NCBI RefSeq assembly: GCF_014190875.1
Contig: NZ_JACHVS010000002.1
Coordinates: 558,001-622,000, forward strand
DNA: 64,000 nucleotides
DNA from: Paeniglutamicibacter cryotolerans
GTDB taxonomy: Bacteria > Actinomycetota > Actinomycetes > Actinomycetales > Micrococcaceae
Reading direction: 5' to 3'
Numbering within the stretch: the first letter of the stretch is position 1; the number at the start of each line of letters is the position of its first letter. Below the pieces are notes generated by a model that saw only the letters and a program-made list of their open reading frames with translations, had not been told where the DNA came from and did no database searches. This document shows positions 1-64,000 of this stretch, piece by piece. The translations under genes were made by a program, and so were the position numbers.

Positions 1-242
1 AGGACGGTGTCCCAGGTGCCGTCGTTGCTGTAGCGGCGGTGGCGCTTCCAGACAGTTTTCCACGAGCCGAAATGTTCGGGCAGGTCACGCCAAGGGATGC
101 CTGCCCGGTAGCGGTAGATGATGCCCTCGGTGATCAACCGGTGGTCCTTGAACGGTCGTCCGGCCTTGCCCGTGGAGCTGGGCATCATCGGGGCAATCAG
201 TTCCCACTGGTCATCGGAGAAAACGGCGTATCGGGATTTCAC
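1..242 (-). CDS. IS5-family transposase, N-terminal part
   Basis: This is the N-terminal 80 or so residues of a DDE transposase, cut by the window edge. The protein opens VKSRYAVFSDDQWELIAP and contains GIIYRYRAGIPWRDLPEHFG and WKTVWKRHRRY, the conserved helical N-terminal region (DUF4096-like) of IS5/IS427 transposases. The start is GTG at 242, with GAGAGGA about 8 bases upstream. The catalytic residues lie outside the window, so activity cannot be judged. Confidence 0.85.
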   Translation of the reverse strand, partial: MKSRYAVFSDDQWELIAPMMPSSTGKAGRPFKDHRLITEGIIYRYRAGIPWRDLPEHFGSWKTVWKRHRRYSNDGTWDTV

Positions 243-288
243 CCGTTCATCCTCTCAAAACCGGCTACCGGAGATTAGGAGACACGCC
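1..288 (-). mobile_element. IS5-family insertion sequence, 5' end only
   Basis: The element runs off the left edge of the window. Its visible terminus, read on the minus strand, is GGCGTGTCTCCTAA, typical of the IS427-like branch of IS5. It is followed directly by CTAG (289-292), a usual target duplication for that branch; the second copy lies outside the window. It carries the start of a transposase. Beyond CTAG the sequence is an SH3b-repeat gene in mid-frame, so the element has cut that gene. Confidence 0.8.
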
Positions 289-293
289 CTAGG

Positions 294-1490
294 CCGAAGA
301 CCACTAAGCAGGCCACTGCCAACGTCAATTTACGGGCCAAAGCCGATGTCTCAGCGAAGGCCATGGTGTTGATTCCCAAGGGCACCAAGCTGACCGTGCT
401 GGCGTCCACCGGCACATGGATCAAGGTCAGCTACCAGTTGAAGACCGGATGGGTCTCCGCCGACTACCTGAAGACCGTGGCGAACCTGGCGCCGAAGCTC
501 TACCGTTACGCCCAGGTGGCAGGCAGCGTTCTCGCCAAGGCCGAGGCCAGCTCCGACGTGCTGTTCAAGGTGTCCAAGGGTTCGAGGGTCGAGCTGTTGA
601 AAACGGTCGGCAGCTGGTCCCGGGTGGGGATTGGATCGCGTTTCGGTTGGATGGATTCCAATGATCTCGGTGAATCCGCACCCAAGTCAAAACCGAAAAT
701 CTACAACTGGACGACGGCAAAGGCCTCCGTCCGCACCGAGCCTGATGCGGACGCGAAGCTGCTGGATTTGATCAATGCGAAGACCCGGGTCGAGTACCTC
801 AAGAAGAAGGGCTCGTGGCGACAGGTCAAGACCGATGCGGGAACAGGCTGGGTACTGGCCGCCCAGTTGAGCGACACGGACCCGGCCGCCAAATCATATA
901 GATGGACCACCGGATCCGTGAACCTGCGCAAGGGACCCTCCGTCGCGAAGGCCAGCCTCGGCACGCTTCCGTCATGGGAAAAGGTCATCCACCATCGCAT
1001 ATCCGGGGCCTGGTCGGAAGTCACTACATCCAAGGGCCATGGCTGGGTCGCAAATACCGGGCTATCCAAGAGCGGGCCGCTTCCGGTGGCCGTCTACGGG
1101 ACGCTCCGGCCGGGCCAGGGTCCCTACCGCGCCATGCTCCATGGCAAAACAACAGGTGAAGAACGGACCAGGATCGTCGATCACAACCTCTATATCGACA
1201 ACAAGAACGGACTTTCCTACATTCTTCCCGAAGCATCCCAAGCCACGGGTGTCGTCTCCTACCGGATGACCCTGAAAAGGGGAAGTTATAACTCCACGGT
1301 GGCCAGGCTGGACGCCTATGAACGCTATGATCCCTCGAAATTGCCTGATAACCAGCTCTATGTGCGCAAACGGGTAACCGACACCGAGGGCAACACCGTC
1401 TGGGCGTACGTCGGCGGAGCAAAGATGAGCAAGTATCTGCGCACCAGTGGTATCAAGGTTCCAACCGGCGACTACCTGAAGAGGTTCTAG
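294..1490 (+). pseudogene. SH3b-repeat protein with C-terminal GGCT-like domain, 5' end lost to IS insertion
   Basis: The frame is open from the IS border, and the SH3b motif TANVNLRAKADVS lies upstream of the first ATG (363), so the original N-terminus, presumably with a signal peptide, was removed by the insertion. Four bacterial SH3 repeats follow, each with a W/V-x-LR or V-R-x-x-P core and a GW-V end, up to about position 1080. The last 135 residues are a gamma-glutamylcyclotransferase-like (AIG2/GGACT) fold: VAVYGTLRPGQGPY is the glycine-rich first strand and loop, and LDAYERYDPS carries the catalytic-type glutamate. SH3b domains normally bind cell wall, so a secreted wall-associated enzyme acting on gamma-glutamyl links is a reasonable guess. 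As it stands the gene lacks an export signal and is probably not functional. Confidence 0.75.
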
Positions 1491-1494
1491 GTCC

Positions 1495-2139
1495 ATGCAC
1501 GAAAAGGCCCGCATCACCCTGCTCTCAGTGGTGTGCGTCGTGGCAGTGGGGCTTGGATTCGGCATTCCGGCTGCCAAGGGAACCATGTTCCAGCTTCCGG
1601 CTGAATTACAGGCCGGGTCTGATACTGCTGTTCAGGATCCGATCAGTGGAAAGAAGGTCGTGACCGACAAGCACGACAATGTGGCGAAGAAGCGGGGTGA
1701 GACGGCCGGGCTTGTCGATGAGCACGACGGGAAGACGTACTTCACGTTCGAGGTACTGTCGGCCAAGACGGTGTCGAGCTGCACGCCACGGGTCGGCGTC
1801 GGAATGCTCAAGCCGGAGAACGGCTACTTCCTGGTCGTCGATGTGAAAGCGAGCATGGCTGCCAGCATCTCCCAGCAAGTGGGAGGATCGTCAGTCGACA
1901 TCTTCATGCCGGTGATTGCCGAAGCGTTTTCGGTGCTCTCACCGACCGGGAAGATCCAGCGCGAGGTAGCCTCGGCCGCTGCTTTCGGCTGCCTGACGGA
2001 GAAGGAACTTGCCCCACCGCTGATCAGCCCGGGGGAGAAGCTCCGTGGCAAGGTGGTGCTCGATGTCCCGTTCGACGACGGGAGGGTCGTATTCGACCCG
2101 GAGGAAAACGGCGGATGGTCCTGGCCCCTCGGCGAGTGA
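1495..2139 (+). CDS. exported DUF4352-like protein
   Basis: The 214-residue protein begins with one hydrophobic segment (about residues 6-27) that looks like an uncleaved or Ala-x-Ala-type signal (IPAAKG). The rest resembles the DUF4352 immunoglobulin-like fold found on the outside of Gram-positive cells: a strand region around TYFTFEVLSAKTV, then NGYFLVVDVKAS and LISPGEKLRGKVVLDVP. Two cysteines (SSCTP and FGCLTE) could pair outside the cell. It starts four bases after the SH3b-GGCT frame ends and was probably co-transcribed with it, so the IS insertion may also silence it. The function is unknown. Confidence 0.6.
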   Translation: MHEKARITLLSVVCVVAVGLGFGIPAAKGTMFQLPAELQAGSDTAVQDPISGKKVVTDKHDNVAKKRGETAGLVDEHDGKTYFTFEVLSAKTVSSCTPRVGVGMLKPENGYFLVVDVKASMAASISQQVGGSSVDIFMPVIAEAFSVLSPTGKIQREVASAAAFGCLTEKELAPPLISPGEKLRGKVVLDVPFDDGRVVFDPEENGGWSWPLGE

Positions 2140-2149
2140 ATATGAGCTC

Positions 2150-2167
2150 GGTTACCTTCGGGTAGCC
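2150..2167 (+). terminator. short hairpin with TTCG loop
   Basis: GGTTACC and GGTAGCC pair (one G-U) around a TTCG tetraloop just after the DUF4352-like gene. No T-run follows. It could be a weak terminator or a processing site upstream of the thioesterase gene. Confidence 0.35.
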
Positions 2168-2246
2168 TAGCGGAGGGCAGTGAAAGTCTACGCGGGGCCG
2201 GCTAAGCGCCGTGCGGTATGGGCGCCGGGTGTGAAAGGACAACACG

Positions 2247-3092
2247 ATGAGCAAAACCATGACCGAGGACGACCTGCCTGAATTGGCTGTCGGAAACTTC
2301 TACTATCAAGACCTCGGCAAGGGTCGATACCGATCCACCGTGCATGCCCAGGGGGCCTGGAATCCCCATGAACAGCACATGGCTCCGGCCACTGGACTCC
2401 TGGTTGCCGTACTGGAGAAGTTCCAGCCGCGTCCGGACATGCGCATGGCGCGGGTGAGCCTGGATATCCACGGGACCATTCACGGAGGCGAGTTCGAGGT
2501 CGTCACCCGAATGATCCGTCCCGGACGCACCATTGAACTGATCGAGGCCGAAATGGTCTCACAGGGACGTACCTGCATCCTGGCGCGGGCGTGGCGGCTC
2601 AAGACCTTGGACAGCGGGGCCGTGGCGGCGTTGGAAGATGCACCCGTTGCGCGACCAGAAGGCCAGCCGTCCTGGGCCGGCAAGTCGATGTGGCCCGGCG
2701 GCTATATTGCGGGGCTGGACCTCCGCGTTGCCGACGCGCACCGCCTCGGGAAGGGTGTCGTCTGGATGCGTAACCCCTTCGAGATGATCGGGGGAACTGA
2801 AACCAGTGCCATGGTCAGGCTGCTGGGCATGGTGGACACGGCCAACGGTGTGGCGCCGCGTGTGGAGCCCGGGCTGGGGGCGTGGATGTTCCCAAACGTC
2901 GACCTGCAGATTCACATGTACCGGGGGCCCGTCGGCCAATGGCTGGGCATCGAGGCGCAGCAGAGTTACGGGGACGACGGAATTGGCCTGACATCGGCCG
3001 TCCTGCACGATATCGAGGGGCCCTTCGGACGCAGCGAACAGATCCTGACTGTCCGACCGATGCCGGGCATCGAACCAATGCCCCAGCCTTAG
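2247..3092 (+). CDS. acyl-CoA thioesterase family protein (double hotdog)
   Basis: The 281-residue protein looks like the TesB/thioesterase-like family of actinobacteria. The N-terminal half has HAQGAWNPHEQHMAPATGLL and RMARVSLDIHGTIHGGEFEV, the hotdog helix and substrate strand; the C-terminal half repeats the fold, with MVDTANGV in place of the usual DxxNG element and a final LTSAVLHDIEGPFGRSEQ motif. It probably hydrolyses acyl-CoA esters in the cytoplasm, substrate unknown. AAAGGAC lies about 9 bases before the ATG. The gene stands alone and converges on the kinase-like gene. Confidence 0.75.
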   Translation: MSKTMTEDDLPELAVGNFYYQDLGKGRYRSTVHAQGAWNPHEQHMAPATGLLVAVLEKFQPRPDMRMARVSLDIHGTIHGGEFEVVTRMIRPGRTIELIEAEMVSQGRTCILARAWRLKTLDSGAVAALEDAPVARPEGQPSWAGKSMWPGGYIAGLDLRVADAHRLGKGVVWMRNPFEMIGGTETSAMVRLLGMVDTANGVAPRVEPGLGAWMFPNVDLQIHMYRGPVGQWLGIEAQQSYGDDGIGLTSAVLHDIEGPFGRSEQILTVRPMPGIEPMPQP

Positions 3093-3202
3093 GCCTGCTT
3101 GTGGGCCTCCAACACGAAAAAGGTCTTGGTGACAGCGACCCCGTCGATGAGTTGAAGCGTTGACCAGAGACCATCGTGTGTCAACCCCCGGCCGGCCGGC
3201 CT

Positions 3203-3802
3203 TCAGCGTCCCGCAGCGGCGGCCATCGACTCGAGGTACTCCCTGATCCTGCGCTTGGGCATCGGCTCGAAGCCCGCTGCAAGGTAACGCTCTCGAAGCG
3301 ACTTCTCGGCATGGAACAGCGAGATGCCGCGTTTGATCAGGAACCCGATGGGCTTGCGGCGTTCGCGCACATCGCGCACGAAGCGCCGCAGCGCCGTGGC
3401 GACGGGGGAAACATCGATGTACAGGGCCCGGACCTCCACGCCATGAACGCGCAGCGGGGCCAGCGTGAGCTCGGCGAAGATGCCCTCGGCGATGACCGGC
3501 CCGCCATCGAGGTCCACCCGGCTGAATCCATCGTAGCTGGAGGTGGTAATCGAATAGTTGGGGACCTGGGTGGTTCCCTCCTGCAACAGCTCCATCAGCG
3601 CATCCACGGCCGCCGCGCAGTTCCAGGTTCCCGGATGGTCCCAGTCGATCTCCGCGTACTGCGTCCTGGGCAACGGCGTCGAAGAAGTGTCCTCGTGGAT
3701 TTCGCGGTAGAAGTTATCGAGTTCCACGTGGGGTCGCCCGTGGCTTCCGGCGAGGTAGGACTTGCCGGATCCGGAGGCTCCACCGAGCAGGATGACGGGC
3801 AT
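3203..3802 (-). CDS. uridine kinase-like P-loop ATPase
   Basis: The protein of about 199 residues has a Walker A loop at its very start (GGASGSGKS), then HVELDNFYREIHED, the DDF-type substrate motif of uridine kinase/phosphoribulokinase-like proteins, and DGGPVIAEGIFAEL as the Walker B strand. It probably phosphorylates a nucleoside or other small molecule; many actinobacterial homologues are called uridine kinase without proof. The start is ATG 3802, or GTG 3817, which adds five residues; neither has a convincing ribosome binding site. It is divergent from the lipoate-ligase-like gene, with about 60 bases shared between the two starts. Confidence 0.7.
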   Translation of the reverse strand: MPVILLGGASGSGKSYLAGSHGRPHVELDNFYREIHEDTSSTPLPRTQYAEIDWDHPGTWNCAAAVDALMELLQEGTTQVPNYSITTSSYDGFSRVDLDGGPVIAEGIFAELTLAPLRVHGVEVRALYIDVSPVATALRRFVRDVRERRKPIGFLIKRGISLFHAEKSLRERYLAAGFEPMPKRRIREYLESMAAAAGR

Positions 3803-3862
3803 TTGGGTATCAGGCACCCGCCCATTATTCCGTGTCGGGCGCGCAGACCTAGAATCGTAGCC

Positions 3863-4594
3863 ATGAGTGCGTGGAATTCCGAACCCGGCCTGGCCCTGCG
3901 GATCATCGAGGCGGAAGCCTCCGGCGATCCTGCGGCGGACCTGCACACCGGGGTCGAGCTGCTGGGCGAGGTGCGTTCCGGTGTCCGTGGGGCGACACTG
4001 CGCTTCTACCGGCCCGACCCGACACTGGCCTTCGGGCAACGCGACGTGCGCCTTACCGGCTACGCCGCCGCCGTGGAAACGGCCGGCCGCCTGGGCTTCG
4101 CTCCGCTGGTGCGCAAGGCCGGGGGCCGGGCGGCGGCGTACCACCGCGGGACGCTGATCGTGGACCATGTTGAACCGCACTCCGAGGCGATGCTCGGGCA
4201 CCAGGAACGTTTCCGGGTGCTTGGCGGGCTCTACGCCTCGGCGCTGCGTTCGCTCGGCGTGGACGCCGCCGTGGGCGAACTGGCCGGTGAATACTGCCCC
4301 GGTGAGTTCAGCGTGCATGGGAACCCCGGACCGGGGTCCGGGCTTGGTTCGCCGGTGAAGCTGGTGGGCACCGCCCAGCGGGTAGTGGCCGGGGCCTGGC
4401 TTTTTTCCAGCGTGTTCGTGGTCAACGACTCGGCACCGATCCGCTCGGTGCTCGACGGCGTCTACCAGGACCTGGGCCTGGCCATGGATCCGTCGACCGC
4501 CGGTGCAGTGGATGACCTGGTGCCCGGTGTCGATGTCGGCCAGGTACGCGATGCGCTGCTGGCCGCCTACGGCCGGGAAACGGAACTGACCTGA
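3863..4594 (+). CDS. lipoate-protein ligase A family protein
   Basis: The 243-residue protein has the BPL/LplA/LipB fold: LRFYRPDPTLAFGQRD (the substrate-entry strand), VRKAGGRAAAYHRGTLIVDH (the RR-GGGA-like lipoyl-AMP loop), EYCPGEFSVHG, and a lysine in SPVKLVGTAQRV where LplA ligases hold their catalytic lysine. It would attach lipoate or octanoate to the E2 or H proteins of 2-oxoacid dehydrogenases and glycine cleavage. The loop reads KAGGR rather than RRSGG, so it could be a transferase-type paralogue. The ATG at 3863 is the first in frame after the divergent promoter region; the upstream open frame is antisense to the kinase. Confidence 0.75.
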   Translation: MSAWNSEPGLALRIIEAEASGDPAADLHTGVELLGEVRSGVRGATLRFYRPDPTLAFGQRDVRLTGYAAAVETAGRLGFAPLVRKAGGRAAAYHRGTLIVDHVEPHSEAMLGHQERFRVLGGLYASALRSLGVDAAVGELAGEYCPGEFSVHGNPGPGSGLGSPVKLVGTAQRVVAGAWLFSSVFVVNDSAPIRSVLDGVYQDLGLAMDPSTAGAVDDLVPGVDVGQVRDALLAAYGRETELT

Positions 4595-4608
4595 TCACCC
4601 TCGACGGG

Positions 4609-4631
4609 CCGATGCCCGGCGACGGCATCGG
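4609..4631 (+). terminator. hairpin between converging genes
   Basis: CCGATGCC and GGCATCGG form a perfect 8-bp stem with a 7-base loop, 15 bases after the lipoate-ligase-like stop and before the stop of the converging serine hydrolase. There is no T-run, as is common in high-GC actinobacteria. Confidence 0.5.
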
Positions 4632-4655
4632 ACCGGCGAAGCGAGGGCTGATGGA

Positions 4656-5828
4656 TCAGACGGTCCGGGCCAGCGCCGCGAGCAGGTCCTTGGCCCGGCG
4701 GTCCCGGTCCTCGGGCTGCATCTCGTTGGTCAGGAACGAGAAGCCCACGTTCTTTCCCGGCCAGGCGCCATGGAGCCCGCCGCCGGCCCCCGAGTGCCCG
4801 AACGCCGGGGTGACCGGGCCGTAGCTGCCCAGCGGGTCGGCGAGCTCATAGCCGAGTCCGAAGCGCAGCGGCCGGTCGTTGATGGCGTCCACACCCTCGG
4901 ACCAGGTCGCCGTCGAGGTCCGCAGCGTCGCGGGCGAGACCAGGGCAGGGGTGGGCGAGGCAAGATGCGAATACAGGGCCGCCATGGCATCGGCGGTGGC
5001 AATGCACCCGCCGGCCGCCAGCTCGGCGCGGCGCATGTCGACCGAATTGACCGGATCGCCTGGCCCGGTCAGCGAGTTCCCGTACATCCGTTCAACGATC
5101 TTGCGGCGTTCCGGGTCTTGCAGGAAGGTGCTGATGGCATAGTCGGAGGAGCGGAAGACCGTGGCCAGGCGCCCGTCAAGGGCCGCGGGCAGGCCCAGAT
5201 GCAGCTCCAGCGAGAGCGGTTCGGCGACCAGCTCCCGGAATAGCTGCCCGGGACCCTTGCCGGTGACCCGGAAGAAGAGCTCGGCGGTCAGGTAACCGTA
5301 GGTCAACGCATGGTAGGCGACCTTCGTGCCGGGTTCCCACAGGGTTTCCTGGGCAGCAAGGGCCGCGGCCTGCGCATGGTTGTCATAGCGGTCTTCGGGC
5401 GCCTGATCCACATAGGCCAGGCCCACGGTATGGCTGAGTACCTGGGCGACGGTGACCCGTTCCTTGCCCGCCGCGGCGAATTCCGGCCAGTAGGAGGCGA
5501 CGCTCGCCGCCGGATCAAGCAACCCGCGGTCGATCAGGATCGCGGCAACCGTTGCGACAACGCCTTTGGTGCCGGAGAACAGCACCGCCATCGTCTCCTG
5601 GGTCCAGGGTCCGGGTTCGGCCGCTCCCTCGGCCGGGGAACCTCCGGGCCGGACGGTGCTGCCGCCGTGGAAGCGGGCCAGCGGCCTGCCCTCGCGGTAG
5701 ACACAGAAGGACATTCCTCCCTCGATAGCCGCGAGGTGCCGGGAAAACACCTCGGCCAGGGCATCGAAGCCGGCCTGCGGTAGTCCGTCGTTGTGGGCTG
5801 TGGCAAGTGATTCACGTGATGCTGTCAT
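4656..5828 (-). CDS. class C beta-lactamase-type serine hydrolase, last gene of the carnitine operon
   Basis: The 390-residue protein has the three active-site motifs of the beta-lactamase/esterase EstB superfamily: SGTK (nucleophile Ser85, Lys88), Tyr173 in VAYHALTYGY, and HSGAGG (His345) replacing the KTG triad. There is no signal peptide, so it acts inside the cell and is more likely an esterase or amidase than a beta-lactamase. It starts 10 bases after the ATPase gene and closes an operon for carnitine breakdown. In Pseudomonas, caiX-cdhCAB is followed by hocS, an acylcarnitine hydrolase of a different fold. By position I infer that this enzyme may release carnitine from acylcarnitines. 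Confidence 0.8.
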   Translation of the reverse strand: MTASRESLATAHNDGLPQAGFDALAEVFSRHLAAIEGGMSFCVYREGRPLARFHGGSTVRPGGSPAEGAAEPGPWTQETMAVLFSGTKGVVATVAAILIDRGLLDPAASVASYWPEFAAAGKERVTVAQVLSHTVGLAYVDQAPEDRYDNHAQAAALAAQETLWEPGTKVAYHALTYGYLTAELFFRVTGKGPGQLFRELVAEPLSLELHLGLPAALDGRLATVFRSSDYAISTFLQDPERRKIVERMYGNSLTGPGDPVNSVDMRRAELAAGGCIATADAMAALYSHLASPTPALVSPATLRTSTATWSEGVDAINDRPLRFGLGYELADPLGSYGPVTPAFGHSGAGGGLHGAWPGKNVGFSFLTNEMQPEDRDRRAKDLLAALARTV

Positions 5829-5838
5829 TGCTGGCTCC

Positions 5839-7575
5839 TTAGAAGGTCGGGACGTTGGCCAGGAGTTCCTGGGTGTAGCTGTGCCGCGGGTTGTTCAGTA
5901 CCTCGTCGGTGGCGCCGATGTCGACGATCTTGCCCTTTTGCAGCACTGCCAAGCGCTGGGAGATATGCCGGGCCAGGGCGATGTTGTGGGTGACGAACAA
6001 CATCGACATGCCGTGCTCGACCTGCAGCGTACGCAGCAGGTCGAGGATCGATGCCTGCACCGAGACGTCAAGCGCGCTGGTGATCTCGTCGCAGACCAGC
6101 AGCGATGGCGCATTGACCAAGGCCCGGGCGATGGCGGCGCGTTGGCGTTCGCCGCCGGAGAGGTCGCCGGGGCGGCGGTCCATGTAGCGTTCGCCGAGCC
6201 GGACCTGGTCAAGTGCCTCAACGACCAGCGCGCGGCGCTTGCGTTTGTCGTGGATGCCCGACATCTGTAGCGGAACCCCCACCGAGTCGGCGATGCTCCG
6301 GCGCGGATTCAGCGAGGAGAAGGGGGACTGGAAGATGTACTGTACCCGGCGCCGGTCCTCGGATGAGCGCTCCCGGGTGCCAGGTGCCAGTTCCTCGCCG
6401 AAGAGCCTGACCGACCCGGTGTAGGCGTCGTTGAGCCCGGCGACGCAGCGCGAGAGCGTGGTCTTGCCCGATCCCGATTCGCCCAGCAGCATCATCGATT
6501 CGCCCTCGAGCAGTTCGAAGCCGATCCCGTCAAGCACCCGGTGCCGGCCGTAGGCCAGGGCCAGATCCTCCAACCGCAGCAGCGGCACGGCGGTGCCGGC
6601 TGGTTCGCCTGTGTGTGGCGGAGTTGGCTCAAGCAACTTCGCGTCATCAATCCGGACCGTGGTGGAGGTGGTGTCGGGGTTTCCGTGCGGGCCCGGGATG
6701 ATCAACGGATGTTCCCCGGTGATCGCCTCCACCTCGCCGACCCGGCGCTTGCCGGCCAGGTCGGGGACGGCACGCAACAGCTTGCGCGTGTACTCGTGGC
6801 GGGGGGAGTAAAGTACCTGTTTGGTGGGTCCCTGTTCCACGATGTCGCCCTCGAGCATCACCGCCACCTCGTCCGCGACGACAGCGACGACCGCCAGGTC
6901 GTGGGTGATGTAGAGCCCGGCCGTCTGGTGGCGTTCGGCCAGCTCGTTGATGGTCTTCAACACCAGTGCCTGGGTGGTGACATCGAGTCCGGTGGTCGGC
7001 TCGTCGAGCACGATGACGGCGGGGCGGCAGGCGAAGGCCATCGCGATTCCCACGCGCTGCTGCTGCCCTCCGGAGAGGTGGTGCGGGTAGCGGCGCAGGT
7101 AGGCGGCGTCATTGGCCAGGCCCACCTCCGCCATGACCTCGGCGACGCGTTGGAGGCGTTCGGCCTCGGAGGAGCCGAAGTGGTGGACGCGCAGTGTCTC
7201 GGCGATCTGCTCACCGATCCGCATGGCCGGGTTCAGCGAGAGCGAGGGGTCCTGCGGGACGTAGGCGATGTCTCCGCCGCGCAGCAGCCGCAGCTTGTGC
7301 TCGGGCAGCGCCAGGATGTTCGCGCCCCCGCCGCCGTTTAGCGTGACGGACCCCGAGGCCAGGCGCAGGCCCTGCCTGAAATGGCCCAGGCAGGCAAGAC
7401 CGGCGGTGGTCTTGCCCGAACCGGACTCGCCGACCAAGGCCAGGATCCGGCCCGGGCGCAACGTGAATCCGATCCCGTGCAGGATCTCGACCCCGGCCGT
7501 CGTCTCGACCCTCAGGTCGGCGGTGGCCAGCGTGCTGGCGACCAGTTCCTTGTCCAGGACATCGGTGTTCATCAT
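5839..7575 (-). CDS. ABC transporter ATP-binding protein, two fused nucleotide-binding domains (Dpp/Opp type)
   Basis: The 578-residue protein joins two ABC ATPases, like DppD and DppF fused. Each half has a Walker A (GESGSGKTT), a signature (LSGGQQQR in the first, LSGGERQR in the second) and a Walker B ([16 protein letters not shown]). Each half ends with the oligopeptide-family extension ([22 protein letters not shown]). It powers the importer formed by the two permeases and the binding protein upstream. It begins at the first ATG of ATGATGA, whose A overlaps the stop of the preceding permease, so translation is coupled. The open frame extends farther upstream, antisense-like, inside the permease. 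Confidence 0.93.
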
Positions 7576-8456
7576 CAGTTCCCCGCATTCAGGTTCGCCG
7601 AGGCCCGCGCGAGCGAGTCGGTCAACAGGTTGGTTCCCACGGTCAGCACCGCAATGGCAAGCACCGGCAGGAGCACGCCCCAAGGCTGGATGGACAAGGC
7701 GATCCGGTTCTCGTTGATCATCAGGCCCCAGTCGGCAGTGGGCGGTTGCATGCCCAGTCCCAGGAAGGACAGCGAGGCGACGAAGCCGATGGAGTAGGTC
7801 ATGCGCAGGCCGAGCTCGACCATGAGCGGGCCGGTGATGTTCGGCAGCACCTCGGTGAGCAGTACCCTCCACTTGGGTACCGCATACATCTCGCTGGCCC
7901 TGATGTAGTCCTCGGTGATCACCGCGGCCGTGGCCGAGCGGGTCACCCGGGCGATGCGCGGTGCGTGGGTGATGCCGATGACCACGACCAGCACCCAGCC
8001 CTGCGGGCCAAGCACGGTGATGGCCAGCAGTGCGAAGACCAGCTGTGGCAGCGCCAGCAGCACGTCGTTGCCACGCATGATCAGTGCGTCGGCCCGGCCT
8101 TTTGAATAGGCGGCGACCATTCCCACGGCGACTCCCACGGTCATGCCCAGCAGCGTTGCCAGGGCGGAGTAGGCGATCAGCCGCAGCCCGCCGTCCAGGA
8201 AGCGGGAGAGCACGTCGCGGCCCAGGTTGTCGGTGCCGAACAGGCCTACCGGCTTGAACGGGCGGCCGGTGAACTCGGTACTGCTGTGCCCGGTGAGCCA
8301 GGGCAGGGTCAGTGGGCCGAGCAGCGCGATGGCCAGCACGATCAGCGTGAGCACCATGCCGATCTTGGCCTGGCGCTGGCGCATCATCCGGGCGAAGAGC
8401 CTCGGCGGGCGCTTGAGCTGACCGGTGGTTTCACGATCTGCTTGAAGGACGCTCAT
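7575..8456 (-). CDS. ABC transporter permease, DppC/OppC type
   Basis: The 293-residue inner-membrane protein has the OppC-like N-terminal region (residues 1-70, one membrane segment), then five more segments. The EAA loop GITHAPRIARVTRSA touches the ATPase. The family motif FGTDNLGRDVLSRFLDGG precedes the transmembrane core. It pairs with the DppB-type permease; starts and stops overlap by 4 bases upstream (ATGA) and 1 base downstream. Confidence 0.93.
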   Translation of the reverse strand: MSVLQADRETTGQLKRPPRLFARMMRQRQAKIGMVLTLIVLAIALLGPLTLPWLTGHSSTEFTGRPFKPVGLFGTDNLGRDVLSRFLDGGLRLIAYSALATLLGMTVGVAVGMVAAYSKGRADALIMRGNDVLLALPQLVFALLAITVLGPQGWVLVVVIGITHAPRIARVTRSATAAVITEDYIRASEMYAVPKWRVLLTEVLPNITGPLMVELGLRMTYSIGFVASLSFLGLGMQPPTADWGLMINENRIALSIQPWGVLLPVLAIAVLTVGTNLLTDSLARASANLNAGN

Positions 8457-9412
8457 CTCACTGCCTCCGTGCGTAGTTTCGGATTGGTCATGATGCCCAC
8501 CAGGTCGGCGAGCAGGTTCACCACGATGTAGGCCGCGGCAATAAGGATCGACAGCGCCTGGACCACCTGCACGTCGCGGTTGGTCACCGCGTCGACCAGT
8601 GCCTGCCCCACGCCCGGGTAGCGGAAGAGGAACTCGATGACCACGACGCCGCCGGCCATCCAGGCCAGCTGCATCGCGATCACCTGGGCGACGGGGGCCA
8701 GCGCGTGCGGCACGGCATGCCGCATGATCACGTCGCGTTCGGGAACGCCCTTGAGCCGGGCCATTTCAACGAACCCGGAATCGAGCACCTCGATCATCGT
8801 GGCGCGCATCATCCGGGCGATGTACGGGGTGACCACCAGGGCCAGGGTGAGTGTTGGCAGGATCAGCTGGATCGGGTAGTTCCAAACGGCCTCTCCGGGA
8901 GGGGCCATGGTCACCGACGGCAGGATCTTGAAGACCGAGGTGGAAAGCAGCGTGATCAGTCCCAGGCCGATCACGAACTCCGGCAGCGAGGCGAGCACCA
9001 GCGAGAATCCGGTGGCGGCGTGGTCGAAGGCCTTTCCGCGCTTGAGCGCCGAGAACGTGCCGATGAGGATTCCCGCCGGGATGGTGATCAGTGCCGCCAG
9101 GCCCATGAGCACCAGCGAGGCCTGGATGCGATCGCCGAGCAGCTCGGACACCGGGCCGCCGGATGCCGCCGAGAAGCCGAGGTTCCCGGTGAGCAGGCCC
9201 CCGAGCCAGCTCAGGTAGCGCTGCCAGACCGGGTCGTTGAGGTTCATCTGTTCGCGCAGCGCGGCCAGCCGCTCGGGGGTGGCCTGCTGGCCCAGGATGG
9301 CCTGGGCCGGGTCCCCGGGAAGCAGCAGCGTGGCAACGAACACCAGTAGCGAGACGGCGAAGAGGATCACGAGGCTGACCAGCAGCCGTCGGACCAGCAG
9401 CTTGAGAATCAT
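8453..9412 (-). CDS. ABC transporter permease, DppB/OppB type
   Basis: The 319-residue membrane protein starts MILKLLVRRLLVSLVI, the usual DppB first membrane helix, followed by LLPGDPAQAILGQQATPE, the conserved periplasmic-side motif. The EAA-type loop is YIARMMRATMIEVLDSGFVE. I chose ATG 9412 because it overlaps the binding-protein stop as ATGA; a long upstream extension in the same frame is antisense-like and lies inside the binding-protein gene. Confidence 0.93.
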   Translation of the reverse strand: MILKLLVRRLLVSLVILFAVSLLVFVATLLLPGDPAQAILGQQATPERLAALREQMNLNDPVWQRYLSWLGGLLTGNLGFSAASGGPVSELLGDRIQASLVLMGLAALITIPAGILIGTFSALKRGKAFDHAATGFSLVLASLPEFVIGLGLITLLSTSVFKILPSVTMAPPGEAVWNYPIQLILPTLTLALVVTPYIARMMRATMIEVLDSGFVEMARLKGVPERDVIMRHAVPHALAPVAQVIAMQLAWMAGGVVVIEFLFRYPGVGQALVDAVTNRDVQVVQALSILIAAAYIVVNLLADLVGIMTNPKLRTEAVR

Positions 9413-11010
9413 GATGAAACTCCGATCCATGCGCGGCGGAACTCGAAGCCGGAAAGTGCAAGCCCGGTCTTGTTTGGGATCAGCCCCGCGACATAGCGCT
9501 GGTAGGCGTCCGCCTGGTTGGGATGGCCCCAGATGATGTAGCCACCGCGTTCGTATTCGATTTCCTGGGCCCTGGTGATCAGTGCATTGCGCTTGGCCTC
9601 GTCCACCGTGGTGGCGGCCTCCTTGACCAGCGCGGTGAACTCGGGGTCGTCCCAGTGCGTCTCGTTGAACGGGGAGGTCGGCAGCGAGGAGCTGTTGACC
9701 TGGGGGAGGAAGTTGCGGGTGTACCAGAAGTCCTGGGCAAAGGTCCAAGACAGGTAGTCGTCGCCGAAGAACGTGGTGGTGTCGACCCGGCGGATCTTGA
9801 CCCGGATCCCGGCCGCCGCCGCCTGCTGGGCGAAGACCTGGGCGGCTTCCACCGCACCGGCCTGGATCGGTGCGGTGACCAGTTCGATGTCCAGCCCCTT
9901 CGGGTAGCCGGCCTCGGCAAGCAGCGCCTTGGCCTGGGCGATGTCCTGGGTGCGCTGGGGCAGGTTCCTGGCAAAGCCGGGATCGAACGGGGCATAGAGG
10001 TCGTTGCCGATGGTGCCGTTGCCGCTGAGCACCTGTTCGATCATCTGTTCCCGGTCAACCGCCAGCCGGAACGCCTGGCGGACCCGCACGTCGTCGAACG
10101 GCTTCTGGTCCAGCCGCATGGTGAACGGCAGCCAGGCACCGGTTTCCGAGTTGAGGATGTCGATGCGCGGGTCGGCTGAAATCACCTCGAGCAGCGCCAG
10201 CGGGATCTGCCCGATGGCATCGACCTGGGTGGAAAGCAGCGCGTTGATCAACGCGTCGTCATCGGAGAAGTTCAGGATCACCAGCTCATCCAGGTGCGGT
10301 TCGTTCTCGCGCCAGTACTCCTCGTTGCGGGTGAACACCGACTGGCGCCCGGGGTCGAAGCCGGAGGCCTTGAACGGACCGGTGCCGATGGGCTTGCTGA
10401 CATCGAAGTCGGCCGGCACGATCCCCAGCGCGTACTGGCCCAGCGAGTCGTCGAACGTGGCGGTCGGCGTATTCAGGCGGAACTCCACCACCGAGTCGCT
10501 GATGATCGCCACTTCCTCGAGGATGCTCAGCGCCGCGGCACCGCTCTTGGGGTCATCCGGATTGGTGACCCGGGCGAACGTGGCAACCACGTCCTGGGCC
10601 GTGACCGGTCGCCCGTCGTGGAACTTCACCCCCGGCCGCAGCTCGACCTTCCAGTTCAAGGCCTTCGCATCCGGTGTGGCACTCAGGGCCAGCAGCGGGG
10701 TGAGCACGAAGTCCTCGTTGCGGTAGAGCAGGGACTCGTAGAGGTTCACCACCCGGGCGATGTCGGTGGTGCTGACCGGGCTGTGCGGGTCAAGCGAGTC
10801 GGCGGACCCGCCGCCGGCCAGCCCGACCCGCAGCGTCCCGCCGCGTGCCGGTGTTCCGGTGGGTGCGGCCAGCACCGCTGCTGCGGTGGAACCGCAGGCG
10901 CTGAGCAACAGGCCCATGCCCAGGGCCAGGGAGCCGCCCAGGATGGCGCGGCGGGACGGTGCTGGGCCTGCGCCCGGCGGGAAGTGCCATGGTGATCGAT
11001 CGGAGGTCAA
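9409..11010 (-). CDS. ABC transporter substrate-binding lipoprotein, family 5 (oligopeptide type)
   Basis: The 533-residue protein has a twin-arginine-like stretch (SRRAILGGSLALGMGLLLSAC) ending in a lipobox with Cys39, so it is probably exported and lipid-anchored. The mature part is a family 5 solute-binding protein: GGTLRVGLAGGG, the NLYESLLYRNEDF strand, LRPGVKFHDGRPVTAQDV and FKLAVD-like FRLAVDREQMI. These proteins bind peptides, nickel, opines or other small organic ligands. Sitting inside a carnitine-breakdown operon, its ligand may be carnitine, an acylcarnitine or a related quaternary amine; that is inference. Confidence 0.9.
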   Translation of the reverse strand: MTSDRSPWHFPPGAGPAPSRRAILGGSLALGMGLLLSACGSTAAAVLAAPTGTPARGGTLRVGLAGGGSADSLDPHSPVSTTDIARVVNLYESLLYRNEDFVLTPLLALSATPDAKALNWKVELRPGVKFHDGRPVTAQDVVATFARVTNPDDPKSGAAALSILEEVAIISDSVVEFRLNTPTATFDDSLGQYALGIVPADFDVSKPIGTGPFKASGFDPGRQSVFTRNEEYWRENEPHLDELVILNFSDDDALINALLSTQVDAIGQIPLALLEVISADPRIDILNSETGAWLPFTMRLDQKPFDDVRVRQAFRLAVDREQMIEQVLSGNGTIGNDLYAPFDPGFARNLPQRTQDIAQAKALLAEAGYPKGLDIELVTAPIQAGAVEAAQVFAQQAAAAGIRVKIRRVDTTTFFGDDYLSWTFAQDFWYTRNFLPQVNSSSLPTSPFNETHWDDPEFTALVKEAATTVDEAKRNALITRAQEIEYERGGYIIWGHPNQADAYQRYVAGLIPNKTGLALSGFEFRRAWIGVSS

Positions 11011-11056
11011 GGTCTGCTCGTTTCGTCGGTGGAACCGGATGTCCGTCAGATGGGTC

Positions 11057-11497
11057 TCACGCCGTGATGGATCGGCCGCTCCATTCGGGGATCTGCTGCC
11101 CGATGGCCGCGATGGCAGCCAACACGGGTTCGGGGAAGGGCGAGGTGGACCCCGATGCCGTATCCACGTGCAGGCCCAGGATCTCCTCGGTGGCGATCAA
11201 TGTCCCACCGGTACGCATTTCGTGTGCCAGATGCAGCTTCTTGGCCCCGGAGGACGCGATGGTGGTGGTGATTTCCAGGTCGTCGTCCAGCCCGGCCTCG
11301 AGCAGGTAGCGCACATGGGCCTCGACCGTGTAGAGCGAAGCGGCCTGGTTGTCCCGGTATGCCTCGTCCATGCCGAGGTGGTCCATGGCCGAGGTGGTGG
11401 CGAAGCCGAAGGCGAGCACGTAGAAGGCCTCCGACATGTGCCCGTTGTAATCGATCCACTCGGGCAGCACCCGGGCGGTGTAGGCGGGAAGGCTCAT
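11057..11497 (-). CDS. cdhB: hotdog thioesterase, probable betainyl-CoA thioesterase
   Basis: The 146-residue protein has a 4HBT-type hotdog fold: VLPEWIDYNGHMSEAFYVLAF carries the Asp-x-x-x-H-M active-site motif, and TVEAHVRYLLEAGLDDDL is the second conserved strand. In Pseudomonas CdhB splits betainyl-CoA, made from dehydrocarnitine, into glycine betaine and CoA. The identity here rests on its place directly after the carnitine dehydrogenase, whose stop it overlaps by 4 bases (ATGA). The gap to the next gene is 46 bases. Confidence 0.75.
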   Translation of the reverse strand: MSLPAYTARVLPEWIDYNGHMSEAFYVLAFGFATTSAMDHLGMDEAYRDNQAASLYTVEAHVRYLLEAGLDDDLEITTTIASSGAKKLHLAHEMRTGGTLIATEEILGLHVDTASGSTSPFPEPVLAAIAAIGQQIPEWSGRSITA

Positions 11498-12465
11498 GTC
11501 CCGGGTACCGCGACGGGGGACATGCTCGGTGCCAGGGCCCGGCGGATGGCGATGATGCCGGCGTCGCGTTCGGCGATCAGCTCGCTGAACAACCGGCCGT
11601 CGGCCTCGTCGTCGCAGCCGTCGATGACCCGCTGGCGCAGTTCGGGGGTCAGCTCCGGTGCGGTGAGGCGGGTCCAGGGGGATTTGAGCGAGGGGCCGAA
11701 ATGATCGAGCATGTGGGCCATGCCGCCCTCGCCGCCGGCCAAGTGGAAGGTCAGCATCGGGCCTTGGACCGGCCAGCGCAGACCCGGACCTTCGGTAATG
11801 GCGAGGTCGATCTGCTCGACTGTCGCCTCGCCGTTGTCCACCATGTGCAGCGCCTCGCGCCACAGTGCCTCCTGCAGCCGGTTGGCGATGAATCCGGGGA
11901 TCTCGCGGTCCATGGAGATGACCGACTTGCCGATGTATTCATACCAGCCGGCGGCCCATGCCGTGGCGTCCGGTTCGGTGGCTTCGCCGCCCACGACCTC
12001 CACCAGCGGGATCAGGTACGGCGGGTTGAAGGGGTGCCCGACGACCAGTCGGGAGGCGTCGACGGCGGTGGTCGCCATGTCGCTCATCGCATAGCCTGAG
12101 GTCGAGGAGCCGATGACCACATCGGGGCCGGTGGCGCCGGCGAGCCGGGCGAGCAGGTCCTGCTTCAGTTCGAGGACTTCTGGCGCGCTTTCCTGGATGA
12201 ACCCGGCACCCCTGAGCGCTTCGGCCAGGTCGGTGTGGACGGTGAAGTCATCAGGTGAGGCGCCGTCGGACAGTCCCAGTTCGGTCAGCGCCGGCCATGC
12301 CGCGTCGATGAGCCGGCGCAGCTTCTGACCGGCGTCCGGGGACGGGTCCCAGACCCGGACACTCAGGCCACGGGAGAGGAAGTAGGCGGCCCAGCCGCCA
12401 CCGATGGTGCCGGCGCCGATGCAGGCGACGGTGGTGATGTCCTGGTATTCAGGGAAGTTCCCCAT
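11494..12465 (-). CDS. cdhA: L-carnitine dehydrogenase (3-hydroxyacyl-CoA dehydrogenase family)
   Basis: The 323-residue cytoplasmic enzyme has a Rossmann NAD site at the start (GAGTIGGGWAAYFLSRG), the SSTSGY loop, and HPFNPPYLIPLVEVVGG holding the catalytic histidine and substrate loop, followed by GFIANRLQEALWREALHMV. This set of motifs fits L-carnitine 3-dehydrogenase (carnitine to 3-dehydrocarnitine) better than a fatty-acid enzyme, and the neighbours, a beta-keto acid cleavage enzyme and a thioesterase, agree. It starts 3 bases after the upstream stop. Confidence 0.82.
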   Translation of the reverse strand: MGNFPEYQDITTVACIGAGTIGGGWAAYFLSRGLSVRVWDPSPDAGQKLRRLIDAAWPALTELGLSDGASPDDFTVHTDLAEALRGAGFIQESAPEVLELKQDLLARLAGATGPDVVIGSSTSGYAMSDMATTAVDASRLVVGHPFNPPYLIPLVEVVGGEATEPDATAWAAGWYEYIGKSVISMDREIPGFIANRLQEALWREALHMVDNGEATVEQIDLAITEGPGLRWPVQGPMLTFHLAGGEGGMAHMLDHFGPSLKSPWTRLTAPELTPELRQRVIDGCDDEADGRLFSELIAERDAGIIAIRRALAPSMSPVAVPGT

Positions 12466-12468
12466 GGT

Positions 12469-13356
12469 TCAGTTCCCCTGTCCGAGGTTCAGGATTTCGC
12501 GGGCTTCGTCCGGTGTTGCAACTGATGAGCCCATCGACTCGACGATCGTGATGGCGCGTTCGGTCAGCTGGACGTTGGTGGCCAAGACACCCTTTGACAA
12601 GTAGAGGTTGTCCTCGAGCCCGACGCGCACGTGCCCGCCGAGCGCCACCGACTGGGCTACCCACGGCATCTGGTTGCGTCCGATGGCGAACGAGGTCCAC
12701 TGCGCGCCATCGGGCAGCATGTTCACCATGGCCTGGAGGAGGCCCGGATTTGCCGGTGCGCCGTAGGGGATGCCCATGCAGATCTGGTAGAGCGGCGGGG
12801 GTGCCAGCAGGCCCTCGGCGACCATGACGTTGGCGAACCAGAGGTTACCGGTGTCGAAGACTTCCATTTCGGGTTTCACGCCCAGTTCCCGGATCCGGGC
12901 GGCGCCCTCGCGCAGCATGTCGGGGGTGCTGACGTAGAGCTGCGAGCCCTCGCCGAAGTTCAGCGAGCCGCAGTCGATGGTGCAGATTTCCGGGCGCAGT
13001 TCCTCCACGTGGGCCAGGCGCTCCAGCCCGGAGACAAGGTCCGTGCCGGGCAGCTGGACTGTGGGGTTCGAAGGGTCGATGAACAGGTCACCGCCCATCC
13101 CGGCGGTCAGGTTGATGACCGGATCCACGTCGGATGCCTTGATCTGGCGAACCACCTCGCGGTACAGCGCAACGTCGCGGGAGCCCTGCCCGGTGGCCAC
13201 GTCGCGGACGTGGATGTGGACCACCGATGCGCCGGCGCGGGCCGCGGCGATGGCATCGGCTGCAATCTGGTCGGGGGTGACCGGGACGTTGCCGCTCTTG
13301 CCGGTGGTGTCCCCGGCGCCGGTCAGGGCGCAGGTGACAATGACCTTACGACTCAT
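12469..13356 (-). CDS. cdhC: 3-dehydrocarnitine cleavage enzyme (BKACE, DUF849 family)
   Basis: The 295-residue protein is a beta-keto acid cleavage enzyme: [20 protein letters not shown] at the N-terminus, the zinc-binding VVHIHVRD, and the later INLTAGMGG and [12 protein letters not shown] motifs. BKACE enzymes transfer the acetyl end of a beta-keto acid to acetyl-CoA; with dehydrocarnitine they give acetoacetate and betainyl-CoA. Operon order (cdhC, cdhA, cdhB) matches that known from Pseudomonas. Its ATG overlaps the regulator stop by 4 bases. Confidence 0.85.
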
Positions 13357-14231
13357 GCTGTTGCTCCTTTGTGAGTGATGATCGTTCTGTCGATGAAGGC
13401 ACTAATGTTTGCGAACATTTGAGTTGAAGTCAGGATTCCGGTGAGCACCTTGATGCCCATGCCATCGACCATGGCAGTGAGTTCTGCGGTGAGTGTGGCT
13501 GCATCCACCGCCACGAAGTGGCCACTGGCCTGCCCGGCCTCGATGACGTCGTGGACGGTGGAGGTCCAGCGCCCGTATCCGGGGGAGTGGGTATCCAGGC
13601 CGGTCTCGTTCACGGCGAGCTTGGTCCAGGTCTGCAGCCAGATCGACCATTCGGCGCGACCCTCGGAGCCTGTGGGCAGCTGTAGTTCAATGAGCCGCTT
13701 GAGCTTGGCCGCAGGGTCGGTGATCGGCTGTAGTTCGGCGATCTGGCGGTCGTAGGCAAGTTTCACCGAGTAACGCAGCGTCTCTGTGAAGAGCGCCTGC
13801 TTGTTCGGGAAGTAGTAATGGACGGTGGGCGTACTGATGCCGATCGATGCGGCGATGTCGGCCATCCTGACCGCGGTGAAGCCGCGCTCGGAGAAGAGCC
13901 ACCAGGCATGTTCGGTGATGCTTCTGCGGCGCTGGGCATGCTTGTCATCCTCGCTGTGGTGTTGCGGGAGGATGCCCTGCGGCGGAATGCTCGAGGGGCC
14001 CGGCGCCGAATCGGAACCGGTGATGAGCCAGTTGGCAGTCACCCCGGTCACCGTCGCCAGCAGGACGATTTCCTCGGCGGTGATCTTCCGGGTTCCGGTC
14101 AGCGATTTGGACAGCTTCGTTTCCTCGACGCCGATCCGGCGCGAGATCTCGCGCTGGGCCAGGCCCGAGGTGCGGATTGCCTCGCGGACCCGCCCCGCCA
14201 ATTCATTGTGTCCCGCATCACTTTGCAGCAT
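13353..14231 (-). CDS. double-HTH regulator: Xre domain fused to a TetR domain
   Basis: The 292-residue protein has an Xre/Cro-type helix-turn-helix at residues 9-65 ([20 protein letters not shown] is the recognition part). After a Pro/His-rich linker comes a full TetR regulator from about residue 95: [20 protein letters not shown], then [17 protein letters not shown] as recognition helix, and a TetR ligand domain to the end. It is the first gene of the carnitine operon, so it probably senses a pathway compound and controls the operon and itself. The start ATG is at 14231. The open question is whether both DNA-binding parts are used. Confidence 0.85.
13405..13420. promoter_or_regulatory. candidate operator inside the regulator's 3' end, ahead of cdhC
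   Basis: AATGTT and AACATT are separated by four bases (the 16-bp palindrome occupies about 13404-13419). It contains ATGTTTGCGA, a 10-mer also found in the promoter region of the regulator. It lies about 50 bases before the cdhC start. It also encodes residues of the regulator, so it may be coincidence. Confidence 0.35.
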
Positions 14232-14248
14232 GAGGCCACGCTACGGGC

Positions 14249-14270
14249 ATGTTTGCGATTTTGGCAAGCA
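14249..14270 (-). promoter_or_regulatory. promoter and candidate operator of the carnitine operon
   Basis: TGTTTGC and GCAAGCA form an imperfect inverted repeat with a 7-base spacer, overlapping a possible -35 (TTGCCA on the minus strand, about 14260-14265); TAGCGT, 18 bases on, could be the -10. The half ATGTTTGCGA recurs at 13405-13414. It sits 18 to 39 bases before the regulator's start codon. Confidence 0.45.
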
Positions 14271-14281
14271 TTTTTATCGTG

Positions 14282-14942
14282 ACTCAGAAATGAGTTGCGA
14301 TTATGTGAGCTAATGTGATCCACGCAGCCGATGCCCGATGACGCGCCCTGCGCTCGCATCTGCACAGGCCTGGCTCCCGTCGCCTTGCCGCCCGTAGGTG
14401 GCCGAAAAACCCCGGAAACCAGAGGTTTTTGAAGCATTGTTTTGACGGGGCTTGAGCCCGGAACCCGAAGGCGACCTGCAGCTGGAAATGGCCCGGAGCT
14501 GAACCGCGCCGGGGTGGAAACCATCGGTCAGGGGACCGGGGCCAGGTGCGTGTCGCAAACCTCGGCGCATTCCGGCAAAACCGGCCGGTAGATCCATCCC
14601 AGGGGGAAGCAGGGTTTCGGCGCCGGGGTCCGCCGGATGAAAAACCCGGCGGGCACCGCAAGCGTTGTGTTCCGAAGCCAAGTATTCCGTGGCGTTGTTC
14701 CGTATTTTGGAATCCTTGGCTCCCTGCAGACCCGGAAATCAATTGGCCATGCCATGACGCCCTGGGACCTTAAGGTCGCCGACCGCGTGGAGGATGCGGT
14801 CCCGGGATATGAATCCGGTCCCTGTTTCCTGGCTTGCTGCACCCCGCATCGAACAGGGGGCAGTGGGCGCTACAACAGGCCACGGCATTGCGTGAGCTGA
14901 CGCGCTGCGCATCCTGGATCCGGCCCGGCGGGTAAACTTCGC
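14282..14942. other. 660-base stretch without a recognisable gene
   Basis: Frames are short on both strands and I recognise no domain in them. The GC content is a little lower than in the flanking genes. I see no IS ends or RNA genes. Confidence 0.6.
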
Positions 14943-14965
14943 ATGATGAAGGATTTGGAAAAGAA

Positions 14966-15784
14966 TTGATCGGGATCACAACGAGGACCTCCCCACTGGA
15001 ATCGCAGCTGAGCGCATCGCACGACGCGTTTGTGGCCGGGCGCCCGCTGGACGCCGATGAGGACGTGCACATGCTCCCGGACATTGTCGACCACGTCATT
15101 GAACGATGCAGCAACCGGGGGGACCTGGTATTCGATCCCTTCGCAGGTTTTGGCACCACCGTCGTGCGGGCCCTGGCCCTGGGGCGCGAAGCGCTCTGCA
15201 TTGAACTGCTGCCCGAACGCGTGGACTACCTGAGCAAGCGGGTGCCCGGCGCACGCGTGATCGAGGGCGATGCCAGGGAGCTGCTCAGGATCATCCGCAA
15301 TATCGAACCGCCCCAACCCGATGCCAGCATCGACCTCATCCTGACCTCTCCGCCCTACATGACCGCCGAGCATCACGAGGCCGACCCCCTCACCGCCTAC
15401 GAGGAAGACAACGGAGACTACGCCCGCTATCTGGAGGAGCTCGGACTTGTTGCCGCCCAGTGCGCCCGGGCGATCGTGCCCGGCGGCTTCGTGGTGTGGA
15501 ACCTGGCAGATATCCACCACATGGGCAGCACCACCCACTTGATCCGCGATTGCACGCGCGTGCTCGCCCAATACCTCACCCCCGTGGGGCTCACCGAGAT
15601 CGTGTGGGACCGTTACCCCCACGATCTGGTGGCCGACGCCTTGCTGGTGTTCCGGCGGACCCCGCTTGGCGGAACGGGTAGGCCAGCGGGACCGAACTTC
15701 CCCGGTCAGCGGCGGGCGCGGCGGCCGAGTACGAGTCCGAGGGTGAACGCCAAGGCGAGCAGCCCGGCGCCGATGATCAGATAG
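14966..15784 (+). CDS. orphan DNA methyltransferase (DPPY/SPPY type)
   Basis: The protein of 272 residues or so has DLVFDPFAGFGTTVVRALALG as the S-adenosylmethionine loop, VIEGDARELL, and TSPPYMTAEHH as the catalytic motif, followed by GGFVVWNLADIHHMG. The order (SAM motif, then SPPY) fits beta-class amino-methyltransferases for N4-cytosine or N6-adenine, or the related TRM11-like group. An in-frame stop at 14933 leaves only a TTG start (14966), preceded by GGAAAAG. No restriction gene is nearby. The last 26 residues are read through the opposite-strand membrane gene and lack conservation signs, so the original end may lie nearer 15690. Confidence 0.75.
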   Translation: MIGITTRTSPLESQLSASHDAFVAGRPLDADEDVHMLPDIVDHVIERCSNRGDLVFDPFAGFGTTVVRALALGREALCIELLPERVDYLSKRVPGARVIEGDARELLRIIRNIEPPQPDASIDLILTSPPYMTAEHHEADPLTAYEEDNGDYARYLEELGLVAAQCARAIVPGGFVVWNLADIHHMGSTTHLIRDCTRVLAQYLTPVGLTEIVWDRYPHDLVADALLVFRRTPLGGTGRPAGPNFPGQRRARRPSTSPRVNAKASSPAPMIR

Positions 15785-16011
15785 CCCGTGATCTGTGGGC
15801 CGGTGACAAACGTGGATCCCACCAGCTGGTCCAGCCCGGATTCGCCGAGGGGAGCATACCCGAACCAGCCAAAGTCCTCTGCGGGTTGCACCAAGGCCAA
15901 CGTGATCACCCCTGCCACCACCAGGATCGCGGCAATGCCGCACCCGACCGGGGCAGCCAGGGGTCGGGTGCGCCGTGGCGAAGCCCCGGCGTTCGAAAAG
16001 TCATTGGTCAT
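15706..16011 (-). CDS. small membrane protein, two TM segments
   Basis: The 101-residue protein has a membrane helix at about residues 21-43 and another at about 72-94, and a basic C-terminus (GRRARR). AAGGATGG lies just upstream of the ATG at 16011, a good binding site. Its 3' end overlaps the methyltransferase's 3' end on the other strand by 79 bases. I do not recognise the family and no function is inferred. Confidence 0.65.
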   Translation of the reverse strand: MTNDFSNAGASPRRTRPLAAPVGCGIAAILVVAGVITLALVQPAEDFGWFGYAPLGESGLDQLVGSTFVTGPQITGYLIIGAGLLALAFTLGLVLGRRARR

Positions 16012-16159
16012 GGTCCCATCCTTGCAGGTCACACCCGCAGGCCCTCGAATGTGAAGAGCCTGGCCCCGGCCCATCCCGAGTTCGGGTCGGGCCGGGCATC
16101 CGGCCTGGGCCCCGGATCTCTTATGCTGGTGAGTCGGACCGATCGGTGAGGAGTACTCG

Positions 16160-16812
16160 ATGGCATTTTCAGGACAAGAACGTTTGTGGGCACTCGCGCA
16201 CGCCGAGCGCGAGGCCTTGGCCCGGGATCTTTCCGGCCTCACGGCCGGTCAATGGAACCACGGCACCCTGTGTGGGCGCTGGAGTGTCCAAGACGTCGTG
16301 GCCCACCTGACGGCGGCGGCCAGCCTGAACCAGTGGCAGTGAATGCGAAGCATGCTTGGCGCCGGTTTCCGATCCGATGTGCATAACCTGCGCAGGCTCA
16401 CCGAGCATCGGGGCGACACTCCCGCCGAGACCCTGGCGCGGTTCCGCGCCATCATCAACAGCACCACGGCGCCCTCTTCGCATACCCCGGCCTACCTGGG
16501 CGAGGCCCTGGTCCATGCCCAGGACATCCGCAGGCCACTGGGCCTACCCCGGACGCCCGGCGTCGAGGCATTGACTCCCGTGGCCGAATTCTTCGCTGGC
16601 AGGGACTTCGCCGTTCCCGGCCGCACCCGGGCCAAGGGTCTGCGCTTGAGTGCCACCGACGGGCCGTTCGCCGCCGGCACCGGGCCCTGGTTGAAGGAGC
16701 GGCCCTCGCCCTCGTGATGACCATGACCGGCCGGAATGCCTGCATCGGAGACCTCCAGCGCCCCGGGCTCGAGCTGCTGCTCCGCCGCCGCCTTGAAGCT
16801 ATCGAAGGTTAA
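16160..16812 (+). pseudogene. DinB/maleylpyruvate isomerase-like protein (TIGR03083 type), broken twice
   Basis: The reading frame starts MAFSGQERLWALAHAERE and continues with CGRWSVQDVVAHLTAAAS, the DinB-like four-helix motif. It stops at TGA 16340-16342, within QWQ-stop-MRSM where a tryptophan (TGG) would fit. It resumes in the same frame to about 16690, then needs one extra base to continue as VEGAALALVMTMTGRN through LLLRRRLEAIEG and a TAA at 16810. One nonsense and one single-base deletion mark it as decayed. Family members are metal-dependent, mycothiol-linked isomerases or transferases. Unless both lesions are sequencing errors the gene is dead. Confidence 0.8.
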
Positions 16813-16814
16813 CG

Positions 16815-16852
16815 CAGGCTGGGACGGATTCCATGGAATCCGTCCCAGCCTG
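16815..16852. terminator. 38-bp perfect palindrome, bidirectional terminator
   Basis: CAGGCTGGGACGGATTCCA is followed directly by its exact complement, giving 19-bp arms with no spacer. It lies between the converging DinB-like pseudogene and the metallo-hydrolase gene. It is the strongest hairpin in this part of the window. Confidence 0.8.
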
Positions 16853-16875
16853 TTGTCATGTCCTACCGTGGGGTG

Positions 16876-17505
16876 CTAGTTCCCGCGGTCAATCCATTCC
16901 TGCAGCTGCGGCGACTCGGCACCGATGCTGGTGGAATCACCGTGGCCGGTATTCACCACTGTCTCCTGCGGAAGCGAGAACAGGCGCTCGGATATCGACT
17001 CGATGATCGTCTCGAAGCTCGAGTAGCTGCGCCCGGTGGCGCCGGGGCCGCCGTTGAAAAGCGTGTCACCGGAGAATACGGTGCCCAGGTCCTGCACGTA
17101 GAAGCACGTGGAACCGGGGGAGTGGCCGGGGGTATGCAGGGCACGCAGCTGCGTCCCGGCAACCTCGAACACGTCGCCATCGGCGATTTCGGCATCCGGC
17201 GTGGTGCCCGGGAAGACGTCTTCCCAGAGCATCTGGTCCGCGGGGTTCATGAAGACCGGTGCCTTGACCAGGTCGGCGAACTCGCGGGCGTAGCGGATGT
17301 GGTCATCGTGGCCGTGGGTCAGCAGCACCGCCTTGACGGTGCGCTCTCCCACCGCCTCGGCGATGGCCGCCGGGTTGTGGGCGGGGTCGATCACGTAGAC
17401 CTCGGCGTCGTCGCCGATGATCCACACGTTGTTATCGACGTCCCAGGTGCCGCCGTCCAGGCTGAAGGTGCCCGAGGTGACCAGGTTCTGGATCTGAGCC
17501 GGCAT
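16876..17505 (-). CDS. MBL-fold metallo-hydrolase of the mycothiol/formaldehyde operon
   Basis: The 209-residue enzyme has THGHDDHI (HxHxDH zinc motif), HTPGHSPGSTCFYV with the third zinc ligand, SGDTLF with the bridging aspartate, and a final NTGHGDST histidine, as in glyoxalase II. It overlaps the stop of the mscR-like gene by one base (TAATG). This gene pair is standard in actinobacteria, where the hydrolase is thought to split the S-formylmycothiol made by MscR; that role comes from context. Confidence 0.85.
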   Translation of the reverse strand: MPAQIQNLVTSGTFSLDGGTWDVDNNVWIIGDDAEVYVIDPAHNPAAIAEAVGERTVKAVLLTHGHDDHIRYAREFADLVKAPVFMNPADQMLWEDVFPGTTPDAEIADGDVFEVAGTQLRALHTPGHSPGSTCFYVQDLGTVFSGDTLFNGGPGATGRSYSSFETIIESISERLFSLPQETVVNTGHGDSTSIGAESPQLQEWIDRGN

Positions 17506-18590
17506 TAGAGCTCGACCACCGAACGCAGGACCTTGCCCTCGCCCATCTTGGTGAATGCAGCCTCGATGTCGCCCAGGCCGATGCGCTCGGTAACGAACGC
17601 ATCCAGGTCCAGGCGGCCGAGCTTGTACTGCTCGACCAGCATCGGGAAGTCGCGTGAGGGAAGGCAGTCGCCGTACCAGGAGGACTTCAGCGAGCCGCCG
17701 CGGCCGAACACGTCGAGCAGCGGGAGTTCCAGCTGCATCTCCGGGGACGGAACGCCGACCAGGACGACACGGCCGGCCAGGTCGCGGCCGTAGAACGCCT
17801 GCTTGTAGGTCTCCGGGCGGCCAACGGCCTCGATGACCACATCGGCGCCGAAGCCCTTGGTGTGCGACTGGATGCCCGCGACTGCGTCTTCCTTGCGGGA
17901 GTTCACCGTGTGGGTGGCACCGATCTTCTTGGCCATTTCCAGCTTCTCGTCGTCGATGTCGACGGCGACGATGGTGGTGGCACCGGCCAGCTTGGCGCCG
18001 GCGATGGCGGCAATGCCGACGCCGCCGCAGCCGATGACGGCAACGGACTCGCCGCGCTTGATCTCACCGGTGTTCATGGCGGCACCGATGCCGGCCATGA
18101 CGCCGCAGCCGAGCAGGCCCACGGCAGCCGGATCGACGTCGTCGTCGACCTTCGTGCACTGGCCCGCTGCAACCAGCGTCTTTTCGGCGAACGCACCGAT
18201 ACCCAGCGCGGGGGACAGCTCGGTGCCGTCCTCCAACGTCATCTTCTGGGTGGCGTTAGCGGTGTTGAAGCAGTACTGCGGCTGCCCCTTGGCACAGGCG
18301 CGGCACTGTCCGCAGACGGCGCGCCAGTTCAGGATGACGCGGTCGCCGACGGCAACCTCGGAGACGCCATCGCCGATGGCAGAGACCACGCCGGTGGCCT
18401 CGTGGCCCAGCAGGTACGGGAACTCGTCCCCGATGCCGCCGTGCTTGTAGTGCAGGTCCGTGTGGCAGACGCCGCAGGTCAGGATGTCAACCAGGGCCTC
18501 GCCCGGTCCGGGGTCGGGGACCACGATGGTCACCAATTCGACCGGCGCATCCTTTGCCATGACGACAACGGCCTTGACCTTGTGAGACAT
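17505..18590 (-). CDS. mscR: S-nitrosomycothiol reductase / mycothiol-dependent formaldehyde dehydrogenase
   Basis: The zinc alcohol dehydrogenase of 361 residues has the class III-like catalytic zinc region [14 protein letters not shown] and [15 protein letters not shown], the structural zinc cysteines in [15 protein letters not shown], and the NAD loop [10 protein letters not shown]. The sequence follows MscR/AdhE2 proteins, which oxidise S-hydroxymethylmycothiol and reduce S-nitrosomycothiol, so the cell makes mycothiol. I chose ATG 18590 because GAGGAG lies 6 bases before it; a TTG four codons upstream is less likely. Confidence 0.9.
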
Positions 18591-18636
18591 GAGACTCCTC
18601 AAAACTGTGTACCGCCTGGGCGGTTTTGCTTAACGG

Positions 18637-18678
18637 TGAAAGGTGCCGGACGCGCCATGCGGCGTGCGACACCTTTCA
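18637..18678. terminator. hairpin between mycoredoxin and mscR
   Basis: TGAAAGGTG and CACCTTTCA form a 9-bp stem around a GC-rich inner arm that can fold further. It follows the mycoredoxin stop (minus strand) and precedes mscR, so it probably ends mycoredoxin transcription. A second small hairpin (ACCGC/GCGGT at 18611-18624, then TTTT) sits beside it. Confidence 0.6.
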
Positions 18679-18691
18679 TCAAAGCACATAG

Positions 18692-18967
18692 TTAGTTCAG
18701 GCGCTCACGGACCATCTCAATCCGCGGGTTTGTTGCGGCAGTGCCGTCGGGGAAGACGACCGTGGGAACCGTCTGGTTGCCATCGTTGAAGGCCTCCACG
18801 ATCTCGGCGGTGCCAGCAACCTCCTCGATGTTCACCTCGGTGTAGGTGATGCCGTCGGCATCGAGCATGCGCTTGAGGTTACGGCAGTACCCGCACCACG
18901 AGGTGGTGAACATGGTGATGCCGCCTTCGGCGGGGATATACGGGGCAAGGAGCGCGTTTTCTGTCAT
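18692..18967 (-). CDS. mrx1: mycoredoxin (glutaredoxin-like)
   Basis: The protein of about 91 residues has a thioredoxin fold with TSWCGYCRNLKRML (CxxC redox pair), NQTVPTVVFPDG (cis-proline) and a short C-terminal helix. It matches Mrx1, which reduces mixed disulfides between proteins and mycothiol. ATG 18967 gives the N-terminus MTENALLAPYIP usual for the family; an in-frame ATG three codons upstream is possible. Neither has a clear binding site, so a leaderless message is possible. Confidence 0.85.
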   Translation of the reverse strand: MTENALLAPYIPAEGGITMFTTSWCGYCRNLKRMLDADGITYTEVNIEEVAGTAEIVEAFNDGNQTVPTVVFPDGTAATNPRIEMVRERLN

Positions 18968-19053
18968 GAAATGCATAACCGGGCTGCCATGATTCTTATT
19001 CCGGAGGCCGTGCGGTTATCGAATCGGGGTCCTCCTTGTGGGATTGTTGAGGC

Positions 19054-19809
19054 ATGTGCGGAAGATATGTGATGGCACGAGCCATAGGTGACCTGGTGGC
19101 CGAGGCGGAAGCCGAGGCCGATGCGAACCTCGAGCTGCGCCAATCCTGGAACATTGCCCCGACCACCGAGGTGCCGATCATCCTGGAGCGGATCGTCGAC
19201 GGGCGCGCGGTGCGCCAGGCCCACATCGCCAAATGGGGGCTGGTGCCCGGCTGGGCCAAGGATCCGGCCGTGGGAGTGCGGGCCTTCAATGCGCGCAGTG
19301 AAACCGTGCTGGAGAAACCCACGTTCCGTTCGGCGGTGAAGTCCAAGCGCTGCGCCGTTCCGGCGGAGGGATACTACGAATGGTTATCGGCCGGCACCGC
19401 CAAGGGGACCAAACGGCCCTTCTACGTGCACCCGAAGGACGACTCGGTGATCTTCTTCGCCGGGCTGTACGAGTGGTGGAAGGACCCGGAGAAGGCCGAG
19501 GATGATCCGGACCGGTGGCTGTTGAGCACCACGATCCTGACCACCGATGCCCCGTCGGAGGGCTCCGGGGTGGGGGTGCTGGACGAACTGCACCGGCTGC
19601 ATGACCGGCTGCCGATTCCGCTGTCGAGCGATTCGATGGCCGAGTGGCTCGACCCGGAAAACAAGGACGCGCCGACGCTGGTGGATCTTGTCCGGTCCGA
19701 GGCCTACGCTGTGGCAACGGGCTGGCAGTTGCGCGAGGTGGGCTCTGCCGTCGGCAACGTGCGCAACAACGGTCCCGAGCTCATCGAGCCGATCAGCGGG
19801 CTTTTCTAG
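19054..19809 (+). CDS. SOS response-associated peptidase (SRAP/YedK/HMCES family)
   Basis: The 251-residue protein starts MCGRYVMA, with Cys2 the residue that bonds to abasic sites in single-stranded DNA. NIAPTTEVPII, WGLVPGWAKD, FNARSETVLEKPTFRSAV, CAVPAEGYYEW and the HDRLPIPL loop (His and Glu active-site residues) complete the family signature. It shields abasic sites at stalled forks. No LexA box is apparent upstream; it sits divergent from mycoredoxin, with an 86-base gap. Confidence 0.93.
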   Translation: MCGRYVMARAIGDLVAEAEAEADANLELRQSWNIAPTTEVPIILERIVDGRAVRQAHIAKWGLVPGWAKDPAVGVRAFNARSETVLEKPTFRSAVKSKRCAVPAEGYYEWLSAGTAKGTKRPFYVHPKDDSVIFFAGLYEWWKDPEKAEDDPDRWLLSTTILTTDAPSEGSGVGVLDELHRLHDRLPIPLSSDSMAEWLDPENKDAPTLVDLVRSEAYAVATGWQLREVGSAVGNVRNNGPELIEPISGLF

Positions 19810-19967
19810 ACCGGATCCGGCCCGCTCCTGACTGACGACAAAGCCGAAACGGCTCCGGCCTTCCGTGGCTTAGGCGCCGCTCCGCAGCCAAATAGCCGGG
19901 TGGCAGAGATTGAAAGCGGGCCGTTTCCGCCGCGGGTGGTGCGTGACCGAGGTATGTCCACCGTCAA

Positions 19968-20840
19968 TCACATCCTGACGAACCTGGCCTTCAGCATCAG
20001 GTAGAGGCCGTAGCAGGCGAGCCCCACTCCGATGAGGGTGAGCAGGTAGGGCCCGTATGGCTGATCGCGAACCGCCTTGAGAGCTCCGTCCAGGCCCGTG
20101 GACTCCCGCGGCCGCGACTCAAGCGTTGAAATGACGAACAACAGCCCCACGAGAAAAAGGGCAACGCCCTTGGCCACGTAACCCACGACGCCCAGGACCA
20201 TGGAGATTTTCCGAAGGGCCGCGGACGCGGGCAGGTTCAGCTGTCTCTTGAATGACGCCATGGCTCCCCTGACCACGAAGACGACACCGACGATCCCGAT
20301 GACGAGGCCGATGACGACGAGCAATCCCGGTCCGAAAGGCACCTTGTAGATTTCGGCTGTCGTATTGCTCGTTGATTTTCCGCTATCCCTGCCGTTGCCG
20401 ACAGCAAACGAGGCGAAGGCAAGGGCCAACGCCAAGAACACGATTCCCTGGCCGGCAGCGGAGAGCTTCTTCATCGCCTTGGTTTTCTTGGCGGCATGCC
20501 GGTAGCCGAAGACCACTTCGCTCAATTGCCATAGGGCCAATGCCGCGCACGCCGCGGCCCCGAACCACAACAGGATGAAACCTGCTGGTTGGGTGGCGAG
20601 CTGGGCCATGGCGCCGCCCTGGTCGGCCTCCTGATTCTTCCCGAACGCCAGCCCGACGGCGATGACTCCGATCAGGATATGAAGGACGCCGCTGACGGCA
20701 AAGCCCGTCCTGGCCGCCACGATAAAGGGGCGCGAATTTGATGCTTCTTCGGCCGCGGCTGCGGCACCTGTTGAGCCCATGATGGTGGTCACGTCCTTTG
20801 CTGATCGCGCCAGCGCAGGCACGCGCCGGATAACACTCAC
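19968..20840 (-). CDS. DUF1206 membrane protein
   Basis: The 290-residue protein has six membrane segments arranged as three pairs of a repeated unit (ARTGFAVSGVLHILIGVIA, LSAAGQGIVFLALALAF and KISMVLGVVGYVAKGVALF begin the repeats), the hallmark of DUF1206. There are charged loops (KKTKAMKK). The function of this family is not known. ATG 20840 is used; ATG 20780 (MGSTGAAAA) would drop twenty residues that look less conserved. Confidence 0.85.
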   Translation of the reverse strand: MSVIRRVPALARSAKDVTTIMGSTGAAAAAEEASNSRPFIVAARTGFAVSGVLHILIGVIAVGLAFGKNQEADQGGAMAQLATQPAGFILLWFGAAACAALALWQLSEVVFGYRHAAKKTKAMKKLSAAGQGIVFLALALAFASFAVGNGRDSGKSTSNTTAEIYKVPFGPGLLVVIGLVIGIVGVVFVVRGAMASFKRQLNLPASAALRKISMVLGVVGYVAKGVALFLVGLLFVISTLESRPRESTGLDGALKAVRDQPYGPYLLTLIGVGLACYGLYLMLKARFVRM

Positions 20841-20911
20841 ATCTTGTCACCGTGGAGGGCCATCGGGTAAGGCTGCCGGGGCCGTTCGTCCTTTGGGGCG
20901 CCGGCTGATTC

Positions 20912-21604
20912 TCAATTGAGTAGTGAGACGGCGCGGGCGATGACCAATGCCAGCAGGATGAATCCACCGGTGGATTCCAAAGCCATCAGGGCCTTGGCCC
21001 GCAGTGACAACGGCATGGTGTCGGTGGGGCTGAAGGCCATGGAGTTCGACAGGGAGAAGTAGACGTAGTCAAAGAACGATGCAACCCAGCCCGTTTTGAC
21101 GGAGGAGCGTGCCGCGACCTCCTCGACGGCATCATGGTCTTCGTCCTGCGGAAAGCGGAAGTCGGCCTTCGGCAGGTCCTTGCGGGGCGAATTGCGCCGA
21201 GAAACCGGACCGCCGCGATCGAGCTCCCAAAAGACCAGGGCAAAGGCGATGACGTTGGTGACCCAGACCTGCAGCGCAGCCAAAAGCAGGGTCCGCCCGT
21301 CGCTGTCGCCGGAGGTGGTCAGCAGGATGACCAACTGCACCAAGGCGACTTCGTTCGCCGCGACCAAGAGCAGGCCCTGCCCCGTTGCCACGTACTTCGA
21401 CCACCGGGTCTCGCGACGCAGGCGCCGGGGATTGAGCACCACCAGAGGTATCAGCATCAACAGGCCAATGCCGACGACCGAATAGCGAAGCGTCGTCAAG
21501 AAGGTGCTGGGCAGGCTTGCATAAAGTGCCAGGGCAACCAGCAGTCCAATGACGGCGGGCCACCGGTGTTCGGCCTGCTGCCGTGGAACGGTCGGGGATC
21601 CCAT
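20912..21604 (-). CDS. DUF1345-like membrane protein
   Basis: The protein of about 230 residues has five or six membrane segments. The C-terminal pair frames VYFSLSNSMAFSPTDTMPLS, a loop that aligns by eye with the pore region of two-TM ion channels but lacks the TVGYGD filter, as in DUF1345 and related proteins. It is upstream of the DUF1206 gene on the same strand, 71 bases away, possibly one transcript. Start ATG 21604 has only a weak ribosome binding site. Confidence 0.65.
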   Translation of the reverse strand: MGSPTVPRQQAEHRWPAVIGLLVALALYASLPSTFLTTLRYSVVGIGLLMLIPLVVLNPRRLRRETRWSKYVATGQGLLLVAANEVALVQLVILLTTSGDSDGRTLLLAALQVWVTNVIAFALVFWELDRGGPVSRRNSPRKDLPKADFRFPQDEDHDAVEEVAARSSVKTGWVASFFDYVYFSLSNSMAFSPTDTMPLSLRAKALMALESTGGFILLALVIARAVSLLN

Positions 21605-22235
21605 GAAGTGAGTGTAGGTCCAACCTGGGCAAGCGGTTGGTGGTGGGGGTGACGTGGTTTTCCTGTCGGGACCCGTGGAAGCGGCAGCAAATCGGTTGGA
21701 CGACGGCGAGATTGATCGTGGTGGCCTGTTGCTGCCGGTCATGTCCGAAGGTTTGCTGCTCGCATGGATGGACTGCCGTGTCGGGGGAGTCGTAGGGTCA
21801 AAGCACGAAGACCGGTAGTTGACAGGTGCTGCCGGCGTTGCTTGGCCGGGATGCCGCCGGGACAGCTTCAGAGCGGATCGCCGAGGTGCTGGACCGGGTC
21901 GATTTCGGGGACCACGTCGGATTCGTTCTGGCGCCCGTCGAGATCCATGGTCCCGCGGATGCCGACCCGCTGCGGCCATCCGATATCAGCGGATTGCGGG
22001 CCGGGCATCCCCTCTGAGGAACGGCGCGGTAACGGATGCCGGTGCCGAGGATCCCGAGGCCGTGCTGTCCCGGATCGTTGGTGCCATCGAGGCGATCAGC
22101 CCCCGAAGAATTCGACACCAGGCGTGGTGCAGCTGTTCGAACCACCTATCAGCTGGCAGTCACCTCGGATCCTTAACCCGGTTCTTGCCGGGGCCGTCGG
22201 CCACGGGAACATGGATCTATCCTCAATAGAATTAA
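21605..22235. other. intergenic stretch before the ISL3 element
   Basis: No intact gene is seen. The frame at 21826-22017 is treated separately as a possible remnant. The rest is short, conflicting frames. Confidence 0.55.
21826..22017 (+). pseudogene. possible C-terminal remnant of a flavin reductase-like protein
   Basis: The 63-codon frame reads RIAEVLDRVDFGDHVGFVLAPVE and ends LRPSDISGLRAGHPL. The GDHVxFV strand and the final leucine-rich LRxSDxxxLxAGHP tail resemble the end of FMN-dependent flavin reductase-domain proteins. No matching N-terminal part is visible upstream. The match is by eye only. Confidence 0.3.
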
Positions 22236-23616
22236 GGTTCTCCTGACGTGAATGTGGGTCCCGCTATTTCTGATACGGGATCCTGACCTCCACCGGCCCG
22301 CAGGCGAGCATGATCAAGGCCAGTGCCGCCTCCGGGCTATGGAATCCATAGGAGCGGCGGGTCATGGTGCGGATCTTGTTGTTCAGCCCCTCGTGCTTGC
22401 CATTGGATAGTCCCCGGCTCACCGCGGCATGGATCCCGTTGATGTGCCCGCGCAGGGTTGCCCCGGCCTTCATGAACGGACCCAGCCCGCTGGTGGTGGC
22501 CGCGTCGCACCAGTCCTGGATCATCGCCATGACCTCAGCGGAGCTCAGGTCCCCGGCAAAGATCTCACGCAGGGATTCCTTGAGCAGGTACCCCTGCCAA
22601 AGTGTCCCGCCGTCCTCGCGCAGGTGATCCAGGGTGGCTGACTGTTTTTCGGTGAGGGTTCCGGGGTTTTTCAACAGGGCGTACCGGTGGCCCTTGTATT
22701 TCTTGGCGAAGGACTGGTCCGGCAGTGCCCTGGCCCGTTGCCACTGGTCCCGGCGCACCACTTCGAGCGCGTTGGTACCGAGCTGGACGACGTGGAACGG
22801 GTCGATGCAGATCACCGCGTCCGGTGCGTTGGTCCGCACCGATTTGCTGAACGCTGCTCCCATGTCCATGCTCACGGCCTCGATCGAGGCCGTGTTTTCG
22901 GGACCGATTTCGATGAAGAAGCGATCCAGGGTGGCGGCGTTCTTCCCTGCCCCGCCCCACAGGATGGTGGAGGTCTCGTGGTCCGAGACCAGGGTGAGGT
23001 AGTTGTGGTGTTTGCGCCAGGAGATCCCATCCACGCCCAGGTTCACCAGTCCCTCAAAGCGGGTTTCATCGAGCTGGTCTCCCACGACGCGGGCGCAGAT
23101 CGCCCCGACGGTGCGCCAGGCGATGCGGATGAATGTGGAGACACTGGTCTTGTCGGTGCGGGTCACCAGCCAGGCGACCATGTCCTCGAAGTCTCGGGTG
23201 AAGCGCGAGGCAGGCCGGGCGAAGGGCACGGCCTGGACCAGGACGCCGTGGGCGGGGCAGCGTAGCCGGCGGCGCAGCATCTTGAGGATGACAGGCGTTC
23301 CGGCGGCGTCCAGGTGCCGCCAGGAGGATTCGGTCCAGCGGGTGTCGTAGCCGGCGGTGGTGGTGAAGGGGCAGTGCGGGCAGGAGAGTTTCCGCCGGGC
23401 AGTGAGTTTCACCGTGGCGGTGATGGGGCCGTGTCCGACGTGGTGGACGGCGGTGACCGTGGCGCCGGTGAATTTGAAGACGCGGTTCAGTAGAGTGGTA
23501 GCTCGCATGGGTAACTCCAGTGTGGCTTGTTGGTGTGAGAACTTCCAAACCTACCGGGGTTGCCCATACGTTTTCGTATCATGCTTTTCCTGGCCCACAT
23601 CTCAGTCAGGAGAACC
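22236..23616 (-). mobile_element. ISL3-family insertion sequence, complete
   Basis: The 1,381-bp element is bounded by 23-bp imperfect terminal repeats: both begin GGTTCTCCTGAC and end ATGTGGG, with four different bases between (22236-22258 and 23594-23616). The flanking octamers, AGAATTAA (22228-22235) and AGAATTAG (23617-23624), differ at one base and fit the 8-bp target duplication usual for ISL3. A full transposase fills the inside, so the element may be active. Confidence 0.9.
22264..23508 (-). CDS. ISL3-family transposase
   Basis: The 414-residue protein has a zinc-finger-like start (LSCPHC and a second Cys in RRRLRCPAHG), the ISL3 helix-turn-helix region (TSVSTFIRIAWRTVGAIC), and DDE residues in GVDGISWRKHHNY, SMDMGAAFSKSV and SNGKHEGLNNKIR. 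GHRYALLKNP is a conserved core motif. Length and motifs are complete with no frameshift. Confidence 0.95.
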   Translation of the reverse strand: MRATTLLNRVFKFTGATVTAVHHVGHGPITATVKLTARRKLSCPHCPFTTTAGYDTRWTESSWRHLDAAGTPVILKMLRRRLRCPAHGVLVQAVPFARPASRFTRDFEDMVAWLVTRTDKTSVSTFIRIAWRTVGAICARVVGDQLDETRFEGLVNLGVDGISWRKHHNYLTLVSDHETSTILWGGAGKNAATLDRFFIEIGPENTASIEAVSMDMGAAFSKSVRTNAPDAVICIDPFHVVQLGTNALEVVRRDQWQRARALPDQSFAKKYKGHRYALLKNPGTLTEKQSATLDHLREDGGTLWQGYLLKESLREIFAGDLSSAEVMAMIQDWCDAATTSGLGPFMKAGATLRGHINGIHAAVSRGLSNGKHEGLNNKIRTMTRRSYGFHSPEAALALIMLACGPVEVRIPYQK

Positions 23617-23849
23617 AGAATTAGGAATCCGGTTCCTCACACGGCCACAAGGACAGAAGTAATTTAGACACCATATGAGCTTTGATGCAGATGACCAGTC
23701 AAAAATCCTAGACAGACAGCGGCATGTGGTCGTTCAGGCTCGATGCATGGACCCACGGATACGTCAGAAAAGCCCAAAAGGCCGGCGCCTGGACACCATA
23801 TGTCCCGGCGCCGAGCCTCAATCGATGACTGGCGTCCAGCCCGAATTCA

Positions 23850-24377
23850 TCAGGAGGCTTCAGCGGCCATCGACTTCGGAGCATTGGTAGCCGGCTTGGC
23901 TGCGCGGCTATTGTAGATGGATCCCAAAGAACGGCCGACAACGTCGAGGCCATATCCCAGCCCGAATACCAGCAGGAGCAGTGGAACTCGTCCCGTGGTT
24001 TGGGCCGTGTGCAGACCGGAGAGCTGTTTGGAGATAATCGGCAGGGCATCGGCGGTGAACCAGCCGTTGGTCACCTGCTGTTGTGGGGCGCCTTCGGTCC
24101 GGGAATCGTTGCTTGTTTTGATGGCTTCGGCGACCGTCATCTGGGTCTTCCATTCGGCCGCGCTGCCGTCGGAGGGTGCGCTGAACCAGACCACCAGGGC
24201 TGATGACACCACCAACATCCAAACCACTGCGCGGTAGATATCGGCATTGAACACCTTTGGCGAGGTTTCCTTGACCGACTTCCCGGGAGCCTTCCTCTGG
24301 AGCATCATGTCAATGAATGGTTGAGGAATCTCGGCGGGCGTTAAGGGTGGAACCGGCGGAACGGATGCGGAAGTCAC
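23850..24377 (-). CDS. membrane protein of unknown function between two IS elements
   Basis: The protein of about 175 residues has two membrane segments (RAVVWMLVVSSALVVWFSA near residue 50 and VPLLLLVFGLGYGLDVVG near 140) with an outside-facing polar loop of about 65 residues between them, and a proline-rich N-terminus. I chose GTG 24377 because AGGAT lies about 9 bases upstream; an in-frame TTG at 24419 has none. It is the only non-transposon gene within the IS island. I do not recognise the family. Confidence 0.6.
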   Translation of the reverse strand: MTSASVPPVPPLTPAEIPQPFIDMMLQRKAPGKSVKETSPKVFNADIYRAVVWMLVVSSALVVWFSAPSDGSAAEWKTQMTVAEAIKTSNDSRTEGAPQQQVTNGWFTADALPIISKQLSGLHTAQTTGRVPLLLLVFGLGYGLDVVGRSLGSIYNSRAAKPATNAPKSMAAEAS

Positions 24378-24597
24378 AGATATATCCTGTTCAAGGGTGA
24401 GAGTAAGTGATGAGCCCAAGGAGTCCGAGATTCACAGGATCATGTGTCAAATCGGCGGTGAGTTGGAGCCTTAGGGCCGAAGCAGTTTAGCATCGGCTCT
24501 TGGTTTCATCTGCGGGGCCACCCGGGCGATGAGCCGGGGCGGATGCCACTTTGCTTCTAGATGATTCCGTGGCTCGGGAAATGACAACAGGCATAAG

Positions 24598-26164
24598 CTT
24601 GCTATTTAACCTCTGGCGGAAAGTCTGTTGACTTTCCGCGCCTCAATCGGCGTGTCATGACACGATAAGCGGCCCTCGTTTCTCATGCTGTTTGGTACCA
24701 ACAAGACAGCAAAAGGACCGAGGGCCGTGGCGATGAGTATGCATGAATGTTCCGGTGAATCGCAAGCCTCCTGCCCCGAGCAGCAATTCGATGCGTTCCG
24801 GCAAAGCTACTACCGCTGCCTCACCCGTAGGGCCGATGCGCTCTTCGAACTCACTGATGCATTGCTGTGTACCCAGGGGAAAGTCACCGACCTGGCCCAC
24901 CTGTCCCTGGAACCCGAGCACCACCGCGGTTACGGTGCCCTGTATGACGCGGTCAACCACGGACGGATCGACCTCGACGCACTCAAATCCCAACTCGGGG
25001 CGCTGCCCGTGCCCAAGATCCCGGGCCCCGATGGCCGGGAAGGAATCGTGCTGGCGGTGGACGTGTCGAACTGGCTGCGCCCGGACGCCGGATGCAGCCC
25101 CGGGCGCGCGTTCTGCCACACCTACGCCCGCAACGGGCAAGCGCAAATGGTTCCGGGGTGGCCTTATTCTTTCGTGGCCGCACTGGAATCCGGTGCCACC
25201 TCCTGGACCGCGCTTCTGGACGTGGTGCGGCTGCGCCCTGGCGATGACGCGACCGCGATCACCGCAGATCAGCTCCGCGGCGTCGTTGACCGGTTGAGCG
25301 CCACCGGGCAGCAACAGAGCACAGATCCCGAGGTCTTGGTGGTCATGGATGCCGGCTACGACGTGACCCGTCTGGCTTGGCTGCTCCAAGACCTGCCGGT
25401 GGTGCTGGTGGCCCGGTTGCGTTCGGACCGGGTGTTCTACGCCCCGGCCGGGGCACGCCGCGGACCGACCAAGGGCCGGCCGCCGCGCCACGGAGCCAAG
25501 CTGGCTCTGCGCGATCCGGCCACACACCCGGACCCTGTGCACCGTTCGGTCCAGGAACTGGAGCGGTACGGAGCCGTGAGCACGGTCGCGTTCGAGCGGA
25601 TGCACCAAAAGATCGACACCAGGGCTGGGTGCAAGGATTCCCACGGTTCCCCACCCCTCATCGAAGGCACGGTGATCGGACTGAACGTCGAACACCTGCC
25701 CGGTGGGCAGCCACCAAAGCCGATGTGGCTGTGGGCGTCCAAACCCGTCCCCGGCGATGTCCGGGAGGTGGATCACTGGTGGTCCATGTACCTGCGTCGC
25801 TTCGATATCGAGCACACGTTCCGCTTCCTGAAACAGAACCTGGGCTGGGCCCGGCCCCACCTGCGGGAACCAGCCGCTGCTGATCGGTGGACCTGGATCG
25901 TGTTGGTCGCGCATACGTTGCTGCGTCTGGTGCGACCATTAGTCGTTGAGTGCCGGTTGCCCTGGCAGCAGTCAATGCCGCTGTCACGTCTCACGCCAGG
26001 CAGGGTGCGGAGGACCTATCGGCGGGTCTGCCAGAATGCGGTGCATCCGGCAAAACCGCCGATAGGCTCCACTGCTGGTCCTGGGCGCCCCAAGGGCAGC
26101 CTGAATCGGGTCAAACCAGTGATCCAGCCAATGGGGTTGGCCCACTACAAGGTTAAATAGCAAG
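24598..26164 (+). mobile_element. insertion sequence with NF041680-type transposase
   Basis: The inverted ends CTTGCTATTTAACCT (24598-24612) and its exact complement (26150-26164) bound a 1,567-bp element. ATAAG flanks both sides (24593-24597 and 26165-26169), a 5-bp target duplication. The transposase stop codon lies inside the right repeat. The right-hand duplication overlaps the left end of the next IS. Confidence 0.85.
24685..26160 (+). CDS. putative transposase, NF041680/IS701-like group
   Basis: The 491-residue protein has IVLAVDVSNWLRPDA for the first DDE aspartate, VLVVMDAGYDVTRLAW for the second, and RRFDIEHTFRFLKQNLGW with the glutamate, the Y-x-x-R-F/E-x-x-F-R-F-x-K pattern of IS4-type enzymes. 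WWSMYLRRF precedes it. The true start may be the ATG at 24685 or a later codon such as the one opening MSMHECSG; the first twenty residues look unconserved. A long minus-strand frame over the gene is a shadow. Confidence 0.85.
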   Translation: MLFGTNKTAKGPRAVAMSMHECSGESQASCPEQQFDAFRQSYYRCLTRRADALFELTDALLCTQGKVTDLAHLSLEPEHHRGYGALYDAVNHGRIDLDALKSQLGALPVPKIPGPDGREGIVLAVDVSNWLRPDAGCSPGRAFCHTYARNGQAQMVPGWPYSFVAALESGATSWTALLDVVRLRPGDDATAITADQLRGVVDRLSATGQQQSTDPEVLVVMDAGYDVTRLAWLLQDLPVVLVARLRSDRVFYAPAGARRGPTKGRPPRHGAKLALRDPATHPDPVHRSVQELERYGAVSTVAFERMHQKIDTRAGCKDSHGSPPLIEGTVIGLNVEHLPGGQPPKPMWLWASKPVPGDVREVDHWWSMYLRRFDIEHTFRFLKQNLGWARPHLREPAAADRWTWIVLVAHTLLRLVRPLVVECRLPWQQSMPLSRLTPGRVRRTYRRVCQNAVHPAKPPIGSTAGPGRPKGSLNRVKPVIQPMGLAHYKVK

Positions 26165-26168
26165 ATAA

Positions 26169-27175
26169 GAAAATGCGCCAATAGGCCCTGATCGTTAGGG
26201 CTTTCGTTGGGGTCTTGCGTCCCAGCGGTGGGTGTGCCAGGCCTCTCGGATCAGGCGCCGCAGGACGATGATGCTGTTGGCGAGGCTGATCATCGCGTCG
26301 ATGACCAGGGTGCGGCGTTCGGTGCAGATCAATAGTTTCTTGAAGCCGCGGGTATGCCAGGCGTTGGTTCGCTCAACGACCCAGCGCGCACCTGCTTGTA
26401 GCGGCTCGCCGTTGGTGCTGATCACCGATTCGCAGCCGAGTTCGGTGAGCAGGGTGCGGGTCTTGGAGCTGTCGTAGCCGGCGTCCAGGTGCACGGTGAT
26501 CTTTGGTGGCAGGTGGAATCCGAAGCGGGAGAGTTTCTCCAGGGTGGGGCGCAGCAGCGGGGAGTCGTGCCGGTTCGCTGGTGCGGCCACGCATCCCAGG
26601 GGGATGCCCTTGCCGTCGGTGAGGACCGAGCGTTTGGTGCCGAGTTTGCCGCGGTCTACCGGCGATTTTCCGGCCATTTCCCCGCCGCATGGGGCCTTGA
26701 CGATGCAGCCGTCCACGGTGAGGTTCTCCAGTTCCAGCCCGAGGATGCGGTCGTAGGATTCGAGGCAGATCTGCTCGAGGGCGGTGAAGATTCCGGCATC
26801 GATCCAGAGGTCCCGGCGCCGTCGGATGGTGGTGGCGGAGCAGGTGGTGTCGGAGATTTTCTCGTAGGAGGCCCCGAGGACGAGGACCTGGATGAGCTTG
26901 TCGAAGACGAGCCTGTCCGGGATGCGGGGGCGATGGCAGCCCAGGGGGTGGTGGTCTTCAACGGGTGGGATCAGGGCCTGGAATTGGGTCCAGAGGGGTT
27001 CGATGAGGAATGATGGAAGGGCAGGCACGATTCTCCTGGTTAAACGTTTTCTTGGTCGAAAACAGTTTTAACAGGAGTCGTGCCTGCCTTGCTTCTTAAT
27101 GACGTCGGTTGGCAGCTTAATGACGCTGGCGTGCGTTTTGGCGGGGTTGTGGGGCACGCCTATTGGCGCATTTTC
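26169..27175 (-). mobile_element. IS5-family insertion sequence, complete, abutting the preceding IS
   Basis: The ends GAAAATGCGCCAATAGGC and its complement bound a 1,007-bp element. TAA flanks it on both sides (26166-26168 and 27176-27178), a 3-bp duplication as in IS5. The left TAA lies inside the ATAAG duplication of the neighbouring IS. Confidence 0.85.
26195..27028 (-). CDS. IS5-family transposase
   Basis: The 277-residue protein has the DDE residues in LTVDGCIVKAPCGG, ITVHLDAGYDSSKTR and RWVVERTNAWHTRGFKKL, plus YEKISDTTCSATTIRRRRD as the DNA-binding helix. GTG 27028 is preceded by AGGAG at 6 bases. The gene is unbroken. Confidence 0.95.
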   Translation of the reverse strand: MPALPSFLIEPLWTQFQALIPPVEDHHPLGCHRPRIPDRLVFDKLIQVLVLGASYEKISDTTCSATTIRRRRDLWIDAGIFTALEQICLESYDRILGLELENLTVDGCIVKAPCGGEMAGKSPVDRGKLGTKRSVLTDGKGIPLGCVAAPANRHDSPLLRPTLEKLSRFGFHLPPKITVHLDAGYDSSKTRTLLTELGCESVISTNGEPLQAGARWVVERTNAWHTRGFKKLLICTERRTLVIDAMISLANSIIVLRRLIREAWHTHRWDARPQRKP

Positions 27176-27290
27176 TAAGCATGATTGCGGTCCGGTGGTG
27201 CGCCGCTGATGCGAGTCAGCTGAGCCCTGAAACCAGGAAGGTGCGCACCACGACCAGGCCGACTGGCCAGCCCGCGCCGACTCCGAGTAT

Positions 27291-28013
27291 TTAGTCCTCG
27301 GTTTCGGCTGATACCACTTCCCACGTCCCGAACAGGCTCAGTCCGGCCTTATCGGCGAGCGCCCTCGAAGTTTCGTTGTCCAGCTGGCAGCGGTATTGCG
27401 GCTCGTATCCTCGGGAGTACACGTGCCGGGCGATCGCCCGCACCACGTTGCGGGCGTGACCCTTTCCACGGGCTGCCGGCAGGGTCAGCACGCCCAGGTC
27501 CGCCAGCAATGATTCGCCCCAGGGGTAGGCGCTGGTGGCGCTGACCAGCTTGCCGTCCTGATGCGCGCCGATGACGGCCCAGTGGTCGAGCTCCACGTAG
27601 GCATCGTCGAGGTCCTGCTCCGTGTTTGCGGCTTCAAACGCGGCGAAGGCGTCGGCGTCCCGTTCGCCGAGCATCCGGACGCCGTCGGCATCGGCCTCGC
27701 CCAGCAGTCGGTCTTTCGCGTCCCGGTCGAAGTAGAAGATGAAGTCGGCATCGTGCAGGGTGATTCCTGCACCGGCCAGTGCCTCCCTGAACGATTCGGC
27801 GCTCCAGGTCGTTTCCGCGCGGAGCCCAATGCGTTCGGCGAGCGCCGGGGTCAGCGCCACCCTGACTCTGCCGTCCAGGTCATCGAGCACCGTCACCCGG
27901 CGGTCATGCGCAAGCTCGGGGTTGATGGTGATGGACAGGCCGTCGGCACCCTGGATGATCTCGCCATTGTCGAACGGGGTTTGCCAGAACGCGGTGATTG
28001 AAGGTGAAAACAC
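27291..28013 (-). CDS. GNAT-family N-acetyltransferase
   Basis: The 240-residue protein has an N-terminal part of unknown role and a C-terminal GNAT fold: LADLGVLTLPAARGKGHARNVVRAIARHVYS supplies the acetyl-CoA loop (R-G-K-G-x-A), and YRCQLDNETSRALADKAGLS the following strand and helix. GTG 28013 is chosen because AGGAG lies 8 bases upstream (the open frame runs further but without a site). Substrate unknown. It is the first gene after the IS island. Confidence 0.85.
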   Translation of the reverse strand: MFSPSITAFWQTPFDNGEIIQGADGLSITINPELAHDRRVTVLDDLDGRVRVALTPALAERIGLRAETTWSAESFREALAGAGITLHDADFIFYFDRDAKDRLLGEADADGVRMLGERDADAFAAFEAANTEQDLDDAYVELDHWAVIGAHQDGKLVSATSAYPWGESLLADLGVLTLPAARGKGHARNVVRAIARHVYSRGYEPQYRCQLDNETSRALADKAGLSLFGTWEVVSAETED

Positions 28014-28269
28014 GTCTTGCTCCTGATGTGATCCGATGCAGTGGCCATATGGCGCCGCTGGGCAAAATGCTACCCGCAGCCCACGGTGCTGCCCGGGATT
28101 GGTGGCGGTATGGCAGGGAGGCCGCGTGCCGGGAGGCCCGGTGTGCGCCGGTACCATGGAGAGGGTACGGCAGTACCAGTTCCTTGCATGGATTCCCGTC
28201 CCTGGGCGATGCGCCATCGGGGGAGCAGCTGCCGCCCGCCCCGATTACCACTGATAGGACCCCACCCGC

Positions 28270-29865
28270 ATGAGCCTGATCCGGCTGAACGATGTCAACG
28301 TCCGCTTCGAGAACACCCAGATCCTGCGCGAGGCGTTCTTCAAGCTGGAAGCCGGGGACCGGGTGGGTCTGATCGGCAAGAACGGCTCGGGCAAGTCCAC
28401 GCTGCTCAAGTTGATCCTGGAGCAGATCGAACCGGATTCGGGCACAGTGGCCGTGGAGCTGGGAACGAAGATCGGCTACTTCTCCCAGTTCTCCGAACTG
28501 GACGGTTCGGCGACCATCACCGAGGTGCTCGATGCCATGTTCGGCGAGATCAAGGCGATCGAGGCCGAGCTGGCGCAGATCGATTCGACTATCGGTGCCG
28601 ATAGCGCCACCCCCGATGAGCTCGATGTGCTGATCCACCGCCAGGCGGCCCTGTTCGAGGACATGGACCGGCTCGACGGCTGGGACTATCCTCGCCGCAT
28701 CGACACCGTGCTGACCACGCTGGGCTTCGACGCGGCACACCGCATCTGCCCGATCGATGACCTCTCCGGAGGTTGGCGCAACCGCGCCGCGCTGGCCAAG
28801 ATCCTGCTCCAGGCCCCGGACGTGCTGCTGCTCGACGAGCCGACCAACTTCCTGGACGTGGCCGGCGTGGAGTGGCTCGAGGGATGGTTCCGCGACTTCA
28901 AGGGCGCCGCCATCGTGGTATCGCACGACCGCAGCTTCCTGGATGCCGTGGTTACCCGCATCATCGAGCTGGAGAACTTCCACCTGCACGAGTACCCGGG
29001 CAACTTCGCCCAGTACGTCGTGGAGAAGCAGTTTCGGCTCAAAAGCCTGGTATCGCAGTTCGTGCACGAGTCCGAGCTACTGGCCTTCGAGGCCGAGGGC
29101 ATCTCGGATCGGCGCGAGGCGGCCAAGGCCGAAGGCAAGGGGCTGGGCAACAAGCTCTCGAAGATCAAGAAGTCCCGTGCCCCGCGCCCGGTGGACCAGA
29201 TCATCACCGAGATCTACGCGGGCCTGCACGTGAAGGACGTGCTTTGCCGCGTCGAGGGCATCGGCAAGGCATACGGGGACAAGCGGCTCTTCTCCGACCT
29301 GTCGCTCGAGGTCCGCCGCGGCAACAGGATCGTGGTGCTGGGCTCCAACGGCAGCGGCAAGTCCACGCTGCTGCGCGTGCTCACCGGCGAGGAACAGCCC
29401 GATGCCGGATCGGTGACCTGGGCCAAGGGCACGGCAACGGTCTCCTATAACCAAGTGCTTGAGGAGCTGGACCCGCAGGACACGGTCAGCCACTCGGTGA
29501 ACTCGATGCCGGACTCGCTTGCATTCTCCGCCACGAAGAAATCGGTAAATCGCTTCCTGGCCATGTTCCAGTTCTCCGAGGCGGACCTGAAGCAGAAGAT
29601 CGGCAACCTCTCCGGCGGCCAGCGCGCCCGTGTAGCGATGGCCCAGTGCTTGCTCTCGGGCGCCTCGGTGCTGCTGCTCGATGAGCCCACCAACCACCTT
29701 GACCTCTCCAGCACCCAGGTGATGGAGCGCGCCCTAGTGCACTTCCCGGGCGCCGTCATAGTGGTCAGCCACGACCGCTTCTTCACTGACAAGATCGCCA
29801 CCCGCCGTGTGGTCTTCGCCAACGACGCAAACGAGCCGGGCCTGATCGGCGTGCTCTCGGCCTGA
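28270..29865 (+). CDS. ABC-F family ATP-binding protein
   Basis: The 531-residue soluble protein has two ABC domains: GKNGSGKST, LSGGWRNR and LLLDEPTN in the first; GSNGSGKST, LSGGQRAR and LLLDEPTN in the second. Between them is a charged linker (about residues 250-310, ending NKLSKIKKSRAP), the P-site tRNA interaction motif of ABC-F translation factors. There are no membrane segments. Members either aid elongation (EttA, Uup) or protect ribosomes from antibiotics; sequence alone does not tell which. Confidence 0.9.
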   Translation: MSLIRLNDVNVRFENTQILREAFFKLEAGDRVGLIGKNGSGKSTLLKLILEQIEPDSGTVAVELGTKIGYFSQFSELDGSATITEVLDAMFGEIKAIEAELAQIDSTIGADSATPDELDVLIHRQAALFEDMDRLDGWDYPRRIDTVLTTLGFDAAHRICPIDDLSGGWRNRAALAKILLQAPDVLLLDEPTNFLDVAGVEWLEGWFRDFKGAAIVVSHDRSFLDAVVTRIIELENFHLHEYPGNFAQYVVEKQFRLKSLVSQFVHESELLAFEAEGISDRREAAKAEGKGLGNKLSKIKKSRAPRPVDQIITEIYAGLHVKDVLCRVEGIGKAYGDKRLFSDLSLEVRRGNRIVVLGSNGSGKSTLLRVLTGEEQPDAGSVTWAKGTATVSYNQVLEELDPQDTVSHSVNSMPDSLAFSATKKSVNRFLAMFQFSEADLKQKIGNLSGGQRARVAMAQCLLSGASVLLLDEPTNHLDLSSTQVMERALVHFPGAVIVVSHDRFFTDKIATRRVVFANDANEPGLIGVLSA

Positions 29866-29897
29866 CTGGCCGGTAGGCCACCGAACGGGAGGGACCA

Positions 29898-29926
29898 TTG
29901 GGCGGCCGGTCCCCGCTGCCGCCCAA
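29898..29926 (+). terminator. hairpin after the ABC-F gene
   Basis: TTGGGCGGC and GCCGCCCAA form a 9-bp stem with an 11-base loop, 33 bases after the stop. No T-run follows. Confidence 0.5.
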
Positions 29927-30162
29927 AGGGAACGGAGCCTGCCGAAAGAGAACCGGGTGCGGTTCGGCAAGTTAGAGGTCCCTATGATGCGAGCGAGCAG
30001 ATGGACCACCGGCCAGTACCAGGATGAAGCCCTACGTTGATCCGGTGGTCCGGCACCCCACTTCGTGGACTGTTCCTTCGGCACGTCCAGGAACCCCCAA
30101 GCGTCGCCGAACACGCTGGATGCTGGCGGCCGCATGTGCATCAGGACTTCAGGCACGGGCGG

Positions 30163-30480
30163 CTAGAAGTCGTGCCCACCGTCGCCGACTCCCGGCATGC
30201 CAGGGTGATAGCGGCGCAGATGCACCCGTCGGATGAAGCGTATGGCTGGGCGGATCAGCATCTCGATGCTGCCGATGACGAAGAGCCAGGTACCCGCGTA
30301 GGACAGCGTCGGCGAGAAGAACATGAAGCTCCCGATGAGGAACCAGGACCCGATCAGCAGGTCATTGATGATGCTGATGGTCTCATAGCGCTGGCGGATC
30401 ACCAGTTCTTCGCGCCCCAAATGCAGAATCAGCGGGGGGTCGGCATCGGCTGAGCCGCTTTGCTGTGGAGGCATGTCCAT
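30163..30480 (-). CDS. YrhK-domain membrane protein
   Basis: The 105-residue protein contains LGREELVIRQRYETISIIND, two membrane helices (LLIGSWFLIGSFMFF and GTWLFVIGSIEMLIRPAI) and a basic tail, the YrhK domain layout. Function unknown. ATG 30480 or ATG 30474 is the start. The roughly 270 bases after its start, before the copC-like gene, hold nothing I can name. Confidence 0.8.
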   Translation of the reverse strand: MDMPPQQSGSADADPPLILHLGREELVIRQRYETISIINDLLIGSWFLIGSFMFFSPTLSYAGTWLFVIGSIEMLIRPAIRFIRRVHLRRYHPGMPGVGDGGHDF

Positions 30481-30747
30481 GGGCTGGACTATACAGTCCG
30501 AGCGTGGTCCCGGGCGCGTTCGAGAGAGCCTCGGTCGTTGGTGCGGGGCAACGTTGCTTGGACCGTTCAGAGGAAACGCATCCTGAATGGCTTTCCCGCT
30601 GCGTTGTCGGGACCCGTTACCGCACCAGCCAGCAAGCAGCTGTCCGGCAACTCGGCTTGGGCCTTGGTGTGGCGAAACCGGGAGGTAGGCCACATCGAGG
30701 TGGGTCCTCCCGGCCCACAGTGTGAAGGTGGCTTCGGGCCCTTGAAT

Positions 30748-31368
30748 TCACCTATTTTTTGGCTCTTGTGACTCATCCGTGCGCTCGACGTTGTCGGATC
30801 GGCCCTGCATGCGTTTGGTGCCGATGCCGACGACAACGACCAGCGTCAGGAGGCCGACCCCGGCGCCGATGAAAACCCACGGAATGGGGGCCACCTGTGT
30901 GGTGGCCAGTGGTGCATTTGCTTCCGGTGACGGTAACGGGGCATTGGATGCTTGCCCTGATGCCTTGGACGGGCTTAGGGCAGTGAAGGTGAACGTTCCC
31001 TGGATGGGGTGCGAGTCCGAGGACACGACTCGCCATTTGACCGTGTAAGTACCAGCGGGGGCTCCCGGGTTAAGGCGTTGTGAGGCCTGGTTATCGACGA
31101 TAGCGACCGGACCTGCTGCCCAGTTGGTTCCCGTGGCGTCATTGACCAGAATCACGGCACCGATGGCCATGGGCGTATGGCTGAACGTCAGGCCGATGGC
31201 AGCGGGGACCGTTGCGACTGTTGAACCGTAGGCCGGGCTGGTGCCTTCGAGTACATCATGGGCTTGCGCCGCGGATGCGGGCACGAACACGGCAGCCAGC
31301 ACAGTCACTGCCAGAAGTGTCCGGAGCACGAAGCGAAGTGGACGGTGGGCCAAAGCTGGTGGAGCCAT
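30748..31368 (-). CDS. copC: CopC-domain copper protein with C-terminal membrane anchor
   Basis: The 206-residue protein has a signal peptide (VTVLAAVFVPASAAQAH). The mature protein starts with His, the N-terminal copper ligand of CopC, as HDVLEGTSPAYGSTVATVP. WRVVSSDSHPIQGTFTFT holds the second histidine site. A membrane helix (IPWVFIGAGVGLLTLVVVV) anchors it, replacing the fused CopD of some relatives. AAGGG lies 9 bases before ATG 31368. It follows the ycnI-like gene by about 108 bases. Confidence 0.88.
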   Translation of the reverse strand: MAPPALAHRPLRFVLRTLLAVTVLAAVFVPASAAQAHDVLEGTSPAYGSTVATVPAAIGLTFSHTPMAIGAVILVNDATGTNWAAGPVAIVDNQASQRLNPGAPAGTYTVKWRVVSSDSHPIQGTFTFTALSPSKASGQASNAPLPSPEANAPLATTQVAPIPWVFIGAGVGLLTLVVVVGIGTKRMQGRSDNVERTDESQEPKNR

Positions 31369-31476
31369 TGAAGGCATCCCTTCTGGATTGATTTCTTGCT
31401 GTAAACCTAGCTGCCGGGCATGGGCGACCCCGTGGGAAGGACCATGCCCGGCGCATTTCACGGGGGGGGTGTTCGC

Positions 31477-32220
31477 TTAGCTGGCGCTGGTGCGTCGCCG
31501 CCCGGTCAGGATCAGACCCAGTGCCGTGCCACCCAGAACCAGTCCGGCCGCACCCAACACGAGGGCCAGGATGGAGGCAGCATTGCCGGTGGCGGGGGAT
31601 TCAGCTGCCGCAGTGGGTTCCGGTGAGGACATGGCATGGCCTGGTGTACTGCTGTCTTCAGAGGTAGTGACGAAAGCCGGGGCTGGGTGCTCCGGTTCCA
31701 CCTGGCCGTCCGTGCTCGGCTGATCCCACTTGACGATGCTGCCGTCGGTGTATGTCTGTGTCGCCGGCAGGGTGACGGTGGTTCCGGCCTCGGGAAGCAT
31801 GCCAACGGACAAGGAGAAGGACTGGTACTCGTTTTGACCGATTGCGTGGGTGGCATCTGCCGTCCAGACCACTGACGTAGCGGCCTTGGTGACTGTACTT
31901 CCCGACACGAGAACTGGCTTGGGAAGCTTGGTGGTGAGTACTTCGGCCGTCCATCCTTCGACCGGCTTCACCCCAACATAGGTGAAGGGCGTATCCGTGG
32001 GGAGGCTGACCACGAGTTTGTTGGTCTTTGCCGTGGGGGACTCGTTGGGCACGTTGAAGGTCAGGTGCGTGTAGCCGCTGGCAGTCGTGTTGTCCGAATC
32101 GACATGGACGTGGGCGGACGCGGAGGCGGCGCCCAGCGCGAGCATAGCGAGGGCGAGGGTTCCGGTGGAGATGGACTTCAGAGTGCGTCGGGAGACCTTT
32201 TTCATGGTTTTTCCGTTCAT
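31477..32220 (-). CDS. YcnI-family (DUF1775) copper-binding protein
   Basis: The protein of about 247 residues has a signal peptide (LALAMLALGAASASAH) exposing an N-terminal HVHVDSDN, the copper-binding start of YcnI. The body has LTFNVPNESPTAKTNKLVV, VKPVEGWTAEV and IVKWDQPSTDG (the YcnI tryptophan motif). The C-terminus is a membrane helix with an RRRTSAS tail. Start is ATG 32220 or 32205 (MKKVSRR). It works with CopC outside the cell; no copper oxidase or CopD is in the window. Confidence 0.88.
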   Translation of the reverse strand: MNGKTMKKVSRRTLKSISTGTLALAMLALGAASASAHVHVDSDNTTASGYTHLTFNVPNESPTAKTNKLVVSLPTDTPFTYVGVKPVEGWTAEVLTTKLPKPVLVSGSTVTKAATSVVWTADATHAIGQNEYQSFSLSVGMLPEAGTTVTLPATQTYTDGSIVKWDQPSTDGQVEPEHPAPAFVTTSEDSSTPGHAMSSPEPTAAAESPATGNAASILALVLGAAGLVLGGTALGLILTGRRRTSAS

Positions 32221-32733
32221 TAGTGGGTTCGTCCGTAGTGGCCGAATCCCCAAAAGGAGTGAGAAGACGGTGGGTCGTTTAACTGGCATGACACAGTGAA
32301 CCCGGGAAGGGCCGGTGGTCCGGGACCGTGGTTGCCGCCCAGTCATGCCGACTGCGGAGGCCCGGCAGAGGGTCCAGGCTCGTTCATTTGGTGCGGATTT
32401 GCCCGGCCGCGCGAGGAAACTTCTGTGGGGGCATCCAACTAGGGCGGTCCCGGATACGGTATTCGAAGCGCCACATCGCATCGGAGCACTGTTGATGTAG
32501 GTGATGTGTCCGCACGAGATGAGTCGATGTGTTGTCGAGGTTATGACCCGCGATGGTATGACTTGGCGTTCAGCGCGGGAAAACCAGTGGCCTAAAACCC
32601 TCGAGATCTTGCCAGGTATTCATGCGTGGACCTGGCATTGCGTCTTCGCACCATCGATTTACCGGGCTGAACCGCAACCGGCGGGCTCACTGGGCCTCGG
32701 CGACGCTGCCCGCGTAGGGGCAACAATGGATCC
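32221..32733. other. intergenic stretch upstream of ycnI
   Basis: About 510 bases without a gene I can support; the frames are short. It presumably holds the promoter of the ycnI-copC pair. I found no clear operator. Confidence 0.5.
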
Positions 32734-33348
32734 CTAGCGCGTCCCGGTGCCGATCGGGGGCCCCCGATGGCGCATCACCGGAAGGGGAAGACCGAGCTCG
32801 GCGAGTGGAAGAAGAATGGTTGTCTCCCCGGTGCGGAGTCGGCACGGTGCAGGGGGAATCACGGCGGACATCTTCGGGACAGTGATAATCCTGAGCCCCA
32901 TGACCTCTAGCAGGCGCACGGCACTTGCTTCGCCATGCCGAAGGTACAGAATCGTGAGTGCGGCGGCTACGGCATGGCTAAGCCACATCTGTCCTCCGTG
33001 GCCGGCCGTTACCGGACCCGAAGCCAGTGGTAGAGCAGTGATGACGGCAGAAGCATGGTGCATGCCATGCATGGCCGGTGAAGTCAGCGACGGTGTTGAG
33101 TCCGATGAGAGCCCAAAAGCCATATGGAAGCAGGCTTGGCTTGCGAGAACCCCCATAACCATCCGCCCAAGGGCAAGGACCCGACCAGCCAGCAGGCAGC
33201 AGACCGCACCGGATACCGTCAGAGACAGCATCATGATCATCGGGTTCGGGAGGTGGCCGCCGCCAAGCGCATGCGAAAGTGCTGCAACGATCGTGGCAAA
33301 GGCCGCCCCGGTCCAGCCCCGGGCAATGCGGGAAGCGCGTGATGTCAC
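32734..33348 (-). CDS. membrane protein associated with the copper genes
   Basis: The 204-residue protein has about four to five membrane segments and several Met/His residues (MHGMHHASAVITALP, PNPMIMMLSL, AGHGGQMWLSHAVAAALT), as often seen in proteins handling copper. The final quarter is soluble and proline-rich. Similar proteins often sit next to CopC/YcnI in actinobacteria. Function is unproven. A 21-bp palindrome lies 35 bases upstream of its start. Confidence 0.7.
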   Translation of the reverse strand: MTSRASRIARGWTGAAFATIVAALSHALGGGHLPNPMIMMLSLTVSGAVCCLLAGRVLALGRMVMGVLASQACFHMAFGLSSDSTPSLTSPAMHGMHHASAVITALPLASGPVTAGHGGQMWLSHAVAAALTILYLRHGEASAVRLLEVMGLRIITVPKMSAVIPPAPCRLRTGETTILLPLAELGLPLPVMRHRGPPIGTGTR

Positions 33349-33382
33349 GTCTGCTCCTATCGCACTGTGCCGGTTCGCATTT

Positions 33383-33403
33383 TTTATGCTTGATCAGCAT
33401 AAA
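33383..33403. promoter_or_regulatory. perfect palindrome, candidate metal-responsive operator
   Basis: TTTATGCT and AGCATAAA flank TGATC with no mismatch. It lies 35-55 bases before the start of the copper-associated membrane protein, where a promoter would be. The shape recalls ArsR/SmtB-family sites, but no such regulator gene is in the window. Confidence 0.5.
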
Positions 33404-33899
33404 CGCCCGGTGTCATAGGTAACGGTTTTATTTCCTGACATGGCTCGCCTTTTTGACCGGAGCAGTGGTCCAAGCCAGGTGCGGCCTTCTACTGTGGAAT
33501 CGATGCTGGAAGCAGTGCGACGGCCGAAAATGCACCGTGAGAGAAGGGCATGGCCCCGCTCCTGCATCCGGACCCTCCCGCCGGAAGAGGTCCCCGACTG
33601 AGCAAGGTCAATGTGACCGATCGCATGTCCGAGAGTGGTTCAGCTGGCACTGATGTTTTTATCCGGCCTCGAGCAGAGGGATGCAGAGGGTGGGCCAGTG
33701 CACATGTCCGGGGAGCCGGTGCTGGCCATGGGTTCCACGGAGGTATCGAAAGTACTCCTGAGTATGAGTTCTTTCAGTAAGTCATGACGTGGAACTTGCC
33801 CGGCACCCGGCTGGTGGCGCGCTGCTGATAATGCCCGGGTAACGGCTCTGCTGTTCTACTGAGGTAAAGATTGGTCACAAACAGCCCGGGAGGAAAATC
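33404..33899. other. intergenic stretch before the metallopeptidase
   Basis: About 500 bases with no gene I can support. GGGAGGAAAATC directly before the peptidase ATG is a good ribosome binding site. Confidence 0.55.
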
Positions 33900-34937
33900 A
33901 TGGCAGCCAACGACACCCCACGGTATTGCGACGTCAAGCCGCGCATCATCGAGCCACTGCCGCCGGGACTGCCTGATACCCGTCAACGCCTCATCCAGCT
34001 GTTGCGAACCAAATGGGTCAACGGGACCGAACTGCACTACTGGTTCGCGAGCGGTCCGGCAGCACAGAAGCAGGCAGTGCGCGACGCCTTCGCCGAATGG
34101 AAGGCGCTGCCGATCGGCCTGGTCTTCACCGAGGTCTCCTCGGCCGCGGCGGCCGAGGTCCGGATCGCCTTCGACCAGGCCGACGGATCCTGGTCCTACG
34201 TGGGCCGTGACGTACTGGGCATCCCCACCACCGAAATGACCATGAACTTCGGCTGGGACCTGACCGATGACTATGGTCGCACCACGGCCCTGCACGAGAT
34301 CGGCCACACGCTGGGCATGCCGCACGAACACCAGAACCCGTTCGCCGGCATTCTCTGGAACGAGGAGGCCGTCTACGCGTCCCTGGGCGCACCGCCGAAC
34401 AACTGGAGCCGGGACCAAGTCTTCAATAACGTGCTCAAGAAGATCAGCCCGAGCGAGGTCGTCGGTTCGACGTGGGACCCGAACTCGGTCATGGAGTACT
34501 GGTTCGGGCCGGGGCTGATTGTGCAGCCGGCGCAGTACGCCGCCGGGCTCAGGCCCGCCGGAGGACTCTCGGACCTGGACAAGCAGTACATGAAACAGTT
34601 CTATCCGGGCGACGCCCCGACCGGACCCAAGGTCCCGTTGCTGGGAGAATTCGCCTCGGCCAAACTCAAGCTGGCACCGGGGGAGCAAGCCGACTTCCGC
34701 ATCGAGCCTGCGGCCTCGCGGCAATACCGCATCTCCACCTTCGGCGCCACCGACACGGTCATGGTGCTTTTCGAGGACGTTGCTGGAGAGCTGCGCTATC
34801 TGGCCGGGGACGACGACAGCGGGGATACCCGCAACGCGATGCTGGATTACAAACTGCTCGAGGGAAGGAAGTACCTCGTGCGCGTGAGGCTTTACTGGGC
34901 CGGGGCATCTGGCAAGTCCGGGCTCATGTACTGGTAG
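33900..34937 (+). CDS. metzincin-type zinc metallopeptidase (astacin/matrixin-like) without signal peptide
   Basis: The 345-residue protein has the full zinc motif HEIGHTLGMPHEH (HExxHxxGxxH) and a later Met-turn (NSVMEYW), as in M12A/M10-type proteases. The N-terminal part (ELHYWFASGPAAQKQAVRDA) fits the reprolysin/matrixin strand and helix. The last 100 residues resemble a pre-peptidase beta-sandwich domain (DFRIEPAASRQYRISTFG). There is no N-terminal hydrophobic segment and no propeptide, so it either stays inside or leaves by another route. AGGAGG sits before the ATG. Confidence 0.88.
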   Translation: MAANDTPRYCDVKPRIIEPLPPGLPDTRQRLIQLLRTKWVNGTELHYWFASGPAAQKQAVRDAFAEWKALPIGLVFTEVSSAAAAEVRIAFDQADGSWSYVGRDVLGIPTTEMTMNFGWDLTDDYGRTTALHEIGHTLGMPHEHQNPFAGILWNEEAVYASLGAPPNNWSRDQVFNNVLKKISPSEVVGSTWDPNSVMEYWFGPGLIVQPAQYAAGLRPAGGLSDLDKQYMKQFYPGDAPTGPKVPLLGEFASAKLKLAPGEQADFRIEPAASRQYRISTFGATDTVMVLFEDVAGELRYLAGDDDSGDTRNAMLDYKLLEGRKYLVRVRLYWAGASGKSGLMYW

Positions 34938-35525
34938 CGATGGTCCGGGCGTGGCAGTCCTGATCGTAGACGGGATCGGCCTCATCGCCTACAGGCTATA
35001 CAGTTTCACCCGCGCCCGCCTCGCGCTACTGTGCCCGAGAGGAATACCCGCACAAACCAGCGCCAGAGCCTCCCCTTGGCCGCCCCTACGACCAGAGCCA
35101 ACAAGACCAGCCCCTCCGCCGAGGGGCCTCTTCCGAGGGGGCATCTCGCGCCAACGACGGACGGCTTTCGCTTCAGCGGGAAAGTCGGAGCTGTCCGTCC
35201 CCTGCGCAGTTTGCCGCCCCGCCCCCATCTTCCACGCGGCGGACCCAGCCGAGCCTAGCGTGCCATCGGTTTCTTGGGTGGCTCTCATTTCTTGGCCGGG
35301 ACGAAGGGAAAACACGCGGGCATGAAGGTCGGCACTTCAACGTCATTGCCGCCGTGCCGCACATGATCCATGCGGTACGCACAGCGGCCCCGGACGTGGA
35401 TTCGTCCTTATCGCAGCACTGTATGCCTAGGGGTGCACACAAGGTCAGAGCCGTTTTTGGGGGGTCCATGGCGCCGATTCCAGGCACTTCTTGCTCTCAA
35501 CGGTACCGGCCAGTAGATTAAAACA
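34938..35525. other. intergenic stretch with a hairpin
   Basis: About 590 bases without a recognised gene. CCCCTC/GAGGGG at 35111-35126 forms a small stem and could end the peptidase transcript. Confidence 0.5.
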
Positions 35526-35681
35526 ATGGGAATCGTCATAGCACTTATCGTGGTCGGAATCGTACTTCTCGTGCTCGGCATTGCAGTGAAGGCTGCGGTG
35601 TTCCTCCTGTGGATCGGCATCATCCTCTTGGTTGTGGGCGCCGTCATGGGCGTCATGCGACGAGTGCACAACAAAGTGTAG
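35526..35681 (+). CDS. 51-residue hydrophobic protein (DUF6131-like)
   Basis: MGIVIALIVVGIVLLVLGIA is one membrane helix; VFLLWIGIILLVVGAVMGV is a second; the end is MRRVHNKV. Small two-helix proteins of this layout (DUF6131-like) are common in actinobacteria, often stress-induced. There is no strong binding site before the ATG (TAAAACA). The layout is the evidence, and the family match is by eye. Confidence 0.65.
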   Translation: MGIVIALIVVGIVLLVLGIAVKAAVFLLWIGIILLVVGAVMGVMRRVHNKV

Positions 35682-35737
35682 CTTCAGGAGCAGTAGCACT
35701 TTGTTCTCACCGTTATCCCACCCTGCACCTGCCGGGG

Positions 35738-36091
35738 TGGGATTACGTCGCCTACAACGAACTCGTTCGCCTCTCGAGGGCCGACCTATCGGATCGTGTC
35801 AGTTTGGAGCCCGTGAAAAGGGTTTCCGCCGGGCTGGGAACGGATCGACCGACCGTCGAGGGAAAGAGGGTGCTCTTCGACGCGTATTGCGGTTCGAAGA
35901 AGGTCCACCAAATCAAGGTCGACCATGTAGCCGATACGCTGCGCGTCACCCAGGCACGATGCGGATCCATGGGCGGCAGATCCACCCGCGACCTCGTGGA
36001 TTTGGTGATCTTCGCTCGCACCCAGGATATCGACGGGACGACCCTGAAGAACGCGATTGCCTCGGAATGGTCCATGCGACGCCTGGAAGGT
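35738..36091 (+). pseudogene. C-terminal fragment of an AbiEii-type nucleotidyltransferase toxin
   Basis: The open frame of about 118 codons reads KVHQIKVDHVADTL, then GSMGGRSTRDLVDLVIFART and IDGTTLKNAIASEW. This matches the second half of AbiEii/AbiGii toxins (VDHVADK... RxKDLVDLxxIA). The N-terminal nucleotidyltransferase core (GSxxxxxxD) is absent and no AbiEi antitoxin is nearby. At 36088 the match stops against an IS110 fragment on the other strand. It is a dead remnant. Confidence 0.7.
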
Positions 36092-36326
36092 ATTTCATCA
36101 GGTAGTAGACGGGCTGCGAGTAGTTACGGCCCGCTTCCAGGACCACCTTGGTCACCCGCTCCGCTTTCAGGTAGTCGATCAATTTAAGGATTTGACTGAT
36201 GGTCGTCCAGAACGTTCTCACGTCCGTGGTGAAGGATCCTTTGCGTTTCCCGGGGTGCCTGACTGCCACCTTCATGTCGTGACCGGAAACGTCCATCCTT
36301 GTGGCGCGTTCATGGATGATCGCCAT
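36087..36326 (-). pseudogene. IS110-family transposase, N-terminal fragment
   Basis: Eighty residues from MAIIHERATRMDVSGHDMKV to PVYYLMKYLPG match the start of IS110 transposases (the MDVSxxD site is the first RuvC aspartate). The match ends at the AbiEii fragment, so the IS was truncated or the region deleted. No second half is seen. Confidence 0.75.
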
Positions 36327-36571
36327 GGTCCTCGTCCTTCCTTTTCGCGCCCTTCATATGAAGTTGGTCGTGAAGGCGGGACAGTCCTGTCTTGCCGCGG
36401 ACTTGTCCACCCGGCCTAGTGGGGCCAGCGCTGGCTCGCACGGCGGCCTGATGAAAGGTTGTCCATCTGGAGGATTCCTGCGGATGTGACTACATATCAG
36501 AGATATGCCTCGGCTCGCCCTCTGGCTGGCCAACCAGAACCCTATTTTGGAAAGGAAGGAAAACTGCGGCC

Positions 36572-37090
36572 ATGACCGAAGTCCGGGAGTACCTTACGAG
36601 CATCGCCGGGGTGGACACCCCCGCCCGCGCCAGCACCTACGCCATCGGCGGTGGCGGCCAGCGGCCAGATCGCGGATACCGCAAGGTTTCCCACCAGCCC
36701 GCCGGGTCTCCAACGGTCCATCGCCTAGATCGACCGGCGCAGCGAAACCGGCAAGACCCTGGTGGCCATCGAAGGCACCAATTCCTAGGCTCCGGGCTCA
36801 GCCGTGTCCTGCGTGCCACCGAACTGGACCTATGCGAGGCGGGCCCCCGAGGCGGGCCCCCGAGCCGGGCCCCGCGTGCCGCCAGCGGAAGATCCGACAT
36901 TGACGCCTTGGCGGCAGCAAGCACGATACGCGGAGGCCAGGAAGGCCCTGCGAATCCTGCCCAACGCCAGGAACGCCATGGTGCGGCAAGACACTGCCGA
37001 CCGGTTGATGTTTACCTCGCTGCTACGGACCTTGGATCTGGGCCCTTTATGCGATCGCCCGATCCCGACTGGTCTACGACCCCACCAGCA
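36572..37090 (+). pseudogene. IS110-family transposase, heavily decayed
   Basis: Pieces in different frames follow IS110 order: MTEVREYLTSIAGVDTPAR at the start, LVAIEGTN, SGLSRVLRATELDLCEA, GRSDIDALAAAS, then ARKALRILPNARNAMVRQ and LLRTLDLGP. At least three frameshifts lie between. It is a relic unrelated in strand to the IS110 piece at 36087-36326. Confidence 0.7.
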
Positions 37091-37168
37091 TCTCTTAGGT
37101 CGTACGGCGAACCGCCGGAGGAAATTCTGGAAAAGTATGCTCGCGAAGTCCCTCCGGCCTGATCCCTG

Positions 37169-37202
37169 GCGATGGCCGCCCCGGAGTCGGAGTGGCCATC
37201 GC
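37169..37202. terminator. hairpin after the DJ-1/PfpI gene
   Basis: GCGATGGCC and GGCCATCGC form a 9-bp stem with a 16-base loop, just beyond the stop codon of the minus-strand gene. Confidence 0.5.
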
Positions 37203-37219
37203 TTTCCCTCTGTTGGGTG

Positions 37220-37999
37220 TCAGTGCCCCGCGTCTGCGGCAGCCGCCTTCTTGGCCACTTTCTCTGCGTCCTTTTCCGCACGCAGGACTTCGGCATCGTG
37301 TTGTTCTTCAGCCTTTTCGTGGTGGATGATCTCAGCCAAGAGCTTTTCCATTTCCTTGGCTACACCGGCCGCTGACGCCGGGTTTTGACCCGTCACCAGA
37401 CGGTCGTCGACAACGACGTTCTCCTCGAAGACGGCGGCCGCCACATGTGTTGCGCCCTGTTTCTCGAGCCGATCCGCCAGGAAGAACGGGATGGCCTTTT
37501 CCTTTCCCGCTGCAACCTCCTCGTCGTTGGTGAAGGCAGCCACCCTCCGGCCTTCGACGAGTCGGAACCCATTTGCCAATTCCACGTTCACCAGGCCCGC
37601 CGGTCCATGGCAGACCGCGCCGACTACACCTCCGGCGTCATATACGCTCGAGACTAGGTTCTGAAGCCCTTCGCTATCGGGGAAATCCCACATGGTTCCG
37701 TGACCCCCCACAAGGAAGACCGCGTCGTACTGACCGGGATCAACCACGTCGACCCGGGCCGTGTTATAGAGTCCGGCGCGCGTTGTCTCATCATGGGTAA
37801 ATGCAACCTGAATGGGATCGTCCGGGTCGGTCCCGTCACTTGGAGGCTGACCGCCTTTAATGGATGCGAAGTCGACGAAATGACCAGAATCCTTGAAGAC
37901 CTTCCAAGGATGTGCTGCCTCGGCCACGTTGTAGCCTGTCTTTTCTTCGGTGTCACCGATCGTTGAAACGCTGGTTAGTACCATGAGGATTTTCTTCAT
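37220..37999 (-). CDS. DJ-1/PfpI-family type 1 glutamine amidotransferase-like protein
   Basis: The 259-residue protein has the DJ-1 superfamily nucleophile elbow GAVCHGPAGL (Cys), FLVGGHGTMWDFPDS upstream, and a class 1 amidotransferase fold like Hsp31 and YhbO. Such proteins are glyoxalase III/deglycase or chaperone-like stress proteins. The C-terminus has a 50-residue charged, Lys/Glu/Ala-rich helix (EKAEEQHDAEVLRAEK) not usual in the family. AAGGAG lies before ATG 37999. It is intact although all neighbours are relics. Confidence 0.85.
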   Translation of the reverse strand: MKKILMVLTSVSTIGDTEEKTGYNVAEAAHPWKVFKDSGHFVDFASIKGGQPPSDGTDPDDPIQVAFTHDETTRAGLYNTARVDVVDPGQYDAVFLVGGHGTMWDFPDSEGLQNLVSSVYDAGGVVGAVCHGPAGLVNVELANGFRLVEGRRVAAFTNDEEVAAGKEKAIPFFLADRLEKQGATHVAAAVFEENVVVDDRLVTGQNPASAAGVAKEMEKLLAEIIHHEKAEEQHDAEVLRAEKDAEKVAKKAAAADAGH

Positions 38000-38108
38000 G
38001 AAATGCTCCTTTCGTCCAAAACCCACCCTAGGCGAGTGTCGATGCGCCTGCCAGCCCCTTTCAATGAGCTCACACCTGGTCATCAGGTCATCTTCTGGCA
38101 GCCTTTGA

Positions 38109-38516
38109 GTGGAAGCCCCCCATGAGGTGGCGGGGCAATTCCCGCTGCTGGACTTCATTTCCGCGCTGACCAGTGCGTGGGACGACCAGAAGCGTTTCCA
38201 CTTCGAGCGTTTCGTCGCCGATCCCGCCGCCACGGCACCGGCTGCCGGGGACCATGAGTTCACCGTCGAGACCACCGAGGGCATCGAGGTCCAGGTGCCG
38301 GTGGGCACCAGCATCCTGGACGCGCTGGCCGGTGCCGGGGTGCCGGTGCTGAACTCCTGCCGCGAGGGCATCTGCGGTACCTGTGAGACCACGGTGGTCT
38401 CCGGGGAGATCGACCACCGTGATTCGCTGCTCTCGGAGGAGGAGCGCGAGGCGGGGGAGACCATGATGATCTGCGTGTCCCGGTGCAAGGGCCTGCGCAT
38501 GATCCTGGACCTCTAG
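38109..38516 (+). pseudogene. 2Fe-2S ferredoxin domain of a VanB-type oxygenase reductase, 5' part missing
   Basis: The frame of about 135 codons ends with a plant-type ferredoxin domain: NSCREGICGTCETTV and MMICVSRCKG hold the four cluster cysteines. The preceding segment (HFERFVAD) is the hinge found between the flavin/NAD part and the ferredoxin in phthalate- or vanillate-oxygenase reductases. The flavin and NAD domains are missing, so the piece is a truncated C-terminus. Confidence 0.75.
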
Positions 38517-38576
38517 CGGACGTCGGGTTGAATGATGGCAGTAGGGGAAAACAGGGGATTTGCGCCGCACTGCGCA

Positions 38577-38999
38577 TCAGGGGACAACGAACCAGCGCAG
38601 TACGACGGCCGCGGCGAAGACCGTGGCCGAAAGCCTGAGGATAGAAAATGAGGCTCGCAGGGGGTGGAGTTCCTGGAAAAGCACGAAGACGACCAAGGCG
38701 AGCACCAAGCGGCCGCAGCCCTTGCGCAAGGCCGCTCCTGGAATACGTCCGGCGAGGTGGGAACCGATCGAGGAATAAAGGATGGCGACGACGGCAACCG
38801 CGACGCCCAGCACCCAGTCGAGGGTTACTGCGCTGAGGTAGCAGCCATGCCTGGGGAAGGATTTCATGGCGATGATGACCAGCGAGGGACATGGACAGTC
38901 GGGCGAGCAAGATAAGTGCGGAGCGCGGAGGAAGCCGGCGTCGGCTAGACCCTTCACGAGACCGACTATGAGACCTTGGATAAGGACTTTGACAAGTTG
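38577..38999 (-). pseudogene. TauE/SafE-family sulfite exporter fragment
   Basis: The pieces GLIVGLVKGLADAG, SLVIIAMKSFPRHGCYLS, TLDWVLGVAVAVVAI, IGSHLAGRIPGAALRKG and LVVFVLFQELHP follow a TauE/SafE exporter in order, but the loop after the first helix is replaced by unrelated residues and the N-terminal half is gone. It is not expected to work. Confidence 0.65.
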
Positions 39000-39109
39000 C
39001 ACGTCTCCGTCGGGGGGGCCATGGCGGTGAGGTCCTTGTCGTGCCAGAAAGGCGGTCGGCGGGCGAATCGGGCCGCTGGCGGCGTTTTCGCTATGTGAGT
39101 GCCAATGCG

Positions 39110-39288
39110 GTGCGCTGCCAGGGCATATGCAGCTTGCCATGGTGTCTGCGGCGAGGCCAGAAGCGGTGAGTGCGTCCCTAACGCGGGCATTGCGGGCGCG
39201 ATCCGTCTCGTCGATGCGGGCGTCCAGATCGCCAGTGGGGATATGGATGGAGTGGGTGATCAGGCCCTCGGCGTCTTCGAAGTCTTCG
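39110..39288 (-). pseudogene. rhodanese-domain fragment
   Basis: On the minus strand DFEDAEGLITHSIHIPTGDL and DARIDE match the strand-helix start of rhodanese (sulfurtransferase) domains. The catalytic cysteine loop is not seen. It lies directly upstream of the TauE/SafE fragment on the same strand. Confidence 0.5.
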
Positions 39289-39511
39289 GGGCAATGGGGA
39301 ACTGCTCATGGGTGCGGCATTGAGTGGCATCGGTGATGGTAATTTCTGGAACGGGTATTCATTAGTATGTGTATTCGTGGAGGAGGGTTCCCGGCCCCGA
39401 TACAGGCGTCAGGGCCGGGAACCCGGGAGGGAAAACGTTTGGGCGCTAGAACTTCTTGGACGAAAGCCGGGAGATGACCAATACGTGGGTCGGTTCGTTG
39501 CCGATCTTGTT

Positions 39512-39957
39512 TCAGGGCATTACCGACTGGGCCTTGCCCGTGGCACGGATGTTGGTGGTCGCCGAGAAGGGCAGCGCCGCGTTGAGCACACCGGTGACGA
39601 TGCGGACCTGCGGTAAAAACAACCTGCCTACGGCCAGGCCCGCAAGGACCAGGGAACCGGCCGCCATGCGCATCTGGCGTTCCAGGGCCGAGCGCTTGGA
39701 AACCTCAACTGTTTGGCCGCCAACCTGCTGATATGCCGGGACGTCTCCGGTGAGCGCCAGTGAACGGGAGAAGCCAACGCGGTTCAGGTTGGGACGGCGG
39801 CGCGGACATCGGATTGGTAAGCCAGCGCCACTTTGGTTTCGGGTTTCGAGGCGAGTTCCTCGGTGTGTTCGGTCAGCAACGGCATGGGTACGTTGTATGA
39901 GCCCTTGATGCGCAGGGATTCGAATTCCGCTTTCCAACTTCCGTGGGTAATACGCCT
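39512..39957 (-). pseudogene. rhodanese plus DUF2892 protein, frameshifted
   Basis: The first frame (39784-39957) reads KGSYNVPMPLLTEHTEELAS and then VALAYQSDVRAAVPT with a stop, where a rhodanese would have its active-site loop (here YQSDVRA, cysteine lost). The second frame continues GDVPAYQQVGGQTVEV and then SALERQMRMAAGSLVLAGLA, the DUF2892 membrane tail. Together with the TauE fragment this is a dead sulfide/persulfide handling cluster. Confidence 0.65.
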
Positions 39958-40608
39958 AGCCAGCGGTCTGAATGAAGTCTGTAACGGTCTTTGCTTGGCT
40001 TGAGAGATTGCAGCGTGGGGCGGGCCATGCTCGCCGCGGCCAAGGACATCGAGCTACTTGAGCCCGGAGCTCTCGGCGGAATATTCCGAAGGAGCCGCGG
40101 CACCGACCGCACACAGACCAACTTTCTTGCCAGAGAATTGGCGTCAAGGGGCCAAGGGGCCAAGGGGATCGAACCGTGGCTGCGCTATCTCTACGTGCCA
40201 AGGTCCCTGAGCGCTCCAACGCCCCGGTGTCACTTCCCGATTTCGGCTTCGGTCGTGTGCTCGTGTTTATCCATCCCCCCAACACGGTCGACTTGCTGGC
40301 GGGTGTTTGGAGACGAGTCTGATGCGGCAATGCCCAAGGTGGTCGATAGTCATCGGTAAGAAAGAATAGGCCAAGACGGGAAGGAGGGCTGTTGCCCGGT
40401 TCGTTAGCCCTGATGGAATGGAATCGGTGTGCGCATGTGGCAGCGAACTCCAGTCACCATCGGTGACGGGCTAGGTGCGGAAGCGACTGGGAGGCGGCTG
40501 GAGGCAGTAATTACTAGGAGTGACCCCAGCCCACGATATGGTGATTCTGCCCGCGATCGGAAGGATTGGTTGCGGCGAGGCGAGGAAGTTTGGACATCGG
40601 TTACCCGG
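39958..40608. other. decayed stretch without identifiable gene
   Basis: About 650 bases of short frames with lower coding quality. I could not assign any piece. Confidence 0.5.
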
Positions 40609-41538
40609 TTACCCGAGGGATGCGATGCCCAGCCCGTGCGAGGCAAAGACCGTCGACGTGCTGACAATGAGTTCCTGCATGGCGGTCGCCGCTTTGGTCA
40701 GGCGGACGTCCTTGCGGTGAGCCAGACCGAGTGTACGGGTCAGGTGCGGGTCGGACAATGGAATCGAGCGGAGCCCGGGCCTGTCAAAAAGCACCATGGC
40801 TGGAACAACTGCAACGCCCAACCCCCGTTCGACCAGCCGCAGCACGGCATCCATTTCTGCGCCTTCAAGCACCACTTGCGGCGTGAGCCCCAGTGCTCGG
40901 TATGCATTCATGGTCGTGGAACGCAAGTCATAGCTTTTATCGAAAACTATTTGTGGTATTTGAGCTAGTTCCGTGAGCGTGAGGGTCTGTTTTTTAGCCA
41001 AGACCAGATCGGAAGCGGCTCCAATCACCACCAGGTCCTCGAGCAGCAGCGGTGTGGTCTCCAAGCTGCTCATTTTGGCAGTGTCGTGATCGGATGTCAC
41101 CACGAGTGCCAGATCCAGGTCGCCGCCTGCCAGCTGGTCCAAGAGATCTCGAGACCCCGACTCGCTCAGATGAAGGTCGATTCCCGGATGCTTTTGGTGA
41201 AAGCTGCCAAGGACTTCTGGAACCATGCTGATGCAAAGTGTTGGCGGCGCGCCAAGCCGAACTCGTCCTTTGCCCAGTCCGGCCAGTTCCTGCATCTCGT
41301 GCCTCACGGTTTCAGCGTCCGCCAGCATTCTCTTGGCCAGCGGAAGCAGTGATTCTCCTGCTGCGGTGAGTGTGATGTTGCCCCGGGCGCGGTGGAAGAG
41401 CTCGGCGCCGAGGTCGTGTTCCAGCGTGGATATTTGACGACTCAATGAGGGCTGTGCCAAGTGGAGATGTGAGGCGGCGCGCGTGAAATGGCCAATCCGG
41501 GCTACTTCTACGAAACTCCGCAGCTGTTCGAGATTCAT
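40609..41538 (-). CDS. LysR-family transcriptional regulator
   Basis: The 309-residue protein begins MNLEQLRSFVEVARIGHFTRAASHLHLAQPS, the LysR helix-turn-helix, and has a LysR substrate-binding domain (GRVRLGAPPTLCISMVPEVL). It is divergent from the flavoprotein gene with 78 bases between, so it probably controls it. Confidence 0.93.
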   Translation of the reverse strand: MNLEQLRSFVEVARIGHFTRAASHLHLAQPSLSRQISTLEHDLGAELFHRARGNITLTAAGESLLPLAKRMLADAETVRHEMQELAGLGKGRVRLGAPPTLCISMVPEVLGSFHQKHPGIDLHLSESGSRDLLDQLAGGDLDLALVVTSDHDTAKMSSLETTPLLLEDLVVIGAASDLVLAKKQTLTLTELAQIPQIVFDKSYDLRSTTMNAYRALGLTPQVVLEGAEMDAVLRLVERGLGVAVVPAMVLFDRPGLRSIPLSDPHLTRTLGLAHRKDVRLTKAATAMQELIVSTSTVFASHGLGIASLG

Positions 41539-41552
41539 ACGTCATAGCGTAT
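41537..41552. promoter_or_regulatory. inverted repeat in the LysR/flavoprotein intergenic region
   Basis: ATACG and CGTAT are separated by six bases, overlapping the LysR start codon. A related TGACGCAT lies at about 41573. This is a likely LysR binding site. Confidence 0.5.
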
Positions 41553-41616
41553 CCGTATTGAAGTGACGCATATTATTCATTGGACTAATCATGCACATCT
41601 TTCTAGCGTGGAAAGT

Positions 41617-43356
41617 ATGGCAACGAACATGGTCAAAGAACAGAAAATCTCCACCTCGGTCCTCGTGATCGGAACCGGCGGTTCTGGGTTGCGTGCAGCT
41701 ATCGAACTCGCTGAGCAGGGTGTCGACGTTTTGGCAGTGGGCAAGCGTCCGCGTAACGATGCCCACACCTCCCTGGCCGCCGGCGGCATTAATGCCGCTC
41801 TCGGCACTATGGATGAGGAAGACAGCTGGCAACAACACGCGGCGGACACCATCAAGGAAAGCTACTACCTCGCCAACCCGAACACCGTGGAAATCGTGGC
41901 CCGTGGCGCCGCCCGTGGCATCGAAGACCTGGAACGCTATGGCATGGGTTTCGCCCGCGAAGAAGACGGACGGATTTCCCAACGCTTCTTCGGCGCCCAC
42001 AAATTCCGCCGCACAGCGTTCGCCGGTGATTACACAGGCCTGGAAATCCAGCGAACTCTGGTCCGCCGCAGCGAACAGCTTGATATCCCCATCATGGATT
42101 CCGTGTACATCACTCGCCTGCTGGTCAGGGACAATCAGGTTTTCGGCGCCTATGGCTTCGACATCAATACCGGCACCCGTTACCTCATTCACGCCGACGC
42201 CGTGATCCTTGCGGCGGGCGGCCACAATCGCATCTGGCGCCGGACCTCTTCGCGCCGAGACGAAAATACCGGCGATTCGTTCCGGCTGGCCGTTGATGCC
42301 GGAGCCCGCCTGCGCGATCCTGAACTCGTGCAATTCCACCCATCAGGCATCATCGAGCCGGAAAGCGCTGCGGGTACCCTGATTTCGGAGGCTGCCCGCG
42401 GGGAAGGCGGAGTGCTGCGCAACGCGTTGGGGGAACGCTTCATGGAACGCTACGACCCGATCCGTAAGGAGCTATCCACCCGTGACAGGGTGGCCTTGGC
42501 CGCCTACACCGAAATCAAAGAAGGCCGCGGCACCACCAATGGTGGGGTGTGGCTGGACGTCTCACACCTGCCGCGTGAAACGATCATGGATCGTCTTCCG
42601 AGGGTCTACCAGACCATGTTGGAAGTGCAGATGCTGGACATCACCCGCGACCCAATCGAGATCGCTCCAACTGCCCACTATTCGATGGGTGGAGTTTGGG
42701 TGAAACCAGAGGATCACAGCACCGATGTGGACGGCCTCTATGCAATCGGCGAGGCATCCAGCGGCCTGCACGGAGCCAACCGCTTGGGTGGAAACTCTTT
42801 GATCGAGCTCCTGGTCTTTGGGCGTATCGTTGGCCGGGCAGCCGCTGACTACTCGGCTTCCTTGTGTGCCCAGCCACGCTCGGTCGAGGCCATTGCGCAG
42901 GCCCGTTCTGAAATCGATGGGTTGCTGGCTGCCGATGGTCAAGAGAACGTGCGCGCACTGCAACGGGCGATCCGCGACATGATGACCGAACACGCCGGAG
43001 TGGTGCGCGATGAGGCAGGGCTGAAAATGGGCCTGGCCAAGCTGCATGATATCGAAGAGCGCATGGCATCCATCGGTATCCACCCGGATATCGCCGGGTA
43101 CCAGGACCTGGCCCACGCTTTCGATTTGATGGGTTCCGCTTTGGCCGCTCGGGCCACGCTGGAAGCAGCCATTGAACGCCGAGAAACCCGTGGTTGCCAC
43201 AACCGCAGCGACTATCCGGAGCTGGATCCGGCCCTGCAGGTCAACCTCGTGTGGTCGCCGGTAACAGGAATCGTTCGCGAGCTGATCCCTGCCGTTCCAG
43301 CGGAAATCCAGAAACTCATCCAGGAAGTTTCAACCGTGGGAAAGCTCGTCGAATAG
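41617..43356 (+). CDS. FAD-dependent oxidoreductase of the fumarate reductase/L-aspartate oxidase family
   Basis: The 579-residue protein has the FAD dinucleotide loop GTGGSGLRAAIELAEQG, HTSLAAGGINAALG, the substrate-site motifs QFHPSGI and AARGEGGVL, PTAHYSMGGV, and GLHGANRLGGNSL. The C-terminal helical domain (about residues 420-560) is present. It resembles SdhA/FrdA and NadB, but no iron-sulfur or membrane subunit follows, nor NadA/NadC. It may be a soluble fumarate reductase-like dehydrogenase or an aspartate oxidase paralogue. GGAAAGT precedes ATG 41617; earlier in-frame starts lie in the promoter. Confidence 0.85.
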   Translation: MATNMVKEQKISTSVLVIGTGGSGLRAAIELAEQGVDVLAVGKRPRNDAHTSLAAGGINAALGTMDEEDSWQQHAADTIKESYYLANPNTVEIVARGAARGIEDLERYGMGFAREEDGRISQRFFGAHKFRRTAFAGDYTGLEIQRTLVRRSEQLDIPIMDSVYITRLLVRDNQVFGAYGFDINTGTRYLIHADAVILAAGGHNRIWRRTSSRRDENTGDSFRLAVDAGARLRDPELVQFHPSGIIEPESAAGTLISEAARGEGGVLRNALGERFMERYDPIRKELSTRDRVALAAYTEIKEGRGTTNGGVWLDVSHLPRETIMDRLPRVYQTMLEVQMLDITRDPIEIAPTAHYSMGGVWVKPEDHSTDVDGLYAIGEASSGLHGANRLGGNSLIELLVFGRIVGRAAADYSASLCAQPRSVEAIAQARSEIDGLLAADGQENVRALQRAIRDMMTEHAGVVRDEAGLKMGLAKLHDIEERMASIGIHPDIAGYQDLAHAFDLMGSALAARATLEAAIERRETRGCHNRSDYPELDPALQVNLVWSPVTGIVRELIPAVPAEIQKLIQEVSTVGKLVE

Positions 43357-43368
43357 ACAGGTAACCCC

Positions 43369-43406
43369 GATGCGGGAATCAGTCAGATTGGACTGGTTCC
43401 CGCATC
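43369..43406 (+). terminator. hairpin terminator after the flavoprotein gene
   Basis: GATGCGGGAA plus CAGTC pairs with GACTG plus TTCCCGCATC (one mismatch pair). It lies 12 bases after the stop. Confidence 0.75.
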
Positions 43407-43486
43407 TTCGCATCGGGAATGGTCGACTCGTTTGATGGAAGTCGGCGGGCGGCTGTCCTGATGGCCGCACTGCCCGGGGCACGTCC

Positions 43487-44485
43487 CTATTTGCCGATCG
43501 AGTCCACAAAGGCAAGGCTTGCTCGCGAGATCGCGGTTCGGGCGGCATCGGGACTGATTGTCGGTGTGCCGTCACCAGCCTGAGGGCCGTAATCGCCGAA
43601 GTTTGCGTGCGATGCGCCATCAATCACCGTGAAGATGGCGCTCGGTGGCAGATTGGGTCTTGAAGCGTTGATTTTCTCCGGTGTTGCCAAGAGATCATTT
43701 GAACCGGAGATCGAGAGTGCCGGGATGGTCAGCTCACTCATGTTGGATGCGGGATAGGAAGCAAAGAACAGGATACCGACTGCGGCATCACTTGATGCCG
43801 TTGAGAAAGTTTGAGCATCTATGGCGGAAACCACGCCACCGAGGGAATGGCCGCCGACCACCCAGCTATCCACCGGTGGATGTCCGGCGCGTGCCGAGGC
43901 AAATGCGCCGGTGGCCAGAAAGGCAATGCCGAAGGGCTGCTTCGGAATGATGACCGTATGTCCATTTTCGGCCAGTGGCCTCAGTACCGCGGCGTAGGCC
44001 CGCGCGTCGACGAGGGCGCCGGGCTGGAAGAATAGTCCAACCTCGCTTTGCGTGCCCAGTGGTGTCATGACGATTTGATCCGCAGTCTCCGTGACGCTGA
44101 CGGAGCCATCCGAGTTCATGGCAGCCAAGGCCGGCTCAACAGCACCGTAGGGTATAAGCCACACGACTGCGGCAAATACGACGGTCGAGGCCACCACGCC
44201 GATGCCCCTGAGAATTTTGAATTTACGGTGGACGGCAGTGGGGTGGAGCCAGGAACGAAGCCCAATCACGGCGCAGATGACGAAAACGGAACCGAGCAGA
44301 ATCGCATAGGCAGGATGCCCATGTAGGAGCATGCTTCCCGTGGCAATGGCCGCCCAGGCGCAGGCAAGAACACCCAGTGAAGACACGATGCGAGTTGCCC
44401 AGAAGAAAACCACGTCGATGCGGGTGACGGACGAATCGCGGCTGTGCTCACGGCCCTCGCGGGGAAGGGATGATGGGCCTGTCAT
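43487..44485 (-). CDS. membrane-anchored alpha/beta hydrolase
   Basis: The protein of about 332 residues has three N-terminal membrane helices (about residues 24-115). The alpha/beta hydrolase part outside has FFQPGALVDARAYAAVLRPL, the nucleophile elbow VVGGHSLGGVVS and a final DGASHANFGDYG with the catalytic histidine; the aspartate is probably in SGSNDLL. The alpha/beta hydrolase-5 type is likely. Substrate unknown. ATG 44485 has GGGAG 5 bases upstream. Confidence 0.85.
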   Translation of the reverse strand: MTGPSSLPREGREHSRDSSVTRIDVVFFWATRIVSSLGVLACAWAAIATGSMLLHGHPAYAILLGSVFVICAVIGLRSWLHPTAVHRKFKILRGIGVVASTVVFAAVVWLIPYGAVEPALAAMNSDGSVSVTETADQIVMTPLGTQSEVGLFFQPGALVDARAYAAVLRPLAENGHTVIIPKQPFGIAFLATGAFASARAGHPPVDSWVVGGHSLGGVVSAIDAQTFSTASSDAAVGILFFASYPASNMSELTIPALSISGSNDLLATPEKINASRPNLPPSAIFTVIDGASHANFGDYGPQAGDGTPTISPDAARTAISRASLAFVDSIGK

Positions 44486-44747
44486 GGTGCTCCCAACTGA
44501 TGGCAAATGATGTGAGGGTTATCTGGATTGATCCCCATCAAAACTCTACGCGGCAGGTGGTTCAAATCCAGGTGCTGCCTCTGCCCAAGTCCGTAGGGAC
44601 TTCGAGCATCTGCAATTCGGCCTGAGCTCAGGGCTTCTCCTATGTCACCTGTACACGTATTCCGAGGGGTTTCGTGAATCAAAGATACATGCAACGTCTT
44701 CTTCTGCCTTCGACGAAGTCGCTTCCAGGGTCGACTCTAGGCCGATG

Positions 44748-44986
44748 GATGCGTACACATTGGGCTCGTTCGCCGAAGTAGCGGGAGTCGGTGCTCTCAG
44801 ACTGCAGTATTCCTTTCAAAAATACTTCTCGATGGCACCTATCAAGAACTCTCGACAATCCGGCGGTCAGTGGCCCACGTTGCCTTCAGTTACGGGTTCT
44901 CGGATCTCGGCAGGTTTGCACAGGCCTACTGCAAGCGATTCGGAGAACCGCCGTCGAAAACCCTGTCGCAGGTTGCAAGGAACTGA
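44748..44986 (+). pseudogene. AraC-family regulator, C-terminal remnant with frameshift
   Basis: The first frame reads SFAEVAGVGALRLQYSFQKY, like the first helix-turn-helix of an AraC protein (LAEVAGVSxRxLQ). After a shift another frame reads SVAHVAFSYGFSDLGRFAQA and YCKRFGEPPSKTL, the second helix-turn-helix. About 25 residues between them, and the whole N-terminal domain, are gone. Confidence 0.65.
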
Positions 44987-45168
44987 GGTGGAAGGATCTT
45001 GGCCCCACTCATGCTTGATGCCTCCTTGCCCAGGAAGCGGCGCCGGCATTGCTGGTGTTCCGGCGGCCCGACACGGAGATGGCGACGACGGTTCCCTGGC
45101 ATTCATGAGTACCCGGTCGCTGGGCTTCCCGGTCTCGTGAGAAACGGAACTGCATAGCAGGGGCTAAG

Positions 45169-45235
45169 AAAAGCGGGAGGCCGTTTCCACACTCGACTGA
45201 GTGCAGACGGGTATGGAGGAGGCCTCCCACTTTTT
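45169..45235. terminator. bidirectional terminator after the oxidoreductase gene
   Basis: GGGAGGCC and GGCCTCCC pair, with an inner CACTC/GAGTG hairpin; on the minus strand the stem is followed by GCTTTTCTT and on the plus strand by ACTTTTT. Confidence 0.75.
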
Positions 45236-45250
45236 GGATGAAGCAGCTGC

Positions 45251-46261
45251 CTACAGTTTGACGACCATCTTTCCGGTGTTTGCTCCGCGCATCAGGTCAA
45301 GGAGCGCCTGAACAGAGTTCTTCAGGCCTTCGACAACGGTTTCGTCGAAGACGATCTTCCCCTGGGCGACCCATGCGGTCATGTCGGCTATGAATGCCGG
45401 GTAGTGTTCGGCGTAGTTCCCGACGGTGAACCCCTTCAAGTTCAGCCCCCGGGTGACCATGTTGCTCATGTTGCGCGGTCCGAGCGCAGCCTCAGTCAAG
45501 TTGTAGACCGAGATCGCCCCACACAATGCGCCACGGCCGCCGGGGTTGAAGGCATCGAGGGCTGCTTCAAGATGTTCGCCGCCGACGTTGTCGAAGTACA
45601 CGTCAATGCCACTCGGCGCCGCGTCGTGCAGTTGCCCGCGGACTGGCCCATCCTTGTAGTTGAACGCGGCGTCGTAGCCGTACTTTTGGGTCAGCCGGTC
45701 GACCTTTTCCGCGCTGCCCGCGGAACCGATGACGCGTTTGGCTCCCTTGAGTCGCGCAATCTGTCCGGCGGCGCTTCCCACCGCACCGGCTGCGCCGGAA
45801 ATGAAGACAGTTTCTCCGCTCTTGAGTCCAGCGATTTCGAGCAATCCCACGTAAGCGGTGAAGCCGGTCATGCCCAGTATGCCCAGGTGGACCGACAATG
45901 GCAGGCCTTCAATTTCACGGACCACGCGGAAGTTGCTTGCTGGGGCCTGGGCAATATCGCGCCAGCCGAGCTGATGAAGCACCGGGTCGCCAACATTGAA
46001 GCCCTCGGCGCGAGATTCGATCACGCGTCCCACTGCGCCCGCGGTCATGACTTCGTTCAGGGCATAGGGGGCAGCATAGGACTTGGCCTCATTCATGCGT
46101 CCACGCATGTAGGGGTCAACGGAGGTGAACTCGTTGGCGACGCGGATTTCGCCATCGGCAAGATCTGCCAGTTCCACAGCAACGGTGGAGAAATTCGAGT
46201 GCTCCGGCCAGCCCGTGGGGCGGCTGACCAAGTGGATCTGGGTGCTTGTGGAAGTGGACAT
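45251..46261 (-). CDS. NADP-dependent oxidoreductase, MDR superfamily (leukotriene B4 dehydrogenase/CurA type)
   Basis: The 336-residue enzyme has SVDPYMRGRM, GMTGFTAYVGLLEIA, and the nucleotide loop SGAAGAVGSAAGQIARLKG, then YFDNVGGEHLEAAL and GAISVYN, all standard for this zinc-free double-bond reductase group. Substrates are usually enones or enals. It is a lone gene, not linked by a shared promoter to the TetR gene about 515 bases away, but it may be its target. Confidence 0.9.
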   Translation of the reverse strand: MSTSTSTQIHLVSRPTGWPEHSNFSTVAVELADLADGEIRVANEFTSVDPYMRGRMNEAKSYAAPYALNEVMTAGAVGRVIESRAEGFNVGDPVLHQLGWRDIAQAPASNFRVVREIEGLPLSVHLGILGMTGFTAYVGLLEIAGLKSGETVFISGAAGAVGSAAGQIARLKGAKRVIGSAGSAEKVDRLTQKYGYDAAFNYKDGPVRGQLHDAAPSGIDVYFDNVGGEHLEAALDAFNPGGRGALCGAISVYNLTEAALGPRNMSNMVTRGLNLKGFTVGNYAEHYPAFIADMTAWVAQGKIVFDETVVEGLKNSVQALLDLMRGANTGKMVVKL

Positions 46262-46717
46262 GTTTTCATGCTCCGTTTCGGTTGGAATCTGTGGGGAGTT
46301 ATCGGGCAATCGCAATGAGGTCGAAAGTAGCGGACAGGGCAGGTCGCTTGGCCGAAGGAGCCCGGCGCGCTCAAGCTGGGGGCGAGGAAAAGGAACGCCT
46401 GCCAGCCCGGAGGCTAGCCTCGAGCCGGTGCCGGCAATGATCAATGTCGCTCCGGTGGTCGTGGGGATGACGTTGAATATCATCATGCCCGCACCAGTGA
46501 TGACGGCGAGGAGCGGGGCGTGGAAGCCCCCGTTCTAGACCGCCGGAGTGTTTGGCTTGGCCTTGGCATCCGCGCTGGTTCCGAATGCCGCACGGTTGGA
46601 AGGGGGCTCCCTGCAAGGGAAATCGAACGCGAAAGTATTCACGTGGATTGCCGCGGCTAGGCTGGCGAAAAAAATGCTTGTCAGCAGCATCCGATATTCC
46701 CAAGTGGTCGAAAGCGA
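46262..46717. other. intergenic stretch between oxidoreductase and TetR gene
   Basis: About 455 bases with no gene I can support. A hydrophobic minus-strand frame near 46440-46500 (MMIFNVIPTTTGATLIIAG) could be a leftover of a membrane protein. Confidence 0.4.
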
Positions 46718-46763
46718 TTGTGTAACGTCCGTTCCAATATATACTGGAACGGACGTTACACAA
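46718..46763. promoter_or_regulatory. 19-bp double operator upstream of the TetR gene
   Basis: TTGTGTAACGTCCGTTCCA is repeated in inverted form after an 8-base spacer (ATATATAC). Each arm has its own small palindrome (AACG-2-CGTT), so it looks like two adjoining TetR sites placed symmetrically. It ends 13 bases before the TetR start codon. Confidence 0.85.
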
Positions 46764-46776
46764 AATAGGGGAAAGC

Positions 46777-47382
46777 ATGGCCAGAACGCAAGAGTTTGAC
46801 ACCGGCAAGGCGCTCAGCGATGCGCGTAACGTCTTTTGGGACAAGGGATTTGATGCCACCTCGATAGCGGACCTGGAGACGGCCACGGGATTGGGGCGTT
46901 CAAGCATTTACCATGGCTTTGGTTCCAAGCGTGGACTTTTTGACGCGGTGATCCAGGATTACATGGACACTGTTCTGCGGCCTCGTCTGGAGCTGTTGCG
47001 CAACCCCGGGGTACCTTCAAGCGGGATTTCGACCTACTTGGATTCGTTGTCCGCCGCTTTGCAGAAGGCCTCGGACGCGGGCTCGAATCGAGGGTGCCTG
47101 TTGCTGAACACCACCGCGGGCATGGCCGGACGGGATGAGGCAATGAGGATCCTGATTGAGGGGTACCAGAACGAACTACGGGACGGTGTCGCCGGTGCCC
47201 TGCGTGCGAGCGACCCTGGGCAAACTGAGACGCTGGTGCTTGGCCGGGCTCGAACCATCGCCGGGTTGACCATGGGTGCGTTGCTGATGGCTCGTCTTAA
47301 CCCTACTGAGGCGGTGGCCATGCTTGATGCGGCGAGCGATCAAGTGAGCGAATGGTTTCCCGCGACCGTCTTGATTCGCTAG
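46777..47382 (+). CDS. TetR/AcrR-family transcriptional regulator
   Basis: The 201-residue protein has the TetR helix-turn-helix (NVFWDKGFDATSIADLETATG, then GRSSIYHGFGSKRGLFD) and a C-terminal domain with the NRGCLLLNTTAGMA segment often found in this subgroup (TetR_C_16/AcrR-like). It probably represses itself through the double operator. GGGGAAAGC precedes the ATG. Confidence 0.92.
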   Translation: MARTQEFDTGKALSDARNVFWDKGFDATSIADLETATGLGRSSIYHGFGSKRGLFDAVIQDYMDTVLRPRLELLRNPGVPSSGISTYLDSLSAALQKASDAGSNRGCLLLNTTAGMAGRDEAMRILIEGYQNELRDGVAGALRASDPGQTETLVLGRARTIAGLTMGALLMARLNPTEAVAMLDAASDQVSEWFPATVLIR

Positions 47383-47824
47383 GTGGTTGGCCAGGCTGAT
47401 GCCGGCTGCGGTGTCCCCAGTTCCCGTTTCGTTGATTCGGGGCAGCCAAGCAGGTGTATCCGGCCGGAGGGGAGATCGGTCGAGGGTGAAAAGCTGAATG
47501 AAGTCGGGATAAGTGTGCAGGGACTCCTTGATGTCCGGGGGTCTACGCCGACGATCCTATAGCCCATCTCGCTACATTTTGTGCACCCCTGCGTGCTCGG
47601 GATGTTCTCGGACGCATGCCGAGCGTTCGCGATCCCGTGTGCTTGTCCATATTCGTCATGCCGCGGGTATGTGTCCATCGAGGCCAGGTGCTGCATTCCA
47701 GCGTGACATGAAGATTCCGGAATCGGGCACGGAGATCCCTGACGGCCCGGAAACCACCTTGTGCGGCCCCGAAACCTGTTGTAGCCCAGTACCATATTTG
47801 TGGCGACGGGCAAGGGGATCAGTC
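47383..47824. other. intergenic stretch before the alkyl sulfatase
   Basis: About 440 bases; an in-frame extension of the sulfatase frame lies here but shows no family signal. The ribosome binding site AAGGGG is at 47811 or so. Confidence 0.5.
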
Positions 47825-49699
47825 ATGGGCGCTAAGAAGCCGGCCAGTGAATCGGTGATCAAGGCGAATGCGGCATTGCGGGAAACGCTGCCATTCTCCG
47901 ACGCCGACGATTTTCGGGACGCGGATCGCGGTTTCCTAGGTGCCCTTGATCCCGGGATCGTCCACTCCGCCGATGGATCCGTAGTGTGGGATAGCGGCAC
48001 CTATGGGTTCATTTCCGGCGAGGCACCAGCGACCGTGAATCCCAGCTTGTGGCGGCAGTCTAGCCTGGTTGCCCGGCAGGGGCTCTATGAGGTGGTCGAG
48101 GGTATCTACCAGGTGCGGGGTATGGACCTGTCGAACATCTCCTTCATCGAGGGGCAGGAGGGGGTCATCGTGATTGACCCGCTGATCTCCACCGAGACGG
48201 CAGCAGCGGCACTAGGCCTCTACCGCAGTCACCGCGGCAACCGGCCTGTAGTGGCCGTCATCTATACCCATAGCCACGTCGACCATTTTGGAGGGGTATT
48301 TGGCGTCGCCTCGCATGCGGACGTCGATTCCGGACGCATCCAGGTCATCGCCCCGGAGGGATTCGTCGAGCATGCCGTGGCAGAAAACGTATACGCGGGC
48401 ACAGCGATGGGCAGGCGCGCCGGCTATATGTACGGAGCCGCGCTCGAACGTGGTCCGCAGGGAACTGTTGGTGCAGGCCTGGGACAGGCGACGTCGACCG
48501 GCGAGGTGGGGCTGATCGTCCCCACGCTGGACATCAGCACCATGGGCGAGGTGCACATCATCGACGGAGTTGAGATCGAGTTCCAGATGGCGCCCGGCTC
48601 GGAGGCCCCGGCCGAGATGCACTTCTACTTTCCCGGGTTCAGGGCGCTATGCATGGCGGAAAACGCGACACACACTCAGCACAACTTGCTCACCCTGCGA
48701 GGTGCATTGGTGCGGGATCCCCGGATCTGGTCGGGTTACCTGACCGAGGCGATCGAGGCCTTTGGGCAGCGGGCCGACGTGGCCTTCGCCTCCCACCATT
48801 GGCCGGCCTGGGGTATCGAGCGCATCGCCGGGTTCTTGGCCACCCAGCGCGATCTCTACAGCTACCTGCATGGCCAGACCCTGCGGCTGCTGAACCAGGG
48901 GTTCAGCGGCGCGGAGATCGCCGAGATGATCCAGTTGCCCTCGGCCCTGGAGGAAGCGTGGAATGCCCGCGGCTACTACGGTTCGGTCAGCCACAACGTC
49001 AAGGCCATCTACCAGCGCTACATGGGTTGGTTCGACGGCAACCCGGCCCGGCTGTGGCAGCACACTCCGACCGAGGCGGCGATGCGCTACGTGCGGGCCA
49101 TGGGTGGCATCGAGAACGTCGTCGAACTGGCCCAGGGCGCGTTCGATTCAGGTGACTTCCGCTGGGCGGCCACGCTGCTGGATCATGCCGTGTTCGCCGA
49201 GGACAGCCACGCGGGGGCCCGTGAACTGCAGGCCGACAAGCTCGAGCAGCTCGGTTACGGTGCCGAGAACGGCACCTGGCGCAACTTCTTCCTCAGCGGT
49301 GCTAGCGAATTGCGCGACGGCAACTTCGGCACACCGACGATACCCGATGCCCCGGCCATCCTCGCGCAACTGAGCGCCGAGCAGTTGCTCGATGTATTGT
49401 CCATCTCCGTGAACGGGCCGCGGGCCTGGGAGCTGGAGCTGGTCCTGGACGTGACATTCACCGACCTGGATACCAACTACCGGGTGACACTGCGCAACGG
49501 GGTACTGGTCTATGCCAAGCGGCCTGCCACGAGCGACGCGGCAGCCAGTGTCCGGCTGAGTCGGGGCCGGCTGCTGCGGCTGCTGGGGGGAGATGATTCG
49601 AGCCCGGGGATCGAGGTGGCAGGTGACTCCACGGTGCTCGACGCCCTGATGGGTGTGCTGGACGCGGGTGACAGGGCTTTCAACATCGTTACCCCGTAG
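47825..49699 (+). CDS. alkyl/aryl-sulfatase of the SdsA/BDS1 type
   Basis: The 624-residue enzyme has a metallo-beta-lactamase domain (THSHVDHFGG for zinc, MAENATHTQHNLLTLRGA further on), an alkyl-sulfatase dimerisation part (GYYGSVSHNVKAIYQRYMGW and GGIENVVELAQ), and a C-terminal SCP2-like domain (LSAEQLLDVLSISVNGPRAWE). These enzymes cleave alkyl sulfates such as SDS. There is no signal peptide, so it works inside the cell. AGGGG is placed correctly before ATG 47825. Confidence 0.92.
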   Translation: MGAKKPASESVIKANAALRETLPFSDADDFRDADRGFLGALDPGIVHSADGSVVWDSGTYGFISGEAPATVNPSLWRQSSLVARQGLYEVVEGIYQVRGMDLSNISFIEGQEGVIVIDPLISTETAAAALGLYRSHRGNRPVVAVIYTHSHVDHFGGVFGVASHADVDSGRIQVIAPEGFVEHAVAENVYAGTAMGRRAGYMYGAALERGPQGTVGAGLGQATSTGEVGLIVPTLDISTMGEVHIIDGVEIEFQMAPGSEAPAEMHFYFPGFRALCMAENATHTQHNLLTLRGALVRDPRIWSGYLTEAIEAFGQRADVAFASHHWPAWGIERIAGFLATQRDLYSYLHGQTLRLLNQGFSGAEIAEMIQLPSALEEAWNARGYYGSVSHNVKAIYQRYMGWFDGNPARLWQHTPTEAAMRYVRAMGGIENVVELAQGAFDSGDFRWAATLLDHAVFAEDSHAGARELQADKLEQLGYGAENGTWRNFFLSGASELRDGNFGTPTIPDAPAILAQLSAEQLLDVLSISVNGPRAWELELVLDVTFTDLDTNYRVTLRNGVLVYAKRPATSDAAASVRLSRGRLLRLLGGDDSSPGIEVAGDSTVLDALMGVLDAGDRAFNIVTP

Positions 49700-49729
49700 C
49701 CGTAGTGGTGCGCACCCGAAGCCGGGGGC

Positions 49730-50644
49730 TTAGCCCGGATCCACCGCCTCCAGCGTCTGAATAGCGTAGTCGATGACGGCGCGGGCCCGTGCCGTGGGCC
49801 GGGTGTCCGCGGGCCAGATTGCCACCACGTTGGTCTGGCCGCTGCGCGGGCGCAGGCGTCGGCTGGCCAGCGGCAGTCCCTCACTGGAAACGGGGATCTG
49901 GTTGGGCCGGGACATGATCAGGCTATAGCCCAGGCCGCGGCCGACCATGGCCCGGGCCAGATCGATCTGTGGGACCTTGGCGCCGAGGCGCGGGACCAGT
50001 CCGCGCTGATCGAACATCAGCTGGGTGTAGCCGGTGCTCGGTGCCGTATCGAGCAGGATCAGGGGCTCTGGAACGAGATCCGCCAAATCGACATCCGGCT
50101 GGGCGGCCAGCGGATCGGATTCGGCGAGCACAGCCATCACCTCCGTTTCATAGATGGTGGTTCGTTCCAGCTCCGGGGGCATCCCGATGTCGTACACGAT
50201 GGCGGTGTCCAGGGTCCCGTTCTCGAGAGCGGGGAGTAGATCGGCGTGGTCGCCGACGGTGATGCTGATGTCCACCCCGGGATGCAGCCGCCCGATGCCC
50301 TCCAAGACAGCGGGAAGCACGTTGCTGGCTAGGCCCGTGTAGCAACCCAGTGCCACCGGGCCGCGCAGTTCCCCGCTGACCTCGGCCAGTTCGTTGGCTA
50401 GGACTTCAAGGTCCCTGAGGATCCCGCGGGCCCGCTCGGCGAAGTGCCGGCCGGCTGTGGTGAGGTGCATGCCTCGGGCCTTGCGCCTAATGCACAGTTG
50501 TTCGCCCACGGCCGCCTCCAGTCCGGAGATGGCATGGGAAAGTGCAGATTCCGATACGTGCAGTGCCTTGGCCGCCGAGCTGAGCGTCGGATGATCGGGC
50601 AGTACGCAGAAGAGTTCCAGCTGGCGGAGGGTGAACCTGCTCAT
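49730..50644 (-). CDS. LysR-family transcriptional regulator
   Basis: The 304-residue protein starts MSRFTLRQLELFCVLPDHPT, with LSSAAKALHVSESALSHAIS as the helix-turn-helix, followed by a LysR ligand domain. It is divergent from the P450 gene and convergent with the sulfatase gene, so the P450 is the likely target. In the 106-base space, ATATTT and AAATAT (50657-50683) make a loose inverted repeat. Confidence 0.92.
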   Translation of the reverse strand: MSRFTLRQLELFCVLPDHPTLSSAAKALHVSESALSHAISGLEAAVGEQLCIRRKARGMHLTTAGRHFAERARGILRDLEVLANELAEVSGELRGPVALGCYTGLASNVLPAVLEGIGRLHPGVDISITVGDHADLLPALENGTLDTAIVYDIGMPPELERTTIYETEVMAVLAESDPLAAQPDVDLADLVPEPLILLDTAPSTGYTQLMFDQRGLVPRLGAKVPQIDLARAMVGRGLGYSLIMSRPNQIPVSSEGLPLASRRLRPRSGQTNVVAIWPADTRPTARARAVIDYAIQTLEAVDPG

Positions 50645-50750
50645 GGCGTATGTCCTATATTTTCGAAGATGTTTGGCAAATATCTGCAGTTTACTGATAG
50701 TTGCTTGAGTGTGACACTGATTACCAGAACAAGTGAAATTGGAGACTTTG

Positions 50751-52031
50751 ATGAGCATGTACGCCCCCGGGTGCCCCTTCCCCCATACAACCGAGGAATC
50801 GGAGGCGGCTGTCCCGTCCGTGCCCGCCGCACCGGGAGTTCTCCCTGTCGGTGCTCAAGCCCCGGCCATCGACTGGGTGGATCCCGCTGAGCTCATCGCC
50901 GATCCCTACGCTGTATACGCCCGGCTGCGCACCGAGGCTCCCATCGCCTGGGTCCCAAACTTGAAGCGATACCTGGTCACCAGCTACTCCGGCTGCCACC
51001 AGGTCGAACAGGACCAGGAGACCTTCAGCGCCAACGTCTCCGGCGCCACGATGACCCGTGCCCTCGGCGCCCAGCCGATGCTGCGTAAGGACGATCCCGA
51101 GCACGCGCCGGACCGGCTCCCGGTGAATCCGGTGCTGCGGCCCAAGTCCATCAAGGAGTCATGGGCTCCGGCTTTCGCTGCGAACGCCGAGATGTTCCTG
51201 GACGTGTTGGAGGACAAGGGCCCGGATGCCGCCGACCTGAACAGCGACTACGCCGCCCCGCTGGCCTCAAAGAATCTTCGTGACCTGCTCGGACTGCGGG
51301 ACGTGCCGGTGGAGGCGATCCGCCGATGGTCCCACGATTTCATCGCCGGCACCGGCAACGTACTCGATGACCCAGCGATCTGGGCCCGCTGCGACTCATC
51401 GCAGGGCGAGGCCGATGCGGTGTTGGCCGAGCTGATCCCGTTCTACCGCGAGCATCCGGACTCTTCCATGATTTCCGCCTGGGCGAACAGTGGCCTGCCG
51501 GCCTCCAATGTCGCGGCGAACGTCAAGCTCACCATCTCTGGCGGCATGAACGAGCCGCAGCACATGGTCACCAACATGGTCTGGGCGTTATCCAACCACC
51601 CGGAACAGCGTGCTCAGGTCCTGGCAGATCCCTCGTGGTGGCCAGCTGTCTTTGATGAGGCGGTGCGTTGGCGCTCGCCGATCGGCATGTACCCCCGCGA
51701 AACGACGGTCGACACGGTGTTGGACGGAGTCCGGATCCCGGCGGGTTCCGGTATCGGCGTCATGGTGGCAGCCGCCAACCACGACGCGGCGCAGTTCGGC
51801 GACACCGCCGCCGACTTCGACATTAACCGACCCAAGCGCCCTCACCTGGCTTTCGGCAGCGGCGTGCACCTGTGTGCCGGACACTGGGCGGCGAAGTCGG
51901 CCATCGGCCAGATCGCGGTGCCCAAGGCATACGACCGCCTTCCGGGGTTGCGCGTCGATACCCGCCGGGTCGAAAGCTGGGACGGTTGGATCTTCCGCGG
52001 CATCACCAGCCTCCCGGTTACCTGGGGCTAA
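50751..52031 (+). CDS. cytochrome P450 with unusual I-helix
   Basis: The 426-residue P450 has the heme loop FGSGVHLCAGHWAAKSA (Cys ligand), the ExxR motif in FDEAVRWRSP, and the meander region. The I-helix reads SGGMNEPQHMV where most P450s have the AGxDT acid-alcohol pair; here Asn-Glu-Pro replaces it, as in a known subgroup of bacterial P450s. Redox partners are not adjacent. GGAG precedes ATG 50751. Substrate unknown. Confidence 0.9.
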   Translation: MSMYAPGCPFPHTTEESEAAVPSVPAAPGVLPVGAQAPAIDWVDPAELIADPYAVYARLRTEAPIAWVPNLKRYLVTSYSGCHQVEQDQETFSANVSGATMTRALGAQPMLRKDDPEHAPDRLPVNPVLRPKSIKESWAPAFAANAEMFLDVLEDKGPDAADLNSDYAAPLASKNLRDLLGLRDVPVEAIRRWSHDFIAGTGNVLDDPAIWARCDSSQGEADAVLAELIPFYREHPDSSMISAWANSGLPASNVAANVKLTISGGMNEPQHMVTNMVWALSNHPEQRAQVLADPSWWPAVFDEAVRWRSPIGMYPRETTVDTVLDGVRIPAGSGIGVMVAAANHDAAQFGDTAADFDINRPKRPHLAFGSGVHLCAGHWAAKSAIGQIAVPKAYDRLPGLRVDTRRVESWDGWIFRGITSLPVTWG

Positions 52032-52108
52032 GTGGCATGACCCGGTGCAGCGGCTAGCACCGGGACGGCGCTCCGCAACGCCATCGTCCCGGTGCTAACC
52101 TCGAATCC

Positions 52109-52510
52109 ATGCAAGCGCATGAACTCCAAGCCCTGGTGCAGCTGCGCCGGGCCAGGGACCTGATTGACCGGGAGTACGCCAGCCCGCTGGATGTACCCGC
52201 GATGGCGACGCAGGCGCTGATGTCTCCGGCGCATTTCTCACGCAGCTTCCGGGCAGCCTACGGCGAGTCGCCCTACGCGTACCTCATGACCCGGCGGATC
52301 GAACGCGCCATGGCACTGCTGCGCACCGGGCTAAGCGTCACCGACGCGTGCATGGCGGTAGGCTGTACCTCGCTGGGGTCCTTCAGTAGCAGTTTCACCG
52401 AGATCGTCGGTGAAACGCCGAGTTCATACCGTACGCGCAAGCACAGTGCCGTGGAGGCCATGCCCGCCTGCATCGCGCGGATCACCACGCGGCCGATCCG
52501 CAGCAGGTAG
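52109..52510 (+). CDS. AraC-family regulator, DNA-binding domain only
   Basis: The 133-residue protein is a stand-alone AraC/XylS double helix-turn-helix (MATQALMSPAHFSRSFRAAYG and TDACMAVGCTSLGSFSSSFTE). The short length and absence of a sensing domain are typical of small AraC proteins that usually neighbour a VOC or DUF gene. It is 77 bases after the P450. Confidence 0.88.
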   Translation: MQAHELQALVQLRRARDLIDREYASPLDVPAMATQALMSPAHFSRSFRAAYGESPYAYLMTRRIERAMALLRTGLSVTDACMAVGCTSLGSFSSSFTEIVGETPSSYRTRKHSAVEAMPACIARITTRPIRSR

Positions 52511-52876
52511 GGCGTGCGGGGGCCGGTCGGGCTCAGTCAGCCCCTTGCAGTCAGTTCAGTTCGGTGCCCGCCTCGGTGCAGACAGCGGCGCAGATCCGCT
52601 GAAGCTCAAGCAGGGGCCGCTTCTGAAAGCGGAATGCATCTTACGGCAAGACATTCGGAATGGAGTGAGGTATTTGATCCACCCCAGATGGCTACATATC
52701 CACCAGTCGAAATCGGTCTCGAGTACTGTGTAACATGGGTGCCCCATCGCCGGATAACTCACCGAACATCCTCTATGTACACTTCATGGCCTAGTATTTG
52801 CAAAACAGCTGGTCAATAGCTGATTTGTTCGGTGGCAGACGGGTTTGCGGGTGCCGATGCGACGTTTTGAGCGTGC
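52511..52876. other. intergenic stretch
   Basis: About 365 bases with no gene I can name. Confidence 0.5.
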
Positions 52877-53401
52877 CTATTCGCCTCTGGCGTCGGTGAG
52901 AGTGAGTCGCGCTGCTGTGACCATGTAGTACCCGAATGCGCTGGTGATGCAGGCGCTGCCGACGCCGACAACGCCCCAGATTGTGGTCCATTCTGTTTGT
53001 GCTGAAGTCAAAAGAAGGCTGGCTACTGCGATCGCGAGCATGACTGATCCGAGATAATAATCGATGGTGCGCCCGAAGAGCCACGGCATGAAGGAGAAGT
53101 GCAGGGCGACGATGCGGGCGACGATCGGCAAAATCCATTGTGCTAGGCCAAAGACCGATGGCAAGACGATTGCGGTGACGATCAGTCCACCTTGGACGCT
53201 GCTGAGAATGCTCATCCCTTTGTCAATGCGCGCATCGAATGCAGCTTTGACTCGAGGCATCGCAGTGCTTACGGAGATGAGCCGCATGGCTGTGGCAAGG
53301 AGGTAGATCAACCAGGCGAGTGCCGCCGCGAAGAAAACGGAACCGGGCAACGGCCATGCAAAGATTGCCCAAATTGCGTAAATGGGCGTGAACCCAGCCA
53401 T
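52877..53401 (-). CDS. membrane protein, possibly truncated by an amber codon
   Basis: The 174-residue protein has four to five membrane segments and a basic loop (RVKAAFDARIDKG). Upstream in the same frame lies ATG (53465-53467) with AGGAAAG 8 bases before it, coding MATATES, then TAG (53444-53446), then PGTILRGIASGLFP leading straight into the present start. The internal ATG has no ribosome binding site. So the gene may be a full-length gene broken at codon 8. Family unknown. Confidence 0.55.
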   Translation of the reverse strand: MAGFTPIYAIWAIFAWPLPGSVFFAAALAWLIYLLATAMRLISVSTAMPRVKAAFDARIDKGMSILSSVQGGLIVTAIVLPSVFGLAQWILPIVARIVALHFSFMPWLFGRTIDYYLGSVMLAIAVASLLLTSAQTEWTTIWGVVGVGSACITSAFGYYMVTAARLTLTDARGE

Positions 53402-53467
53402 GGGGAAGAGGCCTGAAGCGATACCGCGCAGGATCGTGCCCGGCTATGACTCCGTTGCTGTCGCCAT

Positions 53468-54011
53468 GACTGGCTTTCCTGGTTGGCGGGGGTGTAGCCA
53501 CGCTGCATGACAGCGGTAATTAGCGATGTTACAGGCCCACCGGGACCACGGCTTGGGAAGGTCGTTCCGCCTTCATGGCGTACGACGTTGGACGAACCTC
53601 TCGTACCGGGCCTGCTCTACCAAAATCAAGATCCGTTCTGATGGCGTCTCAAGCGAACGAACGCGACGGAACCGGTGGTAGCGGACCTGCCCAGCTGATC
53701 GTCCCCACTCAGGGTTCGGCGTACGGACAGGCTTTGACGAGATCCAACCGCCAAGCTGCAGGGCAGCGGCTACCTGGCTGTACGCATCCTTATCGTACGA
53801 TTTTTTCCATTTTCAGTAGGCGGCCCCATGCAGGTCCATTACGGAGAGGGTACGCAGCGTTTTCCGGTCCGGTTGGTTGTTCTCCATGCCCCTCCTCCTC
53901 CGGAACCCGGGGCCGGGCCATCCGCTTCGTGGGTGCGACCTTCCGTGGCAGTGGGCGGATCGAGCAGAATTGGAGAAGCTCGCTGGGTACGCCGCGACTA
54001 GCGTTTGCTAC
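53468..54011. other. intergenic stretch before the VOC gene
   Basis: About 540 bases with only short frames; nothing assigned. Confidence 0.5.
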
Positions 54012-54419
54012 ATGAACATTTCAGTGCAGTACTCACACATCACGGTCAACGACACCGATGCCTCCCTGGCCTTCTACCGCGATGCCCTGGGCTTCGACGT
54101 GCACAACGACGTGGGATCCGGCGGGCAGCGCTGGGTCACCCTGGGATCCGATGTCCAGCCCGGCCTGGAAATCGTGCTTTCCGAACCGTATGCCGGGCGC
54201 TCGCAGTCTGACGGGGACGCCCTGCAGGTGCTGCTGACCAAGGGAGTGCTGCCGCTGATCAACCTGGCCACCGATGACCTGGACGGGCTCTTCGAAAAGG
54301 TGCGCGCGGCCGGGGCCGAGGTCTTGCAGGAACCGATCGAGCAGCCGTGGGGTCCGCGCGACTGCGCATTCCGCGACCCGTCGGGCAACACCGTCCGCAT
54401 TTCCCAGGCAAGGGCCTGA
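54012..54419 (+). CDS. VOC-family (glyoxalase/bleomycin-resistance-like) protein
   Basis: The 135-residue protein has two paired beta-alpha-beta-beta-beta units: QYSHITVNDTDASLAFYRDA begins the first (His metal ligand) and LINLATDDLDGLFEKV the second, ending RDPSGNTVRISQ. It probably binds a metal and a small molecule; activity unknown. A strong terminator follows. Confidence 0.9.
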   Translation: MNISVQYSHITVNDTDASLAFYRDALGFDVHNDVGSGGQRWVTLGSDVQPGLEIVLSEPYAGRSQSDGDALQVLLTKGVLPLINLATDDLDGLFEKVRAAGAEVLQEPIEQPWGPRDCAFRDPSGNTVRISQARA

Positions 54420-54440
54420 TTTCCCCCGATTCCACCATGG

Positions 54441-54479
54441 CAGACGCCCTCCGGCCCATACGGGGCCGGAGGGCGTCTG
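54441..54479. terminator. 17-bp hairpin, bidirectional terminator
   Basis: CAGACGCCCTCCGGCCC and its exact complement surround a 5-base loop, between the converging VOC and SH3b genes. Confidence 0.85.
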
Positions 54480-54502
54480 TGGTTTCGGTTGGGCAGCCGG
54501 GC

Positions 54503-56362
54503 CTACCGCCCCAGTGTTTCGACGTGGATGTGGTCGTAATGCAACGTGGTGTCGTTCCAGGTACCCAGGTGCTGGCCGTAGCCGCCTTTGGAGTAGGGGA
54601 CCCAGCCCTTGCGCGAGAGCCAGATCTGATCACGCCAGATCAGGTAGTCGATGCCCAGTTCGGTGCGGTTTTCGAGCAGGTATGCGGCGATCGCGTCGCC
54701 GGCCTTGATCCCGGAGGGTTTCTTGTAGTCGCGGATCATCAGGTCAAGGGCGACACCGGCCGAGTGGCCGACCGATCCCTGGCGCACACCGCCGATGCTG
54801 TAGACCTCGTAGGGGTAGAGCTGCACGATCAGGTTCTTGACCTTCACCGCGTTCGGCTTGAGCCCCGGGGAAGCGGTGAAGAGGGTTTTGGAGAGGTAGG
54901 CCTCGCTGATCCAGCCGGTGCCCGCGGAGGTCTTCACATTCACCCAGCCGTTGACCGACATGATGAACGTGACCTTCTCTCCGGTCTGCACGACGCCGAG
55001 CGGGGGTTTCCCGGTAGAGCCGTCGGGGCGCAGGTTCACGTCGGCAGTCGCCCAACGGTACTGGGCATCGGAAGCCGGTGGCGGGGTCGCCGGTTTAGGT
55101 ACGATCTCCTTGGCCGAGAGGTAGGCCTCGCTGATCCAGCCGGTGGCCTCGGAGGTCTTCACGTTGGCCCAGCCGTTCTCGGAGCCTAGGAAGCCGACCT
55201 TCTCGCCCTCTGGTACGACGCCGAGCGACGGATTGTCGGTGGAACCATCGGAGCGCAGGTTCACGTCCGATGTCGTCCACCGGTAGGTTTCCTTCGCCTC
55301 CTGCGGGTCCTCTGGCTTTGGATCGGCGGGCACGGCCGCCGTGGCAAGGTAGTCGGAACTCATCCACCCGGTGCCCTGGGAGGTCTTGGCGTTTGACCAG
55401 CCGTCGGTGGATTTCACGACGGTGACTTTTTCCCCGCGCGGAACCAGGCCCAGCGGGGCGCCCTTGGTGGAGCTGGTGGGACGCAGGTTCACGTTTGCCG
55501 TGGTCCAGCGGTGATTTGGCTTGGCAGTGACTGGCGGCTTGGATGGGGTTGCCACCGGGGGCTTGGCAGTGACTGGCGGCTTGGATGGGGTTGCCACCGG
55601 GGGCTTGGCAGTGACTGGCGGCTTGGGCTTGGTTACCACCGGGGGCAGGGGGTCAGGTTTCTTCGTGGCCAGGGTCGAACCCGGTGCCCAGGCCCTTCCC
55701 TGTGTCGTGGTGATCAGCTGCCAGCTGCCGGTGTTCTGTAGCCATTCGACCTGCTGGCCCCGCTTGAGTACGTAGAGTTTCTTGGCAGAGGCATTCGGGC
55801 TCGAGCGAACAGTCGTGTCGGCCGTGGCCCAGCGGTAGGCCTTGGCGGGCAGCTTCGTGGAGAGCCCGGTGGTCTTGATATACCCGGTGCTGGACCCTGA
55901 CTTCACCTTCGTCCAGGCGCCGCTGGTTCCCAACCGTGCGACCTTGGTGCGGCGCGCGACGGTTCCGAGGGACTTGCCCTTGTCCGAGGCCGTGGACCTA
56001 AGCGTGGCGGTGGCGGTGGCGTAGAGGTATGTGGCCTTCGCCTTGGTTGGGGCGTTCTTGAGGTAGCTGCCGTGAGCCCAGCCGCTCATGCCCTTGTACG
56101 TGGTGTAGGACCATGAGCCGCTGGTCCGGGTGATCGTGAGCGATGTGTTCTTTGGGATCGTCACCAACAGTTTTGATGCCGTCGTCGTGGACTTGCGCAG
56201 GTTCAAGTTCACCGTGGTGACCTTAGCGAGCTTGACGGTGGCCATCGGGATCGACACGGTGGCCGGGAGCTGGTGTGCCGTGGCTGGGGTGCTTCCTAGC
56301 CCGGTTCCCAGGGCCAGGGCGACGATGAGGGCTAGGCTGCTCCCGAGTTTTTTACGCTGCAC
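54503..56362 (-). CDS. secreted SH3b-repeat protein with VldE/D,D-carboxypeptidase-like C-terminal domain
   Basis: The protein of about 619 residues has a signal peptide (SSLALIVALALGTGLGSTPATAH), three SH3b repeats (about residues 30-210), a proline/lysine/threonine linker of 14-residue repeats (KPPVTAKPPVATPS) at about 245-285, three more SH3b repeats, and a C-terminal domain with GHSAGVALDLMI and LHYDHIHVE, the metal and active-site histidines of the ARB_07466/VldE-like group related to zinc D,D-peptidases. It probably binds and trims peptidoglycan. GTG 56362 is used, with GGAG 11 bases upstream; the open frame to 58042 is antisense-like. Confidence 0.85.
   Translation of the reverse strand: MQRKKLGSSLALIVALALGTGLGSTPATAHQLPATVSIPMATVKLAKVTTVNLNLRKSTTTASKLLVTIPKNTSLTITRTSGSWSYTTYKGMSGWAHGSYLKNAPTKAKATYLYATATATLRSTASDKGKSLGTVARRTKVARLGTSGAWTKVKSGSSTGYIKTTGLSTKLPAKAYRWATADTTVRSSPNASAKKLYVLKRGQQVEWLQNTGSWQLITTTQGRAWAPGSTLATKKPDPLPPVVTKPKPPVTAKPPVATPSKPPVTAKPPVATPSKPPVTAKPNHRWTTANVNLRPTSSTKGAPLGLVPRGEKVTVVKSTDGWSNAKTSQGTGWMSSDYLATAAVPADPKPEDPQEAKETYRWTTSDVNLRSDGSTDNPSLGVVPEGEKVGFLGSENGWANVKTSEATGWISEAYLSAKEIVPKPATPPPASDAQYRWATADVNLRPDGSTGKPPLGVVQTGEKVTFIMSVNGWVNVKTSAGTGWISEAYLSKTLFTASPGLKPNAVKVKNLIVQLYPYEVYSIGGVRQGSVGHSAGVALDLMIRDYKKPSGIKAGDAIAAYLLENRTELGIDYLIWRDQIWLSRKGWVPYSKGGYGQHLGTWNDTTLHYDHIHVETLGR
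55518..55626 (-). repeat. 42-bp tandem repeat coding the linker
   Basis: Two full copies of a 42-base unit and 25 bases of a third lie head to tail; each unit codes 14 residues. The copies are identical, so copy number probably changes readily. Confidence 0.9.
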
Positions 56363-56662
56363 GATGCGAGGACTCCATTGTTCGGCGGGCGGTTGCACAA
56401 GGAAACGGGACGGGCGCTTTCCCAGCTTGTGCGGGGCAGCATCCGTCACCGTTCCCGTCCAACATATCCTTATTCGCGTGTGTGTGTACACGCTTTCGTG
56501 CATAAGAATTCGGTTGTTTCGGCACGTGGGGCAGAGGTTCGGGGAGGTTCGGGGGGTTCCTGCCGATGATTTCGGGGGCCTCCGGTGCCATTCTGGAGTC
56601 GGACCCCAGGGTCCGGGACGGCCCGATCCGGGTCGGCGGCACTCCTTGACGAGGCGGTAATC

Positions 56663-58006
56663 ATGGGCGGGGCATTCGATGTGGCAGTGATAGGCATGGG
56701 CCCCGGTGGCGAGGTGGCTGCCGACCGGTTGATCAACGCCGGGCTGCGGGTGGTTCTGTTCGAATCCGGACTGATCGGTGGCGAGTGCGCCTATTGGGCG
56801 TGCATCCCTTCCAAGACCGTGCTGCGCGGGCCGGAGGTGCGTGGGGAGGCGAACCGCGCCGCGGGCCCCGGGGACACCGGCCTGGATTGGGAGCAGGCCC
56901 GTGACCATCGTGACTTCATGGCCCGGCACCTGGATGACGGAAACCAGGTGGCCGGCTATGCCGGGCGCGGTGCGATTGTCGTTAAGGAGTCCGCCCGGCT
57001 GCTGGGTCCGGGGGTGATCGAGGCTGGCGGGTCTCGCTATGGGGCCGGTCAGGTCATCATTGCCACCGGGACCGAAGCACTGCTCCCGGCGCTGGAGGGA
57101 ATCGGCGACATCACCGCCTGGACCAACCGGGAAACCTATACCACGCCGGTTCTTCCGGCATCGGCGATCATCGTCGGGGGCAGCGCCGTCGGCGTCGAGA
57201 CCGCTGTATTTCTGGCCGGCTTCGGCATCCCGGTCACTCTGCTCCATCGTGGGCCGACGCTGCTGGGCCGCGAGGAACCGAGGGTGGGTGAGCTGGCCGG
57301 GGAGCACCTGCGCGCCGCGGGAGTGGACCTGCGGTTTAGCGCATCGGCTGTGCGGGCCCGGAAAGAGGGCGGCGAGAGCGTGCTGGAACTGGATGACGGG
57401 ACCCAGGCGCGGGCCGCCGTGGTCATCTTCGCCACGGGCCGCACTGCACGCACCCGGGGCCTGGGCCTGGAAGAAGCCGGTGCCCGGCTCGATGGCCGCG
57501 GGAACATCGTCGTGGACGGGCAGTGCCGAGCCGCCCAGGGGCTGTATGCCATCGGGGATGTCACCGGGACCCTGTCCTTTACCCACGTGGCCAAGTATCA
57601 GGGGCGGATTGCCGCCGATGCGATCCTGGGCCGGGAGCATGCGGCCAACTACGAGGGGATCCCGCGAGTGGTGTTCGCCGACCCGGAAATCGCCGCCGTC
57701 GGGCTCACCCGGGCCCAGGCGGAAGCCGCCGGGCTGCTGGTATCGGAGGTGGTGGTGGATCTGGCGGCCGCCATTGCCCGGCCCTGGACCTACGAGCGGA
57801 ACCCGCGCGGGGAAATGGGACTGCTTCTGGACGAGGAGAACCAGGTGCTGATCGGCGCCTGGGCCGTGTCCCCGCTGGCTGGTGAATGGATCCACTTCGC
57901 CGCATTGGCGATCCGGGCCCGGATTCCGCTGGAGGTGCTGCGCGACTCGGTGCCGCAGTTCCCGAGCTACACCGAGGGCTACCTGGCGGCGTTCGCCAAG
58001 CTCTGA
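56663..58006 (+). CDS. FAD-dependent pyridine nucleotide-disulfide oxidoreductase (mercuric reductase/lipoamide dehydrogenase-like)
   Basis: The 447-residue protein has GMGPGGEVAADRLINAG (FAD), GGECAYWACIPSKT (CxxxxC redox pair), GGSAVGVETAVFLAGFG (NAD(P)) and YAIGDVTG. The C-terminal interface domain ends DSVPQFPSYTEGY, without the His-x-x-x-x-Glu active-site base of lipoamide dehydrogenase. So it is a disulfide reductase of unassigned substrate; it may act on something other than a dithiol. GAGG lies about 9 bases before ATG 56663. Confidence 0.85.
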   Translation: MGGAFDVAVIGMGPGGEVAADRLINAGLRVVLFESGLIGGECAYWACIPSKTVLRGPEVRGEANRAAGPGDTGLDWEQARDHRDFMARHLDDGNQVAGYAGRGAIVVKESARLLGPGVIEAGGSRYGAGQVIIATGTEALLPALEGIGDITAWTNRETYTTPVLPASAIIVGGSAVGVETAVFLAGFGIPVTLLHRGPTLLGREEPRVGELAGEHLRAAGVDLRFSASAVRARKEGGESVLELDDGTQARAAVVIFATGRTARTRGLGLEEAGARLDGRGNIVVDGQCRAAQGLYAIGDVTGTLSFTHVAKYQGRIAADAILGREHAANYEGIPRVVFADPEIAAVGLTRAQAEAAGLLVSEVVVDLAAAIARPWTYERNPRGEMGLLLDEENQVLIGAWAVSPLAGEWIHFAALAIRARIPLEVLRDSVPQFPSYTEGYLAAFAKL

Positions 58007-58098
58007 GTCGACCCTATTAACAAAAGGCGGCGCGCGTCTCAAACCCCCGTAAGGTGCGAGGCGGCGGCCATCTTTGGGGACACGGATACCATGGCCTG

Positions 58099-58869
58099 AT
58101 GACTCTTGAGCGCTGGGAAAAAGTGTCCGAATGGCCGCTGATGATAGCTTCGATCCTTTTCCTCTTTTCCTATTCCTTGCAGGTCTTGGCCGCGGGTCCG
58201 GAGGTCAGCGCCATCTCGCAGGCGATCGTTATCATCACGTGGGCGATCTTCGCCGTTGACTACTTGGTTTCGTTGGCGATGGCACCCAAGCGAGTCTCTT
58301 GGTTTGTCCGGCACCTTCCAGACCTCGCCATAGTTGCCTTGCCGGCGCTCCGGCCGCTGCGGCTTCTACGCTTGGTCACGCTCTTGGCGGTGCTCCAAAA
58401 GGTCGCGGGCAACGCCCTTCGTGGCCGTGTTGTGACGTATGTCGTGTCAGCGTCGGCTCTGTTGATCTATATGGCGGCCCTGGCCATGTACGACGCGGAG
58501 CGCAGCGCCGTAGGAGCCACGATCCTTTCCTTCGGGGACGCTATCTGGTGGGCATTCACGACCATCACGACGGTGGGGTATGGAGATCTCTCCCCGGTCA
58601 CGGCCACCGGGCGGATCATTGCTGTTGGCTTGATGATCGGTGGGATCACTCTTCTGGGTATCGTCACAGCGACACTAGCCAGCTGGCTGGTGGAGAAGGT
58701 TTCCGAGCAAGATCAAGCGCAGCAAGTAGCGACCGTGGACCATATCGAAGCACTGCGGCTGGAAGTCGTTGGGCTCCGCGAGGAACTGGCAGCTCGAAAA
58801 GATCCAGCAGCTGATGCCCGTAGCGCCCTGTCGATGCCCGTTCGAGGCGAGGATGCCGGCGTGGTGTAA
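58099..58869 (+). CDS. voltage-gated-type potassium channel
   Basis: The 256-residue protein has a short voltage-sensor-like region (LRPLRLLRLVTLLAVLQ, spaced arginines), a pore loop WWAFTTITTVGYGDLSP with the K+ selectivity filter, and a last membrane helix, then a coiled-coil-like C-terminus (VDHIEALRLEVVGLREELA). Six membrane helices in all, as in KvAP/Kch-like channels. It starts at ATG 58099, 92 bases after the reductase. Confidence 0.9.
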   Translation: MTLERWEKVSEWPLMIASILFLFSYSLQVLAAGPEVSAISQAIVIITWAIFAVDYLVSLAMAPKRVSWFVRHLPDLAIVALPALRPLRLLRLVTLLAVLQKVAGNALRGRVVTYVVSASALLIYMAALAMYDAERSAVGATILSFGDAIWWAFTTITTVGYGDLSPVTATGRIIAVGLMIGGITLLGIVTATLASWLVEKVSEQDQAQQVATVDHIEALRLEVVGLREELAARKDPAADARSALSMPVRGEDAGVV

Positions 58870-59179
58870 TCAGGCATGAGTCACGTTTGCCAGGCGTTTG
58901 TTCTTGCAGTGCTGGGAGGGGGGTGGCGACTCCCGAGGAGGCGGCAGTCACCGGGATCGTGTTCTTCGATAGCGAGCGCCTTCCGCAGTCAACATGTGGA
59001 CCCACTCTGGAGGTGCTCCGCATGCCCAGGGAGTACCTGCAGAGCGGGAGGTTCCAGGCCGGCTAGCCGCGTGTGCTTCCATGAAGTGGACGTCGGCCGG
59101 TGCGACCAGCAATAACGTCGATGCCCCACGGCACCCGCGTTCTGGCCGGGGGGGTTTACCCGAATGCTATCGTGCACGC
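58870..59179. other. intergenic stretch
   Basis: About 310 bases with no gene I can support. Confidence 0.5.
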
Positions 59180-59389
59180 ATGCACCCCGATACGTACCTG
59201 CTCCAATACGACGGCCATGAATTCACGCTCTCCGAGGAGGACCACGTCCGACTCCGCAAGCTATATGACAGGGGTCAGTCGATCAGCGGGATCCTCTTTC
59301 GTTTTACCCCGGTGGGAAACGAGGGCGATGTGACGATCTCCATCGGCGGCGGTGCCAGATTCGTCCTGCGGAAGAACGCCACCGGCTAA
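59180..59389 (+). CDS. 69-residue hypothetical protein
   Basis: The small soluble protein (MHPDTYLLQYDGHEFTLSEE..., ending FVLRKNATG) has no known domain; predicted mainly beta strand with one helix (EDHVRLRKLYDRG). Codon use is like that of the neighbours. No clear ribosome binding site. Confidence 0.5.
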   Translation: MHPDTYLLQYDGHEFTLSEEDHVRLRKLYDRGQSISGILFRFTPVGNEGDVTISIGGGARFVLRKNATG

Positions 59390-59410
59390 TTCGCGGATCA
59401 CCGACCGGTG

Positions 59411-59852
59411 TCATTCCATGGTGATGGTACCGTCCCCGTTGACTCCGAAGCCGGGGTTGTGGACGAAGTCCCAGCGGAACCCGTCGGGATCCGCCACGCA
59501 GGCACTTGTCCCGCCCCAGTGGCGTTGCGTCGGTTCTCCGATCACCGTGGCACCTGCAGCCACGGCACGCTCAAAGAGCCGCCGGACCTCGCGATCCGAT
59601 GTGGTGTTGTGTCCGAGCGAGACCGGGGGAGCCTGCGCCCCCGTGTCCCACATCCCCGTACTCCTCGGGCATCGAGGAAGTGCCCCAGAGGGAAGGCATC
59701 TGCCCCGGCCCTGCCCGCACGAAGGCGATCTGCCCCGCTGAGCTCCACAACAGCGGGAAACCGAGTCCCTCGACGTAGAAGGCCCGGGGTGCCTCCATAT
59801 CCCTGAAACCCAGGGGAATGACGGTGATACTCGGATACGTGTTCGAATTCAT
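59411..59852 (-). pseudogene. VOC-family protein with a frameshift
   Basis: The first frame (59571-59852) starts MNSNTYPSITVIPLGFRDME and covers the first VOC unit to SSMPEEYGDVG; the second (59411-59653) supplies GAQAPPVSLGHNTTSDREV and the second unit ending DPDGFRWDFVHNPGFG. They join by a one-base shift near 59640, in a run of Gs. The gene is either newly broken or the base count is a sequencing error. Confidence 0.75.
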
Positions 59853-59930
59853 GAAGCAGTTTCATCCCTGAGCGGAGTGCGAATGAGAGACCCGAGTGGC
59901 ATTCTGTCGTACTGATGTTCTAGTTTTGTC

Positions 59931-59958
59931 TTGTATAGAACACAGGTTCGAATAGAAT
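59931..59958 (+). promoter_or_regulatory. SOS promoter with LexA box ahead of the DUF6504-dnaE2 operon
   Basis: TTGTAT (59931-59936), a 16-base spacer and TAGAAT (59953-59958) form a promoter. Within the spacer TAGAAC-ACAG-GTTCGA (59936-59951) matches the actinobacterial SOS box TCGAAC-N4-GTTCGA at 11 of 12 positions. DnaE2 is SOS-induced elsewhere, so the position fits. Confidence 0.8.
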
Positions 59959-60049
59959 GAAGGGGTTCCATGGTCACCGTCTGGTGCGGCGCCCCCGGAC
60001 AGCACGCGCCCGGGCAACGGATGGAAGCCGCGGGCATGGGAAGGCATAC

Positions 60050-60361
60050 ATGGGCATGTTCACTCAGTCGGTCGAGGTCGAATGCACCACTGCGGGGACA
60101 CCCCTGCGCCTGCGCTGGGGCGGGCGCGACTACAAGGTCGCCGCCGAACCCATCCGCTGGTTCGAACGACGACGCTGGTGGGCAGAGGAACTGCGCGCCG
60201 AAGCCGGACGCGGCCCCGGACTGGTCGACCATGAGATCTGGCGGCTCCAGGTCCGCCTCGCCGGCAGGGGACCACTACGCACGCTGGACATCTCCCGCCA
60301 AGTCGACACCGGGCGCTGGCGCATCATCATGGCCCATGAAGCACTGCGGGAGGGTGCATGA
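60050..60361 (+). CDS. DUF6504 protein, linked to dnaE2
   Basis: The 103-residue protein has a Trp-rich strand region (PIRWFERRRWWAEELRAEAG, then HEIWRLQVRLAG) and no known enzyme motif. DUF6504 genes stand beside translesion polymerases in actinobacteria; a role in SOS mutagenesis is implied by context. GGGAAGG lies 7 bases before ATG 60050. It overlaps dnaE2 by 4 bases (ATGA). Confidence 0.8.
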   Translation: MGMFTQSVEVECTTAGTPLRLRWGGRDYKVAAEPIRWFERRRWWAEELRAEAGRGPGLVDHEIWRLQVRLAGRGPLRTLDISRQVDTGRWRIIMAHEALREGA

Positions 60362-63300
60362 TATTTACCCACCTCCACGTAGCCACCGCCTACAGCGCAC
60401 ACTACGGCGTCTCCTGGCCCAAGACCCTCGCGGCCAAGGCGCTCGCCGACGGATCCGACGCCCTGGCTGCCACCGACCGGGACGGACTCTACGGAGCCAT
60501 CAAACACCTGGCAGCTTGCCGTAACGCCGGCATCGACCCGATCCTCGGAGTCGACCTCGCCATCCTGGGCCCCCACCCGGCGGACACCCGGCGCACCGTC
60601 CCCGGACCCATGCGCACCGAAGGGCGCGTCGTGGTGCTCGCCCGTGGACACCGCGCCGGCGCCGGCTACCGTGCACTCTGCCACCTGGTCACGGCGGCGC
60701 ACCAGGGCACCGGGGCGGGCCGTGCGGCGGGAACCCGGGCCAAGCCGGTGGGAGTCACCCACGCGGAGCTGGCAGCCCACGCCTACGACGACAACGGGGA
60801 CCCCATCCTCACCGTCCTGATCGGAGCCTGCTCCGACGTCGGGACCGCCGCCGCCCGCCGCGACTACACCGGCGCCCGCACCCTGCTGCGCATTTGGCGC
60901 ACCATACTGGGAAGCCAAGCCCTGCGGGTCGAGATCACCACCCACCTGAACCGGCCTGGGGAACGCCTCAGCACCGCCCACGCAGTACGCATGCTGCGCT
61001 GCGCCACCGAAACGGGAATCGAACCCATCCTCACCAACGCAGTACGCTACGCCGAACCCGACGGCGCCGCCACCGCCGACGTCTTGGACTCCGCCCGCGC
61101 CCTGACCTCCCTCGAAACCCTCACCGACCCGCAGCCCAACGGCCAAGGCTGGCTCAAACCCCCGGCGGCCATGCACTCCCTCGCCCGCGAGATAGCCCGC
61201 CAGGCAGGGGACGGAGGCATCGCCAGCAAACTCCTGTCCAACACCGAGACGCTCGCCGATAGCTGTCGCCTGGACCCGGCCACCGACATCGGCTGGGGAA
61301 AGCCCACCGTCCCCGAGGCCCACGTCATCGGCATCACCGGGGACCCCAACCGCGGACTGGCCACCCGCTGCGAGGCCGGCATCACCGCACTGCTGCCCGG
61401 CCAGGCACGCGACCGGGCACTGCGACACCGCCTGAACACCGAGCTGGACACCATCGCCGCCCTCGGGTTCGCCCCCTACTTCCTCACCGTCGCCGAGGTC
61501 AGCGACATGATCACCCGCATGGGGGTACGCCACGCCGCCCGCGGCTCCGGCGCCTCATCCCTGGTCAACTACCTCACCGGCATCAGCCAGGTAAACCCCT
61601 TGGCCCACGACCTGCTCTTTGAACGCTTCCTCTCCCGAGACCGCACCACCCTGCCCGACATCGACATCGACGTCGAATCCGCAGCCCGCCACGAGATCTA
61701 CCACAACATCTTCAAACGCTTCGGCCCCACCCGCGTCAGCCTCATGAGCATGCAAAACGGCTACCGCGCCCGCGGAGCCGTCCGCGACGCCGGCGCAGCA
61801 CTGGGCATGGAGGAGAGCGACATCGACACCATCGCCAAACAACTCTGGCGCTTCTCCGCCTCCGGCTTCCGCGAGGCGCTCGCCGAAAAACCCGAACTCG
61901 GACCCTTCGCCGCACGCCTGGGCGCCGAACGCCAACTGGACCTGCTCGTGGACATCACCGAACGCCTCGACCGCCTGCCCCGACACATCTCCATGCACCC
62001 CTGCGGCGTCATCCTCTCCGACAGCACCCTGCGCGACCGCACCCCCGTGGAACCCAGCGGCATGGGACTGCCCATGAGCCAATACGACAAACACGACATG
62101 GACCCCATGGGCATGCTCAAGCTCGACGTCCTGGGGGTACGCATGCAATCATCCATCGCCTACACACTGGGCGAAATCGCCCGCATCCACGGAAGCGGAC
62201 ACAACGTAGCCGCAGCAGGGGGACACTCCACCGACCCCGCAGGTGGCCTCCCGCCCTATATAGCGGACAACGGAACCATCGACCTCTCCCGCGTCCCCCT
62301 GGACGACGCACCCACCTTCGAACTCATCCGCAGCACAGACACCCTGGGCTGCTTCCAGATCGAATCACCCGGACAACGCGAACTCATCGGCAAGCTCGCC
62401 CCCCGCGACTTCAACGACCTCATCATCGACATCTCCCTCTTCCGCCCCGGACCCATGAAATCCAACATGGTCGCCCCCTACCTGGAGAACCGCCACGGCT
62501 TCGCCCCGGCACACTACCCGCACCCCGACCTGAGGGAGGCGCTCGCCGAAACGCACGGGGTCACCGTCTTCCACGAACAGATACTGCGGATCATGCACAC
62601 CATGACCGGATGCACCCTCGCCCAAGCGGACGTCTACCGGCGCCTGCTCGGAAACCCCCACGCAGAACAACGCGTCGAAACCGCCTTCCGAACCAACGCC
62701 CTGAACCGCAGCTACACCCTGGACACCATCGACGAGGTCTGGAGGATCCTGAGCGCCTTCGGCTCCTTCGGCTTCTGCAAGGCCCACGGAGCGGCCTTCG
62801 CCGTCCCCACCTACCACTCGGCCTGGCTCAAGGCCCACCACCCCGAAGCCTTCCTCGCCGGCATCTGGGAACACGACCCCGGCATGTACCCCAAACGACT
62901 CCTCGTCGCCGAGGCACGCCGCATGGGCATCCCCATCCTCCCCCTGGACATCAACCGCTCGGGGAGGGGCTACACGGTAGAGCCGGTGCCGGGCCTCCTG
63001 CCCCCGGCGACACTGCCCGCCGTCTACCGCGCCCCCTCGACCGGCAAGCCCGGACGCCTCGGCATCCGCCTCCCGCTCACCGGCATCCACGGACTCTCCG
63101 CCACCGAAACCAAACGCACCATCGCCGGCCAACCCTACGACTCGCTCACCGACGTCCGCGACCGCTCCGGACTCACCCGCACCTCGCTGCGCAACCTCGC
63201 CGCACTCGGCGCCTTCGACACGCTCCAAACCAACGCCGGACGCGGAAACCGTGCAGACCTCATCGCCCACCTCAACAAACCCCCGGCGAAACCCATCCCG

Positions 63301-63942
63301 CAACGCCACCGGCCCATCCCCGGCCAACTCCCGCTACCCATCGGCGACGTGGAACTCGCGGCGCTCGCCGTCGGACATCGGGCACCAACGCCCGATGAGG
63401 TGGTACGCACCGAGCTTGACCTGCTGGCGCTCGATGTCACCGGGCACCTGATGGACTCCCATGCCCCGTTGTTGGATCGGCTCGGCGTCACCCGCTCGGC
63501 CGACCTGATGCGGCTGCGCAACGGAACCGAGGTGCTGGTCGCCGGGGTCCGCGTGGCCACCCAGACCCCGCCGATGCGCGGTGGACGCCGGGTGGTGTTC
63601 ATTTCACTGGACGACGGGACCGGCTGCGTGGACTGCACCTTCTTCCACGAGGCCCAGCAGAATTCCGGTCCGCTACTCTTCTCCACCCGGTTGCTGCTAG
63701 TCCACGGGTTGACCCGACGTACCGGGCCGCGGGGGATCAGCCTGCAGGCACTGGCGGCCTGGGACCTGTCCGAACAGCGGTCGCTTCCCGGTCCCGGCTA
63801 CCTGTTCGATCCGGACCGGGCAGCGGCGAGTTGGAAGCCGGCGGAAGCACCCGGGAAGTCGGCCGCGCTGCTACGCCGGGACTCTCTGGCGAAGCAGATG
63901 GCCGCCGAGGGGCTGGATACCCGCGGCCACCTCGGGGCCTGA
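60358..63942 (+). CDS. dnaE2: error-prone DNA polymerase III alpha subunit DnaE2 (ImuC)
   Basis: The 1,194-residue polymerase has an N-terminal PHP domain (FTHLHVATAYSAHYG), the palm with catalytic aspartates in LPDIDIDVES (about residues 430-438), fingers (FGFCKAHGAAFAVP), a helix-hairpin-helix region (SLTDVRDRSGLTRTSLRNLA) and a C-terminal OB domain (from about 1,040). It makes lesion-bypass errors during the SOS response. Partner genes ImuA' and ImuB are not directly upstream; only DUF6504 is. Codon use changes near 63.4 kb (see findings). Confidence 0.95.
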   Translation: MIFTHLHVATAYSAHYGVSWPKTLAAKALADGSDALAATDRDGLYGAIKHLAACRNAGIDPILGVDLAILGPHPADTRRTVPGPMRTEGRVVVLARGHRAGAGYRALCHLVTAAHQGTGAGRAAGTRAKPVGVTHAELAAHAYDDNGDPILTVLIGACSDVGTAAARRDYTGARTLLRIWRTILGSQALRVEITTHLNRPGERLSTAHAVRMLRCATETGIEPILTNAVRYAEPDGAATADVLDSARALTSLETLTDPQPNGQGWLKPPAAMHSLAREIARQAGDGGIASKLLSNTETLADSCRLDPATDIGWGKPTVPEAHVIGITGDPNRGLATRCEAGITALLPGQARDRALRHRLNTELDTIAALGFAPYFLTVAEVSDMITRMGVRHAARGSGASSLVNYLTGISQVNPLAHDLLFERFLSRDRTTLPDIDIDVESAARHEIYHNIFKRFGPTRVSLMSMQNGYRARGAVRDAGAALGMEESDIDTIAKQLWRFSASGFREALAEKPELGPFAARLGAERQLDLLVDITERLDRLPRHISMHPCGVILSDSTLRDRTPVEPSGMGLPMSQYDKHDMDPMGMLKLDVLGVRMQSSIAYTLGEIARIHGSGHNVAAAGGHSTDPAGGLPPYIADNGTIDLSRVPLDDAPTFELIRSTDTLGCFQIESPGQRELIGKLAPRDFNDLIIDISLFRPGPMKSNMVAPYLENRHGFAPAHYPHPDLREALAETHGVTVFHEQILRIMHTMTGCTLAQADVYRRLLGNPHAEQRVETAFRTNALNRSYTLDTIDEVWRILSAFGSFGFCKAHGAAFAVPTYHSAWLKAHHPEAFLAGIWEHDPGMYPKRLLVAEARRMGIPILPLDINRSGRGYTVEPVPGLLPPATLPAVYRAPSTGKPGRLGIRLPLTGIHGLSATETKRTIAGQPYDSLTDVRDRSGLTRTSLRNLAALGAFDTLQTNAGRGNRADLIAHLNKPPAKPIPQRHRPIPGQLPLPIGDVELAALAVGHRAPTPDEVVRTELDLLALDVTGHLMDSHAPLLDRLGVTRSADLMRLRNGTEVLVAGVRVATQTPPMRGGRRVVFISLDDGTGCVDCTFFHEAQQNSGPLLFSTRLLLVHGLTRRTGPRGISLQALAAWDLSEQRSLPGPGYLFDPDRAAASWKPAEAPGKSAALLRRDSLAKQMAAEGLDTRGHLGA

Positions 63943-64000
63943 GCCGGGCCCGTCCTCGTGCAGCCGACAGGGGGAGGTCGGGGCGTTAGAGCGCGTTGGC

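Follow-up and report, generated by a model that had tools for sequence, protein, structure and literature searches.

Gene content, order and operator

The window, a stretch of 64,000 nucleotides from Paeniglutamicibacter cryotolerans, carries an operon of nine genes on the reverse strand at 4656..14231. The genes have the coordinates and the order given in the first-pass annotation, which had read them as a regulator, cdhC-, cdhA- and cdhB-like genes, a four-part importer and a serine hydrolase. The first gene (13353..14231; this and all following features on the reverse strand) encodes an XRE-TetR fusion regulator with a BetI-type C-terminal domain (PF01381, PF00440 and PF13977). It is followed by a BKACE of the dehydrocarnitine (CdhC) subgroup (12469..13356; PF05853, 331.7 bits), an L-carnitine dehydrogenase-like enzyme of CdhA type (11494..12465) and a 4HBT thioesterase (11057..11497; PF13279), a candidate CdhB-type betainyl-CoA thioesterase. 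The importer is made up of one family-5 solute-binding lipoprotein (SBP_bac_5; 9409..11010; PF00496, 264 bits), in which a twin arginine and a lipobox can be read, two Opp/Dpp-type BPD_transp_1 permeases (permease 1, 8453..9430, PF00528 and PF19300; permease 2, 7575..8456, PF00528) and one fused ATPase with two ABC domains (5839..7572; PF00005 twice and PF08352). The last gene (4656..5828; PF00144) encodes a predicted serine esterase of the beta-lactamase fold, a candidate acylcarnitine esterase.

Junctions computed from the coordinates with the chosen start codons overlap by 4 bases in three cases and are spaced by 2–10 bases in three others. The genes for the lipoprotein and permease 1 overlap by 22 bases, and the widest intergenic gap, between the thioesterase and the binding protein, is 46 bases. 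The nine-gene order is kept in all eight congeneric genomes with a close dehydrogenase orthologue and on a Citricoccus plasmid, and is therefore beyond chance.

An imperfect palindrome, TTGC-N6-CGCAA, is present at 14253..14267 as TTGCCAAAATCGCAA, 21 bases before the regulator ATG, and is read as an operator from its recurrence among the named loci. The regulator start looks leaderless, and a promoter scan found none. The motif occurs once in the P. cryotolerans genome, even with one mismatch allowed. A regulator orthologue is present at 73 of the 80 named loci, and 34 of these 73 have the motif within -150 to +60 of the regulator, where 0.005 per 210 bases would be expected. It is found at 30 of 40 importer loci versus 4 of 33 others.

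The probable carnitine core

The BKACE and the dehydrogenase group with proteobacterial carnitine enzymes in trees and residue signatures, rather than with a second such pair encoded in the same genome. In the tree the BKACE clusters with the BKACEs of a Caballeronia caiX operon and of S. meliloti. It fits PF05853 and has the metal-ligand and catalytic residues His47, His49, Glu248, Arg244 and Asp249, the roles of which we take to be those in the Kce structure. It also has the subgroup residues Gly15 and Asp16, of which the first is present in all rows of the carnitine-operon clade and the second in 93%. The dehydrogenase scores 327 bits on PRK07066 (NF005471), below the curated L-carnitine dehydrogenase cut-off of 414, and so does not belong to that family by score. 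Its placement is as the sister clade of the annotated carnitine dehydrogenases, inside a group marked with a star that takes in 32 of the 43 rows, and it has 12 signature columns in common with the carnitine dehydrogenase clade. A set of carnitine dehydrogenase residue numbers could not be mapped onto it. The thioesterase matches the thioesterase half of the fused carnitine 3-dehydrogenase PRK07531. Its 4HBT fold, its position and the fusion of thioesterase to dehydrogenase at 19 of the 80 named loci all point to the CdhB type.

The second dehydrogenase-BKACE pair (L034) shares its cluster with genes for a BCCT carrier and a Rieske oxygenase. This company, together with the PRK07066 score of the window dehydrogenase under the cut-off, would fit a core that acts on another 3-hydroxy quaternary compound or amino acid, with the second cluster as the true carnitine locus. 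The second BKACE, however, lies in a far clade and scores 508 bits on the 3,5-dioxohexanoate model, for which the cut-off is 430. The second dehydrogenase scores only 271 on PRK07066, departs from the signature at 11 of its 12 columns and falls outside the carnitine clade on a long branch, in a tree for which the program warned of long branches for this pair and its kin. On model scores, trees, subgroup residues and signature columns the second cluster is rejected as the better carnitine locus, and a different substrate for the core is very improbable.

Relatives are found in which the core has caiX, OpuC or BCCT partners. In Caballeronia a caiX-like gene is followed by cdhC, cdhA and cdhB, the products of which are 64, 47 and 38% identical to the BKACE, dehydrogenase and thioesterase of the window. 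Brevibacterium linens, which turns carnitine into glycine betaine as cited in a review (PMC5979481), carries the core genes. The trees, the subgroup residues, these partner genes and the B. linens phenotype lend good support to reading the core as a carnitine pathway, and none of the findings refutes this. Judged on its sequences, the operon very probably serves the uptake and degradation of carnitine or its esters.

The parallel drawn earlier with caiX-cdhCAB-hocS of Pseudomonas is borne out by PMC5806209. The P. aeruginosa operon likewise encodes the catabolic C, A and B steps in that order, along with a dedicated binding protein and a hydrolase for short-chain acylcarnitines (PMC5806209, PMC5979481). 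It differs in that CaiX serves the CbcWV transporter, where the window operon has a complete Opp-type importer, and in its divergent AraC-family activator, where the window has an XRE-TetR regulator with the same orientation as the other genes. The operon is not a member of the caiX-cdhCAB-hocS type, with SBP_bac_5 and XRE-TetR proteins in place of the CaiX-type binding protein and the AraC-family regulator, and its hydrolase has a beta-lactamase fold. Plasmid 1 of Paracoccus denitrificans PD1222 carries a BKACE, a carnitine 3-dehydrogenase, a four-gene family-5 importer and a hydrolase as the last gene. There, however, the dehydrogenase is long (485 aa), the regulator is of the GlxA family, the hydrolase is an Abhydrolase_3, and the binding protein, 33% identical to that of the window, lies between the BKACE and the dehydrogenase. 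In Staphylococcus epidermidis the genes for TetR, BKACE, dehydrogenase, thioesterase, ABC importer and hydrolase run in one direction, but the importer is of the betaine/osmoprotectant type and the hydrolase is a PF00756 esterase. No paper on this operon type was among those listed in literature searches.

Hydrolase and importer among relatives

The hydrolase has the PF00144 fold and, as Ser85-x-x-Lys88 and Tyr172, a motif invariant in 28 of 28 sequences that is presumably the working motif of the enzyme. Its five closest solved structures are EstA-type esterases (8j5v, 5gkv, 5gmx, 7y3z and 3zyt; 177–261 bits), which share a near full-length profile match and the Ser-x-x-Lys and Tyr motif but show no carnitine link in the material examined. 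These features are those of a family VIII type esterase. The class C beta-lactamase model NF033085 gives 19.9 bits where at least 415 are required, and no signal sequence is seen. Human LACTB is absent from the best 60 of 68 and the best 60 of 113 matches of the hydrolase.

The importer is included in 42 of the 80 named core loci. This hydrolase accompanies it at 27 of these, an alpha/beta hydrolase at 11, neither at four (two of them cut by a contig end) and both at none. Two of the 11 alpha/beta hydrolases lie between the thioesterase and the binding protein; another two (L099 and L105), encoded divergently on the upstream side of the regulator, do not have the usual GxSxG motif and are downgraded as replacements. 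The type of hydrolase changed at least three times on the tree, which has 80 rows (the 80 loci and the window, minus one row that was too short; label counts use 76 rows, leaving out four more truncated loci). Because unrelated predicted esterases replace it in relatives, the beta-lactamase-like enzyme is a candidate acylcarnitine esterase. This role, proposed in the first-pass annotation, gains indirectly from the replacements and from the nearest structures; its substrate is still a prediction from sequence.

Some hydrolase is kept at 38 of 42 importer loci versus 1 of 38 loci lacking the importer, although this co-occurrence is not independent of ancestry and carries no significance because there are just three to four independent contrasts. 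A BCCT gene lies within the fetched stretch at 10 of the 38 non-importer loci versus 1 of the 42 importer loci. The importer and BCCT genes look interchangeable. Seven of the 11 genomes with BCCT loci were entered in the importer search (all except L107, L109, L132 and L145), and six of these seven are missing an importer orthologue. Three of six Streptomyces genomes were also entered. Of 22 Brevibacterium genomes with no importer beside the core, 19 were entered (all except L113, L140 and L154) and 18 have an orthologue elsewhere, which rules out treating loci with no adjoining importer as importer-free genomes. In 16 of these 18 (all except L134 and L147) the distant unit was fetched and read, and 15 of the 16 units share the operator motif.

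The family composition, SBP_bac_5 with two permeases and ABC ATPases, is that of an Opp/Dpp/Nik (PepT) importer. No NCBIfam binding-protein or permease model is over its cut-off for the importer components. Arg20, Arg21 and Cys39 of the lipoprotein are invariant in 33 aligned orthologues. In a search of 99 relatives, 7 of 21 importer orthologues lie outside the operon, and two of these seven sit with the hydrolase in genomes lacking a close dehydrogenase orthologue. The importer as an acylcarnitine transporter is favoured by the exchange with BCCT genes and the shared operator, but importers that occur far from any core or have no hydrolase beside them count against a strict pairing and make a role dedicated to acylcarnitines no more than a possibility.

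The Opp/Dpp family names, the presence of peptidases in PF00144 and the importer-hydrolase units with no core nearby could also be taken to mean that the importer brings in peptides, with a D-amino-acid or peptide hydrolase in the operon by chance. That is most unlikely, given that other esterase families and BCCT genes replace the hydrolase and the importer in relatives, that the nearest structures of the hydrolase are esterases while the peptidases among the matches listed score about 50 bits, and that importer units and core operons have the operator motif and the regulator type in common.

A carnitine core could instead be served by an importer of free carnitine or other betaines, with the hydrolase in a side role such as the cleavage of intracellular carnitine-like esters. 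No hydrolase is present within the fetched stretch beside 11 of the 16 core-distant Brevibacterium units or near the stand-alone importers of four relatives, and the importer exchanges with BCCT genes, the carriers of which transport carnitine and betaines (PMC5979481). Against this stand the hydrolases kept at nearly all importer loci. The family-5 binding protein is also large for free carnitine. Uptake of free compounds alone, with such a side role for the hydrolase, is on balance unlikely.

A proposed route for carnitine and its esters

The explanation that we consider probable as a whole is that of an aerobic carnitine-use operon with an ABC importer, an ester-cleaving hydrolase, a CdhA/C/B-type core and XRE-TetR repression. 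The lipoprotein-dependent importer would bring in carnitine and, probably, short-chain O-acyl esters of carnitine, from which the cytoplasmic beta-lactamase-fold serine enzyme would release L-carnitine. The dehydrogenase would convert L-carnitine to 3-dehydrocarnitine, the BKACE would use acetyl-CoA to cleave this, giving betainyl-CoA and acetoacetate, and glycine betaine, an osmolyte, would be set free by the thioesterase. Demethylation of glycine betaine to glycine would probably depend on other genes of the genome, which has GbcA/GbcB-like pairs below the cut-off and a soxB over its cut-off. To repress the operon, the regulator may act at the palindrome that precedes its start, and a quaternary ammonium ligand, once imported, may release it.

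Among animal metabolites acylcarnitines are common. It is possible, though we put this forward tentatively, that in the Actinobacteria a peptide-type ABC importer dedicated to intact acylcarnitines evolved along with a cytoplasmic acylcarnitine esterase of the beta-lactamase fold, a bacterial functional counterpart of human LACTB. Hydrolases of unrelated folds would then have taken over the esterase role time and again, in Proteobacteria and Staphylococcus as well. For Corynebacterium, Bacillus and others, acyl-L-carnitine esterases are listed by organism, with no gene named in that list (PMC2131755), and according to PMC5806209 the P. aeruginosa enzymes that act on acylcarnitines of medium and long chain length had yet to be identified. 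The esterase family and the importer with its shared operator are both testable, and the natural replacements can act as built-in controls. LACTB, a beta-lactamase-like serine enzyme of the same broad fold, likewise acts on an acylcarnitine ester, but it is a mitochondrial filament protein; its direct cleavage of succinylcarnitine comes from a 2026 preprint (PMC13405478). If the proposal is true, LACTB would have bacterial company.

The nine-gene operon and its probable carnitine core

The gene order claimed in the first-pass annotation (regulator, cdhC-, cdhA- and cdhB-like genes, importer, serine hydrolase) was found as nine co-directional genes on the minus strand of the window at 4656–14231. 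The regulator (14231–13353) combines XRE and TetR domains with a BetI-type C-terminal domain and is followed by the core: a BKACE (13356–12469; strong match to PF05853), a dehydrogenase (12465–11494; strong match to 3HCDH) and a thioesterase (11497–11057). The importer consists of a binding lipoprotein (11010–9409), two permeases (9430–8453 and 8456–7575) and a fused ATPase (7572–5839), and the serine hydrolase (5828–4656) is the last gene.

The dehydrogenase scores 327 bits, below the curated cut-off of 414 for the L-carnitine dehydrogenase model, and the same genome has a second dehydrogenase-BKACE pair, therefore the choice of the carnitine pair needed testing. This second pair (contig C1 at 2.0 Mb, stretch L034 of 1997000–2016500, at 7552–16204) shares its cluster with genes for a Rieske oxygenase, a TetR regulator and a BCCT carrier and with SDR-like genes; the BKACE of this pair scores above the cut-off of the 3,5-dioxohexanoate model (508 vs 430). 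The BKACE tree groups the window enzyme with that of a Caballeronia caiX-cdhCAB operon, within a wider grouping that includes the Sinorhizobium meliloti BKACE. An S. meliloti enzyme, possibly not the one in the trees, is credited in work cited by PMC12482172 with carnitine oxidation and the conversion of betainyl-CoA to glycine betaine. Annotated carnitine dehydrogenases lie in the sister clade of the window dehydrogenase clade. The second BKACE is in a far clade and the second dehydrogenase falls outside both the window and carnitine clades, with a long-branch warning from the tree program for this dehydrogenase and the far BKACE clade. The window BKACE keeps the metal ligands and catalytic residues. 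In the carnitine-type BKACE clade every row has Gly15 and 93% have Asp16; the second copy carries Ile and His at these positions. At 12 dehydrogenase columns the window enzyme is identical to six carnitine references, and six or more of eight other enzymes differ; at 11 of these 12 the second dehydrogenase departs from the references. Trees and signature residues side with the carnitine enzymes and away from the second pair, which upholds the carnitine reading of the core, and we regard the core as a carnitine pathway with high confidence.

Distribution of the operon and plausible fate of glycine betaine

In a search of 99 genomes, 9 of the 15 from the window's genus, its own genome counted, have a dehydrogenase orthologue with E below 1e-160, and the nine-gene order is intact in all eight other congeners with the orthologue. 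Named relatives with the locus include Paeniglutamicibacter sulfureus, P. psychrophenolicus and P. gangotriensis, which suggests a source in Paeniglutamicibacter or close beside it. Five more genomes of the family have the operon (dehydrogenase identity 73–77%), complete in three; it lacks the window-type hydrolase in G051 and has a dehydrogenase split over two frames in G048, both of this family. In G083, of the same taxonomic order, the locus has only regulator, BKACE and dehydrogenase. Only 17 of 396 genomes in a phylum sample, own included, match the dehydrogenase at E 1e-45 or better, therefore the distribution is patchy. The 138 kb Citricoccus plasmid NZ_CP039425.1 (L063) carries all nine genes with the order kept, therefore the unit can travel. 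Clusters on Parasedimentitalea and Aminobacter plasmids (L065, L066), with dehydrogenase and BKACE at 53% and 57% to those of the window, also carry a crotonase-type gene, an acyl-CoA dehydrogenase, a CoA ligase family gene and an ABC importer, and are perhaps a butyrobetaine-to-carnitine route.

Two GbcA/GbcB-like pairs are present in the genome, one at 386 and 415 bits and the other at 236 bits for both members (all below the cut-offs of 670 and 500), as are a soxB that passes its cut-off (626 vs 529), a BCCT carrier, serine hydroxymethyltransferase and formyltetrahydrofolate deformylase. With these genes present, glycine betaine would plausibly be demethylated. At 16876–18602 in the window, a zinc alcohol dehydrogenase is followed by a metallo-beta-lactamase-fold protein, resembling a mycothiol-dependent formaldehyde dehydrogenase pair, and the two could handle formaldehyde from betaine demethylation. 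In stretch L184 (6657–11964) a GbcA/GbcB-like pair adjoins an OYE-family oxidoreductase, for which the best model, a mycofactocin-type one, is below cut-off.

The terminal hydrolase

A profile of 28 hydrolase sequences matches five esterases of solved structure over nearly their full length (177–261 bits); the next structure, EstB (1ci8), scores 57 bits and the others among the best 60 of 113 matches score lower. Ser85, Lys88, Tyr172 and His345 are invariant in all 28, and class C beta-lactamase models score the window hydrolase far below cut-off. According to a preprint (PMC13405478), human LACTB, a serine enzyme with a beta-lactamase-like fold, releases carnitine from succinylcarnitine when tested as recombinant protein. 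LACTB is absent from the matches listed for the hydrolase (best 60 of 68 and best 60 of 113), and is therefore a precedent at the level of the fold only. Read from its sequence, the hydrolase has a hydrophilic N-terminus with no signal sequence seen, and should therefore be cytoplasmic.

The 80 named loci around a dehydrogenase orthologue are the best 80 of 347. The importer is present in the fetched stretch of 42, with the window-type hydrolase in 27, an alpha/beta hydrolase in 11, both in none and neither in four. Two of these four are cut off within the ATPase by the end of the contig (L097, L101); L103 and L148 have no hydrolase of either type in the fetched stretch. Among the 38 loci without importer, one has the window-type hydrolase and none the alpha/beta type. 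The importer block is upstream of the core, not downstream, in L111, L118, L120 and L123. Seven alpha/beta hydrolases follow the ATPase (the L114 copy is cut by the contig end), two are between thioesterase and binding protein (L108, L112), and two are divergent genes before the regulator (L099, L105). Five of the nine in-operon copies were scanned and are Abhydrolase_3; the divergent two are Abhydrolase_1, lack the usual GxSxG motif, and share 38–39% identity with the hydrolase found in a carnitine locus of Novosphingobium. A comparable layout is found in the proteobacterium Paracoccus denitrificans, where plasmid 1 of strain PD1222 (L172, 5447–13696) has BKACE, family-5 binding protein, carnitine 3-dehydrogenase, two permeases, ATPase and a final Abhydrolase_3, whereas the window operon ends in a beta-lactamase-fold hydrolase. 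The Staphylococcus epidermidis locus (L170, 5436–12846) has the order TetR, BKACE, dehydrogenase, thioesterase, osmoprotectant importer and esterase, the last being PF00756; the gene table of this record lists no gene over the dehydrogenase stretch.

The tree requires at least three changes of hydrolase type among the importer loci and at least four of importer presence. Fisher's test of importer against any hydrolase over the 80 loci gives 4e-17, ancestry ignored; the independent contrasts number three to four, too few for significance, with the hydrolase never opposite in direction. Family, position and replacement patterns make an acylcarnitine esterase the best-supported reading of the window enzyme.

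Regulator, operator motif and importer

Of 73 loci, 34 have TTGC-N6-CGCAA between −150 and +60 relative to the start of the regulator, where 0.005 per 210 bases is expected, hits themselves included. It is found in 30 of 40 importer loci and 4 of 33 others, a comparison that ignores ancestry. The window copy (14267–14253, minus strand) is its sole occurrence in the genome, even allowing one mismatch.

Importer and hydrolase are also found apart from the core, which counts against a strict pairing. Hydrolase orthologues are present in 16 of the 99 genomes (13 in the operon, three elsewhere) and binding protein orthologues in 21 (14 and seven). G019 and G065 have a unit of importer and hydrolase (L186, L187); the fetched stretches hold no cdh core, and the genomes have no close dehydrogenase orthologue (best matches 3e-20 and 41% identity). 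The L187 unit has its own XRE-TetR regulator, with XRE, TetR and BetI-type domains all matched. In L188, one of the Brevibacterium stretches described below, the regulator homologue has TetR and BetI-type domains, with no XRE match at threshold. Stand-alone importers in G049, G030, G092 and G069 have no hydrolase in the fetched stretch.

Among the 38 loci without importer, 10 have a BCCT gene in the fetched stretch, compared with 1 of the 42 that have the importer. The importer was searched for in 31 whole genomes, 29 of them without it beside the core. It is elsewhere in 18 of the 19 Brevibacterium genomes given (one with an internal stop, one partial), in one of the seven BCCT genomes given, itself a Brevibacterium, and in none of the three Streptomyces genomes given; in L149 the match is weak (36%) and contains a stop. 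Hydrolase orthologues are in 8 of the 31, five being Brevibacterium.

Sixteen Brevibacterium stretches represent genomes with the importer apart from the core; L207, in which it adjoins the core, was left out. Where all are called, the order is regulator homologue (29–35% to the window regulator), binding protein, two permeases and ATPase. The motif is upstream of the binding protein in 15 of the 16, with a regulator homologue called there in 14, and 10 have the identical 15-mer of the window. L208 and L209 have a window-type hydrolase near the importer, and L195, L196 and L197 an alpha/beta hydrolase; BLAST with the chosen query set found none in the other 11, although the genome of L188 carries one at a distance of about 20 kb. 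Among seven other stretches the motif is in L191 only, making 16 of 23. Brevibacterium linens forms glycine betaine from L-carnitine according to a 1998 paper cited in PMC5979481, the strain of which may differ from ATCC 9172. In ATCC 9172 the core, with thioesterase and dehydrogenase fused, adjoins an orthologous regulator (L164), and the importer is apart (L194), with an operator identical to that of the window.

The motif is found at importer units apart from the core, therefore this type of regulator seems linked to the importer; the copy in the window would control importer and core jointly. Importer units apart from the core may bring in carnitine or its esters for use as osmolytes. We conclude with good confidence that the importer belongs functionally to the carnitine core.
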